Origin: Deferribacteraceae bacterium V6Fe1
GTDB taxonomy: Bacteria > Chrysiogenota > Deferribacteres > Deferribacterales > Deferrivibrionaceae
DNA: 64,000 nucleotides
NCBI GenBank assembly: GCA_022813675.1
Contig: CP063375.1
Location: 1,748,001 to 1,812,000, forward strand
Direction: 5' to 3'
Shown here: piece by piece, positions 1 through 64,000 of the stretch
Layout: each line of letters begins with the position of its first letter
How positions within the stretch are numbered: position 1 is the stretch's first letter
Notes under the pieces: generated by a model
What the model was told of the DNA's origin: nothing
The model's database searches: none
Seen by the model: the letters and a program-made list of their open reading frames with translations, nothing else
Position numbers and translations under genes: made by a program

Positions 1-507
1 CTCGGAAAGTATAGGGTTTATCATTGTAAGGGCGGTAAGAGGCTGATTAAAATGATGTGCCACTGAGCCTGCAAATTGCAACACTACCTTGTCTTTTTCA
101 TATTGCATCATCTTTTCTCTATTTTCCCTTTCAGTTATCAACCGCTTTATCCTTGCCAAAAGCTCAGCTTCGTATTTTGATTTGATTACATAATCATCGA
201 CACCGATTTCAAAGGCTTTATTAACAGTCTCCTCATCTGCACTGACGGTAAGAAAAATAATAGGCATATCTTTATCTATTTTGTCATCTTTTTTTATAAT
301 ATTAAAGCATTCAAAACCGTCTTTGCCAGGCATGTTCACGTCAAGAAGGACAACATCGACACGATTATTTTGAAGATATTTATAAGCTTCATCAAAATTA
401 GTAAATCCCACAAAGTCAAAAACTATTTGCTTTGTAATATTCTTTTTTAATGCCTCGATAACAGTAGGGTCATCATCTACTGCCAAAATTTTGTACTTAT
501 ATCTCAT
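1..507 (-). CDS. Response regulator-histidine kinase fusion, C-terminus cut off by the window edge
   Basis: The 169 visible residues start with a CheY-like receiver domain (about 6-125; acidic cluster D11-D13, predicted phospho-acceptor D56, K109) and run into a histidine-kinase dimerisation segment whose H-box reads AGSVAHHFNQPL with H151 as the likely phosphorylated residue. The ATPase domain should lie beyond base 1. The ATG at 507-505 overlaps the cheR stop as ATGA, and an AGGAGG ribosome site lies just upstream inside the end of cheR, so translation is probably coupled. As the last visible gene of the chemosensory operon it is a good candidate for the output that CheA phosphorylates; that role is inferred from position. 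The REC-first, kinase-second order differs from a classical CheY. Confidence 0.85.
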   Translation of the reverse strand, partial: MRYKYKILAVDDDPTVIEALKKNITKQIVFDFVGFTNFDEAYKYLQNNRVDVVLLDVNMPGKDGFECFNIIKKDDKIDKDMPIIFLTVSADEETVNKAFEIGVDDYVIKSKYEAELLARIKRLITERENREKMMQYEKDKVVLQFAGSVAHHFNQPLTALTMINPILSE

Positions 508-1829
508 TGAAGCCTCCTTTGAAGGGCAGAGAAAAAACTCACAGCAGATTTTTTTAGTATCTGCTCATCAAAAATGTCATAAAAACATGACTCTATTTTA
601 GTGAATGAATTTATATTTGTAAATATTTTTCTTGCATTTATTAAATCATTTAAATTAAAAAGTGTAGCTGCTTGAAAATAATTATATATTAAGTCATCTT
701 TTAAGTATGAAGCCTTACGGAAATAATCAAGTGCTTGGGTATAATCTTTATTTATATAATTTTTAAGCCCTAAGATAAAAAACTTTTCATCGTTGCTTAG
801 CTCATTCAGATCGGATTCAGATATTTCATTTATTTTATTTTCCGCTATTAGAAGCTTAATTTTTGACAGTTTTAATTCCTTGTTGGATTGTGATTCTTTT
901 TGGATATCTTTTTCTATATTTTTTAAAAGGTTTTTTGCACTTTCATATTTTTTTTGCATTAAAAGTGAATGGAAAGTTTTTTGGAGGTCGAAGGAAAATT
1001 TTTTATTTGCTATATTTGGAGATACCGTATTGTTTCTTTGAGGGTTTAAGTTTCCTGCTTTGCAAAAGTAAGTAACATCCATATCGGAATGTATCTGAAA
1101 ACCAAAACGTTGTAGCAGGGCAAATTCCCCAGGTGCTACAAATAGGTACCCTTTATCATTCAAATAATGGTTTATCAGATTGTTCAATGTTTTTTTGATA
1201 TTTTCATCATTAAAGTATATCAACACATTTCTGCAAAGTATTATGTGATAGTTGTTACTGCCTTTTAATTCCAATATATTGGCTTTTTGAAATTTTATCT
1301 TTTTATATTTATCTTTAATGTAAAAGATATCACTTTTTTTTATAAAATATTTATTTAGCAGATTACTGTTCAATTTTCTTGTCTGCCATTTGGTGTATGC
1401 TCCTTCACTTGCAATTTTAATTGACTGAGAATCTATATCCATCCCTGTGATATTTATTTTGTCTGACATATCTTTGAAATACTCATTTATAAGAATCATT
1501 AGCGAATAAGCTTCACAGCCGTAAGAACAGCCTGCAGAGAGAATATTGATAGTTTTGTTTTCCGATAATAGCTTAGGTATTATATTTTTGATTATAAATT
1601 CGTTTTGCTCTTGATGTCTGAAGAAAAAAGTTTCATTGACCGTAAGATTTTCATAAATTTTTTCCAATAGGGACAAATTTGATAATGCTGCATTGCAGAT
1701 GTTTTCTATCCCTGTTTTCTCTGTATCATAATTTTCCAAGATTGTTACCAAATGATTGTGGAAGTATTCAGTAATGTAAAAGCCATATTTTTCATTGATA
1801 GACTTTTTAAGTTTTTCAATACAGCTCAT
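504..1829 (-). CDS. cheR: CheR-type MCP methyltransferase with C-terminal TPR-like region
   Basis: SAM-dependent methylation of receptor glutamates in the cytoplasm. The N-terminal part has the CheR signatures NETFFFRH (about 65-72), the SAM-binding ILSAGCSYGCEAYS (96-109) and CRNVLIYF (199-206). After about residue 270 an extra ~170 residues rich in leucine/lysine helices (for example the YFRKASYL stretch) look like tetratricopeptide repeats, as in CheR-TPR proteins of alternative chemosensory systems; classical CheR is about 280 residues. It overlaps cheB by 4 bp upstream and the receiver-kinase gene by 4 bp downstream. The MCP encoded in the same operon has no NWETF-type tether, so docking would have to use another surface, perhaps the TPR region (inference). 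Confidence 0.92.
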   Translation of the reverse strand: MSCIEKLKKSINEKYGFYITEYFHNHLVTILENYDTEKTGIENICNAALSNLSLLEKIYENLTVNETFFFRHQEQNEFIIKNIIPKLLSENKTINILSAGCSYGCEAYSLMILINEYFKDMSDKINITGMDIDSQSIKIASEGAYTKWQTRKLNSNLLNKYFIKKSDIFYIKDKYKKIKFQKANILELKGSNNYHIILCRNVLIYFNDENIKKTLNNLINHYLNDKGYLFVAPGEFALLQRFGFQIHSDMDVTYFCKAGNLNPQRNNTVSPNIANKKFSFDLQKTFHSLLMQKKYESAKNLLKNIEKDIQKESQSNKELKLSKIKLLIAENKINEISESDLNELSNDEKFFILGLKNYINKDYTQALDYFRKASYLKDDLIYNYFQAATLFNLNDLINARKIFTNINSFTKIESCFYDIFDEQILKKSAVSFFSALQRRLQ

Positions 1830-2848
1830 ATGATATATTCCAAAATACTATTCAGATAAAAAAAATCATCACACCCAACCGTTTCATCAACCTTTTTAAT
1901 CATTGTAGAAATAAAGGCTTCATCTGGGTGCTGACAGTAAATTTTACCGCCATAAAGTTTTACGTATTTCGCTCCTTCGACAGCGTCATGTGCCATCCCC
2001 GTAAATACAAAGAGATTCAATTTTTCTTTAAAAATCTCTGCTGCAGCCTTAATGATAGGGTCAGCCGGAGGCGAGTAGATACTTTTACCCAATGTAGTAG
2101 AAAAATAGATATGGGAATTGAGTTTTAATGTGGTTATATAGTCAGGGTTGAGGACAAATATCTGATTTGTATTCGTAAAAGGTTGATTATTGTAGACTTG
2201 TTTTATCGATTTGGAACTATTATTTTGAAGAAAATTATAAAAATACTCGAAAATATTGCTTTCTATATGTTGCACTAAAATAATCGGTGACAAGGCAGGC
2301 TCAATAAGCATTAAGAGATGTTTTAAAATTTTTGGACCGCCAGCAGATATGACGAATATGTTTACATTGTCGCCTTGAGATATATTTTCATGTTTTTGAA
2401 TCTTATCAGGTATTAGAATATCTTTATTAATAAATGCGTTTTGAACTTTTTTATTTAGCCCTTTAATCATCAATATTTTTTCTTTTAACGTATTTTTGAA
2501 TTCAGGCGAGTCTAAATCATCTGATTTTAAAAGATAATCTATGCAGTAGTTTTCCATTGAATTAAAGATTTTTAATACTATCTCTTTATCGGCACTCGTA
2601 ACAAGGATAATAGGTATTCTTTTCTGGGAATATATCTTTCGTGATGCCTCAAGGCCATTAATTTCAGGCATGTAGTAGTCCATTAATACTATATCAATAG
2701 GCTTATTTTCTATTATATGGTAAGCATCTTTGGCGCAGGAAGCTAAATAAATGTCGGAAACTTCATCAAGCTCAAATAAAGTCTTTTTGAGCGATTCTCT
2801 TACAGCTTGAGAGTCATCAACGACAAGTATGTTAAACATCTTCACCAA
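1826..2848 (-). CDS. cheB: CheB-type receptor methylesterase/response regulator
   Basis: Receiver domain at residues 4-125 (D11/D12, phospho-acceptor D57) followed by a CheB methylesterase domain at about 160-340. The catalytic triad appears intact: S168 in ISAGGP, H194 in QHIE and D288 in GMAHDAVEG. The usual ST-GG loop reads SAGG, and the usual GMGxDG reads GMAHDA, so this is a divergent family member. Role: removal of methyl groups from the MCP under control of CheA phosphorylation. The listed start overlaps cheA by 17 bp; a second ATG three codons on (MFNILVV) is equally possible. Its stop overlaps the cheR start (ATGA). Confidence 0.9.
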   Translation of the reverse strand: MVKMFNILVVDDSQAVRESLKKTLFELDEVSDIYLASCAKDAYHIIENKPIDIVLMDYYMPEINGLEASRKIYSQKRIPIILVTSADKEIVLKIFNSMENYCIDYLLKSDDLDSPEFKNTLKEKILMIKGLNKKVQNAFINKDILIPDKIQKHENISQGDNVNIFVISAGGPKILKHLLMLIEPALSPIILVQHIESNIFEYFYNFLQNNSSKSIKQVYNNQPFTNTNQIFVLNPDYITTLKLNSHIYFSTTLGKSIYSPPADPIIKAAAEIFKEKLNLFVFTGMAHDAVEGAKYVKLYGGKIYCQHPDEAFISTMIKKVDETVGCDDFFYLNSILEYII

Positions 2849-4955
2849 CCAGTGCTTTTATTTTAGTCAAAAAGTCATCTTTTGAAAACTCCCCTTTTGT
2901 TATAAAATAATTTGCCCCGGCTTCAAGTCCATTGTTTATGCTCTCTTCATCAGCAAGTGTTGACACCATTATTATTGGCATATTTTGATATTTTGAAGGG
3001 GTGCTTCTGATGGTTTTGACAAACTGAAAACCATTCATAACAGGCATTTCTACGTCAGATATAATTAGCTCTAAATCACTATATGATTTTAGCTTTTCCA
3101 GCCCATCTTTTCCATCTGTTGCCTCTATTACCTCAAAACCAGCATTGACAAGGATATGTTTTTCAAGCTCCCTTGTAGCAAAAGAATCTTCTACCAATAA
3201 TATTTTTTTCTTCTTTGTTTTCCTTAACTTAGCAGTAAACTTAACTTTGTATGTTGAAAACTTATCAAAGAGGAAGGCAGGGGAAAGTATTGGGATAATT
3301 TCTTCAGTATGGCTGATTGCGCAATGGGAATAACTTTCTAAGTTTTTGAAACTTTCACTAAGGCTGACAACATTGAAGTTTTCATTAAATAACACATTTT
3401 CTACCGATAGGCATAGAAAATTATTATTGTATTTTAATATGATAACATCATTTTCATTTTTTATGGGGAGTTTAGAAATATCTCCGAATGAAGCCAAAGG
3501 GTAGTTTTTATTTTTATATTTATATTGAAATGTGTTGTGCGATTTAAGTATTTTTTCGGTATCTATCTTTTCTGTGGCTTCCACATAATTTGAAATAATG
3601 CCAAATTTAAAGTCTGCATATTTAAAAACAGTGACATTTGTATATAAATCTGATATCGGGATTGTAATGACAAATCTTGTAAATTTATTTTTTTCAAACT
3701 CCAAAAAGATATTTCCACCCAATTTTTCAATATTTCTTTTAACGATATCAAGACCGACACCTCTGCCGGATGTTTCGGTAGCTTTTTCTTTTGTTGAAAA
3801 GCCTGAGGAAAAGATAATGTTAGCAATTTGAGCATTGTCAAGTGATTTGATGGTATTGTCTTCAGTTTTTACTTTTTCCAAAATCTTTTCTTTATCAACC
3901 CCTTTGCCGTCATCTTCAATAATTATTTTCAGATTATTCTTTTCCGGGATAAACTCTATTAATATATGGCCATACTCAGGTTTATTTAAGGCTTCCCTTT
4001 CCTTTTTTGATTCTATCCCATGGTCTATGGAGTTGCGGACCAGTTGAATGATTAATTCTTGGATATTTATGGCTACACTTTTGTCTATTTTTGCTTTTGA
4101 GCCTTTCAAGGTAATTTCAATTTTTTTACCAAGCTCTTTGGCAATCTCATCGGCTGATTTTTTAAGTGTTTCAAATAGAAGCTCTGCTTTGATTAATTTA
4201 TGTGAAGTAGTTTTATAGTAAGAAGATTTTAGTCTGTTTGTGGCATTGTTCAGATTTTTTACAATATTATATTTTGTATGCTTTAATTGATTTATAATAT
4301 TTGAAATCTTAAATTTAAAATAATCCCCCTTTTCAAAACTAAGCTCTTTAATAATATCAAGTGCAAGAGAATTAAGCTCTTTTTCAACAGCGGTAAATTT
4401 GTTTAAGTCATCAAGCCCACGCTGATTGTATGCTATGACGCTTTTTATATCGTTTATCAGATTCCCAAATGTTTCATCGGCAAATTCAATATGATTTTTT
4501 TCAAGAGCACTCAGAGATACTTTTTTGCTATCATCACTGTCAATTTTATCCGACGTTGGAAAAAGCTCGGTTATTTTGGAAATATCTTTATAATTGCTAA
4601 GATTGTCTATTTTGACGATAGCCTCTTCTACAATTTTGGTGTCAATATTGTCTATATTTTTTACCAAATCTGTTAGTATGTTTCCTATCTCTTTAAAAAA
4701 AATAGCAATATCCTCATCAAGTTGTATTTCATTATTTTTTAGCTTAGTAGAGTGATTTTCAATTGAATGGATAAGGTTTGAAAATTCTTTATAGCCCAGC
4801 ATCCTTGAAGAGCCTTTCAAGGTGTGCAATATCCTTGCAATTTCATTTTTTAATTCGGCATTTTCACTATTAGCCAAAAGTTTATCTATTGCTTCTGTAA
4901 GAATTTTCAGATTTTTCAGACTTTCAGCCACAAATATATCTTTAAGTCTGCTCAT
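2832..4955 (-). CDS. cheA: CheA histidine kinase with C-terminal receiver domain
   Basis: Domain order: HPt domain with H44 in HTLKGSSRMLG; a long linker (about 110-230); dimerisation region; HATPase with N-box IQLVRNSIDHG (303-313), G1 DDGKGV and G2 GRGVGLDIVKR (397-407); CheW-like regulatory domain (about 435-570); receiver domain (583-707) with phospho-acceptor D634. The CheA-REC arrangement is that of FrzE and other CheA-Y hybrids, where the attached receiver modulates the kinase or acts as a phosphate sink. The gene follows the MCP with one base between and overlaps cheB by 17 bp. No free CheY is encoded nearby. Confidence 0.95.
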   Translation of the reverse strand: MSRLKDIFVAESLKNLKILTEAIDKLLANSENAELKNEIARILHTLKGSSRMLGYKEFSNLIHSIENHSTKLKNNEIQLDEDIAIFFKEIGNILTDLVKNIDNIDTKIVEEAIVKIDNLSNYKDISKITELFPTSDKIDSDDSKKVSLSALEKNHIEFADETFGNLINDIKSVIAYNQRGLDDLNKFTAVEKELNSLALDIIKELSFEKGDYFKFKISNIINQLKHTKYNIVKNLNNATNRLKSSYYKTTSHKLIKAELLFETLKKSADEIAKELGKKIEITLKGSKAKIDKSVAINIQELIIQLVRNSIDHGIESKKEREALNKPEYGHILIEFIPEKNNLKIIIEDDGKGVDKEKILEKVKTEDNTIKSLDNAQIANIIFSSGFSTKEKATETSGRGVGLDIVKRNIEKLGGNIFLEFEKNKFTRFVITIPISDLYTNVTVFKYADFKFGIISNYVEATEKIDTEKILKSHNTFQYKYKNKNYPLASFGDISKLPIKNENDVIILKYNNNFLCLSVENVLFNENFNVVSLSESFKNLESYSHCAISHTEEIIPILSPAFLFDKFSTYKVKFTAKLRKTKKKKILLVEDSFATRELEKHILVNAGFEVIEATDGKDGLEKLKSYSDLELIISDVEMPVMNGFQFVKTIRSTPSKYQNMPIIMVSTLADEESINNGLEAGANYFITKGEFSKDDFLTKIKALVGEDV

Positions 4956-4956
4956 A

Positions 4957-6870
4957 TTAGCTTCTATTCATAGTTTCTTTCAAAAATGTAATACTTCTAT
5001 TTATTTCGATTATACTTTCTTTTACATCATTACTTGCTGCAGTAATGTCCTGAATGGTCTTAGAAATATCTTTTATGGTTGTTGTAATATCATCAAGCCC
5101 GGTCCTATGGTCTTTAAATGATTGTGTAATATCATTTACGTTTTGTGTTACTTTAAGGACGGCTTCTGCCGATTTTTCACTTGACCTTTTAATTGGGTCA
5201 AAGCCTTCTTTGGCTTTTAATATATTTTTTATTGCTTCTTCCGTAGACATTGTGGTCTTATTAATGCCGTTTGTGATGTCATTTATTGCTGATGTTATAT
5301 CCTCGCTGAGAGTAGAGGATATATCCGCGAGACTTTTTACTTCTGAAGCTATAATGGAAAATTTGTTATCACTTTCTGATGACTTTGCTGCTTCAATAGC
5401 GATGTTAATAGCAAGTATTTTCGTTTGAGTAGAGATATTGTTTACTTTATCTGTAAATCCTGCAATAGCGTATAATTTGTCTGAAAGGTTTGCTATCTCT
5501 TTTGATATAGTGCCTGCCGATTCATGGATTTTGCCTACTATTTCTTGGAAATCACTCATTTTGTTTGTTGTTTCAAAACTGAACGAAGATATTTCATCCA
5601 TATTTTTGTTTATATGCTCAAGGGTTTCATCGAGTTTTGCCGCAACACTTCTTATCTCTTCACTACTTGAGCTGATTTCTGAAATCGATGAGCTTTGTTC
5701 GGTAAGGGACGATGCGATATTTACCATTGTGGATTTTAATTCGTTTGTTACGGATGTAAGCTCCAATATTGTAGTGCTGAGGCTTTCAAATTTTGAGCTG
5801 TATTCGGATAGTTTGTCGCTATACTTTTTAATCTCTTTTTCATATTCAGTTATTTCACTTAATGTGAAGACCTCAAGATTATCTTGCCTGATTTTTTTGA
5901 CAAAGAAAGTTTTGTTTTCGACAGATATCGTTTTTTGGCTATTTAACTTGGTTTTCAAATCCCCTTTTTCCTCTTCATTTAAAGTGTCTGCTTCAAAAAT
6001 CAAATTGAAAGATTTATTGGCAAAAATCATATTGTTAGCATCAAAAATGGCAACAGGATTAATATGTCCCAAAACATTTTTGTAAGTTTCTTCCTCTTTC
6101 TTATAGTGTTTTACTTCAGATGATATGTTATTTATAAATGATTTAATATAGTCGGGCAGAGAATTGTCAATATCATCTACGCCAGATGCGGAAAGTTTTT
6201 TCTTAATATCGGTTTCAGTTTCAATTATTCGACTTGTGTATCTTAATATCGCATAGTAGCCAACTAAAAACAGTATTAACATTGCGGTTGCAAAAGATAT
6301 TACAGAAATTTTACTGTCGTTGGCATTTACAAAAAGCTCTGCATTGCTTAGTTTGATGTAATTGTTATGTGAGGGTTTGGCTGAAATACTAACCCCTTTG
6401 ATTGTAAAGTTTGACAGGTCAAGTATCGTGTTGATAGAGTAAAGGTTGTCATTTTCTCTGTAAAATGTTTTTACTATGACCGTATTATTTTTGATTTCAA
6501 ATATGTCAACAAATCTTTTTTCTACTAACTTTTGGAATGTATCGGATGTATAAAGTATTATCTCAGGTATATCTGTGGCAGTAGACTGTTTTGGCAAAAA
6601 ATTCCCGTCTTTATTTAAATAATACAAGGTAAATACACTTTTCTGAGGAAGCTTGATATTTGAATTTTTATTATCTAATACCTCTTTGATCAGTGAGTAG
6701 TTTTGGTTTTTTATATTACCGATTGCATCATTTAGCTGATTTCCGACCTTAAGCGCGTTGTTTAACCGGTAGGTGTTTGTAAAGCTATTATAAAGAAAGA
6801 TAGAAACGATAGAGACAATCAGCGAGACAAGAAGATAAACTGTCTTAATTTTTTTTAAGTTAGAAATCAT
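4957..6870 (-). CDS. Membrane-bound methyl-accepting chemotaxis protein
   Basis: Receptor with transmembrane segments at about 9-27 and 189-208 bracketing a ~160-residue periplasmic sensor domain of no family I recognise. No HAMP domain is apparent after TM2; instead residues about 260-340 (HINPVAIFDANN and following) look PAS-like. The signalling domain carries the conserved hairpin around 475-520: STQTKILAINIAIEAAKSS, then FSIIASEVKSLADIS. The hairpin tip and methylation helices are recognisable but diverged. A GGAGG ribosome site precedes the ATG. It lies in an operon with its own CheW, CheA, CheB and CheR, implying a dedicated signalling unit rather than the general flagellar array. Confidence 0.93.
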   Translation of the reverse strand: MISNLKKIKTVYLLVSLIVSIVSIFLYNSFTNTYRLNNALKVGNQLNDAIGNIKNQNYSLIKEVLDNKNSNIKLPQKSVFTLYYLNKDGNFLPKQSTATDIPEIILYTSDTFQKLVEKRFVDIFEIKNNTVIVKTFYRENDNLYSINTILDLSNFTIKGVSISAKPSHNNYIKLSNAELFVNANDSKISVISFATAMLILFLVGYYAILRYTSRIIETETDIKKKLSASGVDDIDNSLPDYIKSFINNISSEVKHYKKEEETYKNVLGHINPVAIFDANNMIFANKSFNLIFEADTLNEEEKGDLKTKLNSQKTISVENKTFFVKKIRQDNLEVFTLSEITEYEKEIKKYSDKLSEYSSKFESLSTTILELTSVTNELKSTMVNIASSLTEQSSSISEISSSSEEIRSVAAKLDETLEHINKNMDEISSFSFETTNKMSDFQEIVGKIHESAGTISKEIANLSDKLYAIAGFTDKVNNISTQTKILAINIAIEAAKSSESDNKFSIIASEVKSLADISSTLSEDITSAINDITNGINKTTMSTEEAIKNILKAKEGFDPIKRSSEKSAEAVLKVTQNVNDITQSFKDHRTGLDDITTTIKDISKTIQDITAASNDVKESIIEINRSITFLKETMNRS

Positions 6871-6902
6871 TTTTTCCTCCGTTTGTACTATAATTTTTTA
6901 GA

Positions 6903-7313
6903 TTACAGGTTAAATATATTGTCATTTAGTATATAAGCCATATTGTTATTAAATTTTGCGATGATATTTTTTTCTATAAAGTCAAAATCAGAAGCTTTTT
7001 CACATTTTTCAAATGTTATATTTTTTTCATGGATAATGTCAATTTTACTCCCTGACAAAAGAATAGTCTTTTGCTCGTTTTTCAAAGCAGTTAATATTTT
7101 AATATTACTTATCGGTTCATCAAAAAGCATACCTAAGTCATAAACGGGAGCGATTAAGTTATTGTGGTAATAAAAAGAAATTAGCGGTTTTTCGAGCATG
7201 GGGAATTTTTTTAGACTATTTTCCTCAATAACAGATTCAACTTTTAATAAATCTATACAAAAGGTATGAATTTCTGTTGTCAAAAAAATATATTCCATAT
7301 AATATATTAGCAT
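6903..7313 (-). CDS. cheW: CheW-like coupling protein
   Basis: A 131-136-residue protein with the CheW beta-barrel pattern: an FLTTEIHTFCIDLLKVESVI-like opening, then LISFYYHNNLIAPVYDL matching the CheW segment that precedes the conserved xVxDL. It would link the MCP to CheA. First gene of the minus-strand operon. The start is uncertain: the ATG at 7313 lies only a few bases after a TATACT hexamer, and a second ATG at 7298 begins MEYIFLTTE; neither has a clear Shine-Dalgarno sequence. Sequence similarity to typical CheW is weak, so the assignment rests partly on context. Confidence 0.75.
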   Translation of the reverse strand: MLIYYMEYIFLTTEIHTFCIDLLKVESVIEENSLKKFPMLEKPLISFYYHNNLIAPVYDLGMLFDEPISNIKILTALKNEQKTILLSGSKIDIIHEKNITFEKCEKASDFDFIEKNIIAKFNNNMAYILNDNIFNL

Positions 7314-7358
7314 AAACAGTATAAAAATTAAACATTTTTATTATTTTGCGGAGAGCAT

Positions 7359-8411
7359 ATGAAGAGGATTTTAATTATAGATGATTCCGAATTTGTTAGA
7401 GCGCAGCTTTTGGATGTCTTTAATGATGTCGCTGATGTGCTTTTCTTCGAGGCGGAAAATGCATCTGACGCAGAAGAGTTATTGGAGAATGAAGTAGTCG
7501 ATCTTATCCTTTTGGATGTAAAGATGCCTGGGAAAAGCGGAGTGGCATTTTTAAAGGATTTAAAAAGTCAGCGTTACTATTCAGAGCTTCCTGTAGTGAT
7601 GTTAACAGGGATGTCTGAAAAAGATATTGTTCTTGATTGCCTAAAATCCGGTGCAAGCGATTTTGTAGTAAAAGATGATTTTGAAAACATAAAGAAAAGA
7701 CTTACAAAATATTTTCAGCATGTATCTGAAAATAATCGTTTTTTACAATTTGTGAAAGTCAGTCAATGTATCAATCTAAAATGTAAACCTTTTAGAGATT
7801 TAATTTCTTTGGGCGTTGATGGGGAGACAAACTATATCGGTTCAGATATAAAGGGTAAGATTAATGAATTGCTTTGTGATGTTAACAATGCATACAAGTT
7901 AAATTCTGTCGAAGACTCTTTAGAGGTAAGGGCATTTGCACTTGCTTCCCTTGTTTTTTTAAATTGTCCTATTTGTGATTGTGATTCAAAATACAGCGAT
8001 TTGGTTAAATATAAATTTATAGGGATGATGCTCGGGTTATTTTCATATTTTCAGGAAGTGGAAGAAGATGAAAAAATATTTATAAGTGCTTTTGTTTTCG
8101 CCTCTTCTCTTTTTATTGCTCTGGAGTATGTGGCTAAGTTTGATTATGATGAAGAAATTTTTAAAAAGCTTTTTAAAAAAGAGAGCCTTATGCGTTTTGT
8201 AAATGTATTTTGCAAACAGGTAAAGTTTGGCTCTAATTATGTTGATTTGGAAAATAATGAAGTAAAGACTTTGCTTACTTTTATGGACACTGCTTCATAC
8301 TATCTTTTTGATAACACTTTTATTATAGATTCAGCATCTGAAAACACCGTTGATTTATCAAAATTGGAATTTTTAAAGATTTTGTCCGAGCAATGTTTTA
8401 AAAGGGGGTAA
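7359..8411 (+). CDS. Response regulator with an unrecognised helical C-terminal domain
   Basis: Residues 1-120 are a receiver domain (D8/D9, phospho-acceptor D53 in LLDVKMPG, T83, K105 region). The remaining 230 residues match no output domain I know; they are mostly helical with several hydrophobic stretches (for example FIGMMLGLFSYF and FISAFVFASSLF) and cysteines at CINLKC and CPICDCD. No DNA-binding, GGDEF, EAL or HD-GYP motif is visible. It is transcribed divergently from the chemosensory operon with 45 bp between, has a GCGGAGAGC ribosome site, and is followed by dsrE-like and PilZ genes with spacings of 2 bp, so it may be a target of the neighbouring CheA. Confidence 0.85.
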   Translation: MKRILIIDDSEFVRAQLLDVFNDVADVLFFEAENASDAEELLENEVVDLILLDVKMPGKSGVAFLKDLKSQRYYSELPVVMLTGMSEKDIVLDCLKSGASDFVVKDDFENIKKRLTKYFQHVSENNRFLQFVKVSQCINLKCKPFRDLISLGVDGETNYIGSDIKGKINELLCDVNNAYKLNSVEDSLEVRAFALASLVFLNCPICDCDSKYSDLVKYKFIGMMLGLFSYFQEVEEDEKIFISAFVFASSLFIALEYVAKFDYDEEIFKKLFKKESLMRFVNVFCKQVKFGSNYVDLENNEVKTLLTFMDTASYYLFDNTFIIDSASENTVDLSKLEFLKILSEQCFKRG

Positions 8412-8413
8412 AA

Positions 8414-8734
8414 ATGTCAAAAGTATTGATTTGGCTGGCTTCAGGCGAAAAAGAGAAATTAAAGCCTGGGATAATTTACGGCCTTAATGCCAAAAAAAAT
8501 GGATGGCTTGATGATGTGAAGTTTGTGGTATTCGGTGAAAGTGAGAAACTTCTTCTTGAAGATGAAGAACTCTTCAGTCTTATTGATGATAAGGAAAACA
8601 CAGCATATTGCAAATTTGTATCAAACGAATTTGGTATAACCGATAAGCTTGAGAAAAGAGGCGCTAATGTTATTTATGTTGGTGACTATATTTCTAACCT
8701 GATTAAAAATGGTTATCAGGTAATAACTTTTTAA
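8414..8734 (+). CDS. DsrE-like small cytoplasmic protein
   Basis: 106 residues with a DsrE/F-like fold pattern: beta strand KVLIWLASGE, helix GIIYGLNAKKNGW, then DDVKFVVFGESEKLL, the typical DsrE segment. The cysteine used for sulfur transfer in true DsrE/TusD is not in its usual place; the only cysteine is in YCKF near residue 72. Function is therefore unknown; many such proteins are annotated as DsrE-like with no proven sulfur role. It starts 2 bp after the response regulator with a GGGGT ribosome site overlapping that gene's end. Confidence 0.75.
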   Translation: MSKVLIWLASGEKEKLKPGIIYGLNAKKNGWLDDVKFVVFGESEKLLLEDEELFSLIDDKENTAYCKFVSNEFGITDKLEKRGANVIYVGDYISNLIKNGYQVITF

Positions 8735-8736
8735 TT

Positions 8737-9426
8737 ATGAATTTAGGGGATTATAACACGTTTGGCTGCAGTGTATATGTTTTACCTGCAGGGAAGACGC
8801 TTTATGGGTTTTGGTTGGAAGAAAAAAAGACGGGTAACTCTGAGTTACTTTATGTTACTGCCGAGAGATTTTACAGGGTAACTCATATTGATTTAAAAAA
8901 AGAGACAAATTTTATTTTGCAGTGTGCCAAGTGTGAAAACATCAAATGTAGGTACAACCCTTATTACAAAAGCCATAAAAAAATTAAATATCAACCGGTA
9001 ATAGAAAGGGAAAGTATTTTTGAAAAAAGGACTCAGCCACGTGTAAATATTATGCTGAAAGCCAAGGTATTGATGATTTCCGATATTGGACTTAATGGCA
9101 ATTGGGAAAATTATCATTCGGCGAAAATAGTTAACATTAGCACTAAGGGGTGCTGTCTTGAGTTTGAAGGAAATTTTGAAGATGTTATGCCTGACGTGCA
9201 TGATAATATAGAGATAGCTTTTGAAAATGATGTTTATATCAGGCAGCCTGATGACAAAAATAATGTGACTATTTTCAGGCTTTCTAAGATTTCGCCTATT
9301 ATCGGGGAAGTTATGTGGCGTATGCAAAGCAGATGCGGTATTCAATTTTTAATAGCAAAACACGATGATATAAAAGTGATAGCCGACTTTATCGAAGAGA
9401 TAGCCATGGTAAAGACTAAAATATAA
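8737..9426 (+). CDS. PilZ-domain protein (probable cyclic-di-GMP receptor)
   Basis: The C-terminal half has the PilZ signature: RxxxR at R98-R102 (in EKRTQPRV) and NxSxxG at 133-138 (VNISTKGCCLEF), followed by the barrel strands and CGIQFL near the end. The N-terminal ~90 residues are not familiar; they contain a CX2CX4C cluster (C63, C66, C71) that could bind metal. The gene begins 2 bp after the DsrE-like gene without a visible Shine-Dalgarno, suggesting coupled translation. It could report cyclic-di-GMP level to the adjacent signalling proteins; partner and output are not visible. Confidence 0.82.
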   Translation: MNLGDYNTFGCSVYVLPAGKTLYGFWLEEKKTGNSELLYVTAERFYRVTHIDLKKETNFILQCAKCENIKCRYNPYYKSHKKIKYQPVIERESIFEKRTQPRVNIMLKAKVLMISDIGLNGNWENYHSAKIVNISTKGCCLEFEGNFEDVMPDVHDNIEIAFENDVYIRQPDDKNNVTIFRLSKISPIIGEVMWRMQSRCGIQFLIAKHDDIKVIADFIEEIAMVKTKI

Positions 9427-9489
9427 ACATGTATCTGTTTGGCTAAATTTTAATTGATTTAATTGAAATTAATATTATATTCCTCACGT

Positions 9490-10002
9490 ATGAAATATTG
9501 GTTGATGAAGTCTGAGCCAAAATCTTTTTCTTTTGAAGACTTGAAAAATGCATTAAATCAGACTACGCCTTGGGACGGCGTAAGAAATTATCAGGCAAGA
9601 AACTTTATGAAAAATGAAATGAAAATAGGGGATATCGTGCTATTTTATCATTCAAATTGTGCCGAGCCTGGAGTCGTCGGACTTGGGATGGTAGCAAGTG
9701 AAGCTTATCCTGACTTTACTCAGTTTGACATTAATTCTAAATATCATGACCCTAAAAGCAGACAAGATAATCCAAGATGGTTTCTTGTGGATATTAAGTA
9801 TTTAATGGATTTTCCCAAAATTGTGACGCTTTCTGCCATTAAAGATAATGAAAATCTCAACGATATGCTTGTGGTGAAAAAGGGTATGAGATTATCAATA
9901 CAACCTGTTAAAGATGCTGAATTTAAAGAGATTGTTATTATGTCAACATTGACTGTCGATAAGGTTTTTGAAGAATATGACAAAATTAAGAAAAGTATCT
10001 GA
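9490..10002 (+). CDS. EVE-domain protein
   Basis: About 170 residues, all EVE domain: MKYWLMKSEPKSFSF at the start, WDGVRNYQARNFMK, GDIVLFYHSN and DPRW-type DNPRWFLVDI are the hallmark motifs of the THYN1/EVE family, a PUA-like fold that binds modified bases in nucleic acids. The ATG at 9490 is preferred to an upstream TTG at 9463 because the family conserves this N-terminus; there is no strong ribosome site for either. The downstream rtcB start lies inside this gene (26-bp overlap), hinting at a shared RNA-related function. Confidence 0.92.
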   Translation: MKYWLMKSEPKSFSFEDLKNALNQTTPWDGVRNYQARNFMKNEMKIGDIVLFYHSNCAEPGVVGLGMVASEAYPDFTQFDINSKYHDPKSRQDNPRWFLVDIKYLMDFPKIVTLSAIKDNENLNDMLVVKKGMRLSIQPVKDAEFKEIVIMSTLTVDKVFEEYDKIKKSI

Positions 10003-11410
10003 ATATATCTTTGAGATTCCGAAAGAGGATAAAATGCTTGTCCCCGGCAGAATTTATGCCTCGGACAGTATGATAGAAGATATATTAAGGGATGAATCAC
10101 TTAATCAGGTAAAAAATGCAGCTTATTTGCCAGGAATTGTGAAAGCGTCTATCGCAATGCCTGATATACATTACGGCTATGGATTACCGATAGGTGGTGT
10201 AGTGGCAACAGACGTGAAGGATGGTGTTGTTACTCCGGGTGGTGTGGGTTTTGATATAAATTGCGGTGTGAGATTGATTGTTTTTGATATTGAGGCTGAT
10301 AAAGTAAGAGGACTTGATAGTCTTGCAAATAAGCTTTTTAAGGAGATACCTTGCGGGGTAGGTGAAGGGGGTAAGTTTAAGTTTGGTAAGAAAGAGCTTG
10401 CTGAAGTAATGACAAATGGCTCAAAATGGGCTTATAAAAATGGTTTGGCAAGTGAAGAAGATTTATATTCAACCGAATCAGGTGGATGTATGTCTGGAGC
10501 AAATCCTGAGCTGATTAGCAGTAAAGCTTTAGAGCGCGGATATGACCAGGTGGGGACACTTGGAAGCGGTAATCATTTTTTGGAGATAGGAAAAGTAGAT
10601 GATATTTTCGACCCTGATGTTGCAAATAAGTGGGGTTTATCAAAAGGGAAATTGACTTTAATGATTCATTCCGGCTCAAGAGGGCTTGGACATCAAATCT
10701 GCAGCGATTATTTAAAAATTTTTGAAAAAGCAGTGAAAAAATATGGTATTGATGTTAAGGATATTCAGCTTGCTTGTGCTCCAATTGAAAGTGTAGAGGG
10801 TAAAAACTATATATCTGCTCTTAAATGTGCCGCTAATTTTGCATGGGCTAACAGGCAGGTATTGCAGCATCTTGCCATATCATCTGTTGCATCATTTTTG
10901 GGGTTAAGTATTGAAAATCTGAAACCAAGATTGATTTATGATGTCGCACACAATATTGTGAAGTTTGAAAAATATAACATTGATAAGAAAGAAAAGCTAC
11001 TTCTCGTCCATAGAAAAGGGGCGACAAGGGCGCTTTATAAAGGGGATAATGAGCTTCCCGAAAAATATAAGGATACAGGTCAGCCTGTAATAATCCCGGG
11101 TGATATGGGAAGATATTCTTTTGTGCTTTGTGGCGGAGAAAATGCTGAAAGCTTGAGCTTCAACTCCGCATGTCACGGTGCGGGAAGGGTATTAAGTAGA
11201 AACGCCGCCATAAAAATGGCTTCAAATCGCAACATTGCAAAAGAGCTTCTTGAAGTTGGTGTATATGCAAAAGGGAGAGGTAAAAAATCTCTGATGGAAG
11301 AGATGCCGGAAGCTTACAAAGATGTTTACGATGTAGTAGATGTGGTCGACAGGCTTAATATAGCAAATAAAATTGCAAAACTTAAGCCTTTGTGCGTAAT
11401 TAAAGGGTGA
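9977..11410 (+). CDS. rtcB: RtcB tRNA-splicing/RNA-repair ligase
   Basis: 477 residues, standard length for RtcB, which joins 2',3'-cyclic phosphate and 5'-OH RNA ends using GTP and Mn2+. Diagnostic motifs: AMPDIHYGYGLPIGGV, the metal-binding GVGFDINCGVR, LGSGNHFLEI, HSGSRGLGHQ and the guanylation-site loop SACHGAGRVLSR. The ATG at 9977 is chosen; a TTG 9 bases upstream is also in frame. It overlaps the EVE gene by 26 bp. No archease gene or RtcR/RtcA is nearby, and no sigma-54 site was seen here. Confidence 0.96.
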   Translation: MTKLRKVSEYIFEIPKEDKMLVPGRIYASDSMIEDILRDESLNQVKNAAYLPGIVKASIAMPDIHYGYGLPIGGVVATDVKDGVVTPGGVGFDINCGVRLIVFDIEADKVRGLDSLANKLFKEIPCGVGEGGKFKFGKKELAEVMTNGSKWAYKNGLASEEDLYSTESGGCMSGANPELISSKALERGYDQVGTLGSGNHFLEIGKVDDIFDPDVANKWGLSKGKLTLMIHSGSRGLGHQICSDYLKIFEKAVKKYGIDVKDIQLACAPIESVEGKNYISALKCAANFAWANRQVLQHLAISSVASFLGLSIENLKPRLIYDVAHNIVKFEKYNIDKKEKLLLVHRKGATRALYKGDNELPEKYKDTGQPVIIPGDMGRYSFVLCGGENAESLSFNSACHGAGRVLSRNAAIKMASNRNIAKELLEVGVYAKGRGKKSLMEEMPEAYKDVYDVVDVVDRLNIANKIAKLKPLCVIKG

Positions 11411-11421
11411 AAGGATTTAAT

Positions 11422-11718
11422 ATGGAAAGATGGATGATAATTTTTAGTAATATGCGTTGGGATGATATTAAATTTACTACAATCGGTAGTAAGATTGATA
11501 TAAATATCATAAAGCAAAATCTTAATCTAAAAGGTAAAATTAAAAAGTATAACGAATTCTCAAAAGTCTACGAAATTGAGCTGCAGGATGCAAGGATAGT
11601 TCATATTGTTGATATGAATGAAATAGATAAACATTTTGAGAATAACACTATTATCTTTAAAAATCGAAAAGGGCTTCATAACGAGATTAAAAGATATATC
11701 GAGTTTAGTCTTAATTAA
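11422..11718 (+). CDS. Small hypothetical protein
   Basis: 98 residues from the ATG at 11422, which has an AAAGGA ribosome site; a GTG at 11407 overlapping the rtcB stop is in frame but less likely. No known domain recognised. The sequence is soluble, with alternating strand-like stretches (ARIVHIVDMNEID, NNTIIFKNRKG) and a basic character. It lies between rtcB and the dehydratase-like pair with 2-11 bp spacing, so it is almost certainly co-transcribed with them. Confidence 0.65.
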   Translation: MERWMIIFSNMRWDDIKFTTIGSKIDINIIKQNLNLKGKIKKYNEFSKVYEIELQDARIVHIVDMNEIDKHFENNTIIFKNRKGLHNEIKRYIEFSLN

Positions 11719-11720
11719 AT

Positions 11721-12713
11721 ATGAAGAAAATAGGATTTACTACCACTATCCCCGTAGAAATTGTTTTTGCATCTAAAAACATCCCGGTGGATTTAAACAA
11801 TGTTTTTATAACGTCAAAATCTCCTTATAAATTTCTTGAATATGCTGAGGACGACGGACTGCCTCGTAATACTTGTAACTGGATAAAGGGGATTTATACC
11901 GCTGTAATGAAAAGCTCCGTTGATGAAGTTATAGCAGTTACTCAAGGTGATTGCAGTAATACTCACGCTTTAATGGAGCTTTTTGAAAACGCAGGGGTAA
12001 AAGTGCACCCTTTCGGCTACCCTTTTGGATTAGACGACGGTTATGAATACCTTAGAAATGAAATTTTAAATCTTTGCAAAGGATTGGATGTAGATTTTGA
12101 TGAGGTTTTGGAATATAAAGACAGAATTGATATTATCAGGAAAAAGTTGAGACATCTTGACAAGCTTACTGTGCAAGGAAAAATCAGCGGCTTTGAGAAT
12201 CATATATGGCTTGTAACATCTACCGATTTTAATGGTGATTTTATCAAGTATGAGAATGAATTGGACAAGTTTATCAAGGAAGCCGAAAAAAGAAGTAATA
12301 CAGGTAAAAAAGTAAGGCTCGGGTTTATAGGTGTTCCTACAATTTTTGATGATATTTATCAATTTGTTGAAAGCAAAGGTGCATCAGTGGTATTTAATGA
12401 AGTGCAAAGGCAGTTTTCGATCCCGTCCACTTCCGATGATTTTATTCAAAGATATATTGATTATACATATCCATACGATATTTTCAAACGGGTAGCGGAT
12501 ATAAAAACACAAATAGTGGAAAGAAAAATAGACGGTATCATACATTATGTCCAATCGTTTTGTTATAGACAGATTCAAGATGTCATTATTAAGAAAAGCC
12601 TTGATATTCCTGTGATAACAATTGAAGGGAATGACCCGGGTAATGTAGATGCCAGGACAAAAATAAGACTTGAATCATTTATAGAAATGCTATGTGAGAG
12701 GAAAAATGGTTGA
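11721..12713 (+). CDS. HgdB/BcrC-type 2-hydroxyacyl-CoA dehydratase-like (possibly double-cubane) iron-sulfur protein
   Basis: 330 residues of the 2-hydroxyglutaryl-CoA dehydratase D-component superfamily. Three cysteines sit in the conserved places: C52 (RNTCNWIKG), C78 (VTQGDCSNT) and C281 (VQSFCYRQ), as expected for an Fe-S cluster reduced by an ATP-driven activator. True dehydratases need two different subunits; only one is encoded here with its activator, which matches the single-gene layout of double-cubane-cluster proteins (DCCP) and of orphan members of unknown substrate. Substrate cannot be read from sequence. Overlaps the activator gene by 8 bp. Confidence 0.85.
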   Translation: MKKIGFTTTIPVEIVFASKNIPVDLNNVFITSKSPYKFLEYAEDDGLPRNTCNWIKGIYTAVMKSSVDEVIAVTQGDCSNTHALMELFENAGVKVHPFGYPFGLDDGYEYLRNEILNLCKGLDVDFDEVLEYKDRIDIIRKKLRHLDKLTVQGKISGFENHIWLVTSTDFNGDFIKYENELDKFIKEAEKRSNTGKKVRLGFIGVPTIFDDIYQFVESKGASVVFNEVQRQFSIPSTSDDFIQRYIDYTYPYDIFKRVADIKTQIVERKIDGIIHYVQSFCYRQIQDVIIKKSLDIPVITIEGNDPGNVDARTKIRLESFIEMLCERKNG

Positions 12714-13449
12714 TTTAGGGATAGATTTAGGAAGCAGGTTTGTTAAAGTGGGCTTAAAAAGTGGGGATAATATAGAGTTTAAGCTTTATGATACGGTTAC
12801 TTTTTATAGAGACTTTGTAAAAAGGGAAGGGGAGAATATAAAAATAAATTTTGATTTTTTGGATACAAATGCTGGGCGCGTCGTTGCTACCGGGTATGGA
12901 CGAAATGTTTTATCTTTTGCAAATGCCGAAATAATTTCCGAGATAAAAGCTCACTTCAAAGGTGCAAAAGTGCAGACCGGCTGTGATAATTTTACTTTAA
13001 TTGACTTGGGAGGACAAGATAGTAAAGTTATTAAGGTCGTTAACGGATTTATCGAAGATTTTATAATGAATGATAAGTGTGCCGCAAGCACCGGAAGATT
13101 TTTGGAAAATGCGGCGAATATTTTAAAAATGCAGTTATCCGACATCGCAAGCAGTGTAGATAATCCCGTAAAGTTAAATTCCACTTGTGCAATTTTTAGT
13201 GAAAGCGAAATAATCGGCAAGATTGCAGAGGGCGCCGATTTTAGAGATATAGCAGCAGGAGTATGCGAATCTGTTGCCAAAAGGATAGCACCTCTTGTAA
13301 AAAGATTAAAGTCTGAAAGATATTTTATTTCAGGCGGTGTAGGGAGTATTTATTCTATCAGGTATTTTTTGGAAAAAGAGATTGGTCAATCTATTGAGCC
13401 ACTTAAAAACTGTCAGTTTAACGGGTGTATAGGCTGTCTTAACTATTAA
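12706..13449 (+). CDS. HgdC/BadF-family ATP-dependent activator (reductase component)
   Basis: 247 residues of the ASKHA-fold activase family that binds a [4Fe-4S] cluster between two subunits and fires single electrons into the partner dehydratase or double-cubane protein on ATP hydrolysis. Motifs: N-terminal GIDLGSRFVKVG, LIDLGGQDSKVI, the cluster cysteines C125 (NDKCAASTGRFLE) and C161 (STCAIFSESEIIG), and FISGGVG. The ATG at 12706 follows an AGAGG site and overlaps the preceding gene. The C-terminus is unusual: where family members usually end in a GAxGAA-like stretch, this one has C236, C241 and C244 as CX4CX2C. Confidence 0.92.
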   Translation: MVDLGIDLGSRFVKVGLKSGDNIEFKLYDTVTFYRDFVKREGENIKINFDFLDTNAGRVVATGYGRNVLSFANAEIISEIKAHFKGAKVQTGCDNFTLIDLGGQDSKVIKVVNGFIEDFIMNDKCAASTGRFLENAANILKMQLSDIASSVDNPVKLNSTCAIFSESEIIGKIAEGADFRDIAAGVCESVAKRIAPLVKRLKSERYFISGGVGSIYSIRYFLEKEIGQSIEPLKNCQFNGCIGCLNY

Positions 13450-13470
13450 AAAAGCCGGGGAATCCCGGCT
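13448..13470 (-). terminator. Rho-independent terminator of the superoxide reductase gene
   Basis: Inverted repeat AGCCGGG (13453-13459) / CCCGGCT (13464-13470), preceded on the plus strand by six A, which read as six T after the hairpin on the minus strand. The plus strand has no T run after it, so it serves mainly the minus-strand gene although it sits between convergent genes. Confidence 0.85.
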
Positions 13471-13475
13471 GTGTA

Positions 13476-13862
13476 TTAGAATTTTACCTCTACTTCACTT
13501 TCCCAAAGACCATGAATGTTGCAATAGCTGACGGCAACAAGCTTGCCAGGCTCATCTAATTTCACTTTAAAACATGCAACAGGGTTAGTGTAAGCAGGCC
13601 CCTGATTTGCTCCTTTTGCAGATTCCCCGTGAGCAAGAAATTCTGCTCTGCCGAGATTGTAAATGTTACCTTCGGCAGGTTTAAAGTATAAAGCTATCCA
13701 GTTGATAAAATGTTCTGTAGTGTTTGGGTGAGGGATATCTTTACCGACTGTAACGACTACATCACAAAATTCACCTTTTTTAAGTCCGCTTGGACACTCA
13801 ATAACCGGTACGTGTTTTTCATTTTTAAAATCAGCACTTTTAACAAATTCACTAATTGCCAT
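13476..13862 (-). CDS. Superoxide reductase (neelaredoxin, one-iron type)
   Basis: 128 residues. Reduces superoxide to hydrogen peroxide at a cytoplasmic non-haem iron centre without making oxygen, typical of anaerobes. All ligands of the square-pyramidal Fe(His)4Cys site are visible: H17 (with E15 and K16 in NEKHVP), H45, H51, C114 and H117 (SYCNIHGLWE). There is no N-terminal desulforedoxin domain, so it is the neelaredoxin-like one-iron class. An AGGAGG ribosome site precedes the ATG. It is a single-gene unit with its own promoter and terminator. No rubredoxin or rubrerythrin gene is adjacent. Confidence 0.95.
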   Translation of the reverse strand: MAISEFVKSADFKNEKHVPVIECPSGLKKGEFCDVVVTVGKDIPHPNTTEHFINWIALYFKPAEGNIYNLGRAEFLAHGESAKGANQGPAYTNPVACFKVKLDEPGKLVAVSYCNIHGLWESEVEVKF

Positions 13863-13889
13863 AGCAACCTCCTATTGATAGTATATTTT

Positions 13890-13898
13890 ATTATAACA
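13890..13898 (-). promoter_or_regulatory. Extended -10 promoter of the superoxide reductase gene
   Basis: On the minus strand TGTTATAAT is a perfect extended -10 element (TGnTATAAT) about 30 bp upstream of the ATG; no convincing -35 is present, as is usual for extended -10 promoters. Confidence 0.45.
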
Positions 13899-14088
13899 TA
13901 CTTTTTATGTTTCTGCTGATGTTTAATTTAGAAAGATTATAAGTAAAAGTCAATATTTTTATACAACAAGTTTTGGGTGCAGTTAAGGGTCTTGTCATAC
14001 ATAGAATCCGTAAACATTTTGGGTAAAATAAATCTTTTGTGGTTTTAAAAAGTATAGTATCATCGAATAAAACTTTACGGAGCTTGGT

Positions 14089-15024
14089 ATGTATAAATTT
14101 TACTCTTCAGCAGATATGCTCTCTTTGGTTGAGTACAAAGGGCTAATTTATGAAATGAAAAAAGCTATGATGGATTTGGCAAGTAATGAGATTGTTGTGC
14201 CCTTAAGAGAGCACATAGAGTCAGGTAAGTCGGTATTTTTATTTATGCCGGTTTTGAGTGAGAAGCTGAAAAAGGTAGCGTTTAAGTATGTGGGTGTTTG
14301 CCCCGAAAACATGAAAATTAACCTGCCAAGTATAAATGGATTTGTAATGATTGCAGATTTAGCTACCGGGATACCTCAGGCTTTTTTTGACGGTGCGACA
14401 CTTACAGCTTTAAGGACGGGGGCTATAGGTGGAGCAGCCATAGAGATTCTTTCTTCTGAAAAAGCTGAAGTGTTGACGGTTTTTGGGACGGGTGCTCAAG
14501 CTGAGACACAGATAATGGCAGCTATTTCCGTGAGAAAGATTAGAAAAATATATGTTTGTGGCAGAGATAAATCAAAAGTAAAGAGTTTTATGGAAAAAAT
14601 TAATAGTTTTACCGATGCAGATATTAGTCATTATAAATCTGAAGAAAATCTTTACGAAAGCGACATTATTATCGCAGCTACTAATAGCCAAAAGCCCCTG
14701 TTTGAAGCTGATTTAAATAAATTTAAAAATGATGTTCATATAAATGCCATCGGTTCATTTAGACCATACATGCAGGAAATTCATGAAGTGATTTATGAAA
14801 AGTTTAATGTTTTTATAGATAGCAAATCTGCACTTGTTGAGAGCGGTGATTTAATTATGCCTCTTGAAAGTGGTAAAGTTAAAAATGAAAATATCCGAGA
14901 ATTAGGCAAAATTATCGGTGAGAATGCAGATAAATTTAATAATACAAAAACCATATTTAAGTCTGTAGGAAGTGCGGCATTTGATTTGTATGCGGCTAAC
15001 TATTTTATAAATAAGCTTAAATAA
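14089..15024 (+). CDS. Ornithine cyclodeaminase / mu-crystallin family dehydrogenase, possible alanine dehydrogenase
   Basis: 311 residues with the family features: a substrate loop PLREHIESGKSVFLFMP, LTALRTGAIGGAAIE, the Rossmann signature LTVFGTGAQAETQ and the VESGDLIMPL segment. The family contains both ornithine cyclodeaminases and NAD-dependent alanine dehydrogenases (archaeal type). A Na+:alanine symporter gene follows 82 bp downstream and an ammonium transporter follows that, which favours an alanine-linked reaction; the sequence alone does not decide. A cGGAG ribosome site precedes the ATG. Confidence 0.85.
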   Translation: MYKFYSSADMLSLVEYKGLIYEMKKAMMDLASNEIVVPLREHIESGKSVFLFMPVLSEKLKKVAFKYVGVCPENMKINLPSINGFVMIADLATGIPQAFFDGATLTALRTGAIGGAAIEILSSEKAEVLTVFGTGAQAETQIMAAISVRKIRKIYVCGRDKSKVKSFMEKINSFTDADISHYKSEENLYESDIIIAATNSQKPLFEADLNKFKNDVHINAIGSFRPYMQEIHEVIYEKFNVFIDSKSALVESGDLIMPLESGKVKNENIRELGKIIGENADKFNNTKTIFKSVGSAAFDLYAANYFINKLK

Positions 15025-15106
15025 TATTATATAAACTAAATTTAGTCTTGAATAAATTTTTAATTGTGGTATATTTTTCGCTCTTTAAAATACAAAGGGG
15101 TGAAAA

Positions 15107-16441
15107 ATGGAGCAGCTTCATAATATTGTTTTGACTCTTGACGGGTATGTTTGGGGGCCTGTCATGCTTGTTCTTTTACTTGGCACAGGTATATGGCTTT
15201 CTGTATTACTTGGTTTTATTCAGATTTTTAAGTTACCAAAGGCTTTGGCATTAATTCTCAAATCTAACAAAAGCACCGGGGAAAAGGGTGAAATTACGCC
15301 TTTTCAGGCACTTACTACGGCACTTTCAGCAACTGTTGGGACAGGAAATATCGCCGGTGTAGCCACAGCGATTGCTTCAGGTGGGCCTGGTGCCGTATTT
15401 TGGATGTGGGTTACTGCATTTTTCGGTATGGCTACAAAATATGCGGAGGCTGTGCTATCGGTACACTTTAGAAAACAGCTTAGTGACGGCACGACTATTG
15501 GTGGCCCGATGTATTATATTTCCGAAGGGTTAAAACAAAAATGGCTTGGGGTATTGTTTGCAATTTTTGGTATCTTTGCATCTTTTGGAATAGGGAGTAT
15601 GGCTCAAAGTCACTCTGTTGCTCAGGCTGTTAATAATGCTTTTGGTCTGCCTAAGATGGCTGTCGGCATATTTTTGGTAGTTATTACCGCACTTGTAATT
15701 ATAGGCGGCATCAAAAGGATAGGGAAGGTTACGGAAAAACTGGTACCTTTTATGGCGGTATTTTATGTTACGATTTCACTTATTTTGATAATTGCTAATT
15801 TTTCTGATGTAGTTGTAGCATTTAAATTAATTCTTAGTCATGCATTTTCTCCTGCTGCGGCAACAGGCGGTTTTGCCGGTGCAATGGTAAGGGATGCCAT
15901 AAGGTTTGGCGTGGCAAGGGGCGTATTTTCAAATGAAGCCGGACTTGGTAGTGCTCCTATTGCGCATGCAGCTGCAAAAACTGACAATGCTGTAAGGCAA
16001 GGACTTATTGCAATGACAGGTGTTTTCTTCGATACAATAATAATTTGTTCGATGACAGCCCTTGTGATTGTTTCTACCGGTGCTTGGGAATCAGGTAAAA
16101 GCAGCACGGAGCTGACAGCACTTGCATTTAGTAACATGTATGGCAGTATGGGTGATTGGTTTTTGGCTATTTCATTGATATTTTTTGCCTATTCTACAAT
16201 ACTCGGCTGGTCTTATTACGGTGAACAGTGCATGAAATATCTGACCGGCGGCAAATTTGCACTTGCTTACAAATTGATATTTTTGTTTGCCGTATTTTTC
16301 GGCTCATTCAGAAAAACAGCTTTTGTTTGGGATATTTCAGATTTATTCAACGGAATGATGGCAATTCCAAACCTTATAGGCCTTTTAGGGCTTTCACTTC
16401 TTTTAAGAAAGATTACAAAGGAGAATATTGATAAGCTTTAA
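15107..16441 (+). CDS. Sodium:alanine (glycine) symporter, AGCS family
   Basis: 444 residues with about 10-11 membrane segments. AGCS signatures are clear: the PFQALTTALSATVGTGNIAGV loop region (quoted in part as ATVGTGNIAGVA), GGPGAVFWMWVTAFFGM, GGPMYYI and FSNEAGLGSAPIAHA. Imports alanine or glycine with Na+. Ribosome site AGGGGTG lies 6 bp before the ATG. It follows the ornithine cyclodeaminase-family gene and is closed by a strong terminator at 16481, so the two probably form one operon. Confidence 0.95.
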   Translation: MEQLHNIVLTLDGYVWGPVMLVLLLGTGIWLSVLLGFIQIFKLPKALALILKSNKSTGEKGEITPFQALTTALSATVGTGNIAGVATAIASGGPGAVFWMWVTAFFGMATKYAEAVLSVHFRKQLSDGTTIGGPMYYISEGLKQKWLGVLFAIFGIFASFGIGSMAQSHSVAQAVNNAFGLPKMAVGIFLVVITALVIIGGIKRIGKVTEKLVPFMAVFYVTISLILIIANFSDVVVAFKLILSHAFSPAAATGGFAGAMVRDAIRFGVARGVFSNEAGLGSAPIAHAAAKTDNAVRQGLIAMTGVFFDTIIICSMTALVIVSTGAWESGKSSTELTALAFSNMYGSMGDWFLAISLIFFAYSTILGWSYYGEQCMKYLTGGKFALAYKLIFLFAVFFGSFRKTAFVWDISDLFNGMMAIPNLIGLLGLSLLLRKITKENIDKL

Positions 16442-16480
16442 TATCTCCATATAAGAATATTTTTATATGTAAACACCAAC

Positions 16481-16516
16481 ACCCGAGTATCAATGTGTTG
16501 ATACTCGGGTATATTT
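16481..16516 (+). terminator. Strong rho-independent terminator after the alanine symporter
   Basis: A perfect 13-bp stem ACCCGAGTATCAA (16481-16493) / TTGATACTCGGGT (16498-16510) with a 4-base TGTG loop, followed by an AT-rich run with five T. The most stable hairpin in the window. Confidence 0.92.
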
Positions 16517-16662
16517 TTCTGTAAAATCTTAAGATAGTCATATATTTGAAATTAAAAAAAACTTGTAATTAAATGCTTAAAATTTTAGCCTGGCTGATTA
16601 AAATTTAATCACATAAAATCAACTATTATATCTTTACTTAAAAGTTACAGAAAATTCTATAT

Positions 16663-16696
16663 CTCAACTAATTGAAGTAAAAAAGAATTAGTTGAG
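16663..16696. promoter_or_regulatory. 11-bp inverted repeat upstream of amtB (possible operator)
   Basis: CTCAACTAATT at 16663-16673 and its exact complement AATTAGTTGAG at 16686-16696, separated by 12 bases. It ends 20 bp before the candidate sigma-54 promoter, and no T run follows, so a protein-binding site or a leader structure is more likely than a terminator. The binding protein is unknown. Confidence 0.4.
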
Positions 16697-16715
16697 GCAA
16701 TCTATTTTAATATTT

Positions 16716-16731
16716 TGGCATTGTTATTGAT
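16716..16731 (+). promoter_or_regulatory. Candidate sigma-54 promoter of amtB
   Basis: TTGGCA followed at correct spacing (GG then 10 bases) by TTGA: the -24 element matches the consensus, the -12 GC reads GA, so the match is imperfect. Position 33 bp before the ATG and the target gene (ammonium transport, classically RpoN-dependent) support it. Confidence 0.35.
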
Positions 16732-16763
16732 TATGCTTAATAAACGATTTTAGCGGAGGCATT

Positions 16764-18017
16764 ATGAAATATTTTCTGTTATTCCTTTTTTTTAGTATGA
16801 ATCTTTTTGCAGCTGATGGACAGTTAAACCAAGCAGATACTTTGTGGGTAATTTTATCTACAATTTTAGTTTTGGTTATGACGCCAGCTCTTTCAATATT
16901 TTATGGTGGAATGGCTCGCTCGAAGAATATTTTGTCTACAATGTCTTACAGTTTTGTTTCTATGACTGTTGTAGGTGTTATTTGGTTTTTAATCGGCCAT
17001 ACTATTGCTTTTGGACCAAATGGCTCAAGTTTAATTGGCAGTATGAAATATCTTTTTATCAACAAGTCGTTTATGTCAGACTTACATGGGACAATACCTG
17101 AATCGGTTTTTGCATTTTTTCAGGGGATGTTTGCTGTTATAACAGTAGCACTTTTTAGCGGCTCTATTGTGGAAAGAATGAAATTTTCGGCATATGTTAT
17201 TGTAATTACTTTCTGGGTCATTTTTATATATGCCCCACTTGCACATTTTGTTTGGGGAGATAACGGATTTTTAGCATCATTAGGTGTGCTTGATTTTGCC
17301 GGTGGTCTTGTCGTTCATTTGTCTTCAGCCGTAGCAGCTTTAGTATTGATAAAAATGGTTGGAAACAGAAGAGGTTTCCCTGTGCAAAAACATTTGCCTC
17401 ATAATCTTGTTATTACCGGAATTGGCACAGGTCTTTTATGGTTTGGCTGGTTTGGGTTTAATGCAGGTAGTGCTTTGGCAATAAATGATGTAGCTTTTTA
17501 TGCATTGATTAATACTTTTATAGCAGGAGCTGCTGGTGGTGTTGTTTGGATGATTTTAGAAATGAAAGTTGCAAAACCAAGTTTTTTGGGTATTTGTTCG
17601 GGTATTATTGCAGGGCTTGCATCCGTGACAAATGCAGCTGGCTATGTAACACCTGTGGTAGCTTTATTGATAGGGTGTATGGGTGGCTTTTTATGTTTTT
17701 ATGCCATTACGCTCAAATATAGGTTTAATTACGACGATTCACTCGATGTAATAGGTGTGCATGGCGTTGGTGGGCTAATTGGGGCTACTATGACCGGTCT
17801 TTTTGCTTCTATAAACTCTCAAGGTCTGTTTTTCGGCAATCCAAAACAATTTTTAATACAACTTGCAGGTATTGCAGTGACACTTGTTTTTGCAGGCGTT
17901 GGAACAATTATAATAGCCAAATTGGCTGATCTGGTTGTTGGATTGAGAGTAGAAGAGCTTGAAGAGATAGAGGGGCTTGACCTTTCTCAGCACGGTGAAT
18001 CGGGCTATAATATGTAA
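16764..18017 (+). CDS. amtB: Ammonium transporter AmtB
   Basis: 417 residues: cleavable signal peptide (about 1-17, ending LFAADG) and 11 predicted membrane helices. The twin-histidine pore residues are H185 (GLVVHLSSAVAAL) and H333 (DVIGVHGVGGLIG); the phenylalanine-rich gate and the ALFSGSIVERMKF segment are typical Amt. Takes up NH4+/NH3 across the inner membrane. Most bacteria pair amtB with a PII gene (glnK); none is adjacent here, the next gene being an unrelated small membrane protein, so its PII regulator must be elsewhere. The ribosome site is GCGGAGG. Confidence 0.96.
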   Translation: MKYFLLFLFFSMNLFAADGQLNQADTLWVILSTILVLVMTPALSIFYGGMARSKNILSTMSYSFVSMTVVGVIWFLIGHTIAFGPNGSSLIGSMKYLFINKSFMSDLHGTIPESVFAFFQGMFAVITVALFSGSIVERMKFSAYVIVITFWVIFIYAPLAHFVWGDNGFLASLGVLDFAGGLVVHLSSAVAALVLIKMVGNRRGFPVQKHLPHNLVITGIGTGLLWFGWFGFNAGSALAINDVAFYALINTFIAGAAGGVVWMILEMKVAKPSFLGICSGIIAGLASVTNAAGYVTPVVALLIGCMGGFLCFYAITLKYRFNYDDSLDVIGVHGVGGLIGATMTGLFASINSQGLFFGNPKQFLIQLAGIAVTLVFAGVGTIIIAKLADLVVGLRVEELEEIEGLDLSQHGESGYNM

Positions 18018-18050
18018 AGAAAATACTGAGAAGGAAATCATTATAAAAGA

Positions 18051-18087
18051 GGCTGTTTTCCGGTTATTTTTATTTTGGAAAACAGCC
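18051..18087 (+). terminator. Hairpin after amtB (probable terminator)
   Basis: Perfect 11-bp stem GGCTGTTTTCC (18051-18061) / GGAAAACAGCC (18077-18087) with a 15-base loop, 33 bp after the amtB stop. The T run after it is interrupted (ATTGTTAATATCTTTTT), so termination may be partial. Confidence 0.6.
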
Positions 18088-18191
18088 CATTGTTAATATC
18101 TTTTTAAAATGTAAAATAAAAATTATGTTAATATTGATTTATTTGCCAAAAATCTTAGGATAAAATCCATCATTACTTAATAAGGTGTAAA

Positions 18192-18524
18192 ATGAATCGC
18201 ATAGGTAGTTTTGTTGTATTTACTTTTTTATTGTTATCTTCATTTTTGACTGCCGCACATTTTCTTAGGGCTCAGCAGATTGTGTTTGTTATAATTTATG
18301 TAATTTTACCATTTTTGTTCTTTATTAAAAATAGGTTTTCATATTATCTGATTGAAATGGCATTATTTTTTAGTATCGTTGAGTGGGTTGTGACTGTTTA
18401 TAAAATTATAAGTTACAGAGCTGCTCACGCAATTAATTACACAAGATTCAGTATTATTTTATTATTAGTAATCTTATTTGTTATTTCCACTATGATTATG
18501 ATATGGAAAAGCAAAAGAGATTAG
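18192..18524 (+). CDS. Small integral membrane protein of unknown function
   Basis: 110 residues with about three to four hydrophobic helices (roughly 6-24, 28-45, 52-72 and 84-104) and a short basic tail KSKRD. No family recognised. Its ATG has a weak AAGGTG site. It stands alone between the amtB terminator and the convergently transcribed kinase gene, whose stop lies 1 bp away. Confidence 0.6.
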   Translation: MNRIGSFVVFTFLLLSSFLTAAHFLRAQQIVFVIIYVILPFLFFIKNRFSYYLIEMALFFSIVEWVVTVYKIISYRAAHAINYTRFSIILLLVILFVISTMIMIWKSKRD

Positions 18525-18525
18525 T

Positions 18526-20856
18526 TTACTTTTGTACACTGTTTAGCATGTTTTTTAAATTTTCAAGTGAAAATGGTTTAGGGAGATAAAAGTCAAAACC
18601 ATATTTTTTGTAGTTTGTTATTGTTTCACCGTCAGAATAGCCTGAAGAGACAACAAAGAATGAGTTAATACCTTTATCTTTCAGCTTTTTTATGGTTGCT
18701 TCTCCGCTAAGTCCGCCTTTTATTGTCAAATCAAGGACAATTATGTCAAACTCTTTATTTTCAACCTCTTTTAAGGTCTCTTCACCGTTTCTCGTTACTG
18801 TGACGTTGCAGTGAAAAAGCTCAAGCATTGTTTTAAATGAATCGCGCAAATCGTCTTCATCATCCATATATAAGATATTTAGCTTTTTGCTTAAATTTGA
18901 GTTGTCGGATAGGTTATTATTATTTATCTTGCATTCGGTTTTAGGCAGATAGATTTCAAACACACAACCTTTATCAAGATTTTTAAAAGTGATATGCCCA
19001 TTGTGTTGCTTTACAATTGAATATGCTGTGGCAAGACCCAATCCGCTTCCAGACGGCTTGGTAGTAAAAAACGGTTCAAAAATATCTTTGGCAATATCCT
19101 CAGGTATCCCCGTGCCATAATCTCTGACGGATATTTTTACGTAATCCCCTTCAAGTATATTAAATTCATTAACTTGTCCAAAACTAACCGTATTTATAGA
19201 AATATCTATTTCTCCTCTATCGTCCATTGATTGTTTAGCGTTGATGACAATATTTGTTATTACTTGGGTTATAAAGTTTTCATCTGCATTTGCACATAAA
19301 TCATTGTATTCAATGTTAAAATTCAAATTTATGCTACTCCCTTTCAATACAAATTCAGCTGCATCCTTTACAATTTTACAGATATTAATATTTTGAATTT
19401 CAAGGCTGCTCCCTTTTGCAAATGTGAGAAGCTGCTTTGTCAAATGTCTGCTTTTTTGGATAAGGTTTTCAATTTTAGGCAACTCCCTTTCAAAATTGCC
19501 TTTAGCCTTTATGGCCATCACATAATTTGATATTGCTCCAAGATAATTATTAAAGTCGTGGGCAATCCCTGCAGCAATCTTGCCGATTGTTTCAAGCTTA
19601 TCAATTTTTGTCTGAATCTGAATATTTTGCATTGTAGATGTTATATCGTTAATCATTACAACATAATCAAAATTGTTATTGTGCTCATTTTGAATTTTGG
19701 TTATCGAGATTTCGGCTATTATATCCCCTTTGAGTGTATCTTTAATTAAATAATAATCTTTAAGCTCTTTTGAAAATATAATATCTTCAAACTTTATATT
19801 TTTATTGTTATCTTGGATAGGATAGGTAAAGTCGGAAATAGTTTTTCCTATATCTAAGCTATCAAAAGTATTTTTTGCTGCTTTATTAAAAAAATCCACT
19901 TGAAGATTACCGTTAAAGAGTATTATAGGCTCAGTTAGGTTGTTTAATATTTTTACAAGTTTTTTTCGCTCGTTTTTGAGCTGAGTGGTAGCTTTGGCAA
20001 GTTTGTAGTTGAAAATAAAGATTATCAAAAATGCTATGATAATAAATGAAAAAAATAAGATGATAAGCTTGATATAGTTTCTTTCCAAAAATGTTAAGAT
20101 AGGGTTATGAAGGTAATAGCCTTCTGAAAAGTATTGCAATCTGTTGTAGTAATAAGAATTTTCATCGGAAAGGAGATTAGAAAGTTCATCGTCGATCTTT
20201 TTAACAATTCTTTTATCAAGACCTTTTTTGTATGCAAAGTGTGATTTTACCGGTTTTACAATTATGTTTGTTAACTTCAAATCGGAATTTTTCAATGAAA
20301 ATGTGTAGTTTCTTGCTATAAGAGCTGTATCAACATTTTTGTTTAAGACTGCATCTACGGCTTCATTATAATTATCCACAAAGTAGTATTTAGCCCTTAT
20401 GTCGAGCTTTTCAAGTATAGGAGCAAGTCCATCCATAGCCATTAAAAATATGTCGTTAAATTGGACTGCTATGGTTTTGCCGTTAAGGTCGTAAAAAGAG
20501 TTAATATTGTTCCCTTTTTGAGTGACAATTTGCCCCCAGTTTTCAAAAATTGGGAATTTTGAATAGTCCATATATTGAAGCCTGTATTCTGCATACCCTA
20601 TCGGGAAAAATACGTCTATCTTCCCCTTTGAAATATCGGAATAAAGCTCACTCCAGCTGCCATAGACGAATTCATAGTCGATATTGTTTTTTTGTGCTAT
20701 GTATTTAAAAATATCAACATGAAACCCTTTATATTCACCATTTTCAAGATATGACAAAGGTTTGTTATCCCAAAAGCCCACTTTAAGTCTTTCGGCAAAA
20801 GAGTTAACGGCAATAGTTATGAAAATTAATAAAGTTATTGTTAGTTTATTTTTCAC
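18526..20856 (-). CDS. Hybrid sensor kinase with periplasmic solute-binding sensor domain
   Basis: 776 residues in order: signal peptide (1-21); family-3 solute-binding domain (about 22-245, with [19 protein letters not shown] at the start), as in BvgS/EvgS-type sensors; transmembrane helix 262-283; PAS-like domain (about 300-410); HisKA with H433 ([13 protein letters not shown]); HATPase with N-box [10 protein letters not shown] and [11 protein letters not shown]; receiver domain (about 660-776, D709). An amino acid or similar small solute is a likely periplasmic ligand. Its start overlaps the preceding kinase gene by 11 bp. Last gene of a three-kinase operon. Confidence 0.93.
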
Positions 20857-22759
20857 TTTTATTTAACATATTGCGTATAGTTTTTAGTATTTGGAGCGGT
20901 CTATACGGTTTTTCCATAAATTCTATTTCACATAATGACTGCAGACGCTTAAATTCATCTTTTATCTTATACCCCGTAGTGATGATACATTTTAAGTTTT
21001 TATTTATTTTAAGTGCCTCTAAAATCATTTTGTCTCCGTTTAATTCGGGCATAACGTAGTCGGTAATGACAGCATCGATTTTGTTATTTTTTATGATTTC
21101 AAGCCCTTCTTTTCCATTAAAAGCTTTAAAAGCTTTATATCCGTTGCTTTCGAAAAAGGTTGCAAGCAGGTTAAGCAGCCCTTCTTCATCTTCCACAATC
21201 AATATGCTTTCATTGCCTGCTAAATCGTGCATAGATGGGCTTTTTGTTGTTTCAATCTGTTTTTTGGCTTCATCTTTATTATTGGCACAGGGCCAAAGTA
21301 TATCTATTCTCGTGTATTCCCCTTCTACGCTGTCGGCAAAAATGTAACCGCCATTTTGCTTGACTATCCCGTAAACGCTTGCAAGCCCCAAACCAGTCCC
21401 TTTTCCCACATCCTTTGTGGTAAAAAAAGGCTCAAATATTTTGAGAAGATATTCCTTTTTTATTCCTATGCCGTTATCCTCAACCGATAACTTCATGTAA
21501 TTGCCATTTTTTACATAACTTAGGTGAGAATATGTTACCCCATCAGCATTATCAAGCGTAATTTTTATTGTTTTGTTTTCCTTCTCAACTACCTCAAGGG
21601 CATCCCTTGAGTTTATTATAAGATTCATAATTATCTGATTAAATTGTGTTTTATCTATGTTTATCATACATTCGTCATGTGAAAGTATTTCAAAAGTCAG
21701 ATTGATATTTTCAGGAATAATCCTTCTAATCATCTTTAAGTTATCATTTATTAGAGAGCTAAATCTTTGAATCTCAGAGATTATAATTTGCTGTCTGCTG
21801 TAGCCCAGCAGGTGAGATACAAGTGTGGCAGCTTTATCGGATAACTGTTTTAATTTGTCCAATATTTTTGAGCTATTTTCATTTTGTATTTGGTATTGTA
21901 ATACTTCAAGATAAGCATTAAACCCTGTCAAAATATTATTGAAGTCGTGGGCTACCCCTGCGGCAAGCTGTCCTACTGTTTCAAGCTTTTGCATTTGAAA
22001 AAGTGTTTCTTCAAGCTGTTTCTCCTTTGTAATATCTTTTTTTATTGCCGCATACTTAACAATTTGACCGTTATCATCTTTTAAAGGAAATATTGTATCT
22101 TCTTCGTAGTAAAATTTCCCATCCTTCTTTTTGTTGATTAAAATATCGAAGAAAGTGCCTCCGGATGTGATTGTATCCCATAGTCTTTTGTAAAATTCCC
22201 TGTTTTGTTTACCGCTTTTTAATATCCGTGGGTTTTGACCGAGAAGCTCGTGCTTACCAAAACCTGTTATTTTACAATATCCGTCATTGACATACTCAAT
22301 ATTTCCGTCCAAGTCGGTTATCATAAAGCCTGTTGCTGATTGCTCGAGCATTTCTATAAGAAAAGGGAAGTTTAGTATTTCAAGATTGCTGTCAGTTATC
22401 TCCTCAAACTCAAGCATTACCCAGTATCTTGAGTTGGTATTAATTTTAAACGGGTAAACTTGAATTTGGACTAATATGATATTGCCGTCTTTTTTAACAT
22501 ATTTGGTGCAAAGATTTCTGTACACTCTTCCATCACTTTGAGCTTTACAAACAGCACATTCATCGTCAGTCACCAAATTTTTGTGTACTAATATATGGAA
22601 ATCTTTTGCTAAAAGCTCCGATTTATCTTGATAACCTAAAATATTTAAAGCTGCATTATTTGTCAAAATCAGCTTTTTGCTGTGGTCAAGTATGCAAATG
22701 CCTCGTTGACTTGAGTTAAGTATTGTTTCAAGGATTTTATTTTCAATTATTTCATCCAT
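20846..22759 (-). CDS. Cytoplasmic PAS-PAS hybrid histidine kinase
   Basis: 637 residues, no membrane segment: PAS 1 (about 8-122), PAS 2 (about 133-245, with GQNPRILKSG), HisKA with H271 (GVAHDFNNILTGF), HATPase (MNLIINSRDALE, DNGIGIKK, GKGTGLGLASVYG) and a C-terminal receiver domain (515-637, D567 in ITDYVMPELNG). PAS 1 contains a cysteine-containing loop (DDECAVCKAQ), so redox or haem sensing is possible but unproven. It overlaps the kinase genes on both sides by 13 and 11 bp. Confidence 0.93.
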   Translation of the reverse strand: MDEIIENKILETILNSSQRGICILDHSKKLILTNNAALNILGYQDKSELLAKDFHILVHKNLVTDDECAVCKAQSDGRVYRNLCTKYVKKDGNIILVQIQVYPFKINTNSRYWVMLEFEEITDSNLEILNFPFLIEMLEQSATGFMITDLDGNIEYVNDGYCKITGFGKHELLGQNPRILKSGKQNREFYKRLWDTITSGGTFFDILINKKKDGKFYYEEDTIFPLKDDNGQIVKYAAIKKDITKEKQLEETLFQMQKLETVGQLAAGVAHDFNNILTGFNAYLEVLQYQIQNENSSKILDKLKQLSDKAATLVSHLLGYSRQQIIISEIQRFSSLINDNLKMIRRIIPENINLTFEILSHDECMINIDKTQFNQIIMNLIINSRDALEVVEKENKTIKITLDNADGVTYSHLSYVKNGNYMKLSVEDNGIGIKKEYLLKIFEPFFTTKDVGKGTGLGLASVYGIVKQNGGYIFADSVEGEYTRIDILWPCANNKDEAKKQIETTKSPSMHDLAGNESILIVEDEEGLLNLLATFFESNGYKAFKAFNGKEGLEIIKNNKIDAVITDYVMPELNGDKMILEALKINKNLKCIITTGYKIKDEFKRLQSLCEIEFMEKPYRPLQILKTIRNMLNKSEK

Positions 22760-24255
22760 CTATTATCAACCTTCAGGTTTTTATTTATTTCATTGACTAA
22801 GTCATCCGATGAGAATGGTTTTTTTAGGAAACTAAAATTGTTTTTAATATCCTTAATTTCATCATCATTTTCATAGCCTGAAATAAATATAGCAGGTAAG
22901 TGACCATATCTCTCCTTGATGGTCTCATACAACTTTCCTCCCGTCATCCCGGGCATTTTGATATCTATTACCGCTATGTCGATTAAAGGGAAATACTCTT
23001 TAAGCTTTTCAAGGGCGTCTTGAGGATTATTCGATTGAATGACATTAAATCCCTTTCTTTCAAGATTGGCGGCAAACGTCTCTCTAATTATATCGTCATC
23101 GTCCACAAAAAAAACGGTTTTGTTACTATCTAACTCATCAAAAAGCTCCAATTCGTCAAAATGTTCGTTTCTTTCTTCGTTATTTAAAACGGGCAGAAGT
23201 ATTGTCACGGTAGTACCCACTCCGTAAATACTTTCAATCTTTATGTCCCCGTTTAACGCATTTATGATAGAAAGGATAACAGGCAGACTAAGGCCTTTCC
23301 CCTTGCCGGCTTTTGTGGTATGTTCTACGGAAAATATATTTTGTAAATTATCCTCCTTAATACCTATTCCGTTGTCTTTGATAATTATTTCTATATATTT
23401 GCCGTCAGATAAATATGTGTGACCTTTGATATCTTTTTCATTCAATATAATTTCTATCTTCCCTTTCTCTTCACCTTTGGCCTTTATCGCTTCGGCACTG
23501 TTTTGCAATATACTTGTAAATATTTGAAGTATTTGTGTATAGTCACTCATTATTGTTGCATTTTCGGTATTTAATACTAAGGTAATGTCTAGGTTTTCAG
23601 AGAAAATTTCTTTGAAAAGTTTTTTGTGCTCAAGAAGAAAATTTGCAAGGTCTATCTTCTCCCTTGTAATATTATCGTCAGGAAAAAGATTTTCATATTT
23701 GCCTATCAATTTTGACATATTTTCAAGCAATGATTCGCTTTTGATGAGATATGCATTGCCACTATGGGTCATTTGCAACAAGTCATTTATCCCCAAAAGC
23801 TCAGTCAGTTTATCTTTCATGTCAGAGATTAGATTTCTTATTAGTTGAGCATTGTATTTCATAAGCTCAAGGTTTTTTAGTTTGTTGGTAAGCCCTATTA
23901 AATCGGTAATATTGACTAACGTGCCGTGGTGCAATATTTCACTGTCTTCATCATCCCACATTTCGACATTTGCAAGGACATCGATAATTTTGTTTTTTGC
24001 CGTCTTAAATTTAATATGGTAATTTTTGAGCTTTTTATTTTTTTGAAGGGCTTCAAGAAATACTTTTCTATCATCTATATTGAAATAAAAGTCCTCGACT
24101 TTTTTGCCGATTAGATTATTAAGGTCAGTTTCAAAAAGCTCTGCTGCTGCTTTGTTTGCTTCCAAGATTTTACCGTCTTTTGAAATGGTGTATATTGGTA
24201 TCCCTGCATTTTCAAAAATTATTTTGTATTTTTTCTCTATATTTTTGTTACACAT
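22747..24255 (-). CDS. PAS-ATPase-receiver protein lacking the kinase phospho-histidine
   Basis: 502 residues: PAS (about 8-120), a helical region where HisKA should be (125-195), HATPase (N-box LQNSAEAIKAK with N252, DNGIGIKED, then GKGKGLSLPVI) and a receiver domain (380-500, D431 in DIKMPGMTGG). Aligned by eye with its two neighbours, the H-box reads LISDMKDKLTELLG where they have GIAHDFNN, so the histidine position is S144. The usual EPFFTTK loop reads SVEHTTK. It may bind ATP but probably cannot autophosphorylate at this site; it could act as a pseudokinase partner or phosphatase for the other two. First gene of the operon. Confidence 0.88.
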   Translation of the reverse strand: MCNKNIEKKYKIIFENAGIPIYTISKDGKILEANKAAAELFETDLNNLIGKKVEDFYFNIDDRKVFLEALQKNKKLKNYHIKFKTAKNKIIDVLANVEMWDDEDSEILHHGTLVNITDLIGLTNKLKNLELMKYNAQLIRNLISDMKDKLTELLGINDLLQMTHSGNAYLIKSESLLENMSKLIGKYENLFPDDNITREKIDLANFLLEHKKLFKEIFSENLDITLVLNTENATIMSDYTQILQIFTSILQNSAEAIKAKGEEKGKIEIILNEKDIKGHTYLSDGKYIEIIIKDNGIGIKEDNLQNIFSVEHTTKAGKGKGLSLPVILSIINALNGDIKIESIYGVGTTVTILLPVLNNEERNEHFDELELFDELDSNKTVFFVDDDDIIRETFAANLERKGFNVIQSNNPQDALEKLKEYFPLIDIAVIDIKMPGMTGGKLYETIKERYGHLPAIFISGYENDDEIKDIKNNFSFLKKPFSSDDLVNEINKNLKVDNRWMK

Positions 24256-24373
24256 ATGCTAACCTCTTATTAAGTGTTGATTTTTAAATTATAATTTATA
24301 TATAATTAAACTTCAATGAAAAATTATTTGTTATTGTGCTACAATTTATTAAAACGTATCCAGGGGTGTATAG

Positions 24374-24589
24374 TTGGGAGAGCTTACAAAGACCAGGATC
24401 TATGCAAGCAGCATAAATGAGGGGTTTGAAAAAGCTAAAAAATATTTTAATAAGGATTTCTCTGAGCTTGAATATAAGCTTATTTCATCAGATGGCGAAG
24501 GGGATAACAAATATCTTCTTGAGTTTTCAGTAAAATCTTCAAATATTGGGAAGTCCGGAAAACTTTTTGAAGACGTTTTTTTTGGATGA
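24374..24589 (+). CDS. Jag_N-like N-terminal module, apparently the 5' part of the FapA-type gene
   Basis: 71 residues from a TTG start with an AGGGGTG ribosome site five bases upstream. The sequence RIYASSINEGFEKAKKYF resembles the Jag_N domain, which is found at the N-terminus of KhpB/Jag and of some DUF342 (FapA) proteins. The frame closes at TGA (24587-24589) just after a run of eight T (24576-24583). Removing one T would continue the reading into the downstream DUF342 frame without loss. It is therefore probably not a separate gene but the beginning of the next one. Confidence 0.7.
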   Translation: MGELTKTRIYASSINEGFEKAKKYFNKDFSELEYKLISSDGEGDNKYLLEFSVKSSNIGKSGKLFEDVFFG

Positions 24590-25979
24590 CTTTGAAGTAA
24601 TGATTACAAAAGATAAAATGAAAGCCTATATATTAGTCCCGCCAAAGCCTAAAAAGATTGACCGTGATTATATTTTGGAGCTTTTGACTGAAAGTGGCGT
24701 GAGGCAAGGGATTATGGAGGATAAGATTGACCTGCTTGTCCACCTTGTCAATTCCGAGAGTAAGAAAATTGATACTACATTTTTGGTGGCTGAAGGCAGG
24801 CCTGCCGTCAACGGTTACAATGCGGAAGTGCTGCTTAAATCGGATGAGCATCAGGAAGATTTTTTCGTCGAAGAGTCTCTTGATAGGATAGATTATAAAA
24901 ATATTAAGAAAAATAAGCTTGGAATTGTGAAGAAAGACTCGCCTGTCGCATATTATAACCCACCTTCAAAGGGGAAGTCAGGCTTTTTAGTCACCGGAGA
25001 GATATTAGAGGCAAAAGACGGCGAGGATATTATAGTAAAGCTCAATGAAAATGTGCTAAAAAAAGATAATATATTTTACAGCACTATTGACGGCCTTTTG
25101 GAGTATAAGTTTATTGGGAATGTGGTAGAGCTTAAAGTATCAAACGTATATTTTGTAAGAGGGAATGTTGATTACAAAACGGGTAATATTGAGTTCCCCG
25201 GCTCTGTTATTATTACAGGGGAGCTTCAATCGGGGTTTACCGTCAAATCAGGAGAAAATATTATTGTCAATACGATATCAGGTGAAGCCCATGCAAAAGG
25301 GAATATTATTGTAAAAGAAGGTATAATTGGCAGCAGTAATGTTAAAAGGTGCAAAGTAAGAGCCGGTAAGTCAGTTGAGGCTACATTTATACAGTTTGCT
25401 GATGTGGTAGCAAATGAAGATATTGCAGTTAAAAATCTTATTAGAGATTCCATGGTGGTCACAGACGGTAAGATAACCTGCCTTGGTAAGCCTGGTAACA
25501 TATACGGCGGTGTATTTTATGCCACAAAAGGTTTGGAAGCAAATATCCTTGGTTCACCGTCATTTACAAAGACAAAAATAGTAGTAGGTGCTTCCGCAAA
25601 ATACGTATCAAGGCTTTCAAAGCTTACCGAGGAAAAGAATAATTTGGAAAAATCGTTGCAACAAATATTAAATTTTTTGGGTAGCATTGAGCAGAGGATG
25701 GACTCATTGGATGAAGAAAAAAGGAAAATGGTAAATAGGCTAATCGAAGAAAAAAAGAAAGTCAGAAGAAACCTTTACCACATTTATCAAAGTATGGATG
25801 AAATAAAATCAAGGCTGAAAGAGGGAGCGGACAGTGAAATAATTTTTCATAAAGAGGCAATGCCAGGAGTGATAGCTGCAATTGGAGAATACTATTTAGA
25901 AATAAACAAGCTTGTAAGGGCAGGTAAATTTGTTTTCAATTCTGAGAAAAAGGAAGTGGAAGTAGTAAGTTTAAAATAG
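24546..25979 (+). CDS. FapA/DUF342-family polymer-forming-like protein (downstream frame)
   Basis: About 460 residues. The central part is the DUF342 right-handed repeat region rich in GNVDYKTGNIEFPGSV and IVKEGIIGSSNVKRCKV-type turns, followed by a coiled coil (about 355-425) and a short C-terminal strand region. The family is found near chemotaxis and cell-envelope genes; a biochemical role is not established. The only start codons before the DUF342 part are a TTG at 24546 and an ATG at 24600, neither with a ribosome site, which supports expression through the upstream frame by a frameshift at the T8 run or a broken gene. Confidence 0.85.
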   Translation: MGSPENFLKTFFLDDFEVMITKDKMKAYILVPPKPKKIDRDYILELLTESGVRQGIMEDKIDLLVHLVNSESKKIDTTFLVAEGRPAVNGYNAEVLLKSDEHQEDFFVEESLDRIDYKNIKKNKLGIVKKDSPVAYYNPPSKGKSGFLVTGEILEAKDGEDIIVKLNENVLKKDNIFYSTIDGLLEYKFIGNVVELKVSNVYFVRGNVDYKTGNIEFPGSVIITGELQSGFTVKSGENIIVNTISGEAHAKGNIIVKEGIIGSSNVKRCKVRAGKSVEATFIQFADVVANEDIAVKNLIRDSMVVTDGKITCLGKPGNIYGGVFYATKGLEANILGSPSFTKTKIVVGASAKYVSRLSKLTEEKNNLEKSLQQILNFLGSIEQRMDSLDEEKRKMVNRLIEEKKKVRRNLYHIYQSMDEIKSRLKEGADSEIIFHKEAMPGVIAAIGEYYLEINKLVRAGKFVFNSEKKEVEVVSLK

Positions 25980-26095
25980 TTGGAAAAATGTAATTAGTAA
26001 ACAGTAAGAAAAATATCAAATAATGATAAAGGCTTAATGTTCAAATATTTAAACTTTAACATGTTGTCGAGAATTGTCTGTTAAATTTAAATTAT

Positions 26096-26473
26096 TTAAT
26101 CTTTAACGCAAACAGCCTCAATCTCGATATCAACATCTTTAGGGAGTCTTGCAACTTCCACAACTGCACGGGCAGGTTTGTGATTGCCAAAAAATGCTTC
26201 ATATATAGCATTTATTTTGGCAAAATTGTTCATATCTTTAATAAAAACAGTGACTTTTGCGACTTCGGTTAAGCTAAAGCCTGCATGCTCTATTATATTT
26301 TTCATATTGTTAAGCACAAGCTTTGTTTCATCCTCTATATTTGTCAAGACAAGCTCACCTGTCTGCGGGTTTATCGGTATTTGACCTGAAACAAAAAGCA
26401 TATTATTCACCCTCACAGCTTGTGAGTATGGCCCTATTGCAGCAGGGGCATTTTTTGTGTTTATAAATTCCAT
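26096..26473 (-). CDS. ridA: RidA family 2-iminobutanoate/2-iminopropanoate deaminase
   Basis: 125 residues from the ATG at 26473, which has a GGAGGG ribosome site. Hydrolyses reactive enamine/imine intermediates made by PLP enzymes. Family motifs: AAIGPYSQAV at the start, FVSGQIPINPQTGEL, and near the C-terminus NHKPARAVVEVARLP, whose arginine binds the carboxylate, then IEIEAVCV. Length is standard. It lies 14 bp after a methyltransferase-like gene on the same strand. Confidence 0.96.
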   Translation of the reverse strand: MEFINTKNAPAAIGPYSQAVRVNNMLFVSGQIPINPQTGELVLTNIEDETKLVLNNMKNIIEHAGFSLTEVAKVTVFIKDMNNFAKINAIYEAFFGNHKPARAVVEVARLPKDVDIEIEAVCVKD

Positions 26474-26487
26474 ATTTTCCCTCCGTT

Positions 26488-27171
26488 TTAAATTTTTAAG
26501 GCTCTGATTACCCGCCAAGATAATGTGTATTTTTTATTTGCGGTCTCTATCGGTTTAAAAAATGATTCGAAAAATTCGTTATCCTTGAAAAGGGGGTTAA
26601 AGTAATTGTCATTTCCAAAAATCGCCTTTATCTCCTCAAGAGAAGTTTCCTGCATTATTGTTTCTTCTTTGACATCTACAAATATATTGCTCAAAGAGTT
26701 TTTCAAAGTTATAAACCAACGATTTAGCTTTTCTTTGACTGCATTTTGAGATATTTGGCTTAGACCGTTTAAGATATCTTTGCCATATTCGTCATAAATA
26801 TCGGGATAAACTACAAGTATTAGTCTGCCGGCGAGGTTTAGACATCTATGAAGCGAATGTATTACATCGTATAAAGGCTGAAATTTGTATGTCCCGCCCA
26901 TAGATATTAATAAGTCGCATTTCAATCTATTTATGGTAAAAGCAAGATTCCCTTGCACAGGGACAGATATTATTCCGTCAATAGTTTTTATATTGGAAAA
27001 AGCCACATTATAAATTCTACCGAAAACCTTTTTTTCTTTAAGATAACCAGCTGTCAAATAATCGTTAAATGATAAATCACAAACAGTGAGATTTTTACTC
27101 CCCTGAATATTAAGTCCGTCAAAAATCTTAAGATAGGTTAGAAATTTTTCTTCTGCTTTTGTAAAATTCAT
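26488..27171 (-). CDS. Divergent methyltransferase-like protein of unknown function
   Basis: 227 residues from the ATG at 27171 (AAAGGA eight bases upstream; an ATG at 27177 is too close to that site). The middle resembles the second half of a class I SAM methyltransferase: CDLLISMGGTYKF (strand 4 region), then LHRCLNLAGRLILVVYPD, like the helix-strand after the catalytic motif. The glycine-rich SAM loop expected at the N-terminus is not evident: the segment reads LTVCDLSFNDYL. It may be a degenerate or non-catalytic relative. Co-transcribed with ridA. Confidence 0.6.
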   Translation of the reverse strand: MNFTKAEEKFLTYLKIFDGLNIQGSKNLTVCDLSFNDYLTAGYLKEKKVFGRIYNVAFSNIKTIDGIISVPVQGNLAFTINRLKCDLLISMGGTYKFQPLYDVIHSLHRCLNLAGRLILVVYPDIYDEYGKDILNGLSQISQNAVKEKLNRWFITLKNSLSNIFVDVKEETIMQETSLEEIKAIFGNDNYFNPLFKDNEFFESFFKPIETANKKYTLSWRVIRALKI

Positions 27172-27283
27172 AAACATCCTTTACTAAAAAAAAATCTTAA
27201 TGTATATTCGCCTAAAAATTATAGGCAGTTTTATATATTTATCAATACCCAAAATTTAAATTTACAAGAGGTGTGAGAATATA

Positions 27284-28258
27284 ATGGATATTAATTATGT
27301 TTATCAGATGATTATGCCTGAAATGGAAAGTGTTGAGAAGGAGCTTCTTAGAAACCTTGATTCTGACGTTGAGATGGTTAATGAGGTGGCTTCTTATGTG
27401 TTTGAGAGTGGTGGCAAAAGGTTGAGACCTGTGTTTATGGTACTGGCCTCAAAACTTTGCGGTTATTCCGGAGATAGGGCAACAATATTAAGCGGCGTAG
27501 TTGAATATATTCACACTGCGACTTTACTTCATGATGATGTTATTGACGGGGCAAAATACAGACGCGGTAGAAAAAGTGCAAATAATGTATTTGGCAATGA
27601 TATTACTGTCCTTTGTGGGGACTTTTTATATTCAAGAGCTTTTATCAACTTAGTAAAGGATGGGGATGCAAGAGTGCAGATGATATTGGCAAATGCTGCA
27701 AAGACCATGAGTGAAGGGGAGGTATTTCAGCTTGTCAAAACTGCCGAGTTTAGCCTTAAAATTGAAGATTATTTGAAGATAATTTTTAGTAAGACAGCAG
27801 TCCTGTTTTCTGCCTGTTGTGAAATTGGTGGGATTTTAGGTGGCTTGGAAGATGAAAAAGTAAAAAATCTTGCTGAGTTTGGCAAAGTGGTTGGGCTTGC
27901 CTTTCAGATGAGTGACGATATTCTTGATTATCTTGGAGACCCCGAAAAGACAGGTAAAAAACCCGGGACAGACTTAAATGAAGGTAAAATGACGCTCCCC
28001 TTGATTTTGTTAAGAGATATGGCTGACAAGAATGAAAAACAGAGATTAAGGGATATTATAGTCTCTGAAAATGCCAGCGAGGAAGATTTAACATATATTA
28101 TCTCCTTGATGAAAAAATATAATATTAAAGCCGCTTCGGAAAGGTATGTGGATGATTATGTAAATAGATCAAAAGAGCTTTTAAATATATTTCCTAAAAA
28201 TGAATACAGGGATGCCCTTGAGTTTTTGGCCGAATATGTCATAAAAAGAGACAGGTAA
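27284..28258 (+). CDS. ispB: All-trans polyprenyl diphosphate synthase
   Basis: 324 residues. Elongates farnesyl diphosphate with isopentenyl diphosphate to make the menaquinone side chain. Both aspartate-rich metal sites are present: LLHDDVIDGAKYRRG (first) and QMSDDILDYLGD (second), plus GGKRLRP near residue 45. Chain length cannot be fixed from sequence; residues before the first Asp motif (YIHTATL) lack bulky blockers at -5, consistent with a long chain. Ribosome site GAGGTGTGAG. First gene of a dense plus-strand operon; the next ATG follows the stop directly. Confidence 0.94.
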   Translation: MDINYVYQMIMPEMESVEKELLRNLDSDVEMVNEVASYVFESGGKRLRPVFMVLASKLCGYSGDRATILSGVVEYIHTATLLHDDVIDGAKYRRGRKSANNVFGNDITVLCGDFLYSRAFINLVKDGDARVQMILANAAKTMSEGEVFQLVKTAEFSLKIEDYLKIIFSKTAVLFSACCEIGGILGGLEDEKVKNLAEFGKVVGLAFQMSDDILDYLGDPEKTGKKPGTDLNEGKMTLPLILLRDMADKNEKQRLRDIIVSENASEEDLTYIISLMKKYNIKAASERYVDDYVNRSKELLNIFPKNEYRDALEFLAEYVIKRDR

Positions 28259-29245
28259 ATGTTAAAACTGGCAAGTTATTTTGAATCACTTGCTGAAGAT
28301 GGGGCTGTAAGATGCAATTTATGCCCTCATAGGTGTAAGGTTAAAAATGGTGGGGCAGGGTTATGCCTGATTAGGAAAAATATAGATGGCAAGCTTTATC
28401 AGGCATCCTATGGTGAAGTTACATCTGTCAATCTTGACCCTATTGAGAAAAAACCGCTATATCATTTTTATCCAAGTTCAAATATTTTATCAATTGGGAC
28501 AAATGGTTGTAATCTAAAATGTGCGTTTTGCCAAAATTATACAATAAGCACTCAGGAAACTTTTAGGGAAGAGGTATCTGTTTTGGATTTGGTTAATTTG
28601 GCAAAAAAGCATAACAGTATAGGGATTGCATATACTTACAATGAGCCTACAATATGGTTTGAATTTGTATTAGATTGTGCAAAAGTATTTAGAGAGAATG
28701 GTCTTAAAAATGTAATTGTTAGTAACGGAAATATTAATCGTGAGCCACTATTGGAGCTTATTAAGGTAATTGATACTGCCAATATTGACTTGAAAGGCTT
28801 CACCGATGGTTTTTACAATTGGGTGAAAGGTGACCTGAATACGGTTAAGGAGACGATAAGGCTGCTTTTTGAAAATAATATACATACTGAAGTAACTTTT
28901 TTGTTAATTCCAAACAGGAACGACAAAATAGACGACTTTACACGCATGTGCGAATATTTAATGAGTATTAGTAAAGATATACCACTGCACATTTCAAGAT
29001 ATTTCCCAACATATAAATGCAATGAGCCTACTACAGATATTGCAAAAATGTTAGAGTTTTATAAAGAGGCTAAAAAGTACTTAAATTATGTTTATTTGGG
29101 CAATATCAGTGCAGGGGACAATGCTAACAGTTATTGCCCTGATTGTGGCAATCTTCTTGTGAAAAGGGATGGTTATTATTCCGAAATTGTGAATAAAAAG
29201 GATGTTTGTGAAAAATGTTCAAGAAAATTATACTTTCGACTTTAG
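28259..29245 (+). CDS. amrS: AmrS-type radical SAM enzyme (AmmeMemoRadiSam system)
   Basis: 328 residues. Radical SAM cluster motif C84-x3-C88-x2-C91 (GCNLKCAFCQN). Four N-terminal cysteines (C19, C22, C26, C36; CNLCPHRC...GLC) and a C-terminal zinc-ribbon-like pair of CX2C motifs suggest extra metal sites. DPIEKKPLYHFYP is characteristic of the AmrS group, which is related to pyruvate-formate-lyase activases. Partner genes AMMECR1 and Memo are not in the window. Substrate is unknown for this group. The stop overlaps the apbE coding start by 31 bp. Confidence 0.9.
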   Translation: MLKLASYFESLAEDGAVRCNLCPHRCKVKNGGAGLCLIRKNIDGKLYQASYGEVTSVNLDPIEKKPLYHFYPSSNILSIGTNGCNLKCAFCQNYTISTQETFREEVSVLDLVNLAKKHNSIGIAYTYNEPTIWFEFVLDCAKVFRENGLKNVIVSNGNINREPLLELIKVIDTANIDLKGFTDGFYNWVKGDLNTVKETIRLLFENNIHTEVTFLLIPNRNDKIDDFTRMCEYLMSISKDIPLHISRYFPTYKCNEPTTDIAKMLEFYKEAKKYLNYVYLGNISAGDNANSYCPDCGNLLVKRDGYYSEIVNKKDVCEKCSRKLYFRL

Positions 29246-30150
29246 TATTGTTGTTTGTTATCTCCTGCAATAGAACATTTGTGTCAAGGACAGGGTTTTG
29301 GATGGGGACTATCGTAGAGGTGACTTTTGATGCCGATAAAAGCAAAGAGGCAGATGAAGCGTTAAAATATCTTAAGATTTTGGAAAAAAAAGTTAACAAA
29401 TTTACGAATGAGTTAAATGAAAAAGGTATCTCGGATGTTGACAGTGATATGAAATATCTTATGAGCCGCAATGAATTCTTCAAAAAGCTTTCCAGCGGAA
29501 GGTTTGATATCTCCGTTGGCACAATCAGTTATCTCTACGGCTTCCCAGAAGGGCCTTTTAAATTGCCGGATGAAAATACTTTAAATGAGTCGCTTGAAAA
29601 AATACATAAAAACAGATTTTTTATTAAAGACGGCAAGGTGTTAAAAAGCGAAGATGTTAAAATAGATATGGGCGCTTATGCCAAAGGCTACATTGTAGAT
29701 AAGGCAAGTGAGTATCTAAAACAAAAAGGGGTAGAAAATTTTATTTTTAATGCCGGTGGAGACCTGTTTGCTTCGGGCAGCAAAAATGGTAAAAAATGGA
29801 AAATAGCAATTAAGCACCCCGAAGGTGAAAGCAAGTTTTTAAGTGTAATAGGTCTTAGCAATAAAGCTGTAGCTACAAGCGGAAATTATGAACGTTATTT
29901 TGAAAAGGATGGCAAGCGGTATATCCATATATTTGATGCCATAACCGGTAAAAATGCAAATAATTATCAGAGTATAAGTGTAATCGCGGAAAAAGTGGAA
30001 AAAGCCGATGGACTTGCTACCGTATTTTTCCTTCTTCCGGTAGATGAAATAAAAGATATTTGTGCCAAAGAAAACACTCCCGTAATGATTTATACTCTTG
30101 ACAATAATCTATTAAAGTATTGCGGTTGGGAAGATTTTGAAATTAATTAA
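29215..30150 (+). CDS. apbE: ApbE FAD:protein FMN transferase, lipoprotein form
   Basis: 311 residues with a lipoprotein signal (FVISC, C18), so it acts outside the inner membrane. It attaches FMN to threonines of extracytoplasmic flavoproteins such as RnfG/NqrC or FMN-bind proteins. Motifs: GFWMGTIVEV, the active-site DMGAYAKGYIVD, FNAGGDLFASG and AVATSGNYERYF, and the metal aspartate region in AITGKNA and KADGLATVFF. The N-terminal ~100 residues are shorter than in many ApbE. It lies in an operon with NusG-II and Gx-transporter genes. No obvious flavinylation target (FMN-bind) gene is in the window. Confidence 0.94.
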   Translation: MFKKIILSTLVLLFVISCNRTFVSRTGFWMGTIVEVTFDADKSKEADEALKYLKILEKKVNKFTNELNEKGISDVDSDMKYLMSRNEFFKKLSSGRFDISVGTISYLYGFPEGPFKLPDENTLNESLEKIHKNRFFIKDGKVLKSEDVKIDMGAYAKGYIVDKASEYLKQKGVENFIFNAGGDLFASGSKNGKKWKIAIKHPEGESKFLSVIGLSNKAVATSGNYERYFEKDGKRYIHIFDAITGKNANNYQSISVIAEKVEKADGLATVFFLLPVDEIKDICAKENTPVMIYTLDNNLLKYCGWEDFEIN

Positions 30151-30496
30151 GCCGTTTGACATTGTCATAATCGCAACTTTGCTATTATTTTCTTTGTCTA
30201 TGATAATTTTTAATATTAAGAGTAGCGGGGATAAACACTTTTTTCTTTATATAGACGATAAAAAGATTGAGATAAAAGGAGAAAATAAAATTATTGATTT
30301 AAGGGAATACGGCAAAAATGTCATTCTTGAGATAACAGATGGAAAAGCAAGATTTGTTGAATCTGACTGTAAAGATAAGATTTGTATAAAGACCGGTTAT
30401 ATTGAGATGTGCGGAGAGGTTGCAGTATGCTTGCCAAATAAGGTAGCAATTGAAATAAAATGTGTCGAGAATGAGTTTGATGCGATTTCACAATAA
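30137..30496 (+). CDS. Membrane-anchored NusG domain II-containing protein
   Basis: 119 residues from a TTG start inside the end of apbE (GGGAAG site upstream). One membrane helix at about 8-26, then an extracytoplasmic NusG-II domain with the conserved cysteines C78, C83, C92 and C98 (ESDCKDKICIKTG and VAVCLPNKVAIEI). The family commonly sits beside ApbE and Gx-transporter genes. By memory it corresponds to EetA of the Listeria flavin-based extracellular electron transfer locus; that identification needs checking. Function unknown; the cysteines suggest a redox or metal role. Confidence 0.88.
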   Translation: MKLIKPFDIVIIATLLLFSLSMIIFNIKSSGDKHFFLYIDDKKIEIKGENKIIDLREYGKNVILEITDGKARFVESDCKDKICIKTGYIEMCGEVAVCLPNKVAIEIKCVENEFDAISQ

Positions 30497-31007
30497 AAGT
30501 GCACTTGTTGGAATTTTAACATCGATGTGTATTGTTTTGGGGTTTATGGAGATGTTTATACCGAGCCCCATCCCTTTTTTAAGACTTGGGCTTGCAAATG
30601 TGCCTATTATGATAGGAATATTTATTTTTGATGAAAAAAAATATGCATTGTACATTGCTTTATTAAAATCGTTGTTAATTCCAATTATCTCTGGTAACTT
30701 TTTTATAAAGATTATAGTTAGTATGCCATCTACAATTATTTCTACTGTAATAATGTTAATTATATATAAAATATTTTCAAAAAAGATTACTGCTGTTTCA
30801 ATAGGTGCAGCAGGGGGATATTTTCATATTATTGTTCAACTTATTGTAATTAAAGTTTTTTTTATAAAATATCTTGATATTTATAAAATTATCCCTTATT
30901 TTTCACTACTTGGTCTTATTACAGGAATTTTAACGGGTATAATTGTTGAATATACAATAAAAAATATTATGAAGGTGAAAGATGTTACAGAAAATTATTC
31001 TGGCTAG
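30480..31007 (+). CDS. Gx transporter / heptaprenyl-diphosphate-synthase-component-I-like membrane protein
   Basis: About 175 residues and five to six membrane helices. PIPFLRLGLANVPIMIGI is the characteristic motif of the family usually labelled heptaprenyl diphosphate synthase component I or Gx transporter; the fold is that of an ECF-type substrate-binding (S) component, not an enzyme. It overlaps the NusG-II gene by 17 bp and the maf gene by 26 bp. The start could be GTG 30462, ATG 30471 or ATG 30480; the last is given because the conserved part begins soon after. Possible substrates are a quinone precursor or a flavin; not determined. Confidence 0.85.
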   Translation: MRFHNKSALVGILTSMCIVLGFMEMFIPSPIPFLRLGLANVPIMIGIFIFDEKKYALYIALLKSLLIPIISGNFFIKIIVSMPSTIISTVIMLIIYKIFSKKITAVSIGAAGGYFHIIVQLIVIKVFFIKYLDIYKIIPYFSLLGLITGILTGIIVEYTIKNIMKVKDVTENYSG

Positions 31008-31578
31008 CGGCAGCCCGAGGAGGCGGGAGATTTTTACAAAGTTAGGTATAAATTTCCAATATGTTACCTCTGAAGTCGAAGAAAAGTTCGACGAAAATGC
31101 TAATGTTGAAGAGCAGGTTATGAAAATTGCCGCTATGAAGGCGTATAGGGTTGCAAGTATCTATGATGAGGCTTTTATTGTGGGGGCTGATACTATTGTA
31201 TATCTTGATAACCAGATAATTGGCAAGCCTAAAGATGCGTATGATGCTCAACGTATCTTAAAATTTTTAAGTGGCAAAATGCATGAAGTTATTACCGGTG
31301 TGGCTGTAGTAAATAAAAAACATAAAATATGTGAAATGTTTTATCAAAAGACGGAAGTATATTTTAAGAAGCTTAATGATGAAATAATCAATTGGTATAT
31401 AGATTCTGAAGAGCCGCTTGATAAGGCTGGCGCTTACGGCATTCAAGGGAAAGGGAGTTTACTTGTGGAAAAGATACATGGCGATTATGATAATGTGGTG
31501 GGGCTTCCTGCCGGTAAACTACTTGAAACATTTGGAAAACTTGGAATAAGACCTTACGGAGGATTTCATGAATTATAA
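30982..31578 (+). CDS. maf: Maf-family nucleotide pyrophosphatase
   Basis: 198 residues. Hydrolyses non-canonical or modified nucleoside triphosphates (dTTP/UTP or m7GTP, depending on subgroup). Motifs: ILASGSPRRREI, the catalytic VGADTIVYLDNQIIGKP, SGKMHEVITGV, and DKAGAYGIQGKG. GAYGIQG points to the YhdE/dTTP-UTP subgroup. AAGGTGA ribosome site. Overlaps its neighbours on both sides (26 and 11 bp). Confidence 0.94.
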   Translation: MLQKIILASGSPRRREIFTKLGINFQYVTSEVEEKFDENANVEEQVMKIAAMKAYRVASIYDEAFIVGADTIVYLDNQIIGKPKDAYDAQRILKFLSGKMHEVITGVAVVNKKHKICEMFYQKTEVYFKKLNDEIINWYIDSEEPLDKAGAYGIQGKGSLLVEKIHGDYDNVVGLPAGKLLETFGKLGIRPYGGFHEL

Positions 31579-33103
31579 AAGTATTGCGGATATGTTTTTG
31601 ACTGTTGCGAAGAAAAAAGGGTCAAAAAAGTATATATTCTTTGAGGATAAGGTTTATAAATTTTCTCAGACAAGGGATTTGGTGATAAAATATGCTAACG
31701 CTCTAAAAGAGCAGGGGCTTAAAAAAGGGGATAGGGTAGGTGTATTGCTCGAAAATTCCCCGGAATTTATATTTTCAATATTTGCTATATTTTTAAACGG
31801 TGCCGTAGCCGTGCCTATAAACACATTTTTAAAAGATGAAGAGATAAGTTATATATTGAATAATTGTGAAGCGAAATTCTTGATTACTTCAGACAACTTT
31901 TGGGAGGAAGTAAAAGATTTAAATGTGCCTTCACTTGTCAATAAATTTTCTTTTCAGGATGGCAATCTGACTAATCTTAGTAAAGTTGCCGAAGGCCAGA
32001 CTCTTGATTTTGAAGTGCCTGAGATGGATTTAGAAGATATCGCTATTTTAATCTATACTTCAGGGACAACAGGTAATCCCAAAGGGGCAATGCTTACTCA
32101 TATGAATCTATTGTCAAATGTAGATGCTTGCAACAAAGCTTTTAAAATTAAAAATAATGACAGATTTTTATTATTTTTACCTATGTTTCACTCATATGCA
32201 TTTACTACTTGCATTATGCTTCCTACATTTGTCGGGTGTTCGATAATTATACTTAAATCTGTTATGGAGCTTAAAAAGAAGAGCTTTAAAAATGTACTTT
32301 TATTTAAGCGTCCTACTTTTTTCCTTGGTGTACCGCAGGTTTTTACTGCTTTAAGTAAAGCGAAACTTCCCGGATGGTTTATAAAATTTTTATACCCTGT
32401 CAGAATACACGTAAGTGGCGGAGCACCTCTGCCTGAGGAAATATTAAAAGAATTTGAGTCAAAATTCAAAAGGCCTATAATTGAAGGGTATGGTTTATCA
32501 GAAGCATCCCCTGTAGTGGCGGTTAATCGTCTCGAAGAGCAAAGACCTTATTCCGTCGGGCCTGCCTTACCGGGAGTAGAAGTAAAAGTGGTAGATGATA
32601 ACGAAGAGGAATTGCCGGTAGGACAAGTCGGTGAATTGATTGTAAAAGGGCCAAATATTATGAAAGGATATTGGGGTCTACCTGAAGTTACTAAAATGAC
32701 TGTTAAAAACGGGTGGCTTTTTACAGGGGATATGGCAAGACTTGATGAGGATGGGTTTATTTATATTGTAGATAGAAAAAAAGATTTGATAATTGTCAAA
32801 GGGATAAATCTTTATCCGAGAGAGATAGAGGAATTGTTATATACTGTTGAGGGGGTTGAAGCTGCAGCTGTTATCGGTATTCCGGATAAGGCAAGCGGGG
32901 AGGTCCCTGTTGCTTATCTTTTGCCAAAAGAGGGAGCAAAACTTGACCCTGCTGCAATTAAAGAGTTTTTAAAGGAGCATCTGGCTAATTTTAAAGTGCC
33001 AAGACATATATATGTTGTCAATGAATTACCTCTGACTGCTACAGGCAAGGTGTTAAAGCGGAAGCTTAAAGAGCAGGTGATGGCAAAAGGTGTAAATGCC
33101 TAA
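31568..33103 (+). CDS. Long-chain acyl-CoA ligase (AMP-forming)
   Basis: 511 residues of the ANL adenylate-forming superfamily. ATP-binding YTSGTTGNPKGAM, the acyl-adenylate motif region IIEGYGLSEASP, FTGDMARLDEDGF and the hinge DRKKDLIIVKGINLYPREIE are complete; the C-terminal catalytic lysine is in TATGKVLKR. Activates a fatty acid to its CoA thioester in the cytoplasm. It ends the operon that begins with the polyprenyl synthase; a GGAGG site precedes its ATG inside the end of maf. Confidence 0.92.
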   Translation: MNYKSIADMFLTVAKKKGSKKYIFFEDKVYKFSQTRDLVIKYANALKEQGLKKGDRVGVLLENSPEFIFSIFAIFLNGAVAVPINTFLKDEEISYILNNCEAKFLITSDNFWEEVKDLNVPSLVNKFSFQDGNLTNLSKVAEGQTLDFEVPEMDLEDIAILIYTSGTTGNPKGAMLTHMNLLSNVDACNKAFKIKNNDRFLLFLPMFHSYAFTTCIMLPTFVGCSIIILKSVMELKKKSFKNVLLFKRPTFFLGVPQVFTALSKAKLPGWFIKFLYPVRIHVSGGAPLPEEILKEFESKFKRPIIEGYGLSEASPVVAVNRLEEQRPYSVGPALPGVEVKVVDDNEEELPVGQVGELIVKGPNIMKGYWGLPEVTKMTVKNGWLFTGDMARLDEDGFIYIVDRKKDLIIVKGINLYPREIEELLYTVEGVEAAAVIGIPDKASGEVPVAYLLPKEGAKLDPAAIKEFLKEHLANFKVPRHIYVVNELPLTATGKVLKRKLKEQVMAKGVNA

Positions 33104-33126
33104 TAATTAATGGATAATTATCGACT

Positions 33127-33165
33127 AAACTTACTTGGCACCTAAAAACGGCTGCTAAGTTTTTT
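33127..33165 (+). terminator. Weak terminator-like hairpin after the acyl-CoA ligase gene
   Basis: Short arms AAACTTA (33127-33133) and TAAGTTT (33156-33162), imperfectly extended inside, with a run of six T at 33160-33165. Stability is low; listed because the 176-bp gap before the next gene has no better candidate. Confidence 0.3.
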
Positions 33166-33279
33166 GTGTTTAGGTTATAAGCTATTAAAAAAAGTTTGAC
33201 ATAAATAAATTTTTTTTTTAAATAAGTTGTACACCCAAAGTATTTAGATTTATTTTAAAAAATAGACGTGTGGAGTGTT

Positions 33280-33936
33280 ATGGATATTAATGAGTGCTAT
33301 GATACTTTGGGTTTGACATCGGATGCTTCTTTTGAGCAAGTCCATAAACGATTTATAGAGCTGTCAAAAAAATACCATCCGGACAGCAAATTCAATGTAA
33401 GCGATGCTGATAAAATTTATTATCAGGAAAGGTTTAAAGAGATTAATGAAGCTTATCAGACTATAAAAAACTCTTTTGGTGGTACAACAATACCTGTCAG
33501 TGAAAGCAAAAGCAGAAACTTGAGCAATAATGATATTGCCAAAACTTATTATGCAAGAGGGCTGAATTTTCTTAAAGAAGGGGATATAAATAATGCCCTT
33601 GATTGCTTTTTAAATGCATACAGGAAAGATGAGACCAATCCGAGATATCTTCGCAATGTAGTAAAGTGCCTTATGGAAAAGCCAAGAAGATTGCATGAGG
33701 CAAAAGAATATTGTATGAAACTAATAAAGCTCGAAGATTACAACGGTGAGAATTTCTTTCTGTTAGGTAAAATTTATTATAAAGCTGAGCTGAAAAGTGC
33801 AGCATTAAATTACCTTAAGAAGGCCAAAACGTTAAATTATGTAAACAGTGAGCTTGACGCCCTTATTGAAGAGCTTGATGAAAAACAGGGTTTTGCCAGG
33901 AAGGTATTTTCAATTTTTGGTAAAAATAAAGATTAA
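33280..33936 (+). CDS. J-domain protein with TPR repeats
   Basis: 218 residues from the ATG at 33280 (GGAG five bases upstream). Residues 1-65 form a J domain with the obligatory HPD tripeptide (KKYHPDSKF) for stimulating DnaK. About residues 85-205 are tetratricopeptide-like repeats (AKTYYARGLNFLKEGDINNA, PRYLRNVVKCLM and ENFFLLGKIYYKAELKSAA regions). No zinc-finger or substrate domain of DnaJ. Probably a specialised DnaK co-chaperone; client unknown. It converges with the XRE-cupin regulator with 2 bp between stops. Confidence 0.88.
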   Translation: MDINECYDTLGLTSDASFEQVHKRFIELSKKYHPDSKFNVSDADKIYYQERFKEINEAYQTIKNSFGGTTIPVSESKSRNLSNNDIAKTYYARGLNFLKEGDINNALDCFLNAYRKDETNPRYLRNVVKCLMEKPRRLHEAKEYCMKLIKLEDYNGENFFLLGKIYYKAELKSAALNYLKKAKTLNYVNSELDALIEELDEKQGFARKVFSIFGKNKD

Positions 33937-33938
33937 CT

Positions 33939-34490
33939 TTAGGGCAGGTAAACCCAGAAGATTTTGGCTACTTTATTGCTTATGTTTTTTACTTTGTGCT
34001 TTTTGGATGAGTTGAAGTAAAAATATTCATCTTTTTCCAATTCGTGAGTTACACCGTCTAATGACAGTTGAATCTTTCCTTCAAGAATATACCCTTGCTC
34101 TTCCCCTTCATGCTTTAATTCTTGCTCATATCCGCCGTTAGGCATTAATTCTACGAGGTAGGTTTTCATTTTTAGTTTTGGGTTGTCAATGAGAAGATAA
34201 AGATTGTACTCACCTTTTTTGGAGTAAATAAGTCTTGCATCATCATCTAATTTAAAAACTTCTTTATTAATATGTAATCTGTTGTCTTCATCTTCAAAAA
34301 AATCAGCCAAAGTTAGACCAAAAAAAGATGCAATTTGTTTTAGGGTTGAGATTGATGGGGTAGCTTTATTATTTTCAATCATAGAGATATAGCTTTTTGT
34401 CTTTCCGATTGCATTGGCAAGCTGCAAAAGACTTACCCCTTGAGATTTCCTAAGTGATTTTAGTTTGATATGAAAGTTTTTTTGAATCAT
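33939..34490 (-). CDS. XRE-family regulator with cupin sensor domain
   Basis: 183 residues from the ATG at 34490. N-terminal HTH of the Xre type (about 9-62, with SLLQLANAIGKTKSYISMIE) and a C-terminal cupin barrel (about 100-182: EGEEQGYILEGKIQLSL, DEYFYFNSSKKHKV). This is the architecture of PuuR and related small-molecule-responsive repressors. The nearby agmatinase makes a polyamine link attractive but unproven. There is no Shine-Dalgarno; the start lies immediately after the HU terminator, so it may depend on read-through or on an internal promoter. Confidence 0.88.
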   Translation of the reverse strand: MIQKNFHIKLKSLRKSQGVSLLQLANAIGKTKSYISMIENNKATPSISTLKQIASFFGLTLADFFEDEDNRLHINKEVFKLDDDARLIYSKKGEYNLYLLIDNPKLKMKTYLVELMPNGGYEQELKHEGEEQGYILEGKIQLSLDGVTHELEKDEYFYFNSSKKHKVKNISNKVAKIFWVYLP

Positions 34491-34494
34491 TTGC

Positions 34495-34519
34495 AAAAAA
34501 AAGAGCCCATATAGGGCTC
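34495..34519 (-). terminator. Terminator of the HU gene
   Basis: Stem GAGCCC (34503-34508) / GGGCTC (34514-34519), with a run of A on its left that reads as eight T on the minus strand. It lies directly in front of the XRE regulator start. Confidence 0.75.
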
Positions 34520-34528
34520 ATCTTTTTA

Positions 34529-34804
34529 TTAGTTTAAAGAGTCTTTAAAAAGTTTTCCTGGCAAAAACTTTGGAGATTTTTTAGCTGGGATGTCTATTGT
34601 TTCACCAGTTTGAGGGTTTCTACCTTTTCTTGCTTTTCTCTCAGAAACGGAAAAAGTTCCAAAGCCTACCAATGTAACCTTGTCTCCCCCTTTAAGAGCT
34701 TCAACAACTGACTCTTCGAAAGCCTTTAATACTCTCTCGATGTCAGCTTTTTTTACAGAACCTGCTTTTTCTGCTACCTTTTCAATCAATTCTTTCTTGT
34801 TCAT
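34529..34804 (-). CDS. hup: HU-type nucleoid protein
   Basis: 91 residues, standard HU. NKKELIEKVAEKAG start, GFGTFSVSERKARKGRNPQTGE arm region, and KKSPKFLPGKLFKDSL end. Histone-like, bends and compacts DNA as a dimer. AGGAGG ribosome site. A second DNABII gene at 47005 is of IHF type. The gene has a well-formed promoter and its own terminator. Confidence 0.95.
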   Translation of the reverse strand: MNKKELIEKVAEKAGSVKKADIERVLKAFEESVVEALKGGDKVTLVGFGTFSVSERKARKGRNPQTGETIDIPAKKSPKFLPGKLFKDSLN

Positions 34805-34839
34805 CTATACCTCCTAGATTTAAAAATAACCGCCAATAC

Positions 34840-34868
34840 TCTATACCCTATGTTTACAAACATTTCAA
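34840..34868 (-). promoter_or_regulatory. Sigma-70-type promoter of the HU gene with a dyad in its spacer
   Basis: On the minus strand TTGAAA (34868-34863), 17-bp spacer, TATAGA (34845-34840). The spacer holds ATGTTT-AC-AAACAT (34850-34863), a 6-2-6 inverted repeat that could be an operator. Confidence 0.5.
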
Positions 34869-35704
34869 ACATTTTTTTGCCCCAAAATGAAAAAAAGTTC
34901 TCTTATAACCTTTGCTGCTACTATGGTTGACACCCCTGATGTGTCATAATGAGGTGAAAGTTCAACAACATCACAGCCTATTATATTCATACCACATAAG
35001 TTTCTTAAGCTTTCAAGAAGCTGCAGATATGTGTAGCCCCCAGGTTCAGGAGTGCCTGTGCCGGGAAATATCGAAGGGTCGAGGACGTCAAGGTCAACTG
35101 TGAGGTATACCGGTGAATTGCCTATAATTTTTTTGACCTCATCTATCGGTCTATTTAAAATATTATGTTTTTTTATAAGCTGGTATTCCTCCTTTGTGCC
35201 GCTTCTGATACCGTATTGAAATATTTTGTCAAAACCTGCCATGTCAGAAATTCTTCTTATAACAGTTGCATGGGATAAAGTATCACCTAAATAGTTATCC
35301 CTTAAATCCGCATGAGCATCAAAATGGATAACATAAAGCTCAGGAAATCTTTCTTTCAAGGCCTGAAATACCGGCAACGTAACAAGGTGTTCGCCACCAA
35401 TGGCAAATACTTTTTTGTCCGACAAAGACTTTGTTGTTTCATATATCATGGATAACGTTCTTTTTACATCCCCAAACGGAAGCTCAATATCACCTGTGTC
35501 GCAAATTGACAGATTTTCTTCCAAGTCTGCATCAAATACGGGGGAGTAGGTTTCAAGTCCGTATGATGCCTCTCTAATAGCGTTTGGAGCAAATCTTGAG
35601 CCCGGTCTGTAACTGCTCGTCCCGTCATAAGGAAGACCTATTATTGCTATTTCAGCCTTTTTAAAATCTTTATTACAACCGATAAAACAGTTAGATATTG
35701 CCAT
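34865..35704 (-). CDS. speB: Agmatinase
   Basis: 279 residues of the ureohydrolase family, with the binuclear manganese ligands in GGEHLVTLP, HFDAHADLRDNY and TVDLDVLDPSIFPGTGTPEPGG. Converts agmatine to putrescine and urea. Arginase is an alternative within this family, but the presence of arginine decarboxylase in the same region favours agmatinase. GAGGTAAAT ribosome site. Lies 7 bp after hldD on the same strand. Confidence 0.93.
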   Translation of the reverse strand: MAISNCFIGCNKDFKKAEIAIIGLPYDGTSSYRPGSRFAPNAIREASYGLETYSPVFDADLEENLSICDTGDIELPFGDVKRTLSMIYETTKSLSDKKVFAIGGEHLVTLPVFQALKERFPELYVIHFDAHADLRDNYLGDTLSHATVIRRISDMAGFDKIFQYGIRSGTKEEYQLIKKHNILNRPIDEVKKIIGNSPVYLTVDLDVLDPSIFPGTGTPEPGGYTYLQLLESLRNLCGMNIIGCDVVELSPHYDTSGVSTIVAAKVIRELFFILGQKNV

Positions 35705-35711
35705 ATTTACC

Positions 35712-36677
35712 TCAATAAGTTTTATAGTTTTCCATTAAATAATTTGTAACGTAATCTTTAATAGATTCTTCAAGGGTGGAAAAATCTTTTTCGTAACCCA
35801 CACTTCTGAGTTTACTCATATCGGCTTCCGTAAAATATTGATATCTGTCTCTTAAATCTTTAGGCATATCAAAATACTCAATTTTGCCATCAATGTTGCT
35901 GTATTTAATAACGTTTTCAGCCAAATCGTTAAATGTCCTTGCAGTGCCTGTTCCAAGATTGTAAATATCTGATTTTGTTTGTTTTTCATAAAAGAATGTC
36001 AAGACTTTGCAAACATCAAGCACATATACAAAATCCCTTTTCTGCTCACCATCCTTGTAGCCATCCTTATGAGATTTGAAAAGTCGTATCTTATTTGTTT
36101 CTTTCAATTGATTATATGCGTGAAATATGACACTTGCCATTCTCCCTTTGTGATATTCATTTGGACCAAAGACATTAAAAAATTTGAAACCCGCCCAAAA
36201 GGGTGGCTTATCGTTTTGTCTCAAAACCCACTCATCAAAAATCTGTTTTGAAAAACCGTAAGGGTTTAAAGGGCGAAGTTTGCCAATGTATTCGTTATTG
36301 TCTGAATATCCATATTCGCCTGCACCATATGTGGCGGCACTGCTTGCATAGATAAAAGGGATTTTTTTGTCTTCGGCATATTTAAAAAGTTTTTTACTGT
36401 AGCCAAAATTTACATTCATTAGATAATCTAAGTTTAATTCAGTAGTATCAGCACATGCACCAATATGGAAAATAAATTTGATATTATTAAAACTTCCGAG
36501 ATTTTCTATAAAGTAATCTCTGTCAATAAAATCAATATATTTTTTACCAAGTAGATTTTTCCATTTTTCTTTAGTGCCAAGCTTGTCTACAGCTAATATT
36601 CTCTCTTCACCAAGCTTGTTTAGATATCCCATCAGATAGCTGCCAATAAATCCTGCTGCTCCTGTAATAAGTATCAT
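35712..36677 (-). CDS. hldD: ADP-L-glycero-D-manno-heptose 6-epimerase
   Basis: 321 residues of the extended SDR family. NADP-binding GAAGFIGSYL at residue 6, HIGACADTTE (a hallmark of HldD), catalytic YGFSK, FKFFNVFGPNEYHKGRMASV and KRDFVYVLDV. Last step in making the heptose of the lipopolysaccharide inner core, so it supports a Gram-negative envelope. The other heptose genes are not in the window. AGGGG ribosome site. Confidence 0.95.
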   Translation of the reverse strand: MILITGAAGFIGSYLMGYLNKLGEERILAVDKLGTKEKWKNLLGKKYIDFIDRDYFIENLGSFNNIKFIFHIGACADTTELNLDYLMNVNFGYSKKLFKYAEDKKIPFIYASSAATYGAGEYGYSDNNEYIGKLRPLNPYGFSKQIFDEWVLRQNDKPPFWAGFKFFNVFGPNEYHKGRMASVIFHAYNQLKETNKIRLFKSHKDGYKDGEQKRDFVYVLDVCKVLTFFYEKQTKSDIYNLGTGTARTFNDLAENVIKYSNIDGKIEYFDMPKDLRDRYQYFTEADMSKLRSVGYEKDFSTLEESIKDYVTNYLMENYKTY

Positions 36678-36780
36678 ATGAAACCCCTTTAATTTTGTTT
36701 AGTAATGAAATAAACTTTAACACAGCTAAAATCAAGATATTTGTTTTCTTTGCTGTTTGATTTTTTTAGAAAGCGGAGAT

Positions 36781-36804
36781 AAAAAAGGCACCCTTTCGGG
36801 TGCC
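36781..36804 (-). terminator. Terminator of asd
   Basis: GGCACCC (36787-36793) / GGGTGCC (36798-36804) with a TTTC loop; six A on its left read as T on the minus strand directly after the asd stop region. Confidence 0.88.
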
Positions 36805-36812
36805 ATCAACTA

Positions 36813-37832
36813 TTATTTTATGAAGAGTTCGGCAATCTGAATAGCGTTGAGTGCCGCACCTTTTCTAAGCTGGTCACCCACGACCCAAAAACTTAAACTA
36901 TTTTCAGCAGATATATCTTTTCTTATTCTGCCAACATAGCAGTCATCCTTGCCTGCTACAAAAAGTGGCATAGGGTATTCATTTTTATCAGGGTTATCTA
37001 TAATTTGTAAACCTTTAGCTGAAGCAAAAAGCTCTTTTGCCTTTTCAACTGATATCTCTTTTTCAGTTTCGACAGTAACTGCTTCTGAGTGTGCGGATAA
37101 AACTGGCACTCTGACACAAGTAGCACTTACCTTAATTGTATCATCACCCATAATTTTTCTTGTTTCATTAAACATTTTCATCTCTTCTTTTGTGTAGCCG
37201 TTTTCAGTAAATTTGTCGATATGCGGTATTACGTTAAATAGTAGTTGATGAGCAAAATTTTCTACTTTTAATTCCTTGCCTGCAGCCCAGTCTCTTGTCT
37301 GTTGCATAAGCTCTTCCATTGCCTTAGCTCCTGCACCGGAGGCAGACTGATAAGAAGAAACAACAACCCTTTTGATTTTTGAGTAGTCGTGAAGAGGTTT
37401 GAGTGCAACAACCATAATGATTGTTGTGCAGTTAGGGTTTGCAATAATTCCATTGTGTTTGAAAGCATCCTGCGGATTTACTTCAGGGACTACAAGAGGT
37501 ACATCCTTATCCATTCTGAAAGCAGAACTGTTATCAATTACAAGTGCACCTGCTTTTGCGGCTGAAGGAGCAAATTCAAGGCTTCTTGAGCCACCTGCAG
37601 AGAAAAGAGCAATGTCTATATCTTTAAAAGAATCGTGTGTTAATTCTTCTACTGTATATTCTTCACCCTTAAACTTCAACTTTTTGCCCACAGACCTTGC
37701 TGAAGCCAGGAGTTTTAAATTTTTAATGGGAAAATTTCTTTCTTCCAATATTTGAAGAAAGGTTTCTCCGACAGCACCGGTAGCACCGGCAATTGCTACA
37801 TTATACGCACTCTTTTTAGTAAAATTTGTCAT
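36813..37832 (-). CDS. asd: Aspartate-semialdehyde dehydrogenase
   Basis: 339 residues from the ATG at 37832 (AGGTG site eight bases upstream; a GTG four codons earlier forms part of that site). Makes aspartate semialdehyde from aspartyl phosphate with NADPH. Motifs: VAIAGATGAVGETFL, the catalytic cysteine in ANPNCTTI, SYQSASGAG and the ATCVRVPVLSAHSE segment. Besides lysine/threonine/methionine synthesis, its product is the substrate of the carboxyspermidine dehydrogenase encoded at 41199. An insertion sequence lies 65 bp upstream of its start. Confidence 0.96.
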   Translation of the reverse strand: MTNFTKKSAYNVAIAGATGAVGETFLQILEERNFPIKNLKLLASARSVGKKLKFKGEEYTVEELTHDSFKDIDIALFSAGGSRSLEFAPSAAKAGALVIDNSSAFRMDKDVPLVVPEVNPQDAFKHNGIIANPNCTTIIMVVALKPLHDYSKIKRVVVSSYQSASGAGAKAMEELMQQTRDWAAGKELKVENFAHQLLFNVIPHIDKFTENGYTKEEMKMFNETRKIMGDDTIKVSATCVRVPVLSAHSEAVTVETEKEISVEKAKELFASAKGLQIIDNPDKNEYPMPLFVAGKDDCYVGRIRKDISAENSLSFWVVGDQLRKGAALNAIQIAELFIK

Positions 37833-37896
37833 ATTGCACCTCACCTTAGGTTTATAAATCTGAACTGTTATTACTATTGAACTTAAATGTCAATAA

Positions 37897-37905
37897 TTTT
37901 TAGAA
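37897..37905. repeat. Left 9-bp target-site duplication of the insertion sequence
   Basis: TTTTTAGAA directly abuts the left inverted repeat and recurs at 39373-39381 next to the right one. Confidence 0.9.
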
Positions 37906-39372
37906 CTGCCATCACCCCATTTTTTGCACCTTTAAGCTACAAGTAAACTTTTCTTTCTTTTCATTTTTCCTAACTCATTAATCCGATGTCTTTTTTCCTT
38001 AATCTTAAAATAATAATCCAATTTAAAATAACACACTTTATCTGATTCATAAATCTTTTCCCTAAACCTAAAAAGTCGTTCTTTAGATGATAATAACAAG
38101 TTCATTAACCCATCTGAAATTCGATAATAAATAAATTTACATACAACCTTACCCTTACTATTAAATTTCTCCCTTTTTGCCATATTCTCTAAAAGTTTTG
38201 AAACAATTGTATCTTTCTCTATTTGGCTTAATACATTCCAACAAAAGGATACTAACGATAATATAGTCTTTAAAGATTCAAACTTCCTCACAAGACACTT
38301 TTCCAGCCCAAATTGCTGTTTCATAAATCTATAGCTTTCTTCTATTTTCCATCTCTTAAAATAAGATTTAATCCTAAAGTAAGCCTCCTTACTGCTACTT
38401 ATGTGGCCTTCACATAAAAAATAAAGTTTATTCTTATTACCATGAAAGCTCACACTAATAACTGTAACTGCTCGATTGTTGTAGTAACATTTTGCATAAC
38501 CATAAGAAATACCACCCTTCTTGTAACGCCTGTTTATTATACCATTGCAAATTTTATATACTGACATCTTCTCGCCCTTATATTCTAAATGCCTCTTACC
38601 TGTGCTCCTAATAACAAAATTTAAATCTTCTCGAAGAAGATATCTTAAAATTACTCCCCTGTCATAACCCCTATCAAATACAAATAAACCCTTATTTCGA
38701 AACTTATCTTTTAATTTATCCAGCATATTTAAGGTCTCTGTATTCTCACTTTTAAAGTCTTGAGATTTAGAACTATAAGCATCTAAATATAATGAAAATA
38801 AACGTTTGCTACTGGGGCTATAACACACTGCATGATTTAAATGGAAGCCATTAGCAATACGACCACTACTACCATCGTGGACTTTACCAATAAGCTCAAA
38901 GTTTCTACCATAATTGTGAACCAAATCTCCACCATCAATTGATATTATTAACCTGGAATCTGATTCTGTTTCTTTAAGTGCGTAATCAATATTATATGCA
39001 TTTGAAATAGCAAGTAGATGTGAATAATTAAATGTATTTCTTTGCAACCGCTTTAATGTGTGTTTAATTCCACACTTCTCATTTAAATAACCAGATATGG
39101 CAGTAAGATTTAAACTGCGAGTAGCAAAACAACCTGAAATAATCTCAAGAATATACTTTTGTTGCGGCTTTGTGAGATAATCATGAAGGTTTCTTGTAGT
39201 GTTTAACATTTTTCCCTTCACATTTTTAGTAATTTCACCTATCATAAACTGCCTCCATTTTGTTGTTATTGTTGCTTTTTTCGTTAAAATCATAATACAA
39301 CATCTTGGAGGCATTATCAATTATAAATACCTGTCAAATAACATTTCTTATGTAAAAATGGGGTGATGCCAG
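37906..39372 (-). mobile_element. Complete IS4-type insertion sequence, 1467 bp
   Basis: Bounded by inverted repeats of 19 bp with one mismatch: CTGCCATCACCCCATTTTT at 37906-37924, and its partner at 39354-39372 (complement CTGGCATCACCCCATTTTT). A 9-bp duplication TTTTTAGAA flanks it on both sides. It carries one intact transposase gene on the minus strand. Joining the flanks removes 1476 bp and restores a plain 194-bp gap between asd and the PrmA-like gene. The intact reading frame and exact duplication indicate a recent insertion. Confidence 0.95.
37932..39245 (-). CDS. IS4-superfamily DDE transposase
   Basis: 437 residues from the ATG at 39245, chosen for its GGAGGC ribosome site; the frame extends upstream to 39320. 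DDE residues: D104 (LIISIDGGD), D191 (GLFVFDRGYDRG) and E302. The IS4 signature Y-x2-R-x3-E-x6-K is exact at Y295, R298, E302 and K309 (YFKRWKIEESYRFMK). The strongly basic C-terminal tail is normal for the group. A 9-bp duplication fits the IS10/IS50 branch, but the group cannot be fixed by eye. No frameshift or internal stop. Confidence 0.95.
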   Translation of the reverse strand: MIGEITKNVKGKMLNTTRNLHDYLTKPQQKYILEIISGCFATRSLNLTAISGYLNEKCGIKHTLKRLQRNTFNYSHLLAISNAYNIDYALKETESDSRLIISIDGGDLVHNYGRNFELIGKVHDGSSGRIANGFHLNHAVCYSPSSKRLFSLYLDAYSSKSQDFKSENTETLNMLDKLKDKFRNKGLFVFDRGYDRGVILRYLLREDLNFVIRSTGKRHLEYKGEKMSVYKICNGIINRRYKKGGISYGYAKCYYNNRAVTVISVSFHGNKNKLYFLCEGHISSSKEAYFRIKSYFKRWKIEESYRFMKQQFGLEKCLVRKFESLKTILSLVSFCWNVLSQIEKDTIVSKLLENMAKREKFNSKGKVVCKFIYYRISDGLMNLLLSSKERLFRFREKIYESDKVCYFKLDYYFKIKEKRHRINELGKMKRKKSLLVA

Positions 39373-39381
39373 TTTTTAGAA
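39373..39381. repeat. Right 9-bp target-site duplication of the insertion sequence
   Basis: TTTTTAGAA, identical to 37897-37905, directly after the right inverted repeat. Confidence 0.9.
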
Positions 39382-39501
39382 AATAATTAAAAATAAAATT
39401 ATTTTATTAGGATTTAAAGCAAAATAGGATAATTTTTATTTGAGGTCTGCAACTTTCGTTATTTTAGTTGAAAAATAACCTTTCGGCTGTTAAAAGATGA
39501 T

Positions 39502-40038
39502 ATGAATAATAAAATTTTTACTTACAATATTGATGGAAAAAGTTTTGTAATATCAAACGGTGCTTTTGGCAGCGGTGAGCATGAAACAACAAAAGGCTGT
39601 CTTAGTTTGATTGAGCAGATGAATTTAAAAGATAAATCATTTTTAGATATAGGCTGTGGTACTGGGATACTTTCCATTGCAGCTTCCATTTGCGGTGCCA
39701 AACATGTTGTGGGTTTTGATATATCTTATAAGGCTTGTGTGACGAGCAAGTTAAATATTACGGCTAATAATCTAAATAATGTATATATTGCCTGTGGTGA
39801 CAACAATTGTATCGAATCAAAATTTGATGTAATTGTGGCAAATATTTATGTGGATATAATTCTCAATTTACTCGAATATAATTTTCAAAGTTTAAAATCG
39901 GAAGGGGATCTTGTTTTATCAGGCATCCCCATTGAGGATGCCTATCTTGTTAAATCCAAGTATACAAATCGTGGGTTTAAGTTTAAAAGAGCCATTTATC
40001 ATGATGATTTTGTGACAATGCTTTACAAAAAGTTATGA
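39502..40038 (+). CDS. PrmA-like methyltransferase catalytic domain without the N-terminal domain
   Basis: 178 residues. The catalytic half of ribosomal protein L11 methyltransferase is clear: GAFGSGEHETTKGCL, FLDIGCGTGILSIAA, VVGFDISYKA, the NPPY-like VANIYVDIILNLL, and LVLSGI. Normal PrmA is about 290 residues with an N-terminal substrate-binding domain that is absent here; the 120 bp between the insertion sequence and the ATG contain no matching coding remnant that I can see. It could still methylate a protein, or have another substrate. The ribosome site is poor. Its end overlaps the convergent nspC stop by 6 bp. Confidence 0.82.
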   Translation: MNNKIFTYNIDGKSFVISNGAFGSGEHETTKGCLSLIEQMNLKDKSFLDIGCGTGILSIAASICGAKHVVGFDISYKACVTSKLNITANNLNNVYIACGDNNCIESKFDVIVANIYVDIILNLLEYNFQSLKSEGDLVLSGIPIEDAYLVKSKYTNRGFKFKRAIYHDDFVTMLYKKL

Positions 40039-41202
40039 TAATCTGTTTTTGTAGTCAAAATAGTCAAAGTCCTTTTGATATGTTATGTTATAATCTTTAT
40101 CAAAGTAAATTATTGATGGAAGCTCTATCCCGTTAAATGTGGTATTTTTAACGAAAGAGTATAGTGCCATATCAAGCAGCACCAATCTGTCTCCAACTTT
40201 CAGCGGGTTATTGAACGAATAATTTCCTATAAAATCGCCTGCAAGGCATGATATCCCGCCGAGCCTGTAAGTATATTTATAGACGCCTGGTTTGTCCGCA
40301 CCTATTATTTTTGGGGTATAAGGCATTGCCAAAACATCAGGCATGTGTGTTTCAGCCGAACAGTCAAGAATTGCTATTTCCATTCCGTTGTAAATGATAT
40401 CAAGTACTTCAGTGACAAACACACCCGCATTAAGCACCACCGCTTCTCCTGGCTCAAGATAGACATCTAAATTGTTGTATTTTTTTCTAAAATTGTTAAT
40501 CGTTTCAATTAATAAATCAACATCATAATCTTCGCGAGTTATGTGATGACCGCCGCCAAAGTTGACCCATTTTAATTTGCAAACGTATTTTCCAAATCTC
40601 TTTTCGAAGCTTTCAAGCACCCTCACCAACACATCGGCATTTTGCTCGCACATTGCATGAAAGTGAAGGCCATCCAATTGTTCGACATCAAAATTTTCCA
40701 AATCTTTCGGATTTACCCCGAATCTTGAGCCGACAGCACAAGGGTCATAAAGTTCAACTTCTACTTCTGAGTATCCCGGATTTACTCTCAAACCCACCTC
40801 TTTCCCTTTTGATTTTGCTAAGTGTGCATATTTATTGAACTGATTGACAGAGTTAAATATTATGTGGTCAGAATATTGCAAAACCTCTTCAAACTGCCTT
40901 TCTGTAAAAGCAGGTGCAAAGGTATGCACCTCTTTGGAAAACTCTTCTTTGCCAAGTCTTGCCTCAACGGGGCCACTGGCACACACTCCGTGGAGATATT
41001 TCTTAATGATATTAAATCCATACGGTTGTGCAAATGCTTTTAAGGCGAGGAGAATCTTTGCTCCTGTTTTCTTTTGGACAAAATCTAAAATTTGACAATT
41101 TTCCTCTATCTTCTTTTCACTGATAAGGTAGCAGGGTGTTTTCACCCTGCCGGTTATTTTTGTGGGGAAATATGTTTCAGCTATATCCGCAAATTTTTTC
41201 AT
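40033..41202 (-). CDS. nspC: Carboxy(nor)spermidine decarboxylase
   Basis: 389 residues, PLP enzyme of the alanine-racemase-fold decarboxylases. PLP lysine K55 in LLALKAFAQ, VNFGGGHHITREDYD, the EPGEAVV phosphate-binding region and the NspC-type motif CSAETHMPDVL. Decarboxylates carboxyspermidine to spermidine. Length and motifs separate it from diaminopimelate decarboxylase. Its ATG overlaps the stop of the dehydrogenase gene (ATGA), so the two are translationally coupled. Last gene of the minus-strand operon beginning at murJ. Confidence 0.93.
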   Translation of the reverse strand: MKKFADIAETYFPTKITGRVKTPCYLISEKKIEENCQILDFVQKKTGAKILLALKAFAQPYGFNIIKKYLHGVCASGPVEARLGKEEFSKEVHTFAPAFTERQFEEVLQYSDHIIFNSVNQFNKYAHLAKSKGKEVGLRVNPGYSEVEVELYDPCAVGSRFGVNPKDLENFDVEQLDGLHFHAMCEQNADVLVRVLESFEKRFGKYVCKLKWVNFGGGHHITREDYDVDLLIETINNFRKKYNNLDVYLEPGEAVVLNAGVFVTEVLDIIYNGMEIAILDCSAETHMPDVLAMPYTPKIIGADKPGVYKYTYRLGGISCLAGDFIGNYSFNNPLKVGDRLVLLDMALYSFVKNTTFNGIELPSIIYFDKDYNITYQKDFDYFDYKNRLS

Positions 41203-42416
41203 TCAGGCAACTTCCCGTCAAAATCAGTAATCTGCCATGGTAATCCATATTTATTTAGAGCTTCCATAAATTTGTCAGGGTCAAGCTGCTCTACATTAAA
41301 TACCCCTTCACCTTTCCACTCACCAGTTAGAAACATCATTGCACCTATCATAGCAGGCACTCCTGTAGTGTATGATACCGCTTGTGCCTGTACCTCTTTG
41401 TAGGCTTCCGCATGATCACAAACGTTATAAATATATTTTTTGAATCTTTTTCCGTCCTTTATACCGTCAAAAACACAACCGATTACCGTTTTCCCTGTAT
41501 AGTTTTCCCCCAATGTGCCTGGGTCAGGTAAAAGAGCTTTTAAAAATTTTAGGGGGACTACTTTGCAACCTTCGTAATCCACTTCGTCAATTCTTGTCAT
41601 CCCGACATTTTGCAAGACTTTTAAATGTGTAAGATAATTGTTTGAAAATGTCATCCAAAAGCGGATTCTTTTCAGCCCTTTTATATTTTTTACAAGTGAT
41701 TCGAGCTCTTCATGATACAGTAGATAGCTTTCGTGGGGGCCTGCAACAGGATAATCGAAAGTAAAATGGACTGAGCCATCTTCAATTATAGGGGGGGTCT
41801 CAACCCATTTGCCGTCTTTCCAATGCCTTACGACCTGAGTAACTTCTCTGATGTTTATTTCTGGATTAAAGTTTGTGGCAAAAGGGTGCCCATGATTGCC
41901 AGCATTGCAGTCAAGAATGTCGATATAGTTTATTTCATCGTATAAATGTTTTTGGGCGTAAGCACAAAAAATATTTGTAACTCCGGGGTCAAATCCGCAC
42001 CCCAAAATAGCCATTAACCCTTTTTCTTTGAACTTATCTTGATAAGCCCACTGCCAACTGTATTCGAAATGTGCTGTATCGATAGGTTCATAATTTGCAG
42101 TGTCAAGATAGTTTACTCCTGCTTCAAGGCAGGCATCCATAATTGTCAAGTCTTGATAAGGGAGTGCAACATTAATTACCAAATCAGGGTTATACTTTTT
42201 AAATAGTGCTACCAAATCGTTAACGTTATCAGCATCAACCTGCTCAACATTAATATCTACATTATAATTTTGTTTTACCTCTTTTGCTATTTGTTTACAT
42301 TTAGACAAAGTTCTGCTTGCCAAACATATTTCTGTAAATACATTCGGCAGACTTGCACATTTTTTAGCAACAACATTTCCGACGCCGCCTGCGCCAATAA
42401 TAATTACTTTTCCCAT
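41199..42416 (-). CDS. Carboxy(nor)spermidine dehydrogenase (saccharopine dehydrogenase-like)
   Basis: 405 residues. N-terminal Rossmann motif VIIGAGGVGNVVAKKCA; VINVALPYQDLTIMDACLE and GCGFDPGVTNIFCAYA are typical of carboxyspermidine dehydrogenases, which condense putrescine with aspartate semialdehyde using NADPH. Saccharopine dehydrogenases share the fold, but the coupling to nspC decides the call. AGGAGT ribosome site. Lies 12 bp after speA. Confidence 0.93.
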   Translation of the reverse strand: MGKVIIIGAGGVGNVVAKKCASLPNVFTEICLASRTLSKCKQIAKEVKQNYNVDINVEQVDADNVNDLVALFKKYNPDLVINVALPYQDLTIMDACLEAGVNYLDTANYEPIDTAHFEYSWQWAYQDKFKEKGLMAILGCGFDPGVTNIFCAYAQKHLYDEINYIDILDCNAGNHGHPFATNFNPEINIREVTQVVRHWKDGKWVETPPIIEDGSVHFTFDYPVAGPHESYLLYHEELESLVKNIKGLKRIRFWMTFSNNYLTHLKVLQNVGMTRIDEVDYEGCKVVPLKFLKALLPDPGTLGENYTGKTVIGCVFDGIKDGKRFKKYIYNVCDHAEAYKEVQAQAVSYTTGVPAMIGAMMFLTGEWKGEGVFNVEQLDPDKFMEALNKYGLPWQITDFDGKLPE

Positions 42417-42428
42417 AATTACTCCTTT

Positions 42429-44273
42429 TTAATCGTTTTTACATCCCGCAATGGTTTTAAGATAACAGTTTTCACTAAGGAAAACATATAGTTTACCTAA
42501 AATATAGCCTCTCATATCATCGTTTATCTTTTCCGATTCTTCTATTTTTTGTTTCAATCTTCTTTCTACATCTTTTATATCATAATCCATATCATCAAGA
42601 ATATCCAAAATATTTTGAGCCTCAATGATATTTTTGATTTCGTAGTTACCATCTTCATCAAAATTTACGGTTAACTCAGTAGGATGTGTAAACAGGTTGT
42701 GTTGCATCCCCATCGTTTCTTGATATGCACCTACAAGAAAAAAACACAAGAAATAGTCTTCTTCGGTAAGGTTTACATCGTGCAAGAAAAGAGGCTTTTG
42801 CGTGTCAAAAGATATTTCACCGTCGCTGTCGCAAGTGATATCCCAAAGGCTTGCAGACCTTGTCGGATCTTCGTCAAGCTTTTCAAGAGGCATGACAGGG
42901 AAATTTTGCCCGAGCCCCCAATAGTCGGGAAGACTTTGGAATATGGAAAAGTTTAAAAGGTATCTTTCCTGAATCATATTTTGGATATTTATAATATCGG
43001 TCAAATTTTTGTTTTTTAATAAATCCACAGCTTTTTTGATTATAAGGTGGACAAGTATCTCGGTATTGCTCCTGTCTATTAAATCTATGTAACCAAGATC
43101 AAAAAGGGTCAAGAGTGATTCCATATGGTCTAAGCTATCGTGCAAAAATTCGATGGCATTATTTTCATTCATTATCTTGTAAAGTTCGTACAATTCATCA
43201 ATTAACGGCGGATTCTTTTCTTTAAGGTTTAACTCTTTTTGATCATATTCTTGAGAAAAAAGCTCAAGAACGGGAGCTACCACAATGGCATGACTTGCCG
43301 CTATAAATCTCCCTGCTTCTATGTATATATCAGGCTCAGGAACTTTTTTATTTTGTGAAATCATTTTCAAGAGATACACAACGTCACTTGTAAACTCTTC
43401 CAAAGTATAATTCTTTTCATATATTCCTTTGTGCTGGCTATATTCTACGGCAAGCCCGCCACCAAGGTCAACGGAGTTTAAGTTTGTTGCGCCCATTTTG
43501 TAAAGTTCAGCATATATGTTACCTGCCTCACGTAAAGCCTTTTTCATCGGTGAAATTTCGCTTATCTGTGAGCCGATATGAAAATGTATCATTTTAAAAT
43601 TTTCGAGCATATCGGCTTGCTTTAACATTGTCATAGCCTCTACAAGCTCGGCTGATGTGAGTCCAAATTTTGAGTTTATTCCCCCACTTTTAGCCCAAAT
43701 CCCTATGCCTGAGCTATGCAGTCTGATTCTAAGTCCGATATTAGGGTAGGGTGGCCCCATCTCTTTTGCGACTTCTAATATTGTTTCCAACTCATTTATA
43801 CCCTCTATTGTGATTGTAATGTCGTGCCCCATTTGAGCTGCAATAAATCCAAGCGTTATCATTTCCTTATCTTTGAATCCATTTACTATTATCGGGCTGC
43901 CGAGATTTGTATAGCTCATTGCAATAATCAGCTCAGGTTTACTACCTGCTTCAAGTCCGTAGTTATAACCTTGGGATATTTCGGTTAATGGTATTACAAA
44001 ATTTGGAAATTGATTTACTTTGAGAGGAAAGACACCGTTAAATTTTCCCTTATATGAATACTCTTTCATCGACTTTTCAAAACTTTCAAAAAGTGTATCT
44101 ATCTGATTTTTAATGAGATGCGGGAATCTTATAAGCAAAGGACCTTTATAACCTTCGCTTCTGACATCCTTTACGATATCCACTATTGCGGGTTTTTTGC
44201 CATGGTTAACAATTACTTTACCGTCTTTAATCTTAAAATAATTTTTAGACCAAATTTTTATTCCGTAATCCAT
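42429..44273 (-). CDS. speA: Biosynthetic arginine decarboxylase
   Basis: 614 residues, standard for PLP-dependent SpeA. Motifs: NGVFPLKVNQFP (PLP lysine), GLEAGSKPELI, FKMIHFHIGSQI, VDLGGGLAVEYS and the YIEAGRFIAASHA region. Converts arginine to agmatine, the first step of putrescine synthesis here. GAGGTAAGC ribosome site. Four bases separate it from the preceding metallo-hydrolase gene. Confidence 0.95.
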   Translation of the reverse strand: MDYGIKIWSKNYFKIKDGKVIVNHGKKPAIVDIVKDVRSEGYKGPLLIRFPHLIKNQIDTLFESFEKSMKEYSYKGKFNGVFPLKVNQFPNFVIPLTEISQGYNYGLEAGSKPELIIAMSYTNLGSPIIVNGFKDKEMITLGFIAAQMGHDITITIEGINELETILEVAKEMGPPYPNIGLRIRLHSSGIGIWAKSGGINSKFGLTSAELVEAMTMLKQADMLENFKMIHFHIGSQISEISPMKKALREAGNIYAELYKMGATNLNSVDLGGGLAVEYSQHKGIYEKNYTLEEFTSDVVYLLKMISQNKKVPEPDIYIEAGRFIAASHAIVVAPVLELFSQEYDQKELNLKEKNPPLIDELYELYKIMNENNAIEFLHDSLDHMESLLTLFDLGYIDLIDRSNTEILVHLIIKKAVDLLKNKNLTDIINIQNMIQERYLLNFSIFQSLPDYWGLGQNFPVMPLEKLDEDPTRSASLWDITCDSDGEISFDTQKPLFLHDVNLTEEDYFLCFFLVGAYQETMGMQHNLFTHPTELTVNFDEDGNYEIKNIIEAQNILDILDDMDYDIKDVERRLKQKIEESEKINDDMRGYILGKLYVFLSENCYLKTIAGCKND

Positions 44274-44277
44274 ATGC

Positions 44278-44898
44278 TTACCTCAAAAAAGGATTGGTTT
44301 GCTTTTCAAAACCTATAGTTGTTTTATCCCCATGTCCTGGTATTACTACTGTCTCACTTGGCAACTTAAATAATTTATTTTTAATCCCGCTTACCAGCGC
44401 ATCGAAATCTGAGTAAGGAAAATCAGTCCTCCCTATTGAAAGATAAAAAAGAGAGTCGCCAGATATGAGAATATTTTGATTTTCAATCAGATAACACATA
44501 CCGCCCGGTGTGTGGCCGGGGGTCGCTATCGCTCTTATCTTTACACCTTCAATTTCAAAGATATCACCATCGTTGACATCCTTGTCTATTGTTGGCGCTT
44601 TTCGTGGAGGAAGGCCAAAAATGACTGCTTGTTTTGCGGAGTCTTCCATAATTTGTTCATCCTTTTTTGAAACATAAAAAGGTATATTATATTTTTTCTT
44701 TAAATCATTGACTGCACCGATATGATCAAAATGGCCATGTGTATTCAGAATGAATAAAGGTGTTAGTTTGTTTTTTTCAATGTACTCGTCTATCTCCGTA
44801 AAATCATCACCCGGGTCAAAAATTATACATTTGTCATTAACTGAAAAGATGGAGCAGTTTACATAAAGTGGCCCCACATTTAAAATCTGAAGTTTCAT
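44278..44898 (-). CDS. Metallo-beta-lactamase-fold hydrolase (glyoxalase II-like)
   Basis: 206 residues from the ATG at 44898, which follows a GGGAG site. Zinc ligands: HGHFDHIG (about 55-62), H in ATPGHTPGGMC, D in SGDSLFY and H in VIPGHGDKT. Resembles the YcbL/GloB-like group rather than full glyoxalase II, which has an extra C-terminal domain. Thioester hydrolase activity is likely; substrate not determined. Within the murJ-nspC operon. Confidence 0.88.
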   Translation of the reverse strand: MKLQILNVGPLYVNCSIFSVNDKCIIFDPGDDFTEIDEYIEKNKLTPLFILNTHGHFDHIGAVNDLKKKYNIPFYVSKKDEQIMEDSAKQAVIFGLPPRKAPTIDKDVNDGDIFEIEGVKIRAIATPGHTPGGMCYLIENQNILISGDSLFYLSIGRTDFPYSDFDALVSGIKNKLFKLPSETVVIPGHGDKTTIGFEKQTNPFLR

Positions 44899-44922
44899 CT
44901 TTTCTCCCATAAAAAAATATTT

Positions 44923-45369
44923 TTATTGTTTCTCTAAAATTATAGTTACAGGGCCGTTATTTACAAGGCCGATTTTCATTTTTGCTCCAAATACTCCTGT
45001 TTTAACTTTACTGTCTCCGAGTATATTTTTGCATTTTTCTATAAATTTTTCATAATATTTTATGGCTTTCTCCGGATGCATGGCGTTCATAAAATCGGGT
45101 CTCATCCCCTTTTTAGATTCACCAGCCAAAGTAAACTGACTTACTATCAGTAACTCTCCGTCAATATCCTGAACAGATAAATCCATTTTACCAGAATCAT
45201 TTTCAAAAATACGAAGTCCGCATACCTTTTTAGACATAAAATCTATATATGATTCTTCGTCATCATTAAAGAAACCTACAAGGACTAAAAGGCCTTTTCC
45301 TATTTGGGAATATATTTTTTCATCTATTTCAACGTAAGCAGAATCAGCTCTTTGGATACAACATTTCAC
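44923..45369 (-). CDS. dtd: D-aminoacyl-tRNA deacylase
   Basis: 148 residues from a GTG start at 45369, which has an AGGAGAG site and overlaps the murJ stop as GTGA; an in-frame ATG further upstream lies inside murJ and is less likely. Removes D-amino acids from mischarged tRNA. Motifs: LVLVGF, VSQFTLAG (with catalytic threonine), RPDF and the GPVTIIL cis-Gly-Pro motif near the C-terminus. The normal family length of about 147 fits the GTG start. Confidence 0.93.
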   Translation of the reverse strand: MKCCIQRADSAYVEIDEKIYSQIGKGLLVLVGFFNDDEESYIDFMSKKVCGLRIFENDSGKMDLSVQDIDGELLIVSQFTLAGESKKGMRPDFMNAMHPEKAIKYYEKFIEKCKNILGDSKVKTGVFGAKMKIGLVNNGPVTIILEKQ

Positions 45370-46862
45370 TTGAGCACTCTCCTTATATTGACTTTCAGTA
45401 CTGCTAAACAAAGAAAGTAAGTCATAGCAGAAATTAAAATTACAATCAATAGGTTTAAAGTGTAATATTTTAATATTATTACGACAGTGGCCATTACTGT
45501 CGAAGCGAATACTATTTTCAAAACAACTGTAAAATTATTTTTAAGATTAAACTTATAATCTCTGATATTTATATACAAAAGAATTGTATTTATTGCTGCG
45601 GCACAAGAAGATGCAAGTGCGATACCTGCATGAGAAAACCATTTTATAAATAATAACATAAAAGTTACATTGCATATAAATGATACCGCTGCGATTTTTA
45701 CAGGGGTCTTTGTATCTTTTCGAGAGTGAAATACTTTTGTAAACAGATTCACAAAAGAAAAGAATATCAAGCCTGCGGAGTACATAATAAGAGCCGAAGC
45801 GGTTTGCATAGCATCAAATTCGGTGAAATGGTTTCTCTGATATATAAAACGAGTGATTTCGTCAGATAGTAAAATAAGACCGATTGTTGCAGGTAGTATT
45901 ATTAAAATGATGGCAATAAACGCCTTGTCGATGAGATTGTGTTGTTTTGATTGTGTGTCAATTATTTCAGTTTTGCTAAGCTCGGCAAGTGCTACACCGC
46001 TTAGTGCAACGGAGAAAACACCGAGGGGGAACTGAAAAAGACGATTTGCATAATACAGATAAGAAATGCTCCCTTCATTTAAAAATGAGGCTACAATCCT
46101 TCCTACGGTAAAATTTAATTGACTAATGCCTACCCCAAAAATAGATGGAATTATAAGTAAAAAAGTTTTTTTTACATTATCGGACATTTCAAGCTTTGAT
46201 TCTATTCTGTAGCCGTAACCGTATGAAAATACAAATAATAGTAGTAGTTGTAAAACCCCTCCTACAAAAACACCGTAAGCCAAATAGTAAATATTATGGT
46301 CAAGTATCCACCCTATATAAGCACCTGCTATCATGGAAATATTTAAAAGGGCAGTGGACGATTGGGGGATAAAAAAACTTCCCAAAAGATTTAAAAAACC
46401 TGCAAATATTGAAGATATGCTGATAAATAAAAGGTATGGCATAACAATTTTCAAAATGCTTGAAGCAAAGATGACCATCTCTTTATCGTTTGCATACCCC
46501 GGCAGGAATAATAAAATAAAGTATTTAGAAAAAATTATTATAATAAAAGTCATTAGTCCTACAATTAATAACAAATATGCAATTATTTTTGTCATATAGG
46601 TGTTGGAATATTTGACACCTTTACTTCTGTTTTCAGCTAAAATGGGGATAAAAGCGGAAGAAAGCGCCCCTTCTGCGAATAAAGCTCTGAATAGGTTTGG
46701 AATTGCAAATGCTACAAAAAAAGCATCAGTGTATTTTGAGGCACCGAAAAGAGCGGCAATGACTAAGTCTCTGATAAGTCCAAAGATTCTACTGGTGAAC
46801 ACTCCGAAACTTGAGTGTAATATTTTGGCAAATAAAGAACGATTTTTTTCTTTAAATTTCAT
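45366..46862 (-). CDS. murJ: Lipid II flippase MurJ
   Basis: 498 residues with about 14 membrane helices. Moves the peptidoglycan precursor lipid II across the inner membrane. MurJ signatures: GLIRDLVIAALFGASKYTDAFFVAF, FRALFAEGALSSAFIP and PLGVFSVALSGVALAELS (each part of the family's conserved loops). First gene of the minus-strand operon that continues through dtd to the spermidine genes. The start has only a weak ribosome site. Confidence 0.95.
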   Translation of the reverse strand: MKFKEKNRSLFAKILHSSFGVFTSRIFGLIRDLVIAALFGASKYTDAFFVAFAIPNLFRALFAEGALSSAFIPILAENRSKGVKYSNTYMTKIIAYLLLIVGLMTFIIIIFSKYFILLFLPGYANDKEMVIFASSILKIVMPYLLFISISSIFAGFLNLLGSFFIPQSSTALLNISMIAGAYIGWILDHNIYYLAYGVFVGGVLQLLLLFVFSYGYGYRIESKLEMSDNVKKTFLLIIPSIFGVGISQLNFTVGRIVASFLNEGSISYLYYANRLFQFPLGVFSVALSGVALAELSKTEIIDTQSKQHNLIDKAFIAIILIILPATIGLILLSDEITRFIYQRNHFTEFDAMQTASALIMYSAGLIFFSFVNLFTKVFHSRKDTKTPVKIAAVSFICNVTFMLLFIKWFSHAGIALASSCAAAINTILLYINIRDYKFNLKNNFTVVLKIVFASTVMATVVIILKYYTLNLLIVILISAMTYFLCLAVLKVNIRRVLK

Positions 46863-47004
46863 TATAGTTAAACTTCAATAACCTCTTTTCAATATTTTAG
46901 CTGCAACTTTTCTAAAAATTACTTTACACATAAGATTATACAAGTTATAATACGATATAGTTAAAAATGGAAGTAATTTTATCTTTTAAAGGAGGCTGTC
47001 GGTT

Positions 47005-47286
47005 ATGACCAAGTCAGAATTAATTGAAAAGCTATCAGAAGAGTATCCTGATATGACAAAAAAGCAGATTGAGTTTATTGTAAATGGCGTGTTTTCATCT
47101 ATTAAAGATACTCTTAAAAGTGGTGGTAAGGTAGAGATTAGAGGGTTTGGAAGTTTTAAAGTAAGGGAAAAATCAGCAAAAACTGGAAGAAATCCTAAAA
47201 CAGGGGAAAAAGTGGAAGTCCCTGCCAAGAAAGTCCCTTATTTCAAGCCCGGGAAAGAGATTAAAGAACAGTTAATAAATCTTTAA
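47005..47286 (+). CDS. ihfB: IHF-beta/HU-type DNA-bending protein
   Basis: 93 residues. MTKSELIEKLSEEYPDM start and EIRGFGSFKVREKSAKTGRNP are closer to IHF beta than to HU; the C-terminal YFKPGKEIKEQL fits too. Binds and bends DNA as a dimer. AAAGGAGG ribosome site nine bases before the ATG. Single-gene unit ended by a strong bidirectional terminator. Confidence 0.9.
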   Translation: MTKSELIEKLSEEYPDMTKKQIEFIVNGVFSSIKDTLKSGGKVEIRGFGSFKVREKSAKTGRNPKTGEKVEVPAKKVPYFKPGKEIKEQLINL

Positions 47287-47323
47287 TAAAAGCAAATTTG
47301 TTTTAAATATTTTTTTAAAATAA

Positions 47324-47349
47324 AAAAGGCACCGTTTAAGGTGCCTTTT
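47324..47349. terminator. Bidirectional terminator between ihfB and the FmdB-like gene
   Basis: AAAAGGCACC (47324-47333) / GGTGCCTTTT (47340-47349) with a six-base loop; A run on one side and T run on the other serve the two convergent genes. Confidence 0.9.
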
Positions 47350-47385
47350 ATTTTATCGCCAAACCTCGGCGATTATTTTTTAAGC

Positions 47386-47571
47386 TCAGCTAAAGCCTGA
47401 ATGACCGCAAGATGATGTCGAACCAGCATTTCCCACAGAAGAAACTTTACTCATCTTTTTTTCTACATTTTGAGATTTGCAAGAAGGGCATTCAACCTTT
47501 GCGTCCTGTTTTATTACTAACTTTGAAAAAACATTTTTGCAATCTTTGCACTCGTATTCGTAAATTGGCAT
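47386..47571 (-). CDS. FmdB-family zinc-ribbon protein
   Basis: 61 residues. MPIYEYECKDC start with CX2C at C8/C11 and C28/C31 forms the FmdB/CxxC_CXXC_SSSS zinc ribbon; the Ser/Gly-rich tail ending in CGHSGFS is typical. Proposed transcription- or translation-related small protein with no proven role. GAGGT ribosome site; 10 bp after trxA. Confidence 0.9.
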   Translation of the reverse strand: MPIYEYECKDCKNVFSKLVIKQDAKVECPSCKSQNVEKKMSKVSSVGNAGSTSSCGHSGFS

Positions 47572-47581
47572 TTACTACCTC

Positions 47582-47899
47582 TTAAAGGTGTTTGTTTAAC
47601 GCATCAACATAAACGCCCTTAGGTTGAACGCCTATAAACTGCTCAACAACCTTTCCGCCTTTAAAAATAATAACGGTAGGAATGCTCATAATGCCAAATT
47701 GAGCAGCTAACTGCTGATTGTCATCAACGTTTACTTTACCTACTTTTGCTTTACCTTCAAATTCTTTAGCTATTTGGTCGATAGTGGGGGTAAGCATCTT
47801 ACAAGGACCGCACCATACTGCCCAAAAGTCCACAAGCACCGGAACATCACTATCTAATACTTCACTCTTAAAATTTTCGGTCGTAAATACAGTTGCCAT
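47582..47899 (-). CDS. trxA: Thioredoxin
   Basis: 105 residues with the full active site WCGPCK (C30 and C33), the cis-proline MSIPT and the C-terminal helix. General dithiol reductant in the cytoplasm. AGGAGG ribosome site; good promoter upstream. Co-transcribed with the FmdB-like gene. Confidence 0.97.
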
Positions 47900-47928
47900 C
47901 CATTACCTCCTAAATTGATTGATTTCAC

Positions 47929-47956
47929 AATATATATTTTATACAAAAATTGTCAA
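47929..47956 (-). promoter_or_regulatory. Sigma-70-type promoter of trxA
   Basis: On the minus strand a perfect -35 TTGACA (47956-47951), a 16-bp spacer and TATATT (47934-47929), about 30 bp before the ATG. Confidence 0.6.
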
Positions 47957-48040
47957 CAAAAACGAAAAAGTATTACTCTTTAAAAATAAATTATGGTAGG
48001 ATGAATTTAAGTTTAATAAGATGTTATATCGGAGGCAGAT

Positions 48041-49420
48041 GTGATTGAAAATATCATTAATTATTTTGAAGAAATATCCAAAATCCCAAGATGTTCGAAA
48101 AATGAAGGTAAAATTATTCAATACTTAAAAGGGTGGGCGGAAAAAAATAACTTCCCTTTTACTCAAGACAGAGGAGATAATCTTTTTGTTTACGTAGGAG
48201 ACAAATCGGAAAAAGTTGCACTGCAGAGTCATGTGGATATGGTATGTGAAAAGTCTCCTGAGATTAATCATGATTTTGCAACAGACCCTATAAGGCTGAT
48301 AATTGATGGTGATATTATTAAGGCTGACGGGACTACACTTGGAGCTGACAATGGTATTGGTGTCGCTATGATGATGTCTTTGGCTGAAGATAAGGATATC
48401 TTAAAAACTAAAGGTCTCGGGTTGCTTTTTACGGTGGATGAAGAGACAGGGTTAAACGGTGCCAATAACTTGGAGAGCGGACTTTTGAGCTCTAAATACA
48501 TGATTAACCTTGATTCTGAAGACGATGATGAAATAATTATCGGTTGTGCCGGAGGAAGAGACTTATACGGGGAAAAAGAATACAATTTTTTGAACAGTCA
48601 GACTGCTAACTCATATCAAGTTGAAATTACAGGGCTTTTTGGCGGGCATTCAGGTGTAGATATAGATAAAAATAGACTTAACGCTATAAAATTGATGGGG
48701 GAGCTTCTTGACATCATTGAGGATGCGGAAATTTCCCTTATTAATGGCGGGACAAGGCACAATGTTATACCAACCGGTGCAATCTCAATTTTTAATTCTA
48801 ATCTTTCTTTTGACAAGGTGAAAAAAATATGCGGAGATTTTGAAGAAAAATATAAAAAAATAGAAAGTAAAGTAAAAGTAACATTGTGTAAAAATGAAAA
48901 TTCCATTGAATCATTAAGTAAATCTGACAGCAAAGAGTTACTCACTCTTATAAGGGAGCTTCCATATGGTGTAATGGGTAGGCAACATAACCATGTGGTA
49001 TTGTCATCCAATCTGGCCAAAGTTTCCTTGGATGCCCATAAAATTAGATTTTTGTTGAGTATAAGAAGCTCTGATAAAGAATTAAAAGAAAAACTAAATG
49101 GGGAAATATCCACTATTTTTAGAAAATTTAATTATAACTTTTTCAGTGATAATGACTACCCGGCATGGCAGCCCGATTTTAACTCTAAGCTTTTAGATAT
49201 TGCCAAACAAATTTACGATAAAAAGTACCCGGATTTAAAAGTTAAAGTTATTCATGCTGGGCTTGAGTGTGGCATCATAAAAGAAAAGTATCCTGAAATT
49301 GATGTGATTTCAATCGGGCCAAATATAAAATTTCCGCACAGTATAAATGAAAATGTCAGTATTTCTTCCATAGATAAAGTTTATCGTTGGTGCAAAGAGA
49401 TAATTTTATCCCTTCCGTAA
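48041..49420 (+). CDS. pepD: Aminoacyl-histidine dipeptidase (PepD, M20 family)
   Basis: 459 residues from a GTG with a GGAGG site five bases upstream. Zinc peptidase cleaving Xaa-His and other dipeptides. Metal-site motifs: LQSHVDMVCEK, GADNGIGVAMMM, TVDEETGLNGA and the GLFGGHSGVDI segment; the C-terminal HAGLECGII carries a further ligand region. Standard length for the family. Its last 15 bp overlap the end of the convergent MnmD-like gene. Confidence 0.95.
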   Translation: MIENIINYFEEISKIPRCSKNEGKIIQYLKGWAEKNNFPFTQDRGDNLFVYVGDKSEKVALQSHVDMVCEKSPEINHDFATDPIRLIIDGDIIKADGTTLGADNGIGVAMMMSLAEDKDILKTKGLGLLFTVDEETGLNGANNLESGLLSSKYMINLDSEDDDEIIIGCAGGRDLYGEKEYNFLNSQTANSYQVEITGLFGGHSGVDIDKNRLNAIKLMGELLDIIEDAEISLINGGTRHNVIPTGAISIFNSNLSFDKVKKICGDFEEKYKKIESKVKVTLCKNENSIESLSKSDSKELLTLIRELPYGVMGRQHNHVVLSSNLAKVSLDAHKIRFLLSIRSSDKELKEKLNGEISTIFRKFNYNFFSDNDYPAWQPDFNSKLLDIAKQIYDKKYPDLKVKVIHAGLECGIIKEKYPEIDVISIGPNIKFPHSINENVSISSIDKVYRWCKEIILSLP

Positions 49421-50092
49421 TATTGTACCGGGCTGAAAATCTTTGGGGAGGTTTGGAGTAGGGTAGGTTTGAAAACCTGCTTCTTCAAACTCTCTTCGTA
49501 TTTTTTTGCTGCATGCGTATGTTACTGCCACTCCATCGTCAGCTAAAAGAGTATGGAGTCTTTTATATATGTTGATATTCCACATCTCAGGGTTTTTTGA
49601 CTTACTGAATGGGTCAAAGAAAATAACATCGAAGTTATTTTTTAGGTTGAATACGGTTTTTGATGCATCACCATATACAATATTAAGGCGGAAATTGTCT
49701 TTACTTCCTGATATTATCAAGTCTTTCAAAAGAGAATAACCTTTGTAAGGGAAGAATATAAGACTGTTTTTTACTAACTCTACGACCTCTTTATCGATTT
49801 CCAGGGAAGTTATGTCAAGTATATTTGTAGCCTTAGCTTTAAGGGCCTCATTTAACGTAATGGCAAGATTATAACCAAGCCCAAAACATATATCGAGCAG
49901 TCTAACGTTTGAATTTTTTAATTTTTCTACGATTTCTGAAGCCAAGACGAATTTGTAGAGGCTTTCACTATATGCACCGACAGATTTGGCTCTGTAGGCT
50001 TCGTTAAAGGTAAGGTTAAAGAATGAGAAAGAGCCGTCAGTGGTAGAAAAAATCTTTTTATCTTTACCGTATAGAGGGACTAAATTGGGCAT
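49406..50092 (-). CDS. MnmD/MnmC-like tRNA-modification methyltransferase domain protein
   Basis: About 228 residues from MPNLVPLYGKD. Belongs to the DUF752 group that matches the methyltransferase half of MnmC, which completes 5-methylaminomethyl-2-thiouridine at the tRNA wobble base. Motifs: ICFGLGYNLAITLNEA (SAM loop), SLEIDKEVV, VIFFDPFSKSKNPEMW and the C-terminal ILRKG. The oxidoreductase half of MnmC is absent, as in stand-alone MnmD. The ATG at 50092 lies inside the nadB end (about 29-bp overlap). Confidence 0.88.
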   Translation of the reverse strand: MPNLVPLYGKDKKIFSTTDGSFSFFNLTFNEAYRAKSVGAYSESLYKFVLASEIVEKLKNSNVRLLDICFGLGYNLAITLNEALKAKATNILDITSLEIDKEVVELVKNSLIFFPYKGYSLLKDLIISGSKDNFRLNIVYGDASKTVFNLKNNFDVIFFDPFSKSKNPEMWNINIYKRLHTLLADDGVAVTYACSKKIRREFEEAGFQTYPTPNLPKDFQPGTILRKG

Positions 50093-51626
50093 TCTCAAAT
50101 ACTATATGTCTTGAATCATTGACTTTTTCAGGATAATCATCCCTAAAGTGTCCTCCGCGACTCCCTTTTCTTGCAAGAGCAGCTTCTGCCATTAGCTTTC
50201 CTACTACAAACATATTTCTAACTTCTCCAGAATACCTGTCAAACGGGGTAGTATACAAAAATTGATTAAGATATTTATCGATAAAGTTTATGGCAGCGTT
50301 TAGCGATTTTTCATTTCTTATTACGCTTACATTCTCCCACATGACCCTTTGAAGTTCGGCTTTTAATGCTTTGTAGTCAATGGACTGGTCCATTTTTTTA
50401 GTTATAGGGGCAACGGGCTTTAAAGGTTCGTCATATTTTGTATCTATTATGGCGGCTTTGGCAGACCTTGCACCAAAAACTACGCCTTCAAGCAGTGAAT
50501 TACTTGCGAGTCTGTTGGCACCATGGACCCCCGTGCAGGCAGTTTCCCCACATGCATAAAGACCATATATATTTGTTCTGCCCCAAATATCCGTTTCTAT
50601 ACCGCCCATGTAATAGTGAGCTGCAGGGCTGACAGGAATTAAGTCTTTTGTAATGTCTATGCCATAATTCATACAAGTAGAATATATCTTAGGAAATCTG
50701 TTTTTTAAGTAATTACTGTCGATGTGAGTAAGATCCATATAAACAAATTTTGAATTTGTCTTTTGCATTTCAAAAAATATTGCTCTGCTTACTATATCTC
50801 TCGGGGCAAGCTCCCCTTGTTCGTGGTAGTTTTGGCAAAATCTTTCTTTATGAATATTTCTTAATACAGCACCTTCCCCTCGCATCGATTCACTTAAAAG
50901 AAATGCTGGGGCACCTTCTATGTGAAGTCCGGTAGGGTGAAATTGAAAAAATTCCATATCCTTAAGCGTCGCATTTGCTCTAAATGCTATGGCCATGCCA
51001 TCGCCGGTGGCAACTTCCGGATTTGTAGTCCTTTCAAAAAGCCTTCCAGCACCACCAGTGGCAAGAATGACTGCTTTTGAATAAAAGTAGTGAAATGAAT
51101 TGTCCTTTTCATTAATTGCAATTACTCCGCAGACCTTATTGTCACACTTTATCAGATCAACGATAAAGTAATTTTCAACCTTATCAATATTCACTATTTT
51201 TGATACGTATTCTTTTAATGCCCTTACTATTTCATGCCCGGTGGCATCCCCTTTGGCATGAATTATCCTGTTAACACTGTGGGCTGCTTCTCTTGTAAAA
51301 GATAGATGGTCGCCATGCATATCAAACATAGCTCCCATCTGTATAAGCTCTTTAATGTATTTTGGTCCCTCTTCGACAAGGGTCATAACTGCATCTTTAT
51401 CACAAAGGCCGTCGCCTGCTTTTATGGTATCTTCATAGTGTAGATAAATATCATCATCGTCTGACAATACAACAGCTACTCCCCCTTGAGCGTATTCAGT
51501 ATTACTTTCGCCCAAGAAAGATTTGGTAATGATGCCTACACTTCCTTGCTTTGAAAGCTCTACGGCAGCTCTTAGCCCGGCTACCCCGCTTCCTAAAACA
51601 ATATAGTCATAATATGTAAATCCCAT
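50064..51626 (-). CDS. nadB: L-aspartate oxidase
   Basis: 520 residues, flavoprotein that oxidises aspartate to iminoaspartate for NAD synthesis. FAD-binding VLGSGVAGLRAAVEL, the family motif SFTREAAHSVNRI, FFQFHPTGLHIEG, YYMGGIETDIWGRT and ACGETACTGVHGANRLASNS. Anaerobes can reoxidise it with fumarate. nadA and nadC are not adjacent. Start ATG shares one base with the stop of the outer-membrane-protein gene. Confidence 0.95.
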   Translation of the reverse strand: MGFTYYDYIVLGSGVAGLRAAVELSKQGSVGIITKSFLGESNTEYAQGGVAVVLSDDDDIYLHYEDTIKAGDGLCDKDAVMTLVEEGPKYIKELIQMGAMFDMHGDHLSFTREAAHSVNRIIHAKGDATGHEIVRALKEYVSKIVNIDKVENYFIVDLIKCDNKVCGVIAINEKDNSFHYFYSKAVILATGGAGRLFERTTNPEVATGDGMAIAFRANATLKDMEFFQFHPTGLHIEGAPAFLLSESMRGEGAVLRNIHKERFCQNYHEQGELAPRDIVSRAIFFEMQKTNSKFVYMDLTHIDSNYLKNRFPKIYSTCMNYGIDITKDLIPVSPAAHYYMGGIETDIWGRTNIYGLYACGETACTGVHGANRLASNSLLEGVVFGARSAKAAIIDTKYDEPLKPVAPITKKMDQSIDYKALKAELQRVMWENVSVIRNEKSLNAAINFIDKYLNQFLYTTPFDRYSGEVRNMFVVGKLMAEAALARKGSRGGHFRDDYPEKVNDSRHIVFENAQFSPSIR

Positions 51627-52360
51627 TAGAATCTAAGCCCCAATTTTAATCCATACTGCTTTACTTCACCAATACTTGCTTCTACGGTAATGTTAAGAAG
51701 TGGTAGTGGTGATACCTGCAAACCGATAAGACCGCGGTATATTGTTTCGTGAACATCATCAAGATCAGGGCTCACTGAATCACTGTTTTCGCTTGCATTT
51801 ACTCTCAGCATTGTAACGCCGGCATAAGGTGTAAGGAAGAGGAAACCTTTACTTATAAGCAAATCTCCTGAATATGTGTTAATATCAAGCTCATCAACAC
51901 CTTCAAGTTTTGAAAAAGCACCTCTAATGCTTATGGCAGGCATTGTAATACCACCTTCAAGAATTGCATATTTCAGCTCTACACCCCAAAGCCTTATGTC
52001 AGTAGAAGGGACTGAAGAGTACATTGCACCTATATCCAGATTAAACGGTAACCCTTTTTGCAAGTGAATCCTTGCTGTAGGTATCATCGGTATTGTATCT
52101 TCATTTTTAAATGTAAATTTCCAGTAATCTCTGTTATCGTTAATATCAGTAACAATTACTTCGGCAGCAGCATCAAAGCCGGTAATGCCGAGTGGTTCAG
52201 CAGGTGACATTGGATTGAATGCCAAGGCAACGCCAAGCTCTTTTGAAACAGATTTAAATAGGTCTTGACTGAGTTGTGTGTCCAATTTGATTTCTTTGGC
52301 AAATGAAACTGAAGCCACCAATAATAAAACCAAGATAGAAACTGATAAAAATTTTTTCAT
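51626..52360 (-). CDS. Outer-membrane beta-barrel protein
   Basis: 244 residues: signal peptide 1-21 (SVSFAKE), then alternating amphipathic strands ending in LKLGLRF with a terminal phenylalanine, the outer-membrane insertion signal. Resembles the TIGR04219-type outer-membrane proteins of unknown role. A GGAGG site precedes the ATG, and the start overlaps the stop of the radical-SAM-like gene (ATGA). Confidence 0.85.
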   Translation of the reverse strand: MKKFLSVSILVLLLVASVSFAKEIKLDTQLSQDLFKSVSKELGVALAFNPMSPAEPLGITGFDAAAEVIVTDINDNRDYWKFTFKNEDTIPMIPTARIHLQKGLPFNLDIGAMYSSVPSTDIRLWGVELKYAILEGGITMPAISIRGAFSKLEGVDELDINTYSGDLLISKGFLFLTPYAGVTMLRVNASENSDSVSPDLDDVHETIYRGLIGLQVSPLPLLNITVEASIGEVKQYGLKLGLRF

Positions 52361-53550
52361 TTTTTCCTCCTTTTTAGGTCTGGTAGACCAGTATCTTTGT
52401 GGAGATATTTTCTACTCCTTGTAAATGCCCCAAACTTAACTGACTTACATTTTTTCTTTATTTCTTTAAGCATATTCTTAATACCCAATATCTCTTCTTC
52501 TAATATTTTATCACTTTTAAAAAAAATGTCACCATCAATTGCCATATTTGAAAGCTTTAGGAAATTTAAGTTATATGTGGTTAAAAAGTCAATAAGACTT
52601 TGAACATTTGGTTTAATGTCGGTAAATCCGGGTAGCACACTTAGGTTTAAAATAATTTCAAAGCCATATATTTTAGATGTATCAATAAGTTTCTGTGCAT
52701 ACTTAAAGTAAGTTTCATATTCTTGGTGAAAACCGAGCATACTGTGGGCAAAGGAGTTGTTCAAAGATGAAATGTTTAATGTCATTATGTCAATATCACT
52801 GTTAAGTATAGATTTCATTGCTTCTATATTTATCTGATATGGCTCAATATTAATCGTAAGGTTGTCATTTTTTTTGACCTTTTTCAAACAGTCACAGATT
52901 TTTGATATAACCTTTTCCTGGGTGAGGTTAGAAAAGGTAATTACAACATCTTTTTGATTGTCATTTAAAAAATTTATCAAATCGGTCAATTCATTCACAG
53001 AATTATTTTCAAGGTAAAAAGTGTCAAGAATCAGTTCGTTACCGAAAGGTGTGAGGTTTTCAATATCTCTATATATCGCTTTTGACATTTTGGCAAAGTG
53101 AGAAATGAGACTGTTGTTGCCGTTATAACTCATAAAAATATCTTTGAAACTTTTTGTTTGAGTAATATCTGAAGTTTGTATATCTATCTTAATGGCAGAA
53201 AAGTAAAATTTTTCATCCATAAACCCAACAGGGGTATGTGCCTCATTAGTCAGTATTGTTTGGCCAGTTTTTTTAAATGCAGGTAGACTTACCCTCAGGT
53301 ATCCTTTTGGCGGAGTGGTATAAATAGGGAAACCGCCGTCAAATTCTATTATTTTTGCAGTTTCCTGGTCATAACCTAAAGGTTTTGCCCCCTCGATAAA
53401 TTTTATTTTGGAATATTTTGGCAGCTCTTCGAGTTCAGACTCATACGGAACAATATTAAAGTTATTAGTTCTGCAACACATTTTTAATGCAGGGTGATCA
53501 TATATGTTGCCGTTTTTATCCGCAAAAAGTAAATTTGGAATATTGTACAT
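52357..53550 (-). CDS. Radical-SAM-fold protein that lacks the cluster-binding cysteines
   Basis: 397 residues. The N-terminus MYNIPNLLFADKNGNIYDHP and the C-terminal half (a barrel-like pattern, NLSVLPGFTDIKPNVQSLID) resemble a radical SAM family of anaerobes with the same opening. In that family a CX3CX2C loop is expected near residue 190, but here no three clustered cysteines exist; the only cysteines are at 25-26, ICDC near 217 and KKC near the C-terminus. Probably a non-catalytic relative or one with a changed cofactor. First gene of the operon with the outer-membrane protein, nadB and mnmD-like genes. Confidence 0.65.
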   Translation of the reverse strand: MYNIPNLLFADKNGNIYDHPALKMCCRTNNFNIVPYESELEELPKYSKIKFIEGAKPLGYDQETAKIIEFDGGFPIYTTPPKGYLRVSLPAFKKTGQTILTNEAHTPVGFMDEKFYFSAIKIDIQTSDITQTKSFKDIFMSYNGNNSLISHFAKMSKAIYRDIENLTPFGNELILDTFYLENNSVNELTDLINFLNDNQKDVVITFSNLTQEKVISKICDCLKKVKKNDNLTINIEPYQINIEAMKSILNSDIDIMTLNISSLNNSFAHSMLGFHQEYETYFKYAQKLIDTSKIYGFEIILNLSVLPGFTDIKPNVQSLIDFLTTYNLNFLKLSNMAIDGDIFFKSDKILEEEILGIKNMLKEIKKKCKSVKFGAFTRSRKYLHKDTGLPDLKRRKK

Positions 53551-53657
53551 CTGTCACCTTTGTGTTTGTATTTCTATAAAAATAAGCTCCAAATAGTATT
53601 GTTTTTTTGAGGATTTTGCAATATATATCTAATGGTTTAAAAATAATTTTGAGGTGA

Positions 53658-54947
<1,290 letters not shown>

Positions 54948-54956
54948 GTGACATTA

Positions 54957-56054
54957 ATGTTTTATGAAGAGAAGTTGGCGAGGCTTATTTGTGAATACAG
55001 CCTTGATGTAAAGGAAAATCAGATTATTGAAATCAGGGGCGAGGTTTGTGCCGAGCCTCTGATTAAGGCACTTTATAAAAAAATATTGCAAATGGGGGCT
55101 TACCCTATTGTTAAAATGAGCTTTACCGAGCAATTGTCTTATTTTTATAAATATGCGAATGAAAATCAACTAAAGCTGATTCCCGAAAGCATAATGACAG
55201 GTGCAAAGACTCATCACGCTTTGATTCACATTGACTCAGAGTCAAATACGAAACAATTATCAGTTGTAGATAAACAAAAGGTAGCTTTAAACAGAAATGC
55301 CACAAAAGTTTTGAAAGATATAATGTTTGAAAGGGAAGCAAAAGGGGATTTTAAGTGGACAATTGCTCCTTATCCGACATCAAGTATGGCTCAAGATGCT
55401 GAAATGGATATAGAATCATATTCACAATTTGTGTTTGATGCATGTAAACTTAACGAAGATGACCCTGTCACTGCTTGGAGTAAAGTAAAAGATTATCAAG
55501 AAGGAATTGTCAAACGATTGACCGGCACAAAGACTATTAGGATAGTTGGAGATAAGACAGATTTGACACTGAATGTGGAAGGTAGAAAGTGGATAAATTG
55601 CTGTGGAAAACACAATATGCCTGACGGGGAGGTTTTTACAAGCCCTGTTGAAAATAGTGCCACTGGTGCAATGTATTTTGATATGCCTACATCATTTTTA
55701 GGTGTGGAAGTTCATGGTGTTTTGTTAAAATTTGAAAATGGAAAAGTAATTGATGCTAAAGCCGAAAAAAATGAAGATTTTCTTATGAAAATGCTTGAGA
55801 CCGACGAAGGTGCTAAGTTTGTTGGTGAAATAGCCTTTGGGCTTAATGACAATATAAAATTCCCATCTAAAAATATTCTTTTTGACGAAAAAATAGGTGA
55901 GACTATGCATTTGGCTGTCGGCTCATCATATCCTGAAGCCGGAGGTAAAAACAAATCAGGACTTCACTGGGATTTGATAAAATCTATGAAAGACGGTGAA
56001 GTTTACTGTGACGGCAAACTTGTTTATAAAAACGGAAGGTTTATTGATGGATAA
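54957..56054 (+). CDS. M29-family (AmpS/aminopeptidase T-like) metallopeptidase
   Basis: 365 residues from the ATG at 54957 (AGGTGAC site; a GTG nine bases upstream is part of that site). M29 motifs: N-terminal REV-like QIIEIRGEV, the metal region MPDGEVFTSP, GEIAFGLND, MHLAVGSSYPEAGGKNKSGLHWD. Releases N-terminal amino acids; cobalt, zinc or magnesium dependent. Follows eno by 9 bp and overlaps the alcohol dehydrogenase gene by 8 bp. Confidence 0.93.
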   Translation: MFYEEKLARLICEYSLDVKENQIIEIRGEVCAEPLIKALYKKILQMGAYPIVKMSFTEQLSYFYKYANENQLKLIPESIMTGAKTHHALIHIDSESNTKQLSVVDKQKVALNRNATKVLKDIMFEREAKGDFKWTIAPYPTSSMAQDAEMDIESYSQFVFDACKLNEDDPVTAWSKVKDYQEGIVKRLTGTKTIRIVGDKTDLTLNVEGRKWINCCGKHNMPDGEVFTSPVENSATGAMYFDMPTSFLGVEVHGVLLKFENGKVIDAKAEKNEDFLMKMLETDEGAKFVGEIAFGLNDNIKFPSKNILFDEKIGETMHLAVGSSYPEAGGKNKSGLHWDLIKSMKDGEVYCDGKLVYKNGRFIDG

Positions 56055-57129
56055 GTTTTACTTTTATGGCCCGGTAAAAACCTTTTTCAAGTATGAAAAA
56101 GATGAAATATTTACCGAGCTTCTAAAAGATTTTAATAAAGTAGGCGTTGTTTCTGGCAAGACTTCCATTTATAAGACCGGATTTAAAGATTTTTTGGTTG
56201 ATATATTTAAAGGGAAAGAGTTTTTATTCTTCGATGAAGTAGAGGAAAACCCTTCGATAAATACCATTATTAAGGGTGGAAAATTTTTAAGAAAAAATAG
56301 ATGTGAGATTGCTATCGGTTTTGGTGGCGGCAGCAGTCTTGACGCGGCTAAGGCTATGGCGTGTTTTGCAAATAATGATTTTGGTTTTTATGAGCTTTTG
56401 AAAAAAGAAAAGGTTTCTCCGTCACTGCCGTTGATTTTGGTGCCCACTACATGCGGTACGGGTAGCGAGGTAAATAATTATAGCATAATTACTGATAAAG
56501 AGGCAGTTGATAAGATAAATTTTTCAAAAGAGTCTACCTTTGCTAATTATGCGGTCCTTTTGCCTGAATACTTAAAATTTTTAAATGAAGAAATTTTGAT
56601 ATCCACTGTATTTGATGCCTTTACACATGCTTTTGAAGGTTATATTTCGCTAAGGGCAACACCTTTCAGCGATTTTATTGCAGAAGAGGCAATGGTAAAT
56701 ATTTTGCAGCTGCTTAAAGATTTTTATGAAAATAAGATATTTGATTATGACCTTGCTTTATATTCATCCACCCTTGCGGGGTTTGTAATTCTTCATACGG
56801 GGACAACCCTGCTGCATGCTTTCGGTTATTATCTTACAAATCATAAAAATATACATCATGGCAAAGCTAACGCAATTTTATTGCCCAAATACTTTCAGAT
56901 TCTTAAAGATGGAAAGGTTGATAAGATTGACAATGTCTTGAGACTAATTGAAAAGGCAGACTTTGATATGTTTGGCTTTATAGATGAATTTTATATGGGC
57001 TCAGATATTAAAAATATTTTACAAGGCAGTGAGATAGAAAAGTTTGTAACTTATTCTATTGGTAAGAAAAATGCTGCATTTACCCCGATAAATACCGACT
57101 TTGATAATATTGTGAAATATTTTATTTGA
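56047..57129 (+). CDS. Iron-containing alcohol dehydrogenase family protein
   Basis: 360 residues from the ATG at 56047 (GGAAGG seven bases upstream), overlapping the peptidase gene by 8 bp. NAD-binding GFGGGSSLDAAKAMA, PTTCGTGSEVNNYSII, and metal ligands in DAFTHAFEGY and GYYLTNHKNIHHGKANA. Family members reduce aldehydes or ketones; the substrate is not evident. Ends 6 bp from the stop of the convergent transglycosylase gene. Confidence 0.93.
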   Translation: MDKFYFYGPVKTFFKYEKDEIFTELLKDFNKVGVVSGKTSIYKTGFKDFLVDIFKGKEFLFFDEVEENPSINTIIKGGKFLRKNRCEIAIGFGGGSSLDAAKAMACFANNDFGFYELLKKEKVSPSLPLILVPTTCGTGSEVNNYSIITDKEAVDKINFSKESTFANYAVLLPEYLKFLNEEILISTVFDAFTHAFEGYISLRATPFSDFIAEEAMVNILQLLKDFYENKIFDYDLALYSSTLAGFVILHTGTTLLHAFGYYLTNHKNIHHGKANAILLPKYFQILKDGKVDKIDNVLRLIEKADFDMFGFIDEFYMGSDIKNILQGSEIEKFVTYSIGKKNAAFTPINTDFDNIVKYFI

Positions 57130-57135
57130 TTTGTG

Positions 57136-57726
57136 CTATTGATTTTGTTTGTTTTCCGTAGGGTAGATTTCAAGTATTTTTTTAATATAAGTCTTTGTTT
57201 CAATAAAGTCGGGGACTGACATATTTTTTAATACATTTTGCGGACCCGCATTGTAAGCGGAAAGTGCAAGTTGTAAATCATTAAATCTTTTAAGCTGTAT
57301 TGACAGATACTTTGTCCCTGCTTCAATATTTTCCATATAATTAAAAGGCCTTTCAAAACCCATTTCAAAAAATGTGACAGGCATTACCTGCATTAGGCCT
57401 ATTGCACCTGTCCTTGATATAGCAAATTCATTGTATTTAGACTCCACTTCTACTACGGCTTTAACAAGTTCCGGGTCTACGCCATACTTTATTGCAGTTT
57501 TATCTATAATTTTATCAATCTCATCTTTTGACGTTTTTCGAATAATGATACCGATATCCTTTAAAATATATTTTACCAAAAGAAATACGCTCGTTGTCCT
57601 TGTTTTGACGTAAAATGGGTTGAGCAGGGCTTTGGGATTTAAAGTGGTTACAAAACAGATAGTATTTACGGATAAAATATAAATCAGAAATGATATGAAT
57701 ATCAGTTTATATATTCTTGATAACAT
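57136..57726 (-). CDS. SLT-type lytic transglycosylase
   Basis: 196 residues. N-terminal membrane anchor or signal (about 8-27), then an SLT domain: catalytic Glu in VVEVESKYNEFAISRTGA, GLMQVMP, and LALSAYNAGPQNV near the end. Cleaves peptidoglycan glycan strands, leaving 1,6-anhydromuramic ends, in the periplasm. Small, single-domain form. Monocistronic; divergent from metF. Confidence 0.92.
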   Translation of the reverse strand: MLSRIYKLIFISFLIYILSVNTICFVTTLNPKALLNPFYVKTRTTSVFLLVKYILKDIGIIIRKTSKDEIDKIIDKTAIKYGVDPELVKAVVEVESKYNEFAISRTGAIGLMQVMPVTFFEMGFERPFNYMENIEAGTKYLSIQLKRFNDLQLALSAYNAGPQNVLKNMSVPDFIETKTYIKKILEIYPTENKQNQ

Positions 57727-57807
57727 ATCTTAATATTTCATAAAAAGTGCTTGCGGTCAATTGTTTTAATATGTTATTTTTCTTTAAAAAGTAAACAAGA
57801 GGTTATG

Positions 57808-58659
57808 ATGAAAATATCCGATATATTGAAAAGTAAAGATTTTTTAATATCTTTTGAATTTTTTCCACCTAAAAAAGAGGAGAATGAGCATATACTCTTT
57901 GAAACTATTTCCAAATTAAAACCATATAATCCTGACTTTGTATCAATTACTTACGGTGCGGGAGGAAGCACGAGGGAAAAGACTGCTTACTGGACAAAAC
58001 ATATAAAAGAAGACTTTGGGCTGAATGTAATGATGCATCTTACTTGTGTTGCTGCGACTGCCGAGGAGATTAGTGAAAATTTAAGAATGCTTGAGAAAAA
58101 TGACATAAAAAATATTCTTGCTTTAAGAGGTGACCCGCCTAAGGATTTTCCGGAAGATAAGATAAAAAAAGATTTTAAATATGCTTATGAGTTGGTTAGG
58201 TTTATTAAAAGTAAGAACGATTTTTCAATAGGTGTTGCCGGCTACCCTGAAGGCCATTTGGAGTCTCCTAATTTAAATAAAGATATTGAGTATTTAAAAA
58301 TGAAAGTGGATAGCGGGGCTGATTTTGTTGTTACTCAGTTATTTTTTGATAATGGATATTTTTATGACTTTATGGATAGGGCACTAAAGTATAATATAAA
58401 TGTCCCGATTTTACCGGGTATTATGCCTATAACCAATATCAATCAAGTTATAAGATTTACTCAGATGTGCGGAGCTACCGTACCTGAAAGTTTGGTGCAA
58501 AGTATGGCGGACAAGAGTGAAGAATATATGTTTGAAGTCGGTGTGGAATATTGTATAAAGCAATGTGCCGATTTGAAAAAGCATGGTTGTAAGGGGCTAC
58601 ATTTTTACACATTGAATAAATCCGAAGCTACAAAAATGGTTTTAGAGGGGTTAAAGTGA
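57808..58659 (+). CDS. metF: 5,10-methylenetetrahydrofolate reductase
   Basis: About 283 residues. FAD enzyme producing 5-methyl-THF for methionine synthesis. Motifs: FEFFPPKKEEN, VSITYGAGGS, HLTCVAAT, ILALRGDPP, and the VTQLFFDNGYFYDF barrel strand. Two adjacent ATG codons (57805 and 57808) follow an AGAGG site; 57808 has better spacing. The stop overlaps the GTG start of the radical SAM gene. Confidence 0.95.
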   Translation: MKISDILKSKDFLISFEFFPPKKEENEHILFETISKLKPYNPDFVSITYGAGGSTREKTAYWTKHIKEDFGLNVMMHLTCVAATAEEISENLRMLEKNDIKNILALRGDPPKDFPEDKIKKDFKYAYELVRFIKSKNDFSIGVAGYPEGHLESPNLNKDIEYLKMKVDSGADFVVTQLFFDNGYFYDFMDRALKYNINVPILPGIMPITNINQVIRFTQMCGATVPESLVQSMADKSEEYMFEVGVEYCIKQCADLKKHGCKGLHFYTLNKSEATKMVLEGLK

Positions 58660-59549
58660 TTTTAGATTATTCTCCTGAATATACCTATCCGCTTTATCGC
58701 CCGCCGAGTGAGGCTTACTCTCTCATTTTTCAGATAACGGAAGGTTGTTCTTACAATAAATGCACTTTTTGCGGAATGTATGTTGATAAGCATTTCTCCT
58801 TGAAAAGCTTTGATAAATTTAAGCTTGAAGTGGATAGAATGCCTATAAATTACAGGCACGCCGTTAAAAGAATATTTTTGGCTGACGGTGATGCCGTAGC
58901 TTATCCTACTGAAGGGCTTATAAAGATATTGGATTATTTGAACGAAAATTTTCCAAATATTGAAAGGATAAGTTCTTATGCCGGAGCACATGCGCTCATG
59001 AAAAAGAAAATAGACGAGTGGGAAGAGCTTAGAAAAAGGAAACTGACACTTTTATATTTTGGTTTGGAAAGCGGTAATGATGAAGTCTTGACCCTTATGA
59101 ATAAGGGGATGAAAAGTCAGAAGGTTAAGAAAAAAATCTTGGAGCTTCAAGGGATTGGTTTTGACTTTTCAGTAATGGTGATTCTTGGTGCAGGTGGCAA
59201 ACTTTTATCTGATGTTCATGCAAAAGATACCGCCTTGTGGATAAATGATGTAAATCCTAAATATTTAGGGATGCTTACACTTTTTATAAGAAGGAAAAAG
59301 GATTATTTTGATAAAATTATGACTCCTACTATCGGAGATTTGATTGAAGAGTCTAAAAGAATACTGGAAGGGATTGAAACGAAAGGGGTTATTTTTAGAA
59401 GCAATCATATTTCAAATTTTGTAACTCTAAAAGGGGTTTTAAGCGAAGATAAAGGAAAATTGCTTAATCAAATCGATCAAACTCTTGACTATCTTAAATC
59501 AAAAGGTTTGTTCAACAAATACCCTGATTATTATCGTGAAGAGTTTTAA
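58656..59549 (+). CDS. Radical SAM protein with a CX4CX2C cluster motif
   Basis: 297 residues. Elp3/COG1032-like barrel with the cluster loop GCSYNKCTFCGMY, which is C-x4-C-x2-C rather than the usual C-x3-C-x2-C. FLADGDAV, LYFGLESGNDEVLTLMNKG and VMVILGAGG strands follow. No TRAM, B12 or GNAT domain, so no substrate can be named. GTG start overlapping the metF stop. Confidence 0.87.
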   Translation: MILDYSPEYTYPLYRPPSEAYSLIFQITEGCSYNKCTFCGMYVDKHFSLKSFDKFKLEVDRMPINYRHAVKRIFLADGDAVAYPTEGLIKILDYLNENFPNIERISSYAGAHALMKKKIDEWEELRKRKLTLLYFGLESGNDEVLTLMNKGMKSQKVKKKILELQGIGFDFSVMVILGAGGKLLSDVHAKDTALWINDVNPKYLGMLTLFIRRKKDYFDKIMTPTIGDLIEESKRILEGIETKGVIFRSNHISNFVTLKGVLSEDKGKLLNQIDQTLDYLKSKGLFNKYPDYYREEF

Positions 59550-59554
59550 TTTTT

Positions 59555-60193
59555 ATGAAAAATATAATCTTTGTCCCTTCCCTAAAAGAGGCTCGCTCTC
59601 TTTTTAATATCGATTTTAACATAACCGATAAAGGGTTTTATGAAGGGTATTTGCAAAATTATAAAATAATTGTTTCCGGAGTAAGTAAAACAAATATTTC
59701 TATTGCAGCAACTTATACCTTTACAAATGAAGTCCCCAATGTCGCATATCTTGTTGGGATTGCAGGTTGTTACAGACAGTCTGATTTAAATATCGGTGAT
59801 GTCGTATGTGTTTGTGAGGATTTTTTTGTAGATGAGGGGGCTTTGGTAGAAAACAATCTACTGATGTTGCATGAGCTTGGTTTTGGTGTTTGTGATTTTA
59901 ATAGGGTAGGTTTTAATACGGTTGACAATTTACCCGCTGTTAAATCAAATACAGTTTCTTTTTTGAGCTCAAAAGATAATTTGGCTGAAATATATTATAA
60001 TAAAACTGCTGCAGACATAGAAAATATGGAAGGAGCAAGTTTCGGCTTAGTATGTAATAAATTTAAAGTAACATCCTTTCAAATAAGAGCAATTTCAAAT
60101 CATTGCGGTGACAGAAATAAACAGAAATGGAATGCTAAGAAAGCTCTTGATAATCTTCAGAAATATCTATTTGAAAATATTATAAAAATATAA
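59555..60193 (+). CDS. mqnB: Futalosine hydrolase
   Basis: 212 residues of the nucleoside phosphorylase/hydrolase family. VGIAGCYRQSDLNIGDVV, the DIENMEGASFGLVC substrate motif, and FQIRAISNHCGDRNKQKWN are typical of MqnB, which releases hypoxanthine from futalosine in the alternative menaquinone route. MTA/SAH nucleosidase is the alternative but would show a different MExAA context. No other mqn gene is in the window. Its start has a weak ribosome site. Confidence 0.88.
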   Translation: MKNIIFVPSLKEARSLFNIDFNITDKGFYEGYLQNYKIIVSGVSKTNISIAATYTFTNEVPNVAYLVGIAGCYRQSDLNIGDVVCVCEDFFVDEGALVENNLLMLHELGFGVCDFNRVGFNTVDNLPAVKSNTVSFLSSKDNLAEIYYNKTAADIENMEGASFGLVCNKFKVTSFQIRAISNHCGDRNKQKWNAKKALDNLQKYLFENIIKI

Positions 60194-60267
60194 GTTCAGT
60201 TATTATAAAATATTATTTTGAAAATAATCTCTTTTTATATGTTGATTAAATACTTATTATTTAAATC

Positions 60268-60313
60268 TTTTTAATCTGTTTTTAAATGTATCTGTTTTAT
60301 ACATCTGATTAAA
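60268..60313. promoter_or_regulatory. Imperfect dyad upstream of the carboxylase operon
   Basis: Inner arms ATGTAT (60286-60291) / ATACAT (60299-60304) with a 7-base centre; outer arms TTTAATCtG and CTGATTAAA flank them nearly symmetrically. It ends just before a TTGACT (60322) and could be an operator or a leader structure. Confidence 0.3.
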
Positions 60314-60321
60314 TTAATTTG

Positions 60322-60352
60322 TTGACTTTAAAAATAAATTGTGTTTTATTAT
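60322..60352 (+). promoter_or_regulatory. Possible promoter of the acyl-CoA carboxylase operon
   Basis: TTGACT at 60322-60327 and TATTAT at 60347-60352 with a 19-bp spacer, slightly long for sigma-70; 30 bp before the ATG. Confidence 0.3.
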
Positions 60353-60382
60353 CACGGTAAAAACTAAAAAGGGGGATTTTAT

Positions 60383-61927
60383 ATGGAAGAAAAGATCAAA
60401 CAGTTAATGGAGCTTAATGAGAAAGCTGAGCTTGGGGGCGGTGTCGAAAGAATTAAGAAGATGCACAGTCAAGGTAAATTGACAGCAAGAGAAAGGATTG
60501 ATAAGTTGTTGGATAAGGGGACATTTGTTGAGCTTGATAAGTTTGTTGTCCATAGATGTAACTATTTTGGAATGGAAAAAAATAAAATATTAGGTGATGG
60601 TGTAGTTACCGGTTACGGTAAGATAAATGGTAGAACAGTATTTGTTTTTGCGCAGGATTTTACTGTTTTCGGTGGTTCTTTGTCAGAAATGTTTGCCAAA
60701 AAGATTTGCAAGATTATGGATCTTGCTATGGAAGTGGGTGCTCCGGTTATTGGTCTTAATGATTCAGGTGGCGCGCGTATTCAGGAAGGGGTTTTGTCAT
60801 TGGCGGGTTATGCAGATATTTTCTTAAGAAATAGTCTTGCAAGCGGCGTTGTCCCTCAGATTTCAGCAATTATGGGACCATGTGCAGGTGGTGCAGTTTA
60901 CTCTCCTGCTTTGACCGACTTCATTTTTATGGTTAAAGAAACAAGTTATATGTTTATTACAGGCCCGGAGGTTGTAAAAACCGTTACAAGTGAAGTAGTT
61001 ACAAAGGAGGAGCTTGGCGGTGCAATGACTCACAACACTAAGAGTGGTGTTGCACATTTTGCTGCCGAAAATGACGAGGACTGTCTTCTTAAAATAAGAG
61101 AGCTTATGAGCTATCTTCCAAATAACAATATGGAAGATGCACCGATTGTGCCTACCAAAGATGATCCAAATAGAGTGGAAATGTCTTTGAGGGATATGGT
61201 GCCTGTTGACCCTAACAAACCATATGACATGAAAGAGATTATTCAAAAAGTTGTAGATGATGGCAATTTCTTTGAAGTTCAAGAGTTTTTTGCTAAAAAT
61301 ATAATTGTCGGTTTTGGAAGGTTAAATGGCAAGACAATAGGTATAGTTGCTAATCAACCATCTGTATTGGCTGGTGCACTTGATATAGACTCTTCAGTTA
61401 AAGGTGCAAGATTTGTAAGATTCTGTGATGCTTTTAATATACCACTTCTGACATTTGTTGATGTACCTGGATTTATGCCCGGTGTATCACAAGAATATGG
61501 CGGAATTATTAAGCACGGTGCGAAACTTCTTTACGCTTACTGTGAAGCGACAGTTCCAAAAGTTACCCTTATTACAAGAAAAGCTTACGGTGGTGCTTAT
61601 GACGTATTGAGCTCAAAGCATGTGAGAGGTGATATAAATTATGCTTATCCTACAGCTGAAATTGCAGTAATGGGGCCTGATGGTGCTGTTCAAATCCTTT
61701 TTAGTAAAGAGGTGGCAAGTGCAAAAGACCCTGTGGCTAAGAAAAAAGAGCTTACGGATAATTACAGAGAAACATTCGCAAATCCATACAGAGCAGCAGA
61801 ATTAGGTTTTGTGGATGAGGTTATTTTGCCTGAATATACTCGACCAAGGTTGATTCAAGCATTTGAGCTGTTGGCAAATAAACGTCAATCTGTTCCACCT
61901 AAAAAACATGACAATTTGCCATTATAA
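60383..61927 (+). CDS. Acyl-CoA carboxylase carboxyltransferase subunit (propionyl-CoA carboxylase beta type)
   Basis: 514 residues with both crotonase-fold halves. Transfers CO2 from carboxybiotin to an acyl-CoA. Motifs: [23 protein letters not shown], the acyl-CoA site GGARIQEGV and [35 protein letters not shown], and C-terminal [25 protein letters not shown] with KAYGGAYDV. Closest in pattern to PCC-beta/methylmalonyl-CoA enzymes; acyl specificity is not certain from sequence. AAAGGGGGA ribosome site. Followed by the biotin carboxylase and carrier genes. Confidence 0.93.
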
Positions 61928-61947
61928 AACGAGTATTGGAGGAAAAT

Positions 61948-63468
61948 ATGCCTGATATTAAAAAAGTATTGGTTGCAAATAGAGGAGAAATCGCCATAAG
62001 GGTTTTTAGGACATGCAGAAAGATGGGTATAGGCACTGTTGCCATTTATACCCATGCGGACAGAAAAGCACCGCATGTCAGATATGCAGATGAAGCATAC
62101 TGTATAACCGACAGTCCTGCTGATACAAGCTATTTAAAACAAGATCGAATTATAGATATAGCCAAGAAAACCGGAGCTGCTATTCATCCCGGATACGGAT
62201 TTTACGCTGAAAATGCGGGGTTTAGAAGGGCGTGCGATGATGCAGGTGTGATTTTTATTGGTCCGTCTGCAGAGCATATAGATATGATGGGAAGTAAGAC
62301 AGGGGCAAGAGCTGTTATGGCTGAAGCCGGTGTCCCCACTGTACCCGGCACCAAAAACCCTATTAGAGATATTGAAGAAGCTAAAAAAGTAGCAAGAGAG
62401 ATCGGTTATCCCATAATGCTAAAAGCTGTTTATGGTGGTGGCGGTAAAGGGATGAGGCTTGTGGAAAAAGAGGAAGATTTTGAATCATCTTTTAGAACAG
62501 CTAGTAGTGAAGCCCTTAATGCCTTTGGAAATGGTGATGTATATATGGAAAAATTTATTATCCAGCCTCACCATGTGGAAGTCCAGGTATTAGGTGATAT
62601 GCACGGCAACGGGATTCATCTTTTTGATAGGGAGTGTTCGATTCAAAGAAGGCATCAGAAGGTAATAGAAGAAGCACCTTCTCCGTTTATTAGTGAGGAG
62701 ACAAGGCAAAAGATGTGTACTGTGGCTGCTGAAGCGGTTAAAAAGATTGGATACTTTAGTGCCGGTACACTTGAATTCATTGTTGGTGCGGATCAAAACT
62801 TTTACTTTTTGGAAATGAATACAAGGCTACAGGTTGAGCATCCGGTTACAGAGCTTATTACCGGGATAGATATAGTAAGAGAGATGATATTTGTTGCAGA
62901 GGGGAAACCTCTCAATTATAAGCAGGAAGATATTGAAAGGCATGGACATGCGATTGAGTGCCGTATTTATGCAGAAGACCCATCAAACAACTTTGCACCT
63001 TCTCCGGGACTGCTAACAGTTTACCAGACTCCTGAAGGCCCAAATGTGAGGGTCGAGAGTGGTGCATACCAAGGATATGAAATCCCTCTTTACTATGACC
63101 CTATGATTGCAAAGGTTTGTGCTAATAGCAAGACAAGGGAAGGGGCAATAGAAAATATGAAGAGAATCCTCTCCGAATATATGGTCGCAGGAATTAAAAC
63201 TTCTATCCCATTCCACTTAAGTGTTTTGAAAAATAAAACATTTATAAGCGGAGTTTACGATACAGGGTTTATAGATAATAAGTTTGATATGGAAGAGATG
63301 AAAAGAAGAGCAAATGAAGATGTGGATGTCCCTGTGATTGCGGCAGCTATAAAGCAGCTTCTATCGGAAAAAATTTCTGCCTCTCGTGCCGTTACAAGAC
63401 CTGAAGTGGGTGATTCAAACTGGAAACGATTTGGTAGAAGTGTTAATTTTGCAAAAACATTAGGATAA
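61948..63468 (+). CDS. Biotin carboxylase subunit
   Basis: 506 residues from the ATG at 61948, which has a TTGGAGG site. ATP-grasp enzyme carboxylating biotin with bicarbonate. VLVANRGEIAIRVFR, GYGFYAENA, MLKAVYGGGGKGMRL, DRECSIQRRHQKVIEEAPSP, EMNTRLQVEHPVTE and AIECRIYAEDP are complete. The C-terminus extends some 50 residues past the usual AccC, as in PCC-alpha-like forms, but without a carrier domain, which is encoded separately. Confidence 0.95.
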   Translation: MPDIKKVLVANRGEIAIRVFRTCRKMGIGTVAIYTHADRKAPHVRYADEAYCITDSPADTSYLKQDRIIDIAKKTGAAIHPGYGFYAENAGFRRACDDAGVIFIGPSAEHIDMMGSKTGARAVMAEAGVPTVPGTKNPIRDIEEAKKVAREIGYPIMLKAVYGGGGKGMRLVEKEEDFESSFRTASSEALNAFGNGDVYMEKFIIQPHHVEVQVLGDMHGNGIHLFDRECSIQRRHQKVIEEAPSPFISEETRQKMCTVAAEAVKKIGYFSAGTLEFIVGADQNFYFLEMNTRLQVEHPVTELITGIDIVREMIFVAEGKPLNYKQEDIERHGHAIECRIYAEDPSNNFAPSPGLLTVYQTPEGPNVRVESGAYQGYEIPLYYDPMIAKVCANSKTREGAIENMKRILSEYMVAGIKTSIPFHLSVLKNKTFISGVYDTGFIDNKFDMEEMKRRANEDVDVPVIAAAIKQLLSEKISASRAVTRPEVGDSNWKRFGRSVNFAKTLG

Positions 63469-63478
63469 GGGGTGAGAT

Positions 63479-64000
63479 ATGGCTGTAAAAAGAAAATATT
63501 TTGCTACTGTTGAGGGGCATGAAGAAGAATTGTTGGTAGATCTTACCGAAGAAGCGCCTTCTAACTATACAGTTTTAATAAATGACAAAGAGTATAAGGT
63601 AGATTTTGAGCAGATTAATGAGACAATTTATTCAATAATAATAAACGGCAAATCTTATGCCATCGATATGAGCGAAAAAGGCGATAAATATGAAGTACTT
63701 GTCAATGGGGATACTTTTCACGTAGAAATACTTGATGAAATGAAAAAACTCATGAGGATGAGGACTTCTTCAACAGTCGAAGGAAGACAGGTTATCGAAG
63801 CTCCAATGCCAGGATATATTTGGAAAATGCTTAAAGATCCGGGTGATGAAGTCAAAGCCGGTGAGCCTATAATGATTTTGGTTGCAATGAAAATGGAGAA
63901 TGAAATCAAAGCTCCAAAAGATGGTGTTGTAACTGAAATATTTGTCAAAGCAAGTGAAGACCCAAATGAAAGTACCGTTGCAATGGGAGATAAATTAGCA
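63479..64000 (+). CDS. Biotin carboxyl carrier protein subunit, 3' end outside the window
   Basis: 174 residues visible, frame still open at base 64000; the last residues read GDKLA, so only a few residues should be missing. The N-terminal ~100 residues are strand-rich and probably join the other subunits; the C-terminal part (about 105-174) is a biotinyl domain with the biotin lysine in AMKMEN. The residue before AMKM is valine where glutamate is common. Starts 11 bp after the biotin carboxylase gene with an AGGGGTGAG site. Confidence 0.92.
   Translation, partial: MAVKRKYFATVEGHEEELLVDLTEEAPSNYTVLINDKEYKVDFEQINETIYSIIINGKSYAIDMSEKGDKYEVLVNGDTFHVEILDEMKKLMRMRTSSTVEGRQVIEAPMPGYIWKMLKDPGDEVKAGEPIMILVAMKMENEIKAPKDGVVTEIFVKASEDPNESTVAMGDKLA

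Follow-up and report, generated by a model that had tools for sequence, protein, structure and literature searches.

The window analysed here is a stretch of 64,000 nucleotides (C1:1748001-1812000) of the Deferribacteraceae bacterium V6Fe1 genome, which consists of a single contig of 2,358,333 bases. Between positions 27284 and 31007 of the window, ispB, amrS, apbE, a NusG_II gene and a PF07456 gene are tightly packed in overlapping or abutting frames, all on the + strand, and the overlapping run goes on past 31007 into maf and then an acyl-CoA synthetase gene:

27284..28258, + strand: IspB-type polyprenyl diphosphate synthase (polyprenyl_synt PF00348, 2.3e-72)
28259..29245, + strand: AmrS, AmmeMemoRadiSam radical SAM enzyme (AmmeMemoSam_rS TIGR04337, 4.4e-89, 298.8 bits, cut-off 220)
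29215..30150, + strand: ApbE, FAD:protein FMN transferase lipoprotein (PF02424, 5.6e-64, 216.7 bits)
30137..30496, + strand: EetA-like NusG_II protein, TTG start (PF07009, 3e-22, 79.2 bits, cut-off 29.6)
30462..31007, + strand: EetB-like PF07456 membrane protein, alternative starts 30471 and 30480 (Hpre_diP_synt_I/PF07456, 9.2e-32, 110.5 bits, cut-off 30)
30982..31578, + strand: Maf nucleotide pyrophosphatase (PF02545, 3e-60), overlapping, conserved neighbour
31568..33103, + strand: AMP-binding (acyl-CoA synthetase) gene (PF00501, 1.5e-94), overlapping, conserved neighbour

The family assignments are profile matches, each exceeding its curated cut-off, and together with the open reading frames they confirm the five genes that the initial annotation had named at 27284-31007. 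IspB reached no NCBIfam chain-length equivalog, though it is clearly a PF00348 protein, one of two in the genome (the second copy lies at C1:2185093). The conserved cluster contains no Ndh2-type NADH dehydrogenase. Maf and the acyl-CoA synthetase are conserved neighbours that stand outside the mechanism considered below.

The PF07456 match (110.5 bits against a cut-off of 30) places the last of the five products in the EetB family, as had been supposed, PF07456 being the definition of that family in PMC9973259. EetB of Listeria binds FAD and is required for FAD export (PMC9973259). The structural model of the present protein (pLDDT 84) has Thermotoga maritima RibU as its top PDB match (TM 0.70-0.74), and PDB ranks 1-13 are all occupied by ECF S-components or ECF transporter chains; the Foldseek E-values are weak (0.011 for the best match), with a probability of 1.00. 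Independently, a profile built from 25 relatives matches Staphylococcus aureus RibU by sequence (E 0.0027). The protein shares with RibU (5kbw, 3p5n) the six-helix S-component fold and a weak sequence-profile similarity, whereas RibU is an importer and the identity between the two is 16-19%. We regard the PF07456 protein as a predicted flavin-exporting ECF S-component. EetB had no match among PLSDB plasmids.

The assignment of the 30137 product to the NusG_II family likewise stands (PF07009, 79.2 bits, cut-off 29.6), and Listeria EetA itself is presumably a NusG_II protein. The model of the 30137 product (pLDDT 81.7) shows one N-terminal membrane helix followed by a beta domain and matches the DUF1312 structures 4esn, 3ld7 and 4obi, the first two being the best. 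The four cysteines initially ascribed to it are in fact five (C78, C83, C92, C98 and C109), all invariant in an alignment of 27 sequences; the set of five is a constant feature of the EetA-like proteins of Deferribacterota. In the aligned stretch of 4esn, from Ruminococcus gnavus, cysteines occupy the positions of C78, C83 and C98 and are absent at those of C92 and C109. Judging from these alignments, two of the five may be a lineage addition. A clean eetA deletion in Listeria is without an EET phenotype (PMC9973259). Three EetB-like genes from families f6 and f7, at L058, L059 and L065 (genomes G030, G033 and G038), have no recognisable EetA alongside, which is consistent with EetA being dispensable.

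ApbE is the sole copy in the genome and carries a conserved lipobox-like Cys18 after a hydrophobic leader; in a scan of genome contigs, its close relatives were confined to Deferribacterota, other loci having distant ApbE of ~21-32% identity. A genome-wide search for its potential targets recovered only two FMN_bind proteins, RnfG (C1:1588 kb) and NqrC (C1:1611 kb), encoded within a complete rnfCDGEAB operon (C1:1585.8-1590.7 kb) and a complete nqrABCDEF operon (C1:1608.2-1613.9 kb), respectively. Their flavinylation motifs are intact (SGATIS and SGATMT), and RnfD and NqrB likewise have such motifs (STATPL and SKATPL). The earlier statement that no flavinylated target was visible is thereby corrected: the targets exist, beyond the window, about 163-191 kb from apbE. 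What the same annotation had named as speaking against its electron-export reading, an adjacent Rnf/Nqr operon that explains ApbE, does exist in the genome, though not next to the cluster. The proposed partnership of ApbE, as FMN transferase, with the two membrane proteins is upheld.

Because ApbE is single, FMN_bind domains are limited to RnfG and NqrC, both operons are complete and the motifs are intact, we consider it highly probable that the cluster works as a module for the maturation of Rnf and Nqr, exporting flavin and transferring FMN. The S-component-like EetB would carry cytosolic FAD across the inner membrane to its outer face. ApbE, a lipoprotein anchored at that face, would split the FAD and pass FMN on to two subunits of each complex, RnfG and RnfD of Rnf, NqrC and NqrB of Nqr, all encoded elsewhere in the genome. 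EetA, which goes with EetB in most relatives, would have an accessory role. The other four products of the run, IspB, AmrS, Maf and the acyl-CoA synthetase, would take no part in flavinylation. This reading builds on gene identity, fold resemblance, the single ApbE, the Rnf/Nqr targets with their motifs and co-occurrence across the phylum, all observed here, and on the literature, according to which EetB of Listeria binds and exports FAD and ApbE transfers FMN; from these we infer the direction and substrate of transport, as well as Rnf and Nqr as the substrates of ApbE.

The initial annotation had proposed a different role, namely that of the flavin-based electron-export locus of Listeria (ndh2, dmkAB, eetAB, fmnAB, pplA) in a compact form adapted to a Gram-negative cell, which would serve extracellular iron reduction. 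The two loci do have components in common, a polyprenyl synthase (dmkB-like IspB), an ApbE-type transferase and EetA-like and EetB-like proteins being encoded together in both, and this thermophilic bacterium reduces Fe(III) in insoluble form (PMC11896075). However, the genome encodes no PplA-like protein with two FMN_bind domains, RnfG and NqrC being the only FMN_bind proteins, and the cluster contains neither an FmnA-type ECF-T nor an NADH dehydrogenase. Furthermore, Calditerrivibrio has the cluster just as well, and its species C. nitroreducens reportedly does not reduce Fe(III) (PMC13186404). The paper describing the present organism draws attention to 17 putative multiheme cytochromes and to pilins (PMC11896075). 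Even in Listeria, EetB exports FAD, not electrons (PMC9973259). With no PplA-like target and with FMN_bind confined to RnfG and NqrC, we reject a compact locus for extracellular electron transfer as very unlikely.

The maturation of Rnf and Nqr was further examined against the phylogenetic distribution of the components in 51 genomes of the phylum Deferribacterota, co-occurrence being counted in the 39 that are at least 90% complete. EetB, ApbE and FMN_bind proteins are all found in 34 of these genomes and all lacking in four. Pairwise, EetB and ApbE are both present in 34 genomes and both absent in four, EetB occurring alone in one; EetB and FMN_bind proteins are both present in 35 and both absent in four, with no discordant genome. 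Every near-complete genome without EetB belongs to one of two outgroup families (f9 and f10), so these counts reflect few independent losses. The same distribution bears on an alternative in which the main activity of ApbE is FAD hydrolysis in the periplasm, of the Treponema Ftp type, for the recycling of flavin, with EetB importing the product. ApbE relatives with such activity exist (PMC4767422) and the PF07456 protein does resemble the importer RibU, but the FMN_bind targets are intact and co-occur with ApbE, and Listeria EetB is no substitute for RibU in uptake (PMC9973259); this alternative accordingly retains very little probability.

Gene order is also conserved. The arrangement is not due to chance, being found again in six families of relatives although the identity of their EetB proteins is only 31-92%: apbE-eetAB lies between ispB-amrS and maf in families f1-f5 (f2 being Calditerrivibrio and f5 Denitrovibrio, Seleniivibrio and allies) and behind ispB-amrS in f8. 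EetA was recognised in 20 of the 21 relative loci laid out, and in two of them a false open reading frame overlapping maf hid that gene. At all five ispB loci examined in f6 and f7 (the latter comprising Mucispirillum and allies), the order is ispB-apbE-maf without amrS or eetAB, and EetB is encoded elsewhere in the genome. That the PF07456 protein pairs with IspB as a subunit of a prenyl diphosphate synthase, as suggested by its Pfam name, 'heptaprenyl diphosphate synthase component I', and by the position of ispB upstream in the run at every f1-f5 and f8 locus examined, is extremely improbable given its ECF S-component fold, the separation of eetB from ispB in f6/f7, where ispB still adjoins apbE, and the experimental work on EetB in Listeria (PMC9973259).

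AmrS had been interpreted as a functional addition to the cluster. Across the 39 near-complete genomes, AmrS and Memo agree in 38 (both in 26, neither in 12; G030 has AmrS only), counting two f10 AmrS matches that fall below the curated cut-off, whereas the presence of AmrS does not match that of EetB in 14. Since AmrS tracks Memo in this way and not EetB, AmrS is probably, as far as gene distribution tells, a Memo partner located in the operon as a passenger. Dissociation goes both ways: AmrS and Memo occur without ApbE in f10, and ApbE and EetB occur without AmrS or Memo in two f7 genera (g13 and g15). This double dissociation rules out AmrS as an added redox enzyme of the module, and the interpretation as a functional addition falls with it. 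Memo is encoded at G000:C1:1570300-1571067 of the present genome, unlinked to amrS (window positions 28259-29245); in a relative (G001), the two are ~0.6 kb apart. At G038:C34:1897-3218, AmrS precedes a partial ApbE that covers profile positions 132-194 of 266 and looks like a relic of the amrS-apbE order; a second, intact ApbE is present in that genome.

What would power the predicted export is a separate question. In Listeria, EetB works with FmnA and the shared EcfA/EcfA' (PMC9973259). The present cluster contains no ECF-T or ECF-A gene, and the genome encodes two CbiQ-family proteins, at C1:624.8 kb and 1115.5 kb, both outside the window; one is part of a CbiM-CbiQ-CbiO operon and the other stands alone beside truA. 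The lone ECF-T gene overlaps truA (L079:7434-8168, corresponding to G000:C1:1115439-1116167), with no ECF-A gene nearby. The top match to the ECF-A model is CbiO of the CbiM-CbiQ-CbiO operon, at 224 bits and thus below the model cut-off of 315; the second-best, an ABC ATPase at C1:782664, was discarded as part of an amino-acid ABC importer, and apart from CbiO the genome has no close ECF ATPase.

None of the four Calditerrivibrio genomes, which keep EetB, has the lone ECF-T, although a divergent one could have been missed. In f5 it is kept in the lnt-truA slot at ~24% identity, and the AQxxR motif of the coupling helix is missing there (five copies and the G023 copy were read) as well as in the f8 copy (G050). 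BioY is absent, among near-complete genomes, exactly in f2, f5, f8 and the outgroups. EetB is thus kept where the lone ECF-T is absent (Calditerrivibrio) or lacks the coupling motif, BioY being gone as well (f5 and f8). The intact lone ECF-T tracks BioY more closely than EetB, for which reason the truA-linked protein was rejected as an obligatory EetB partner across the order, and EetB in f2, f5 and f8 would have another motor or none. Gene inventories suggest that in these lineages EetB export may proceed via the cobalt-type ECF module (CbiQ/CbiO) or with no ATPase. A more specific variant, which we consider rather unlikely, dispenses with a dedicated ECF module: in some Deferribacterota, flavin would leave the cell passively through the EetB-like S-component, following the FAD gradient, with this protein acting either alone or together with a T-component that has lost ATPase coupling.

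FAD export to ApbE on behalf of Rnf and EET systems has been proposed previously, with eetB found beside apbE in 2,169 genomes and beside eetA in 3,328, most often with Rnf and EET systems (PMC9973259). As in those EetB-ApbE systems (Listeria EetB/FmnB, clostridial Rnf clusters), PF07456, NusG_II and ApbE proteins are encoded here in one run, the targets belong to the FMN_bind family and there is an association with Rnf; in contrast to them, the targets lie ~163-191 kb away, ECF-T and ECF-A are lacking from the cluster, and the run includes ispB, amrS, maf and an acyl-CoA synthetase gene. The system is therefore known and its occurrence new, the phylum not being among those named in the accessible part of PMC9973259. 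Collectively, these results point to a probable flavin-export step for Rnf/Nqr maturation in a phylum whose Gram-negative members reduce metals and nitrate. They also warn against reading eetAB, in the annotation of metal reducers, as a sign of extracellular electron transfer, and they single out the f2, f5 and f8 lineages as a place to examine export by an ECF-type S-component without a motor of its own.
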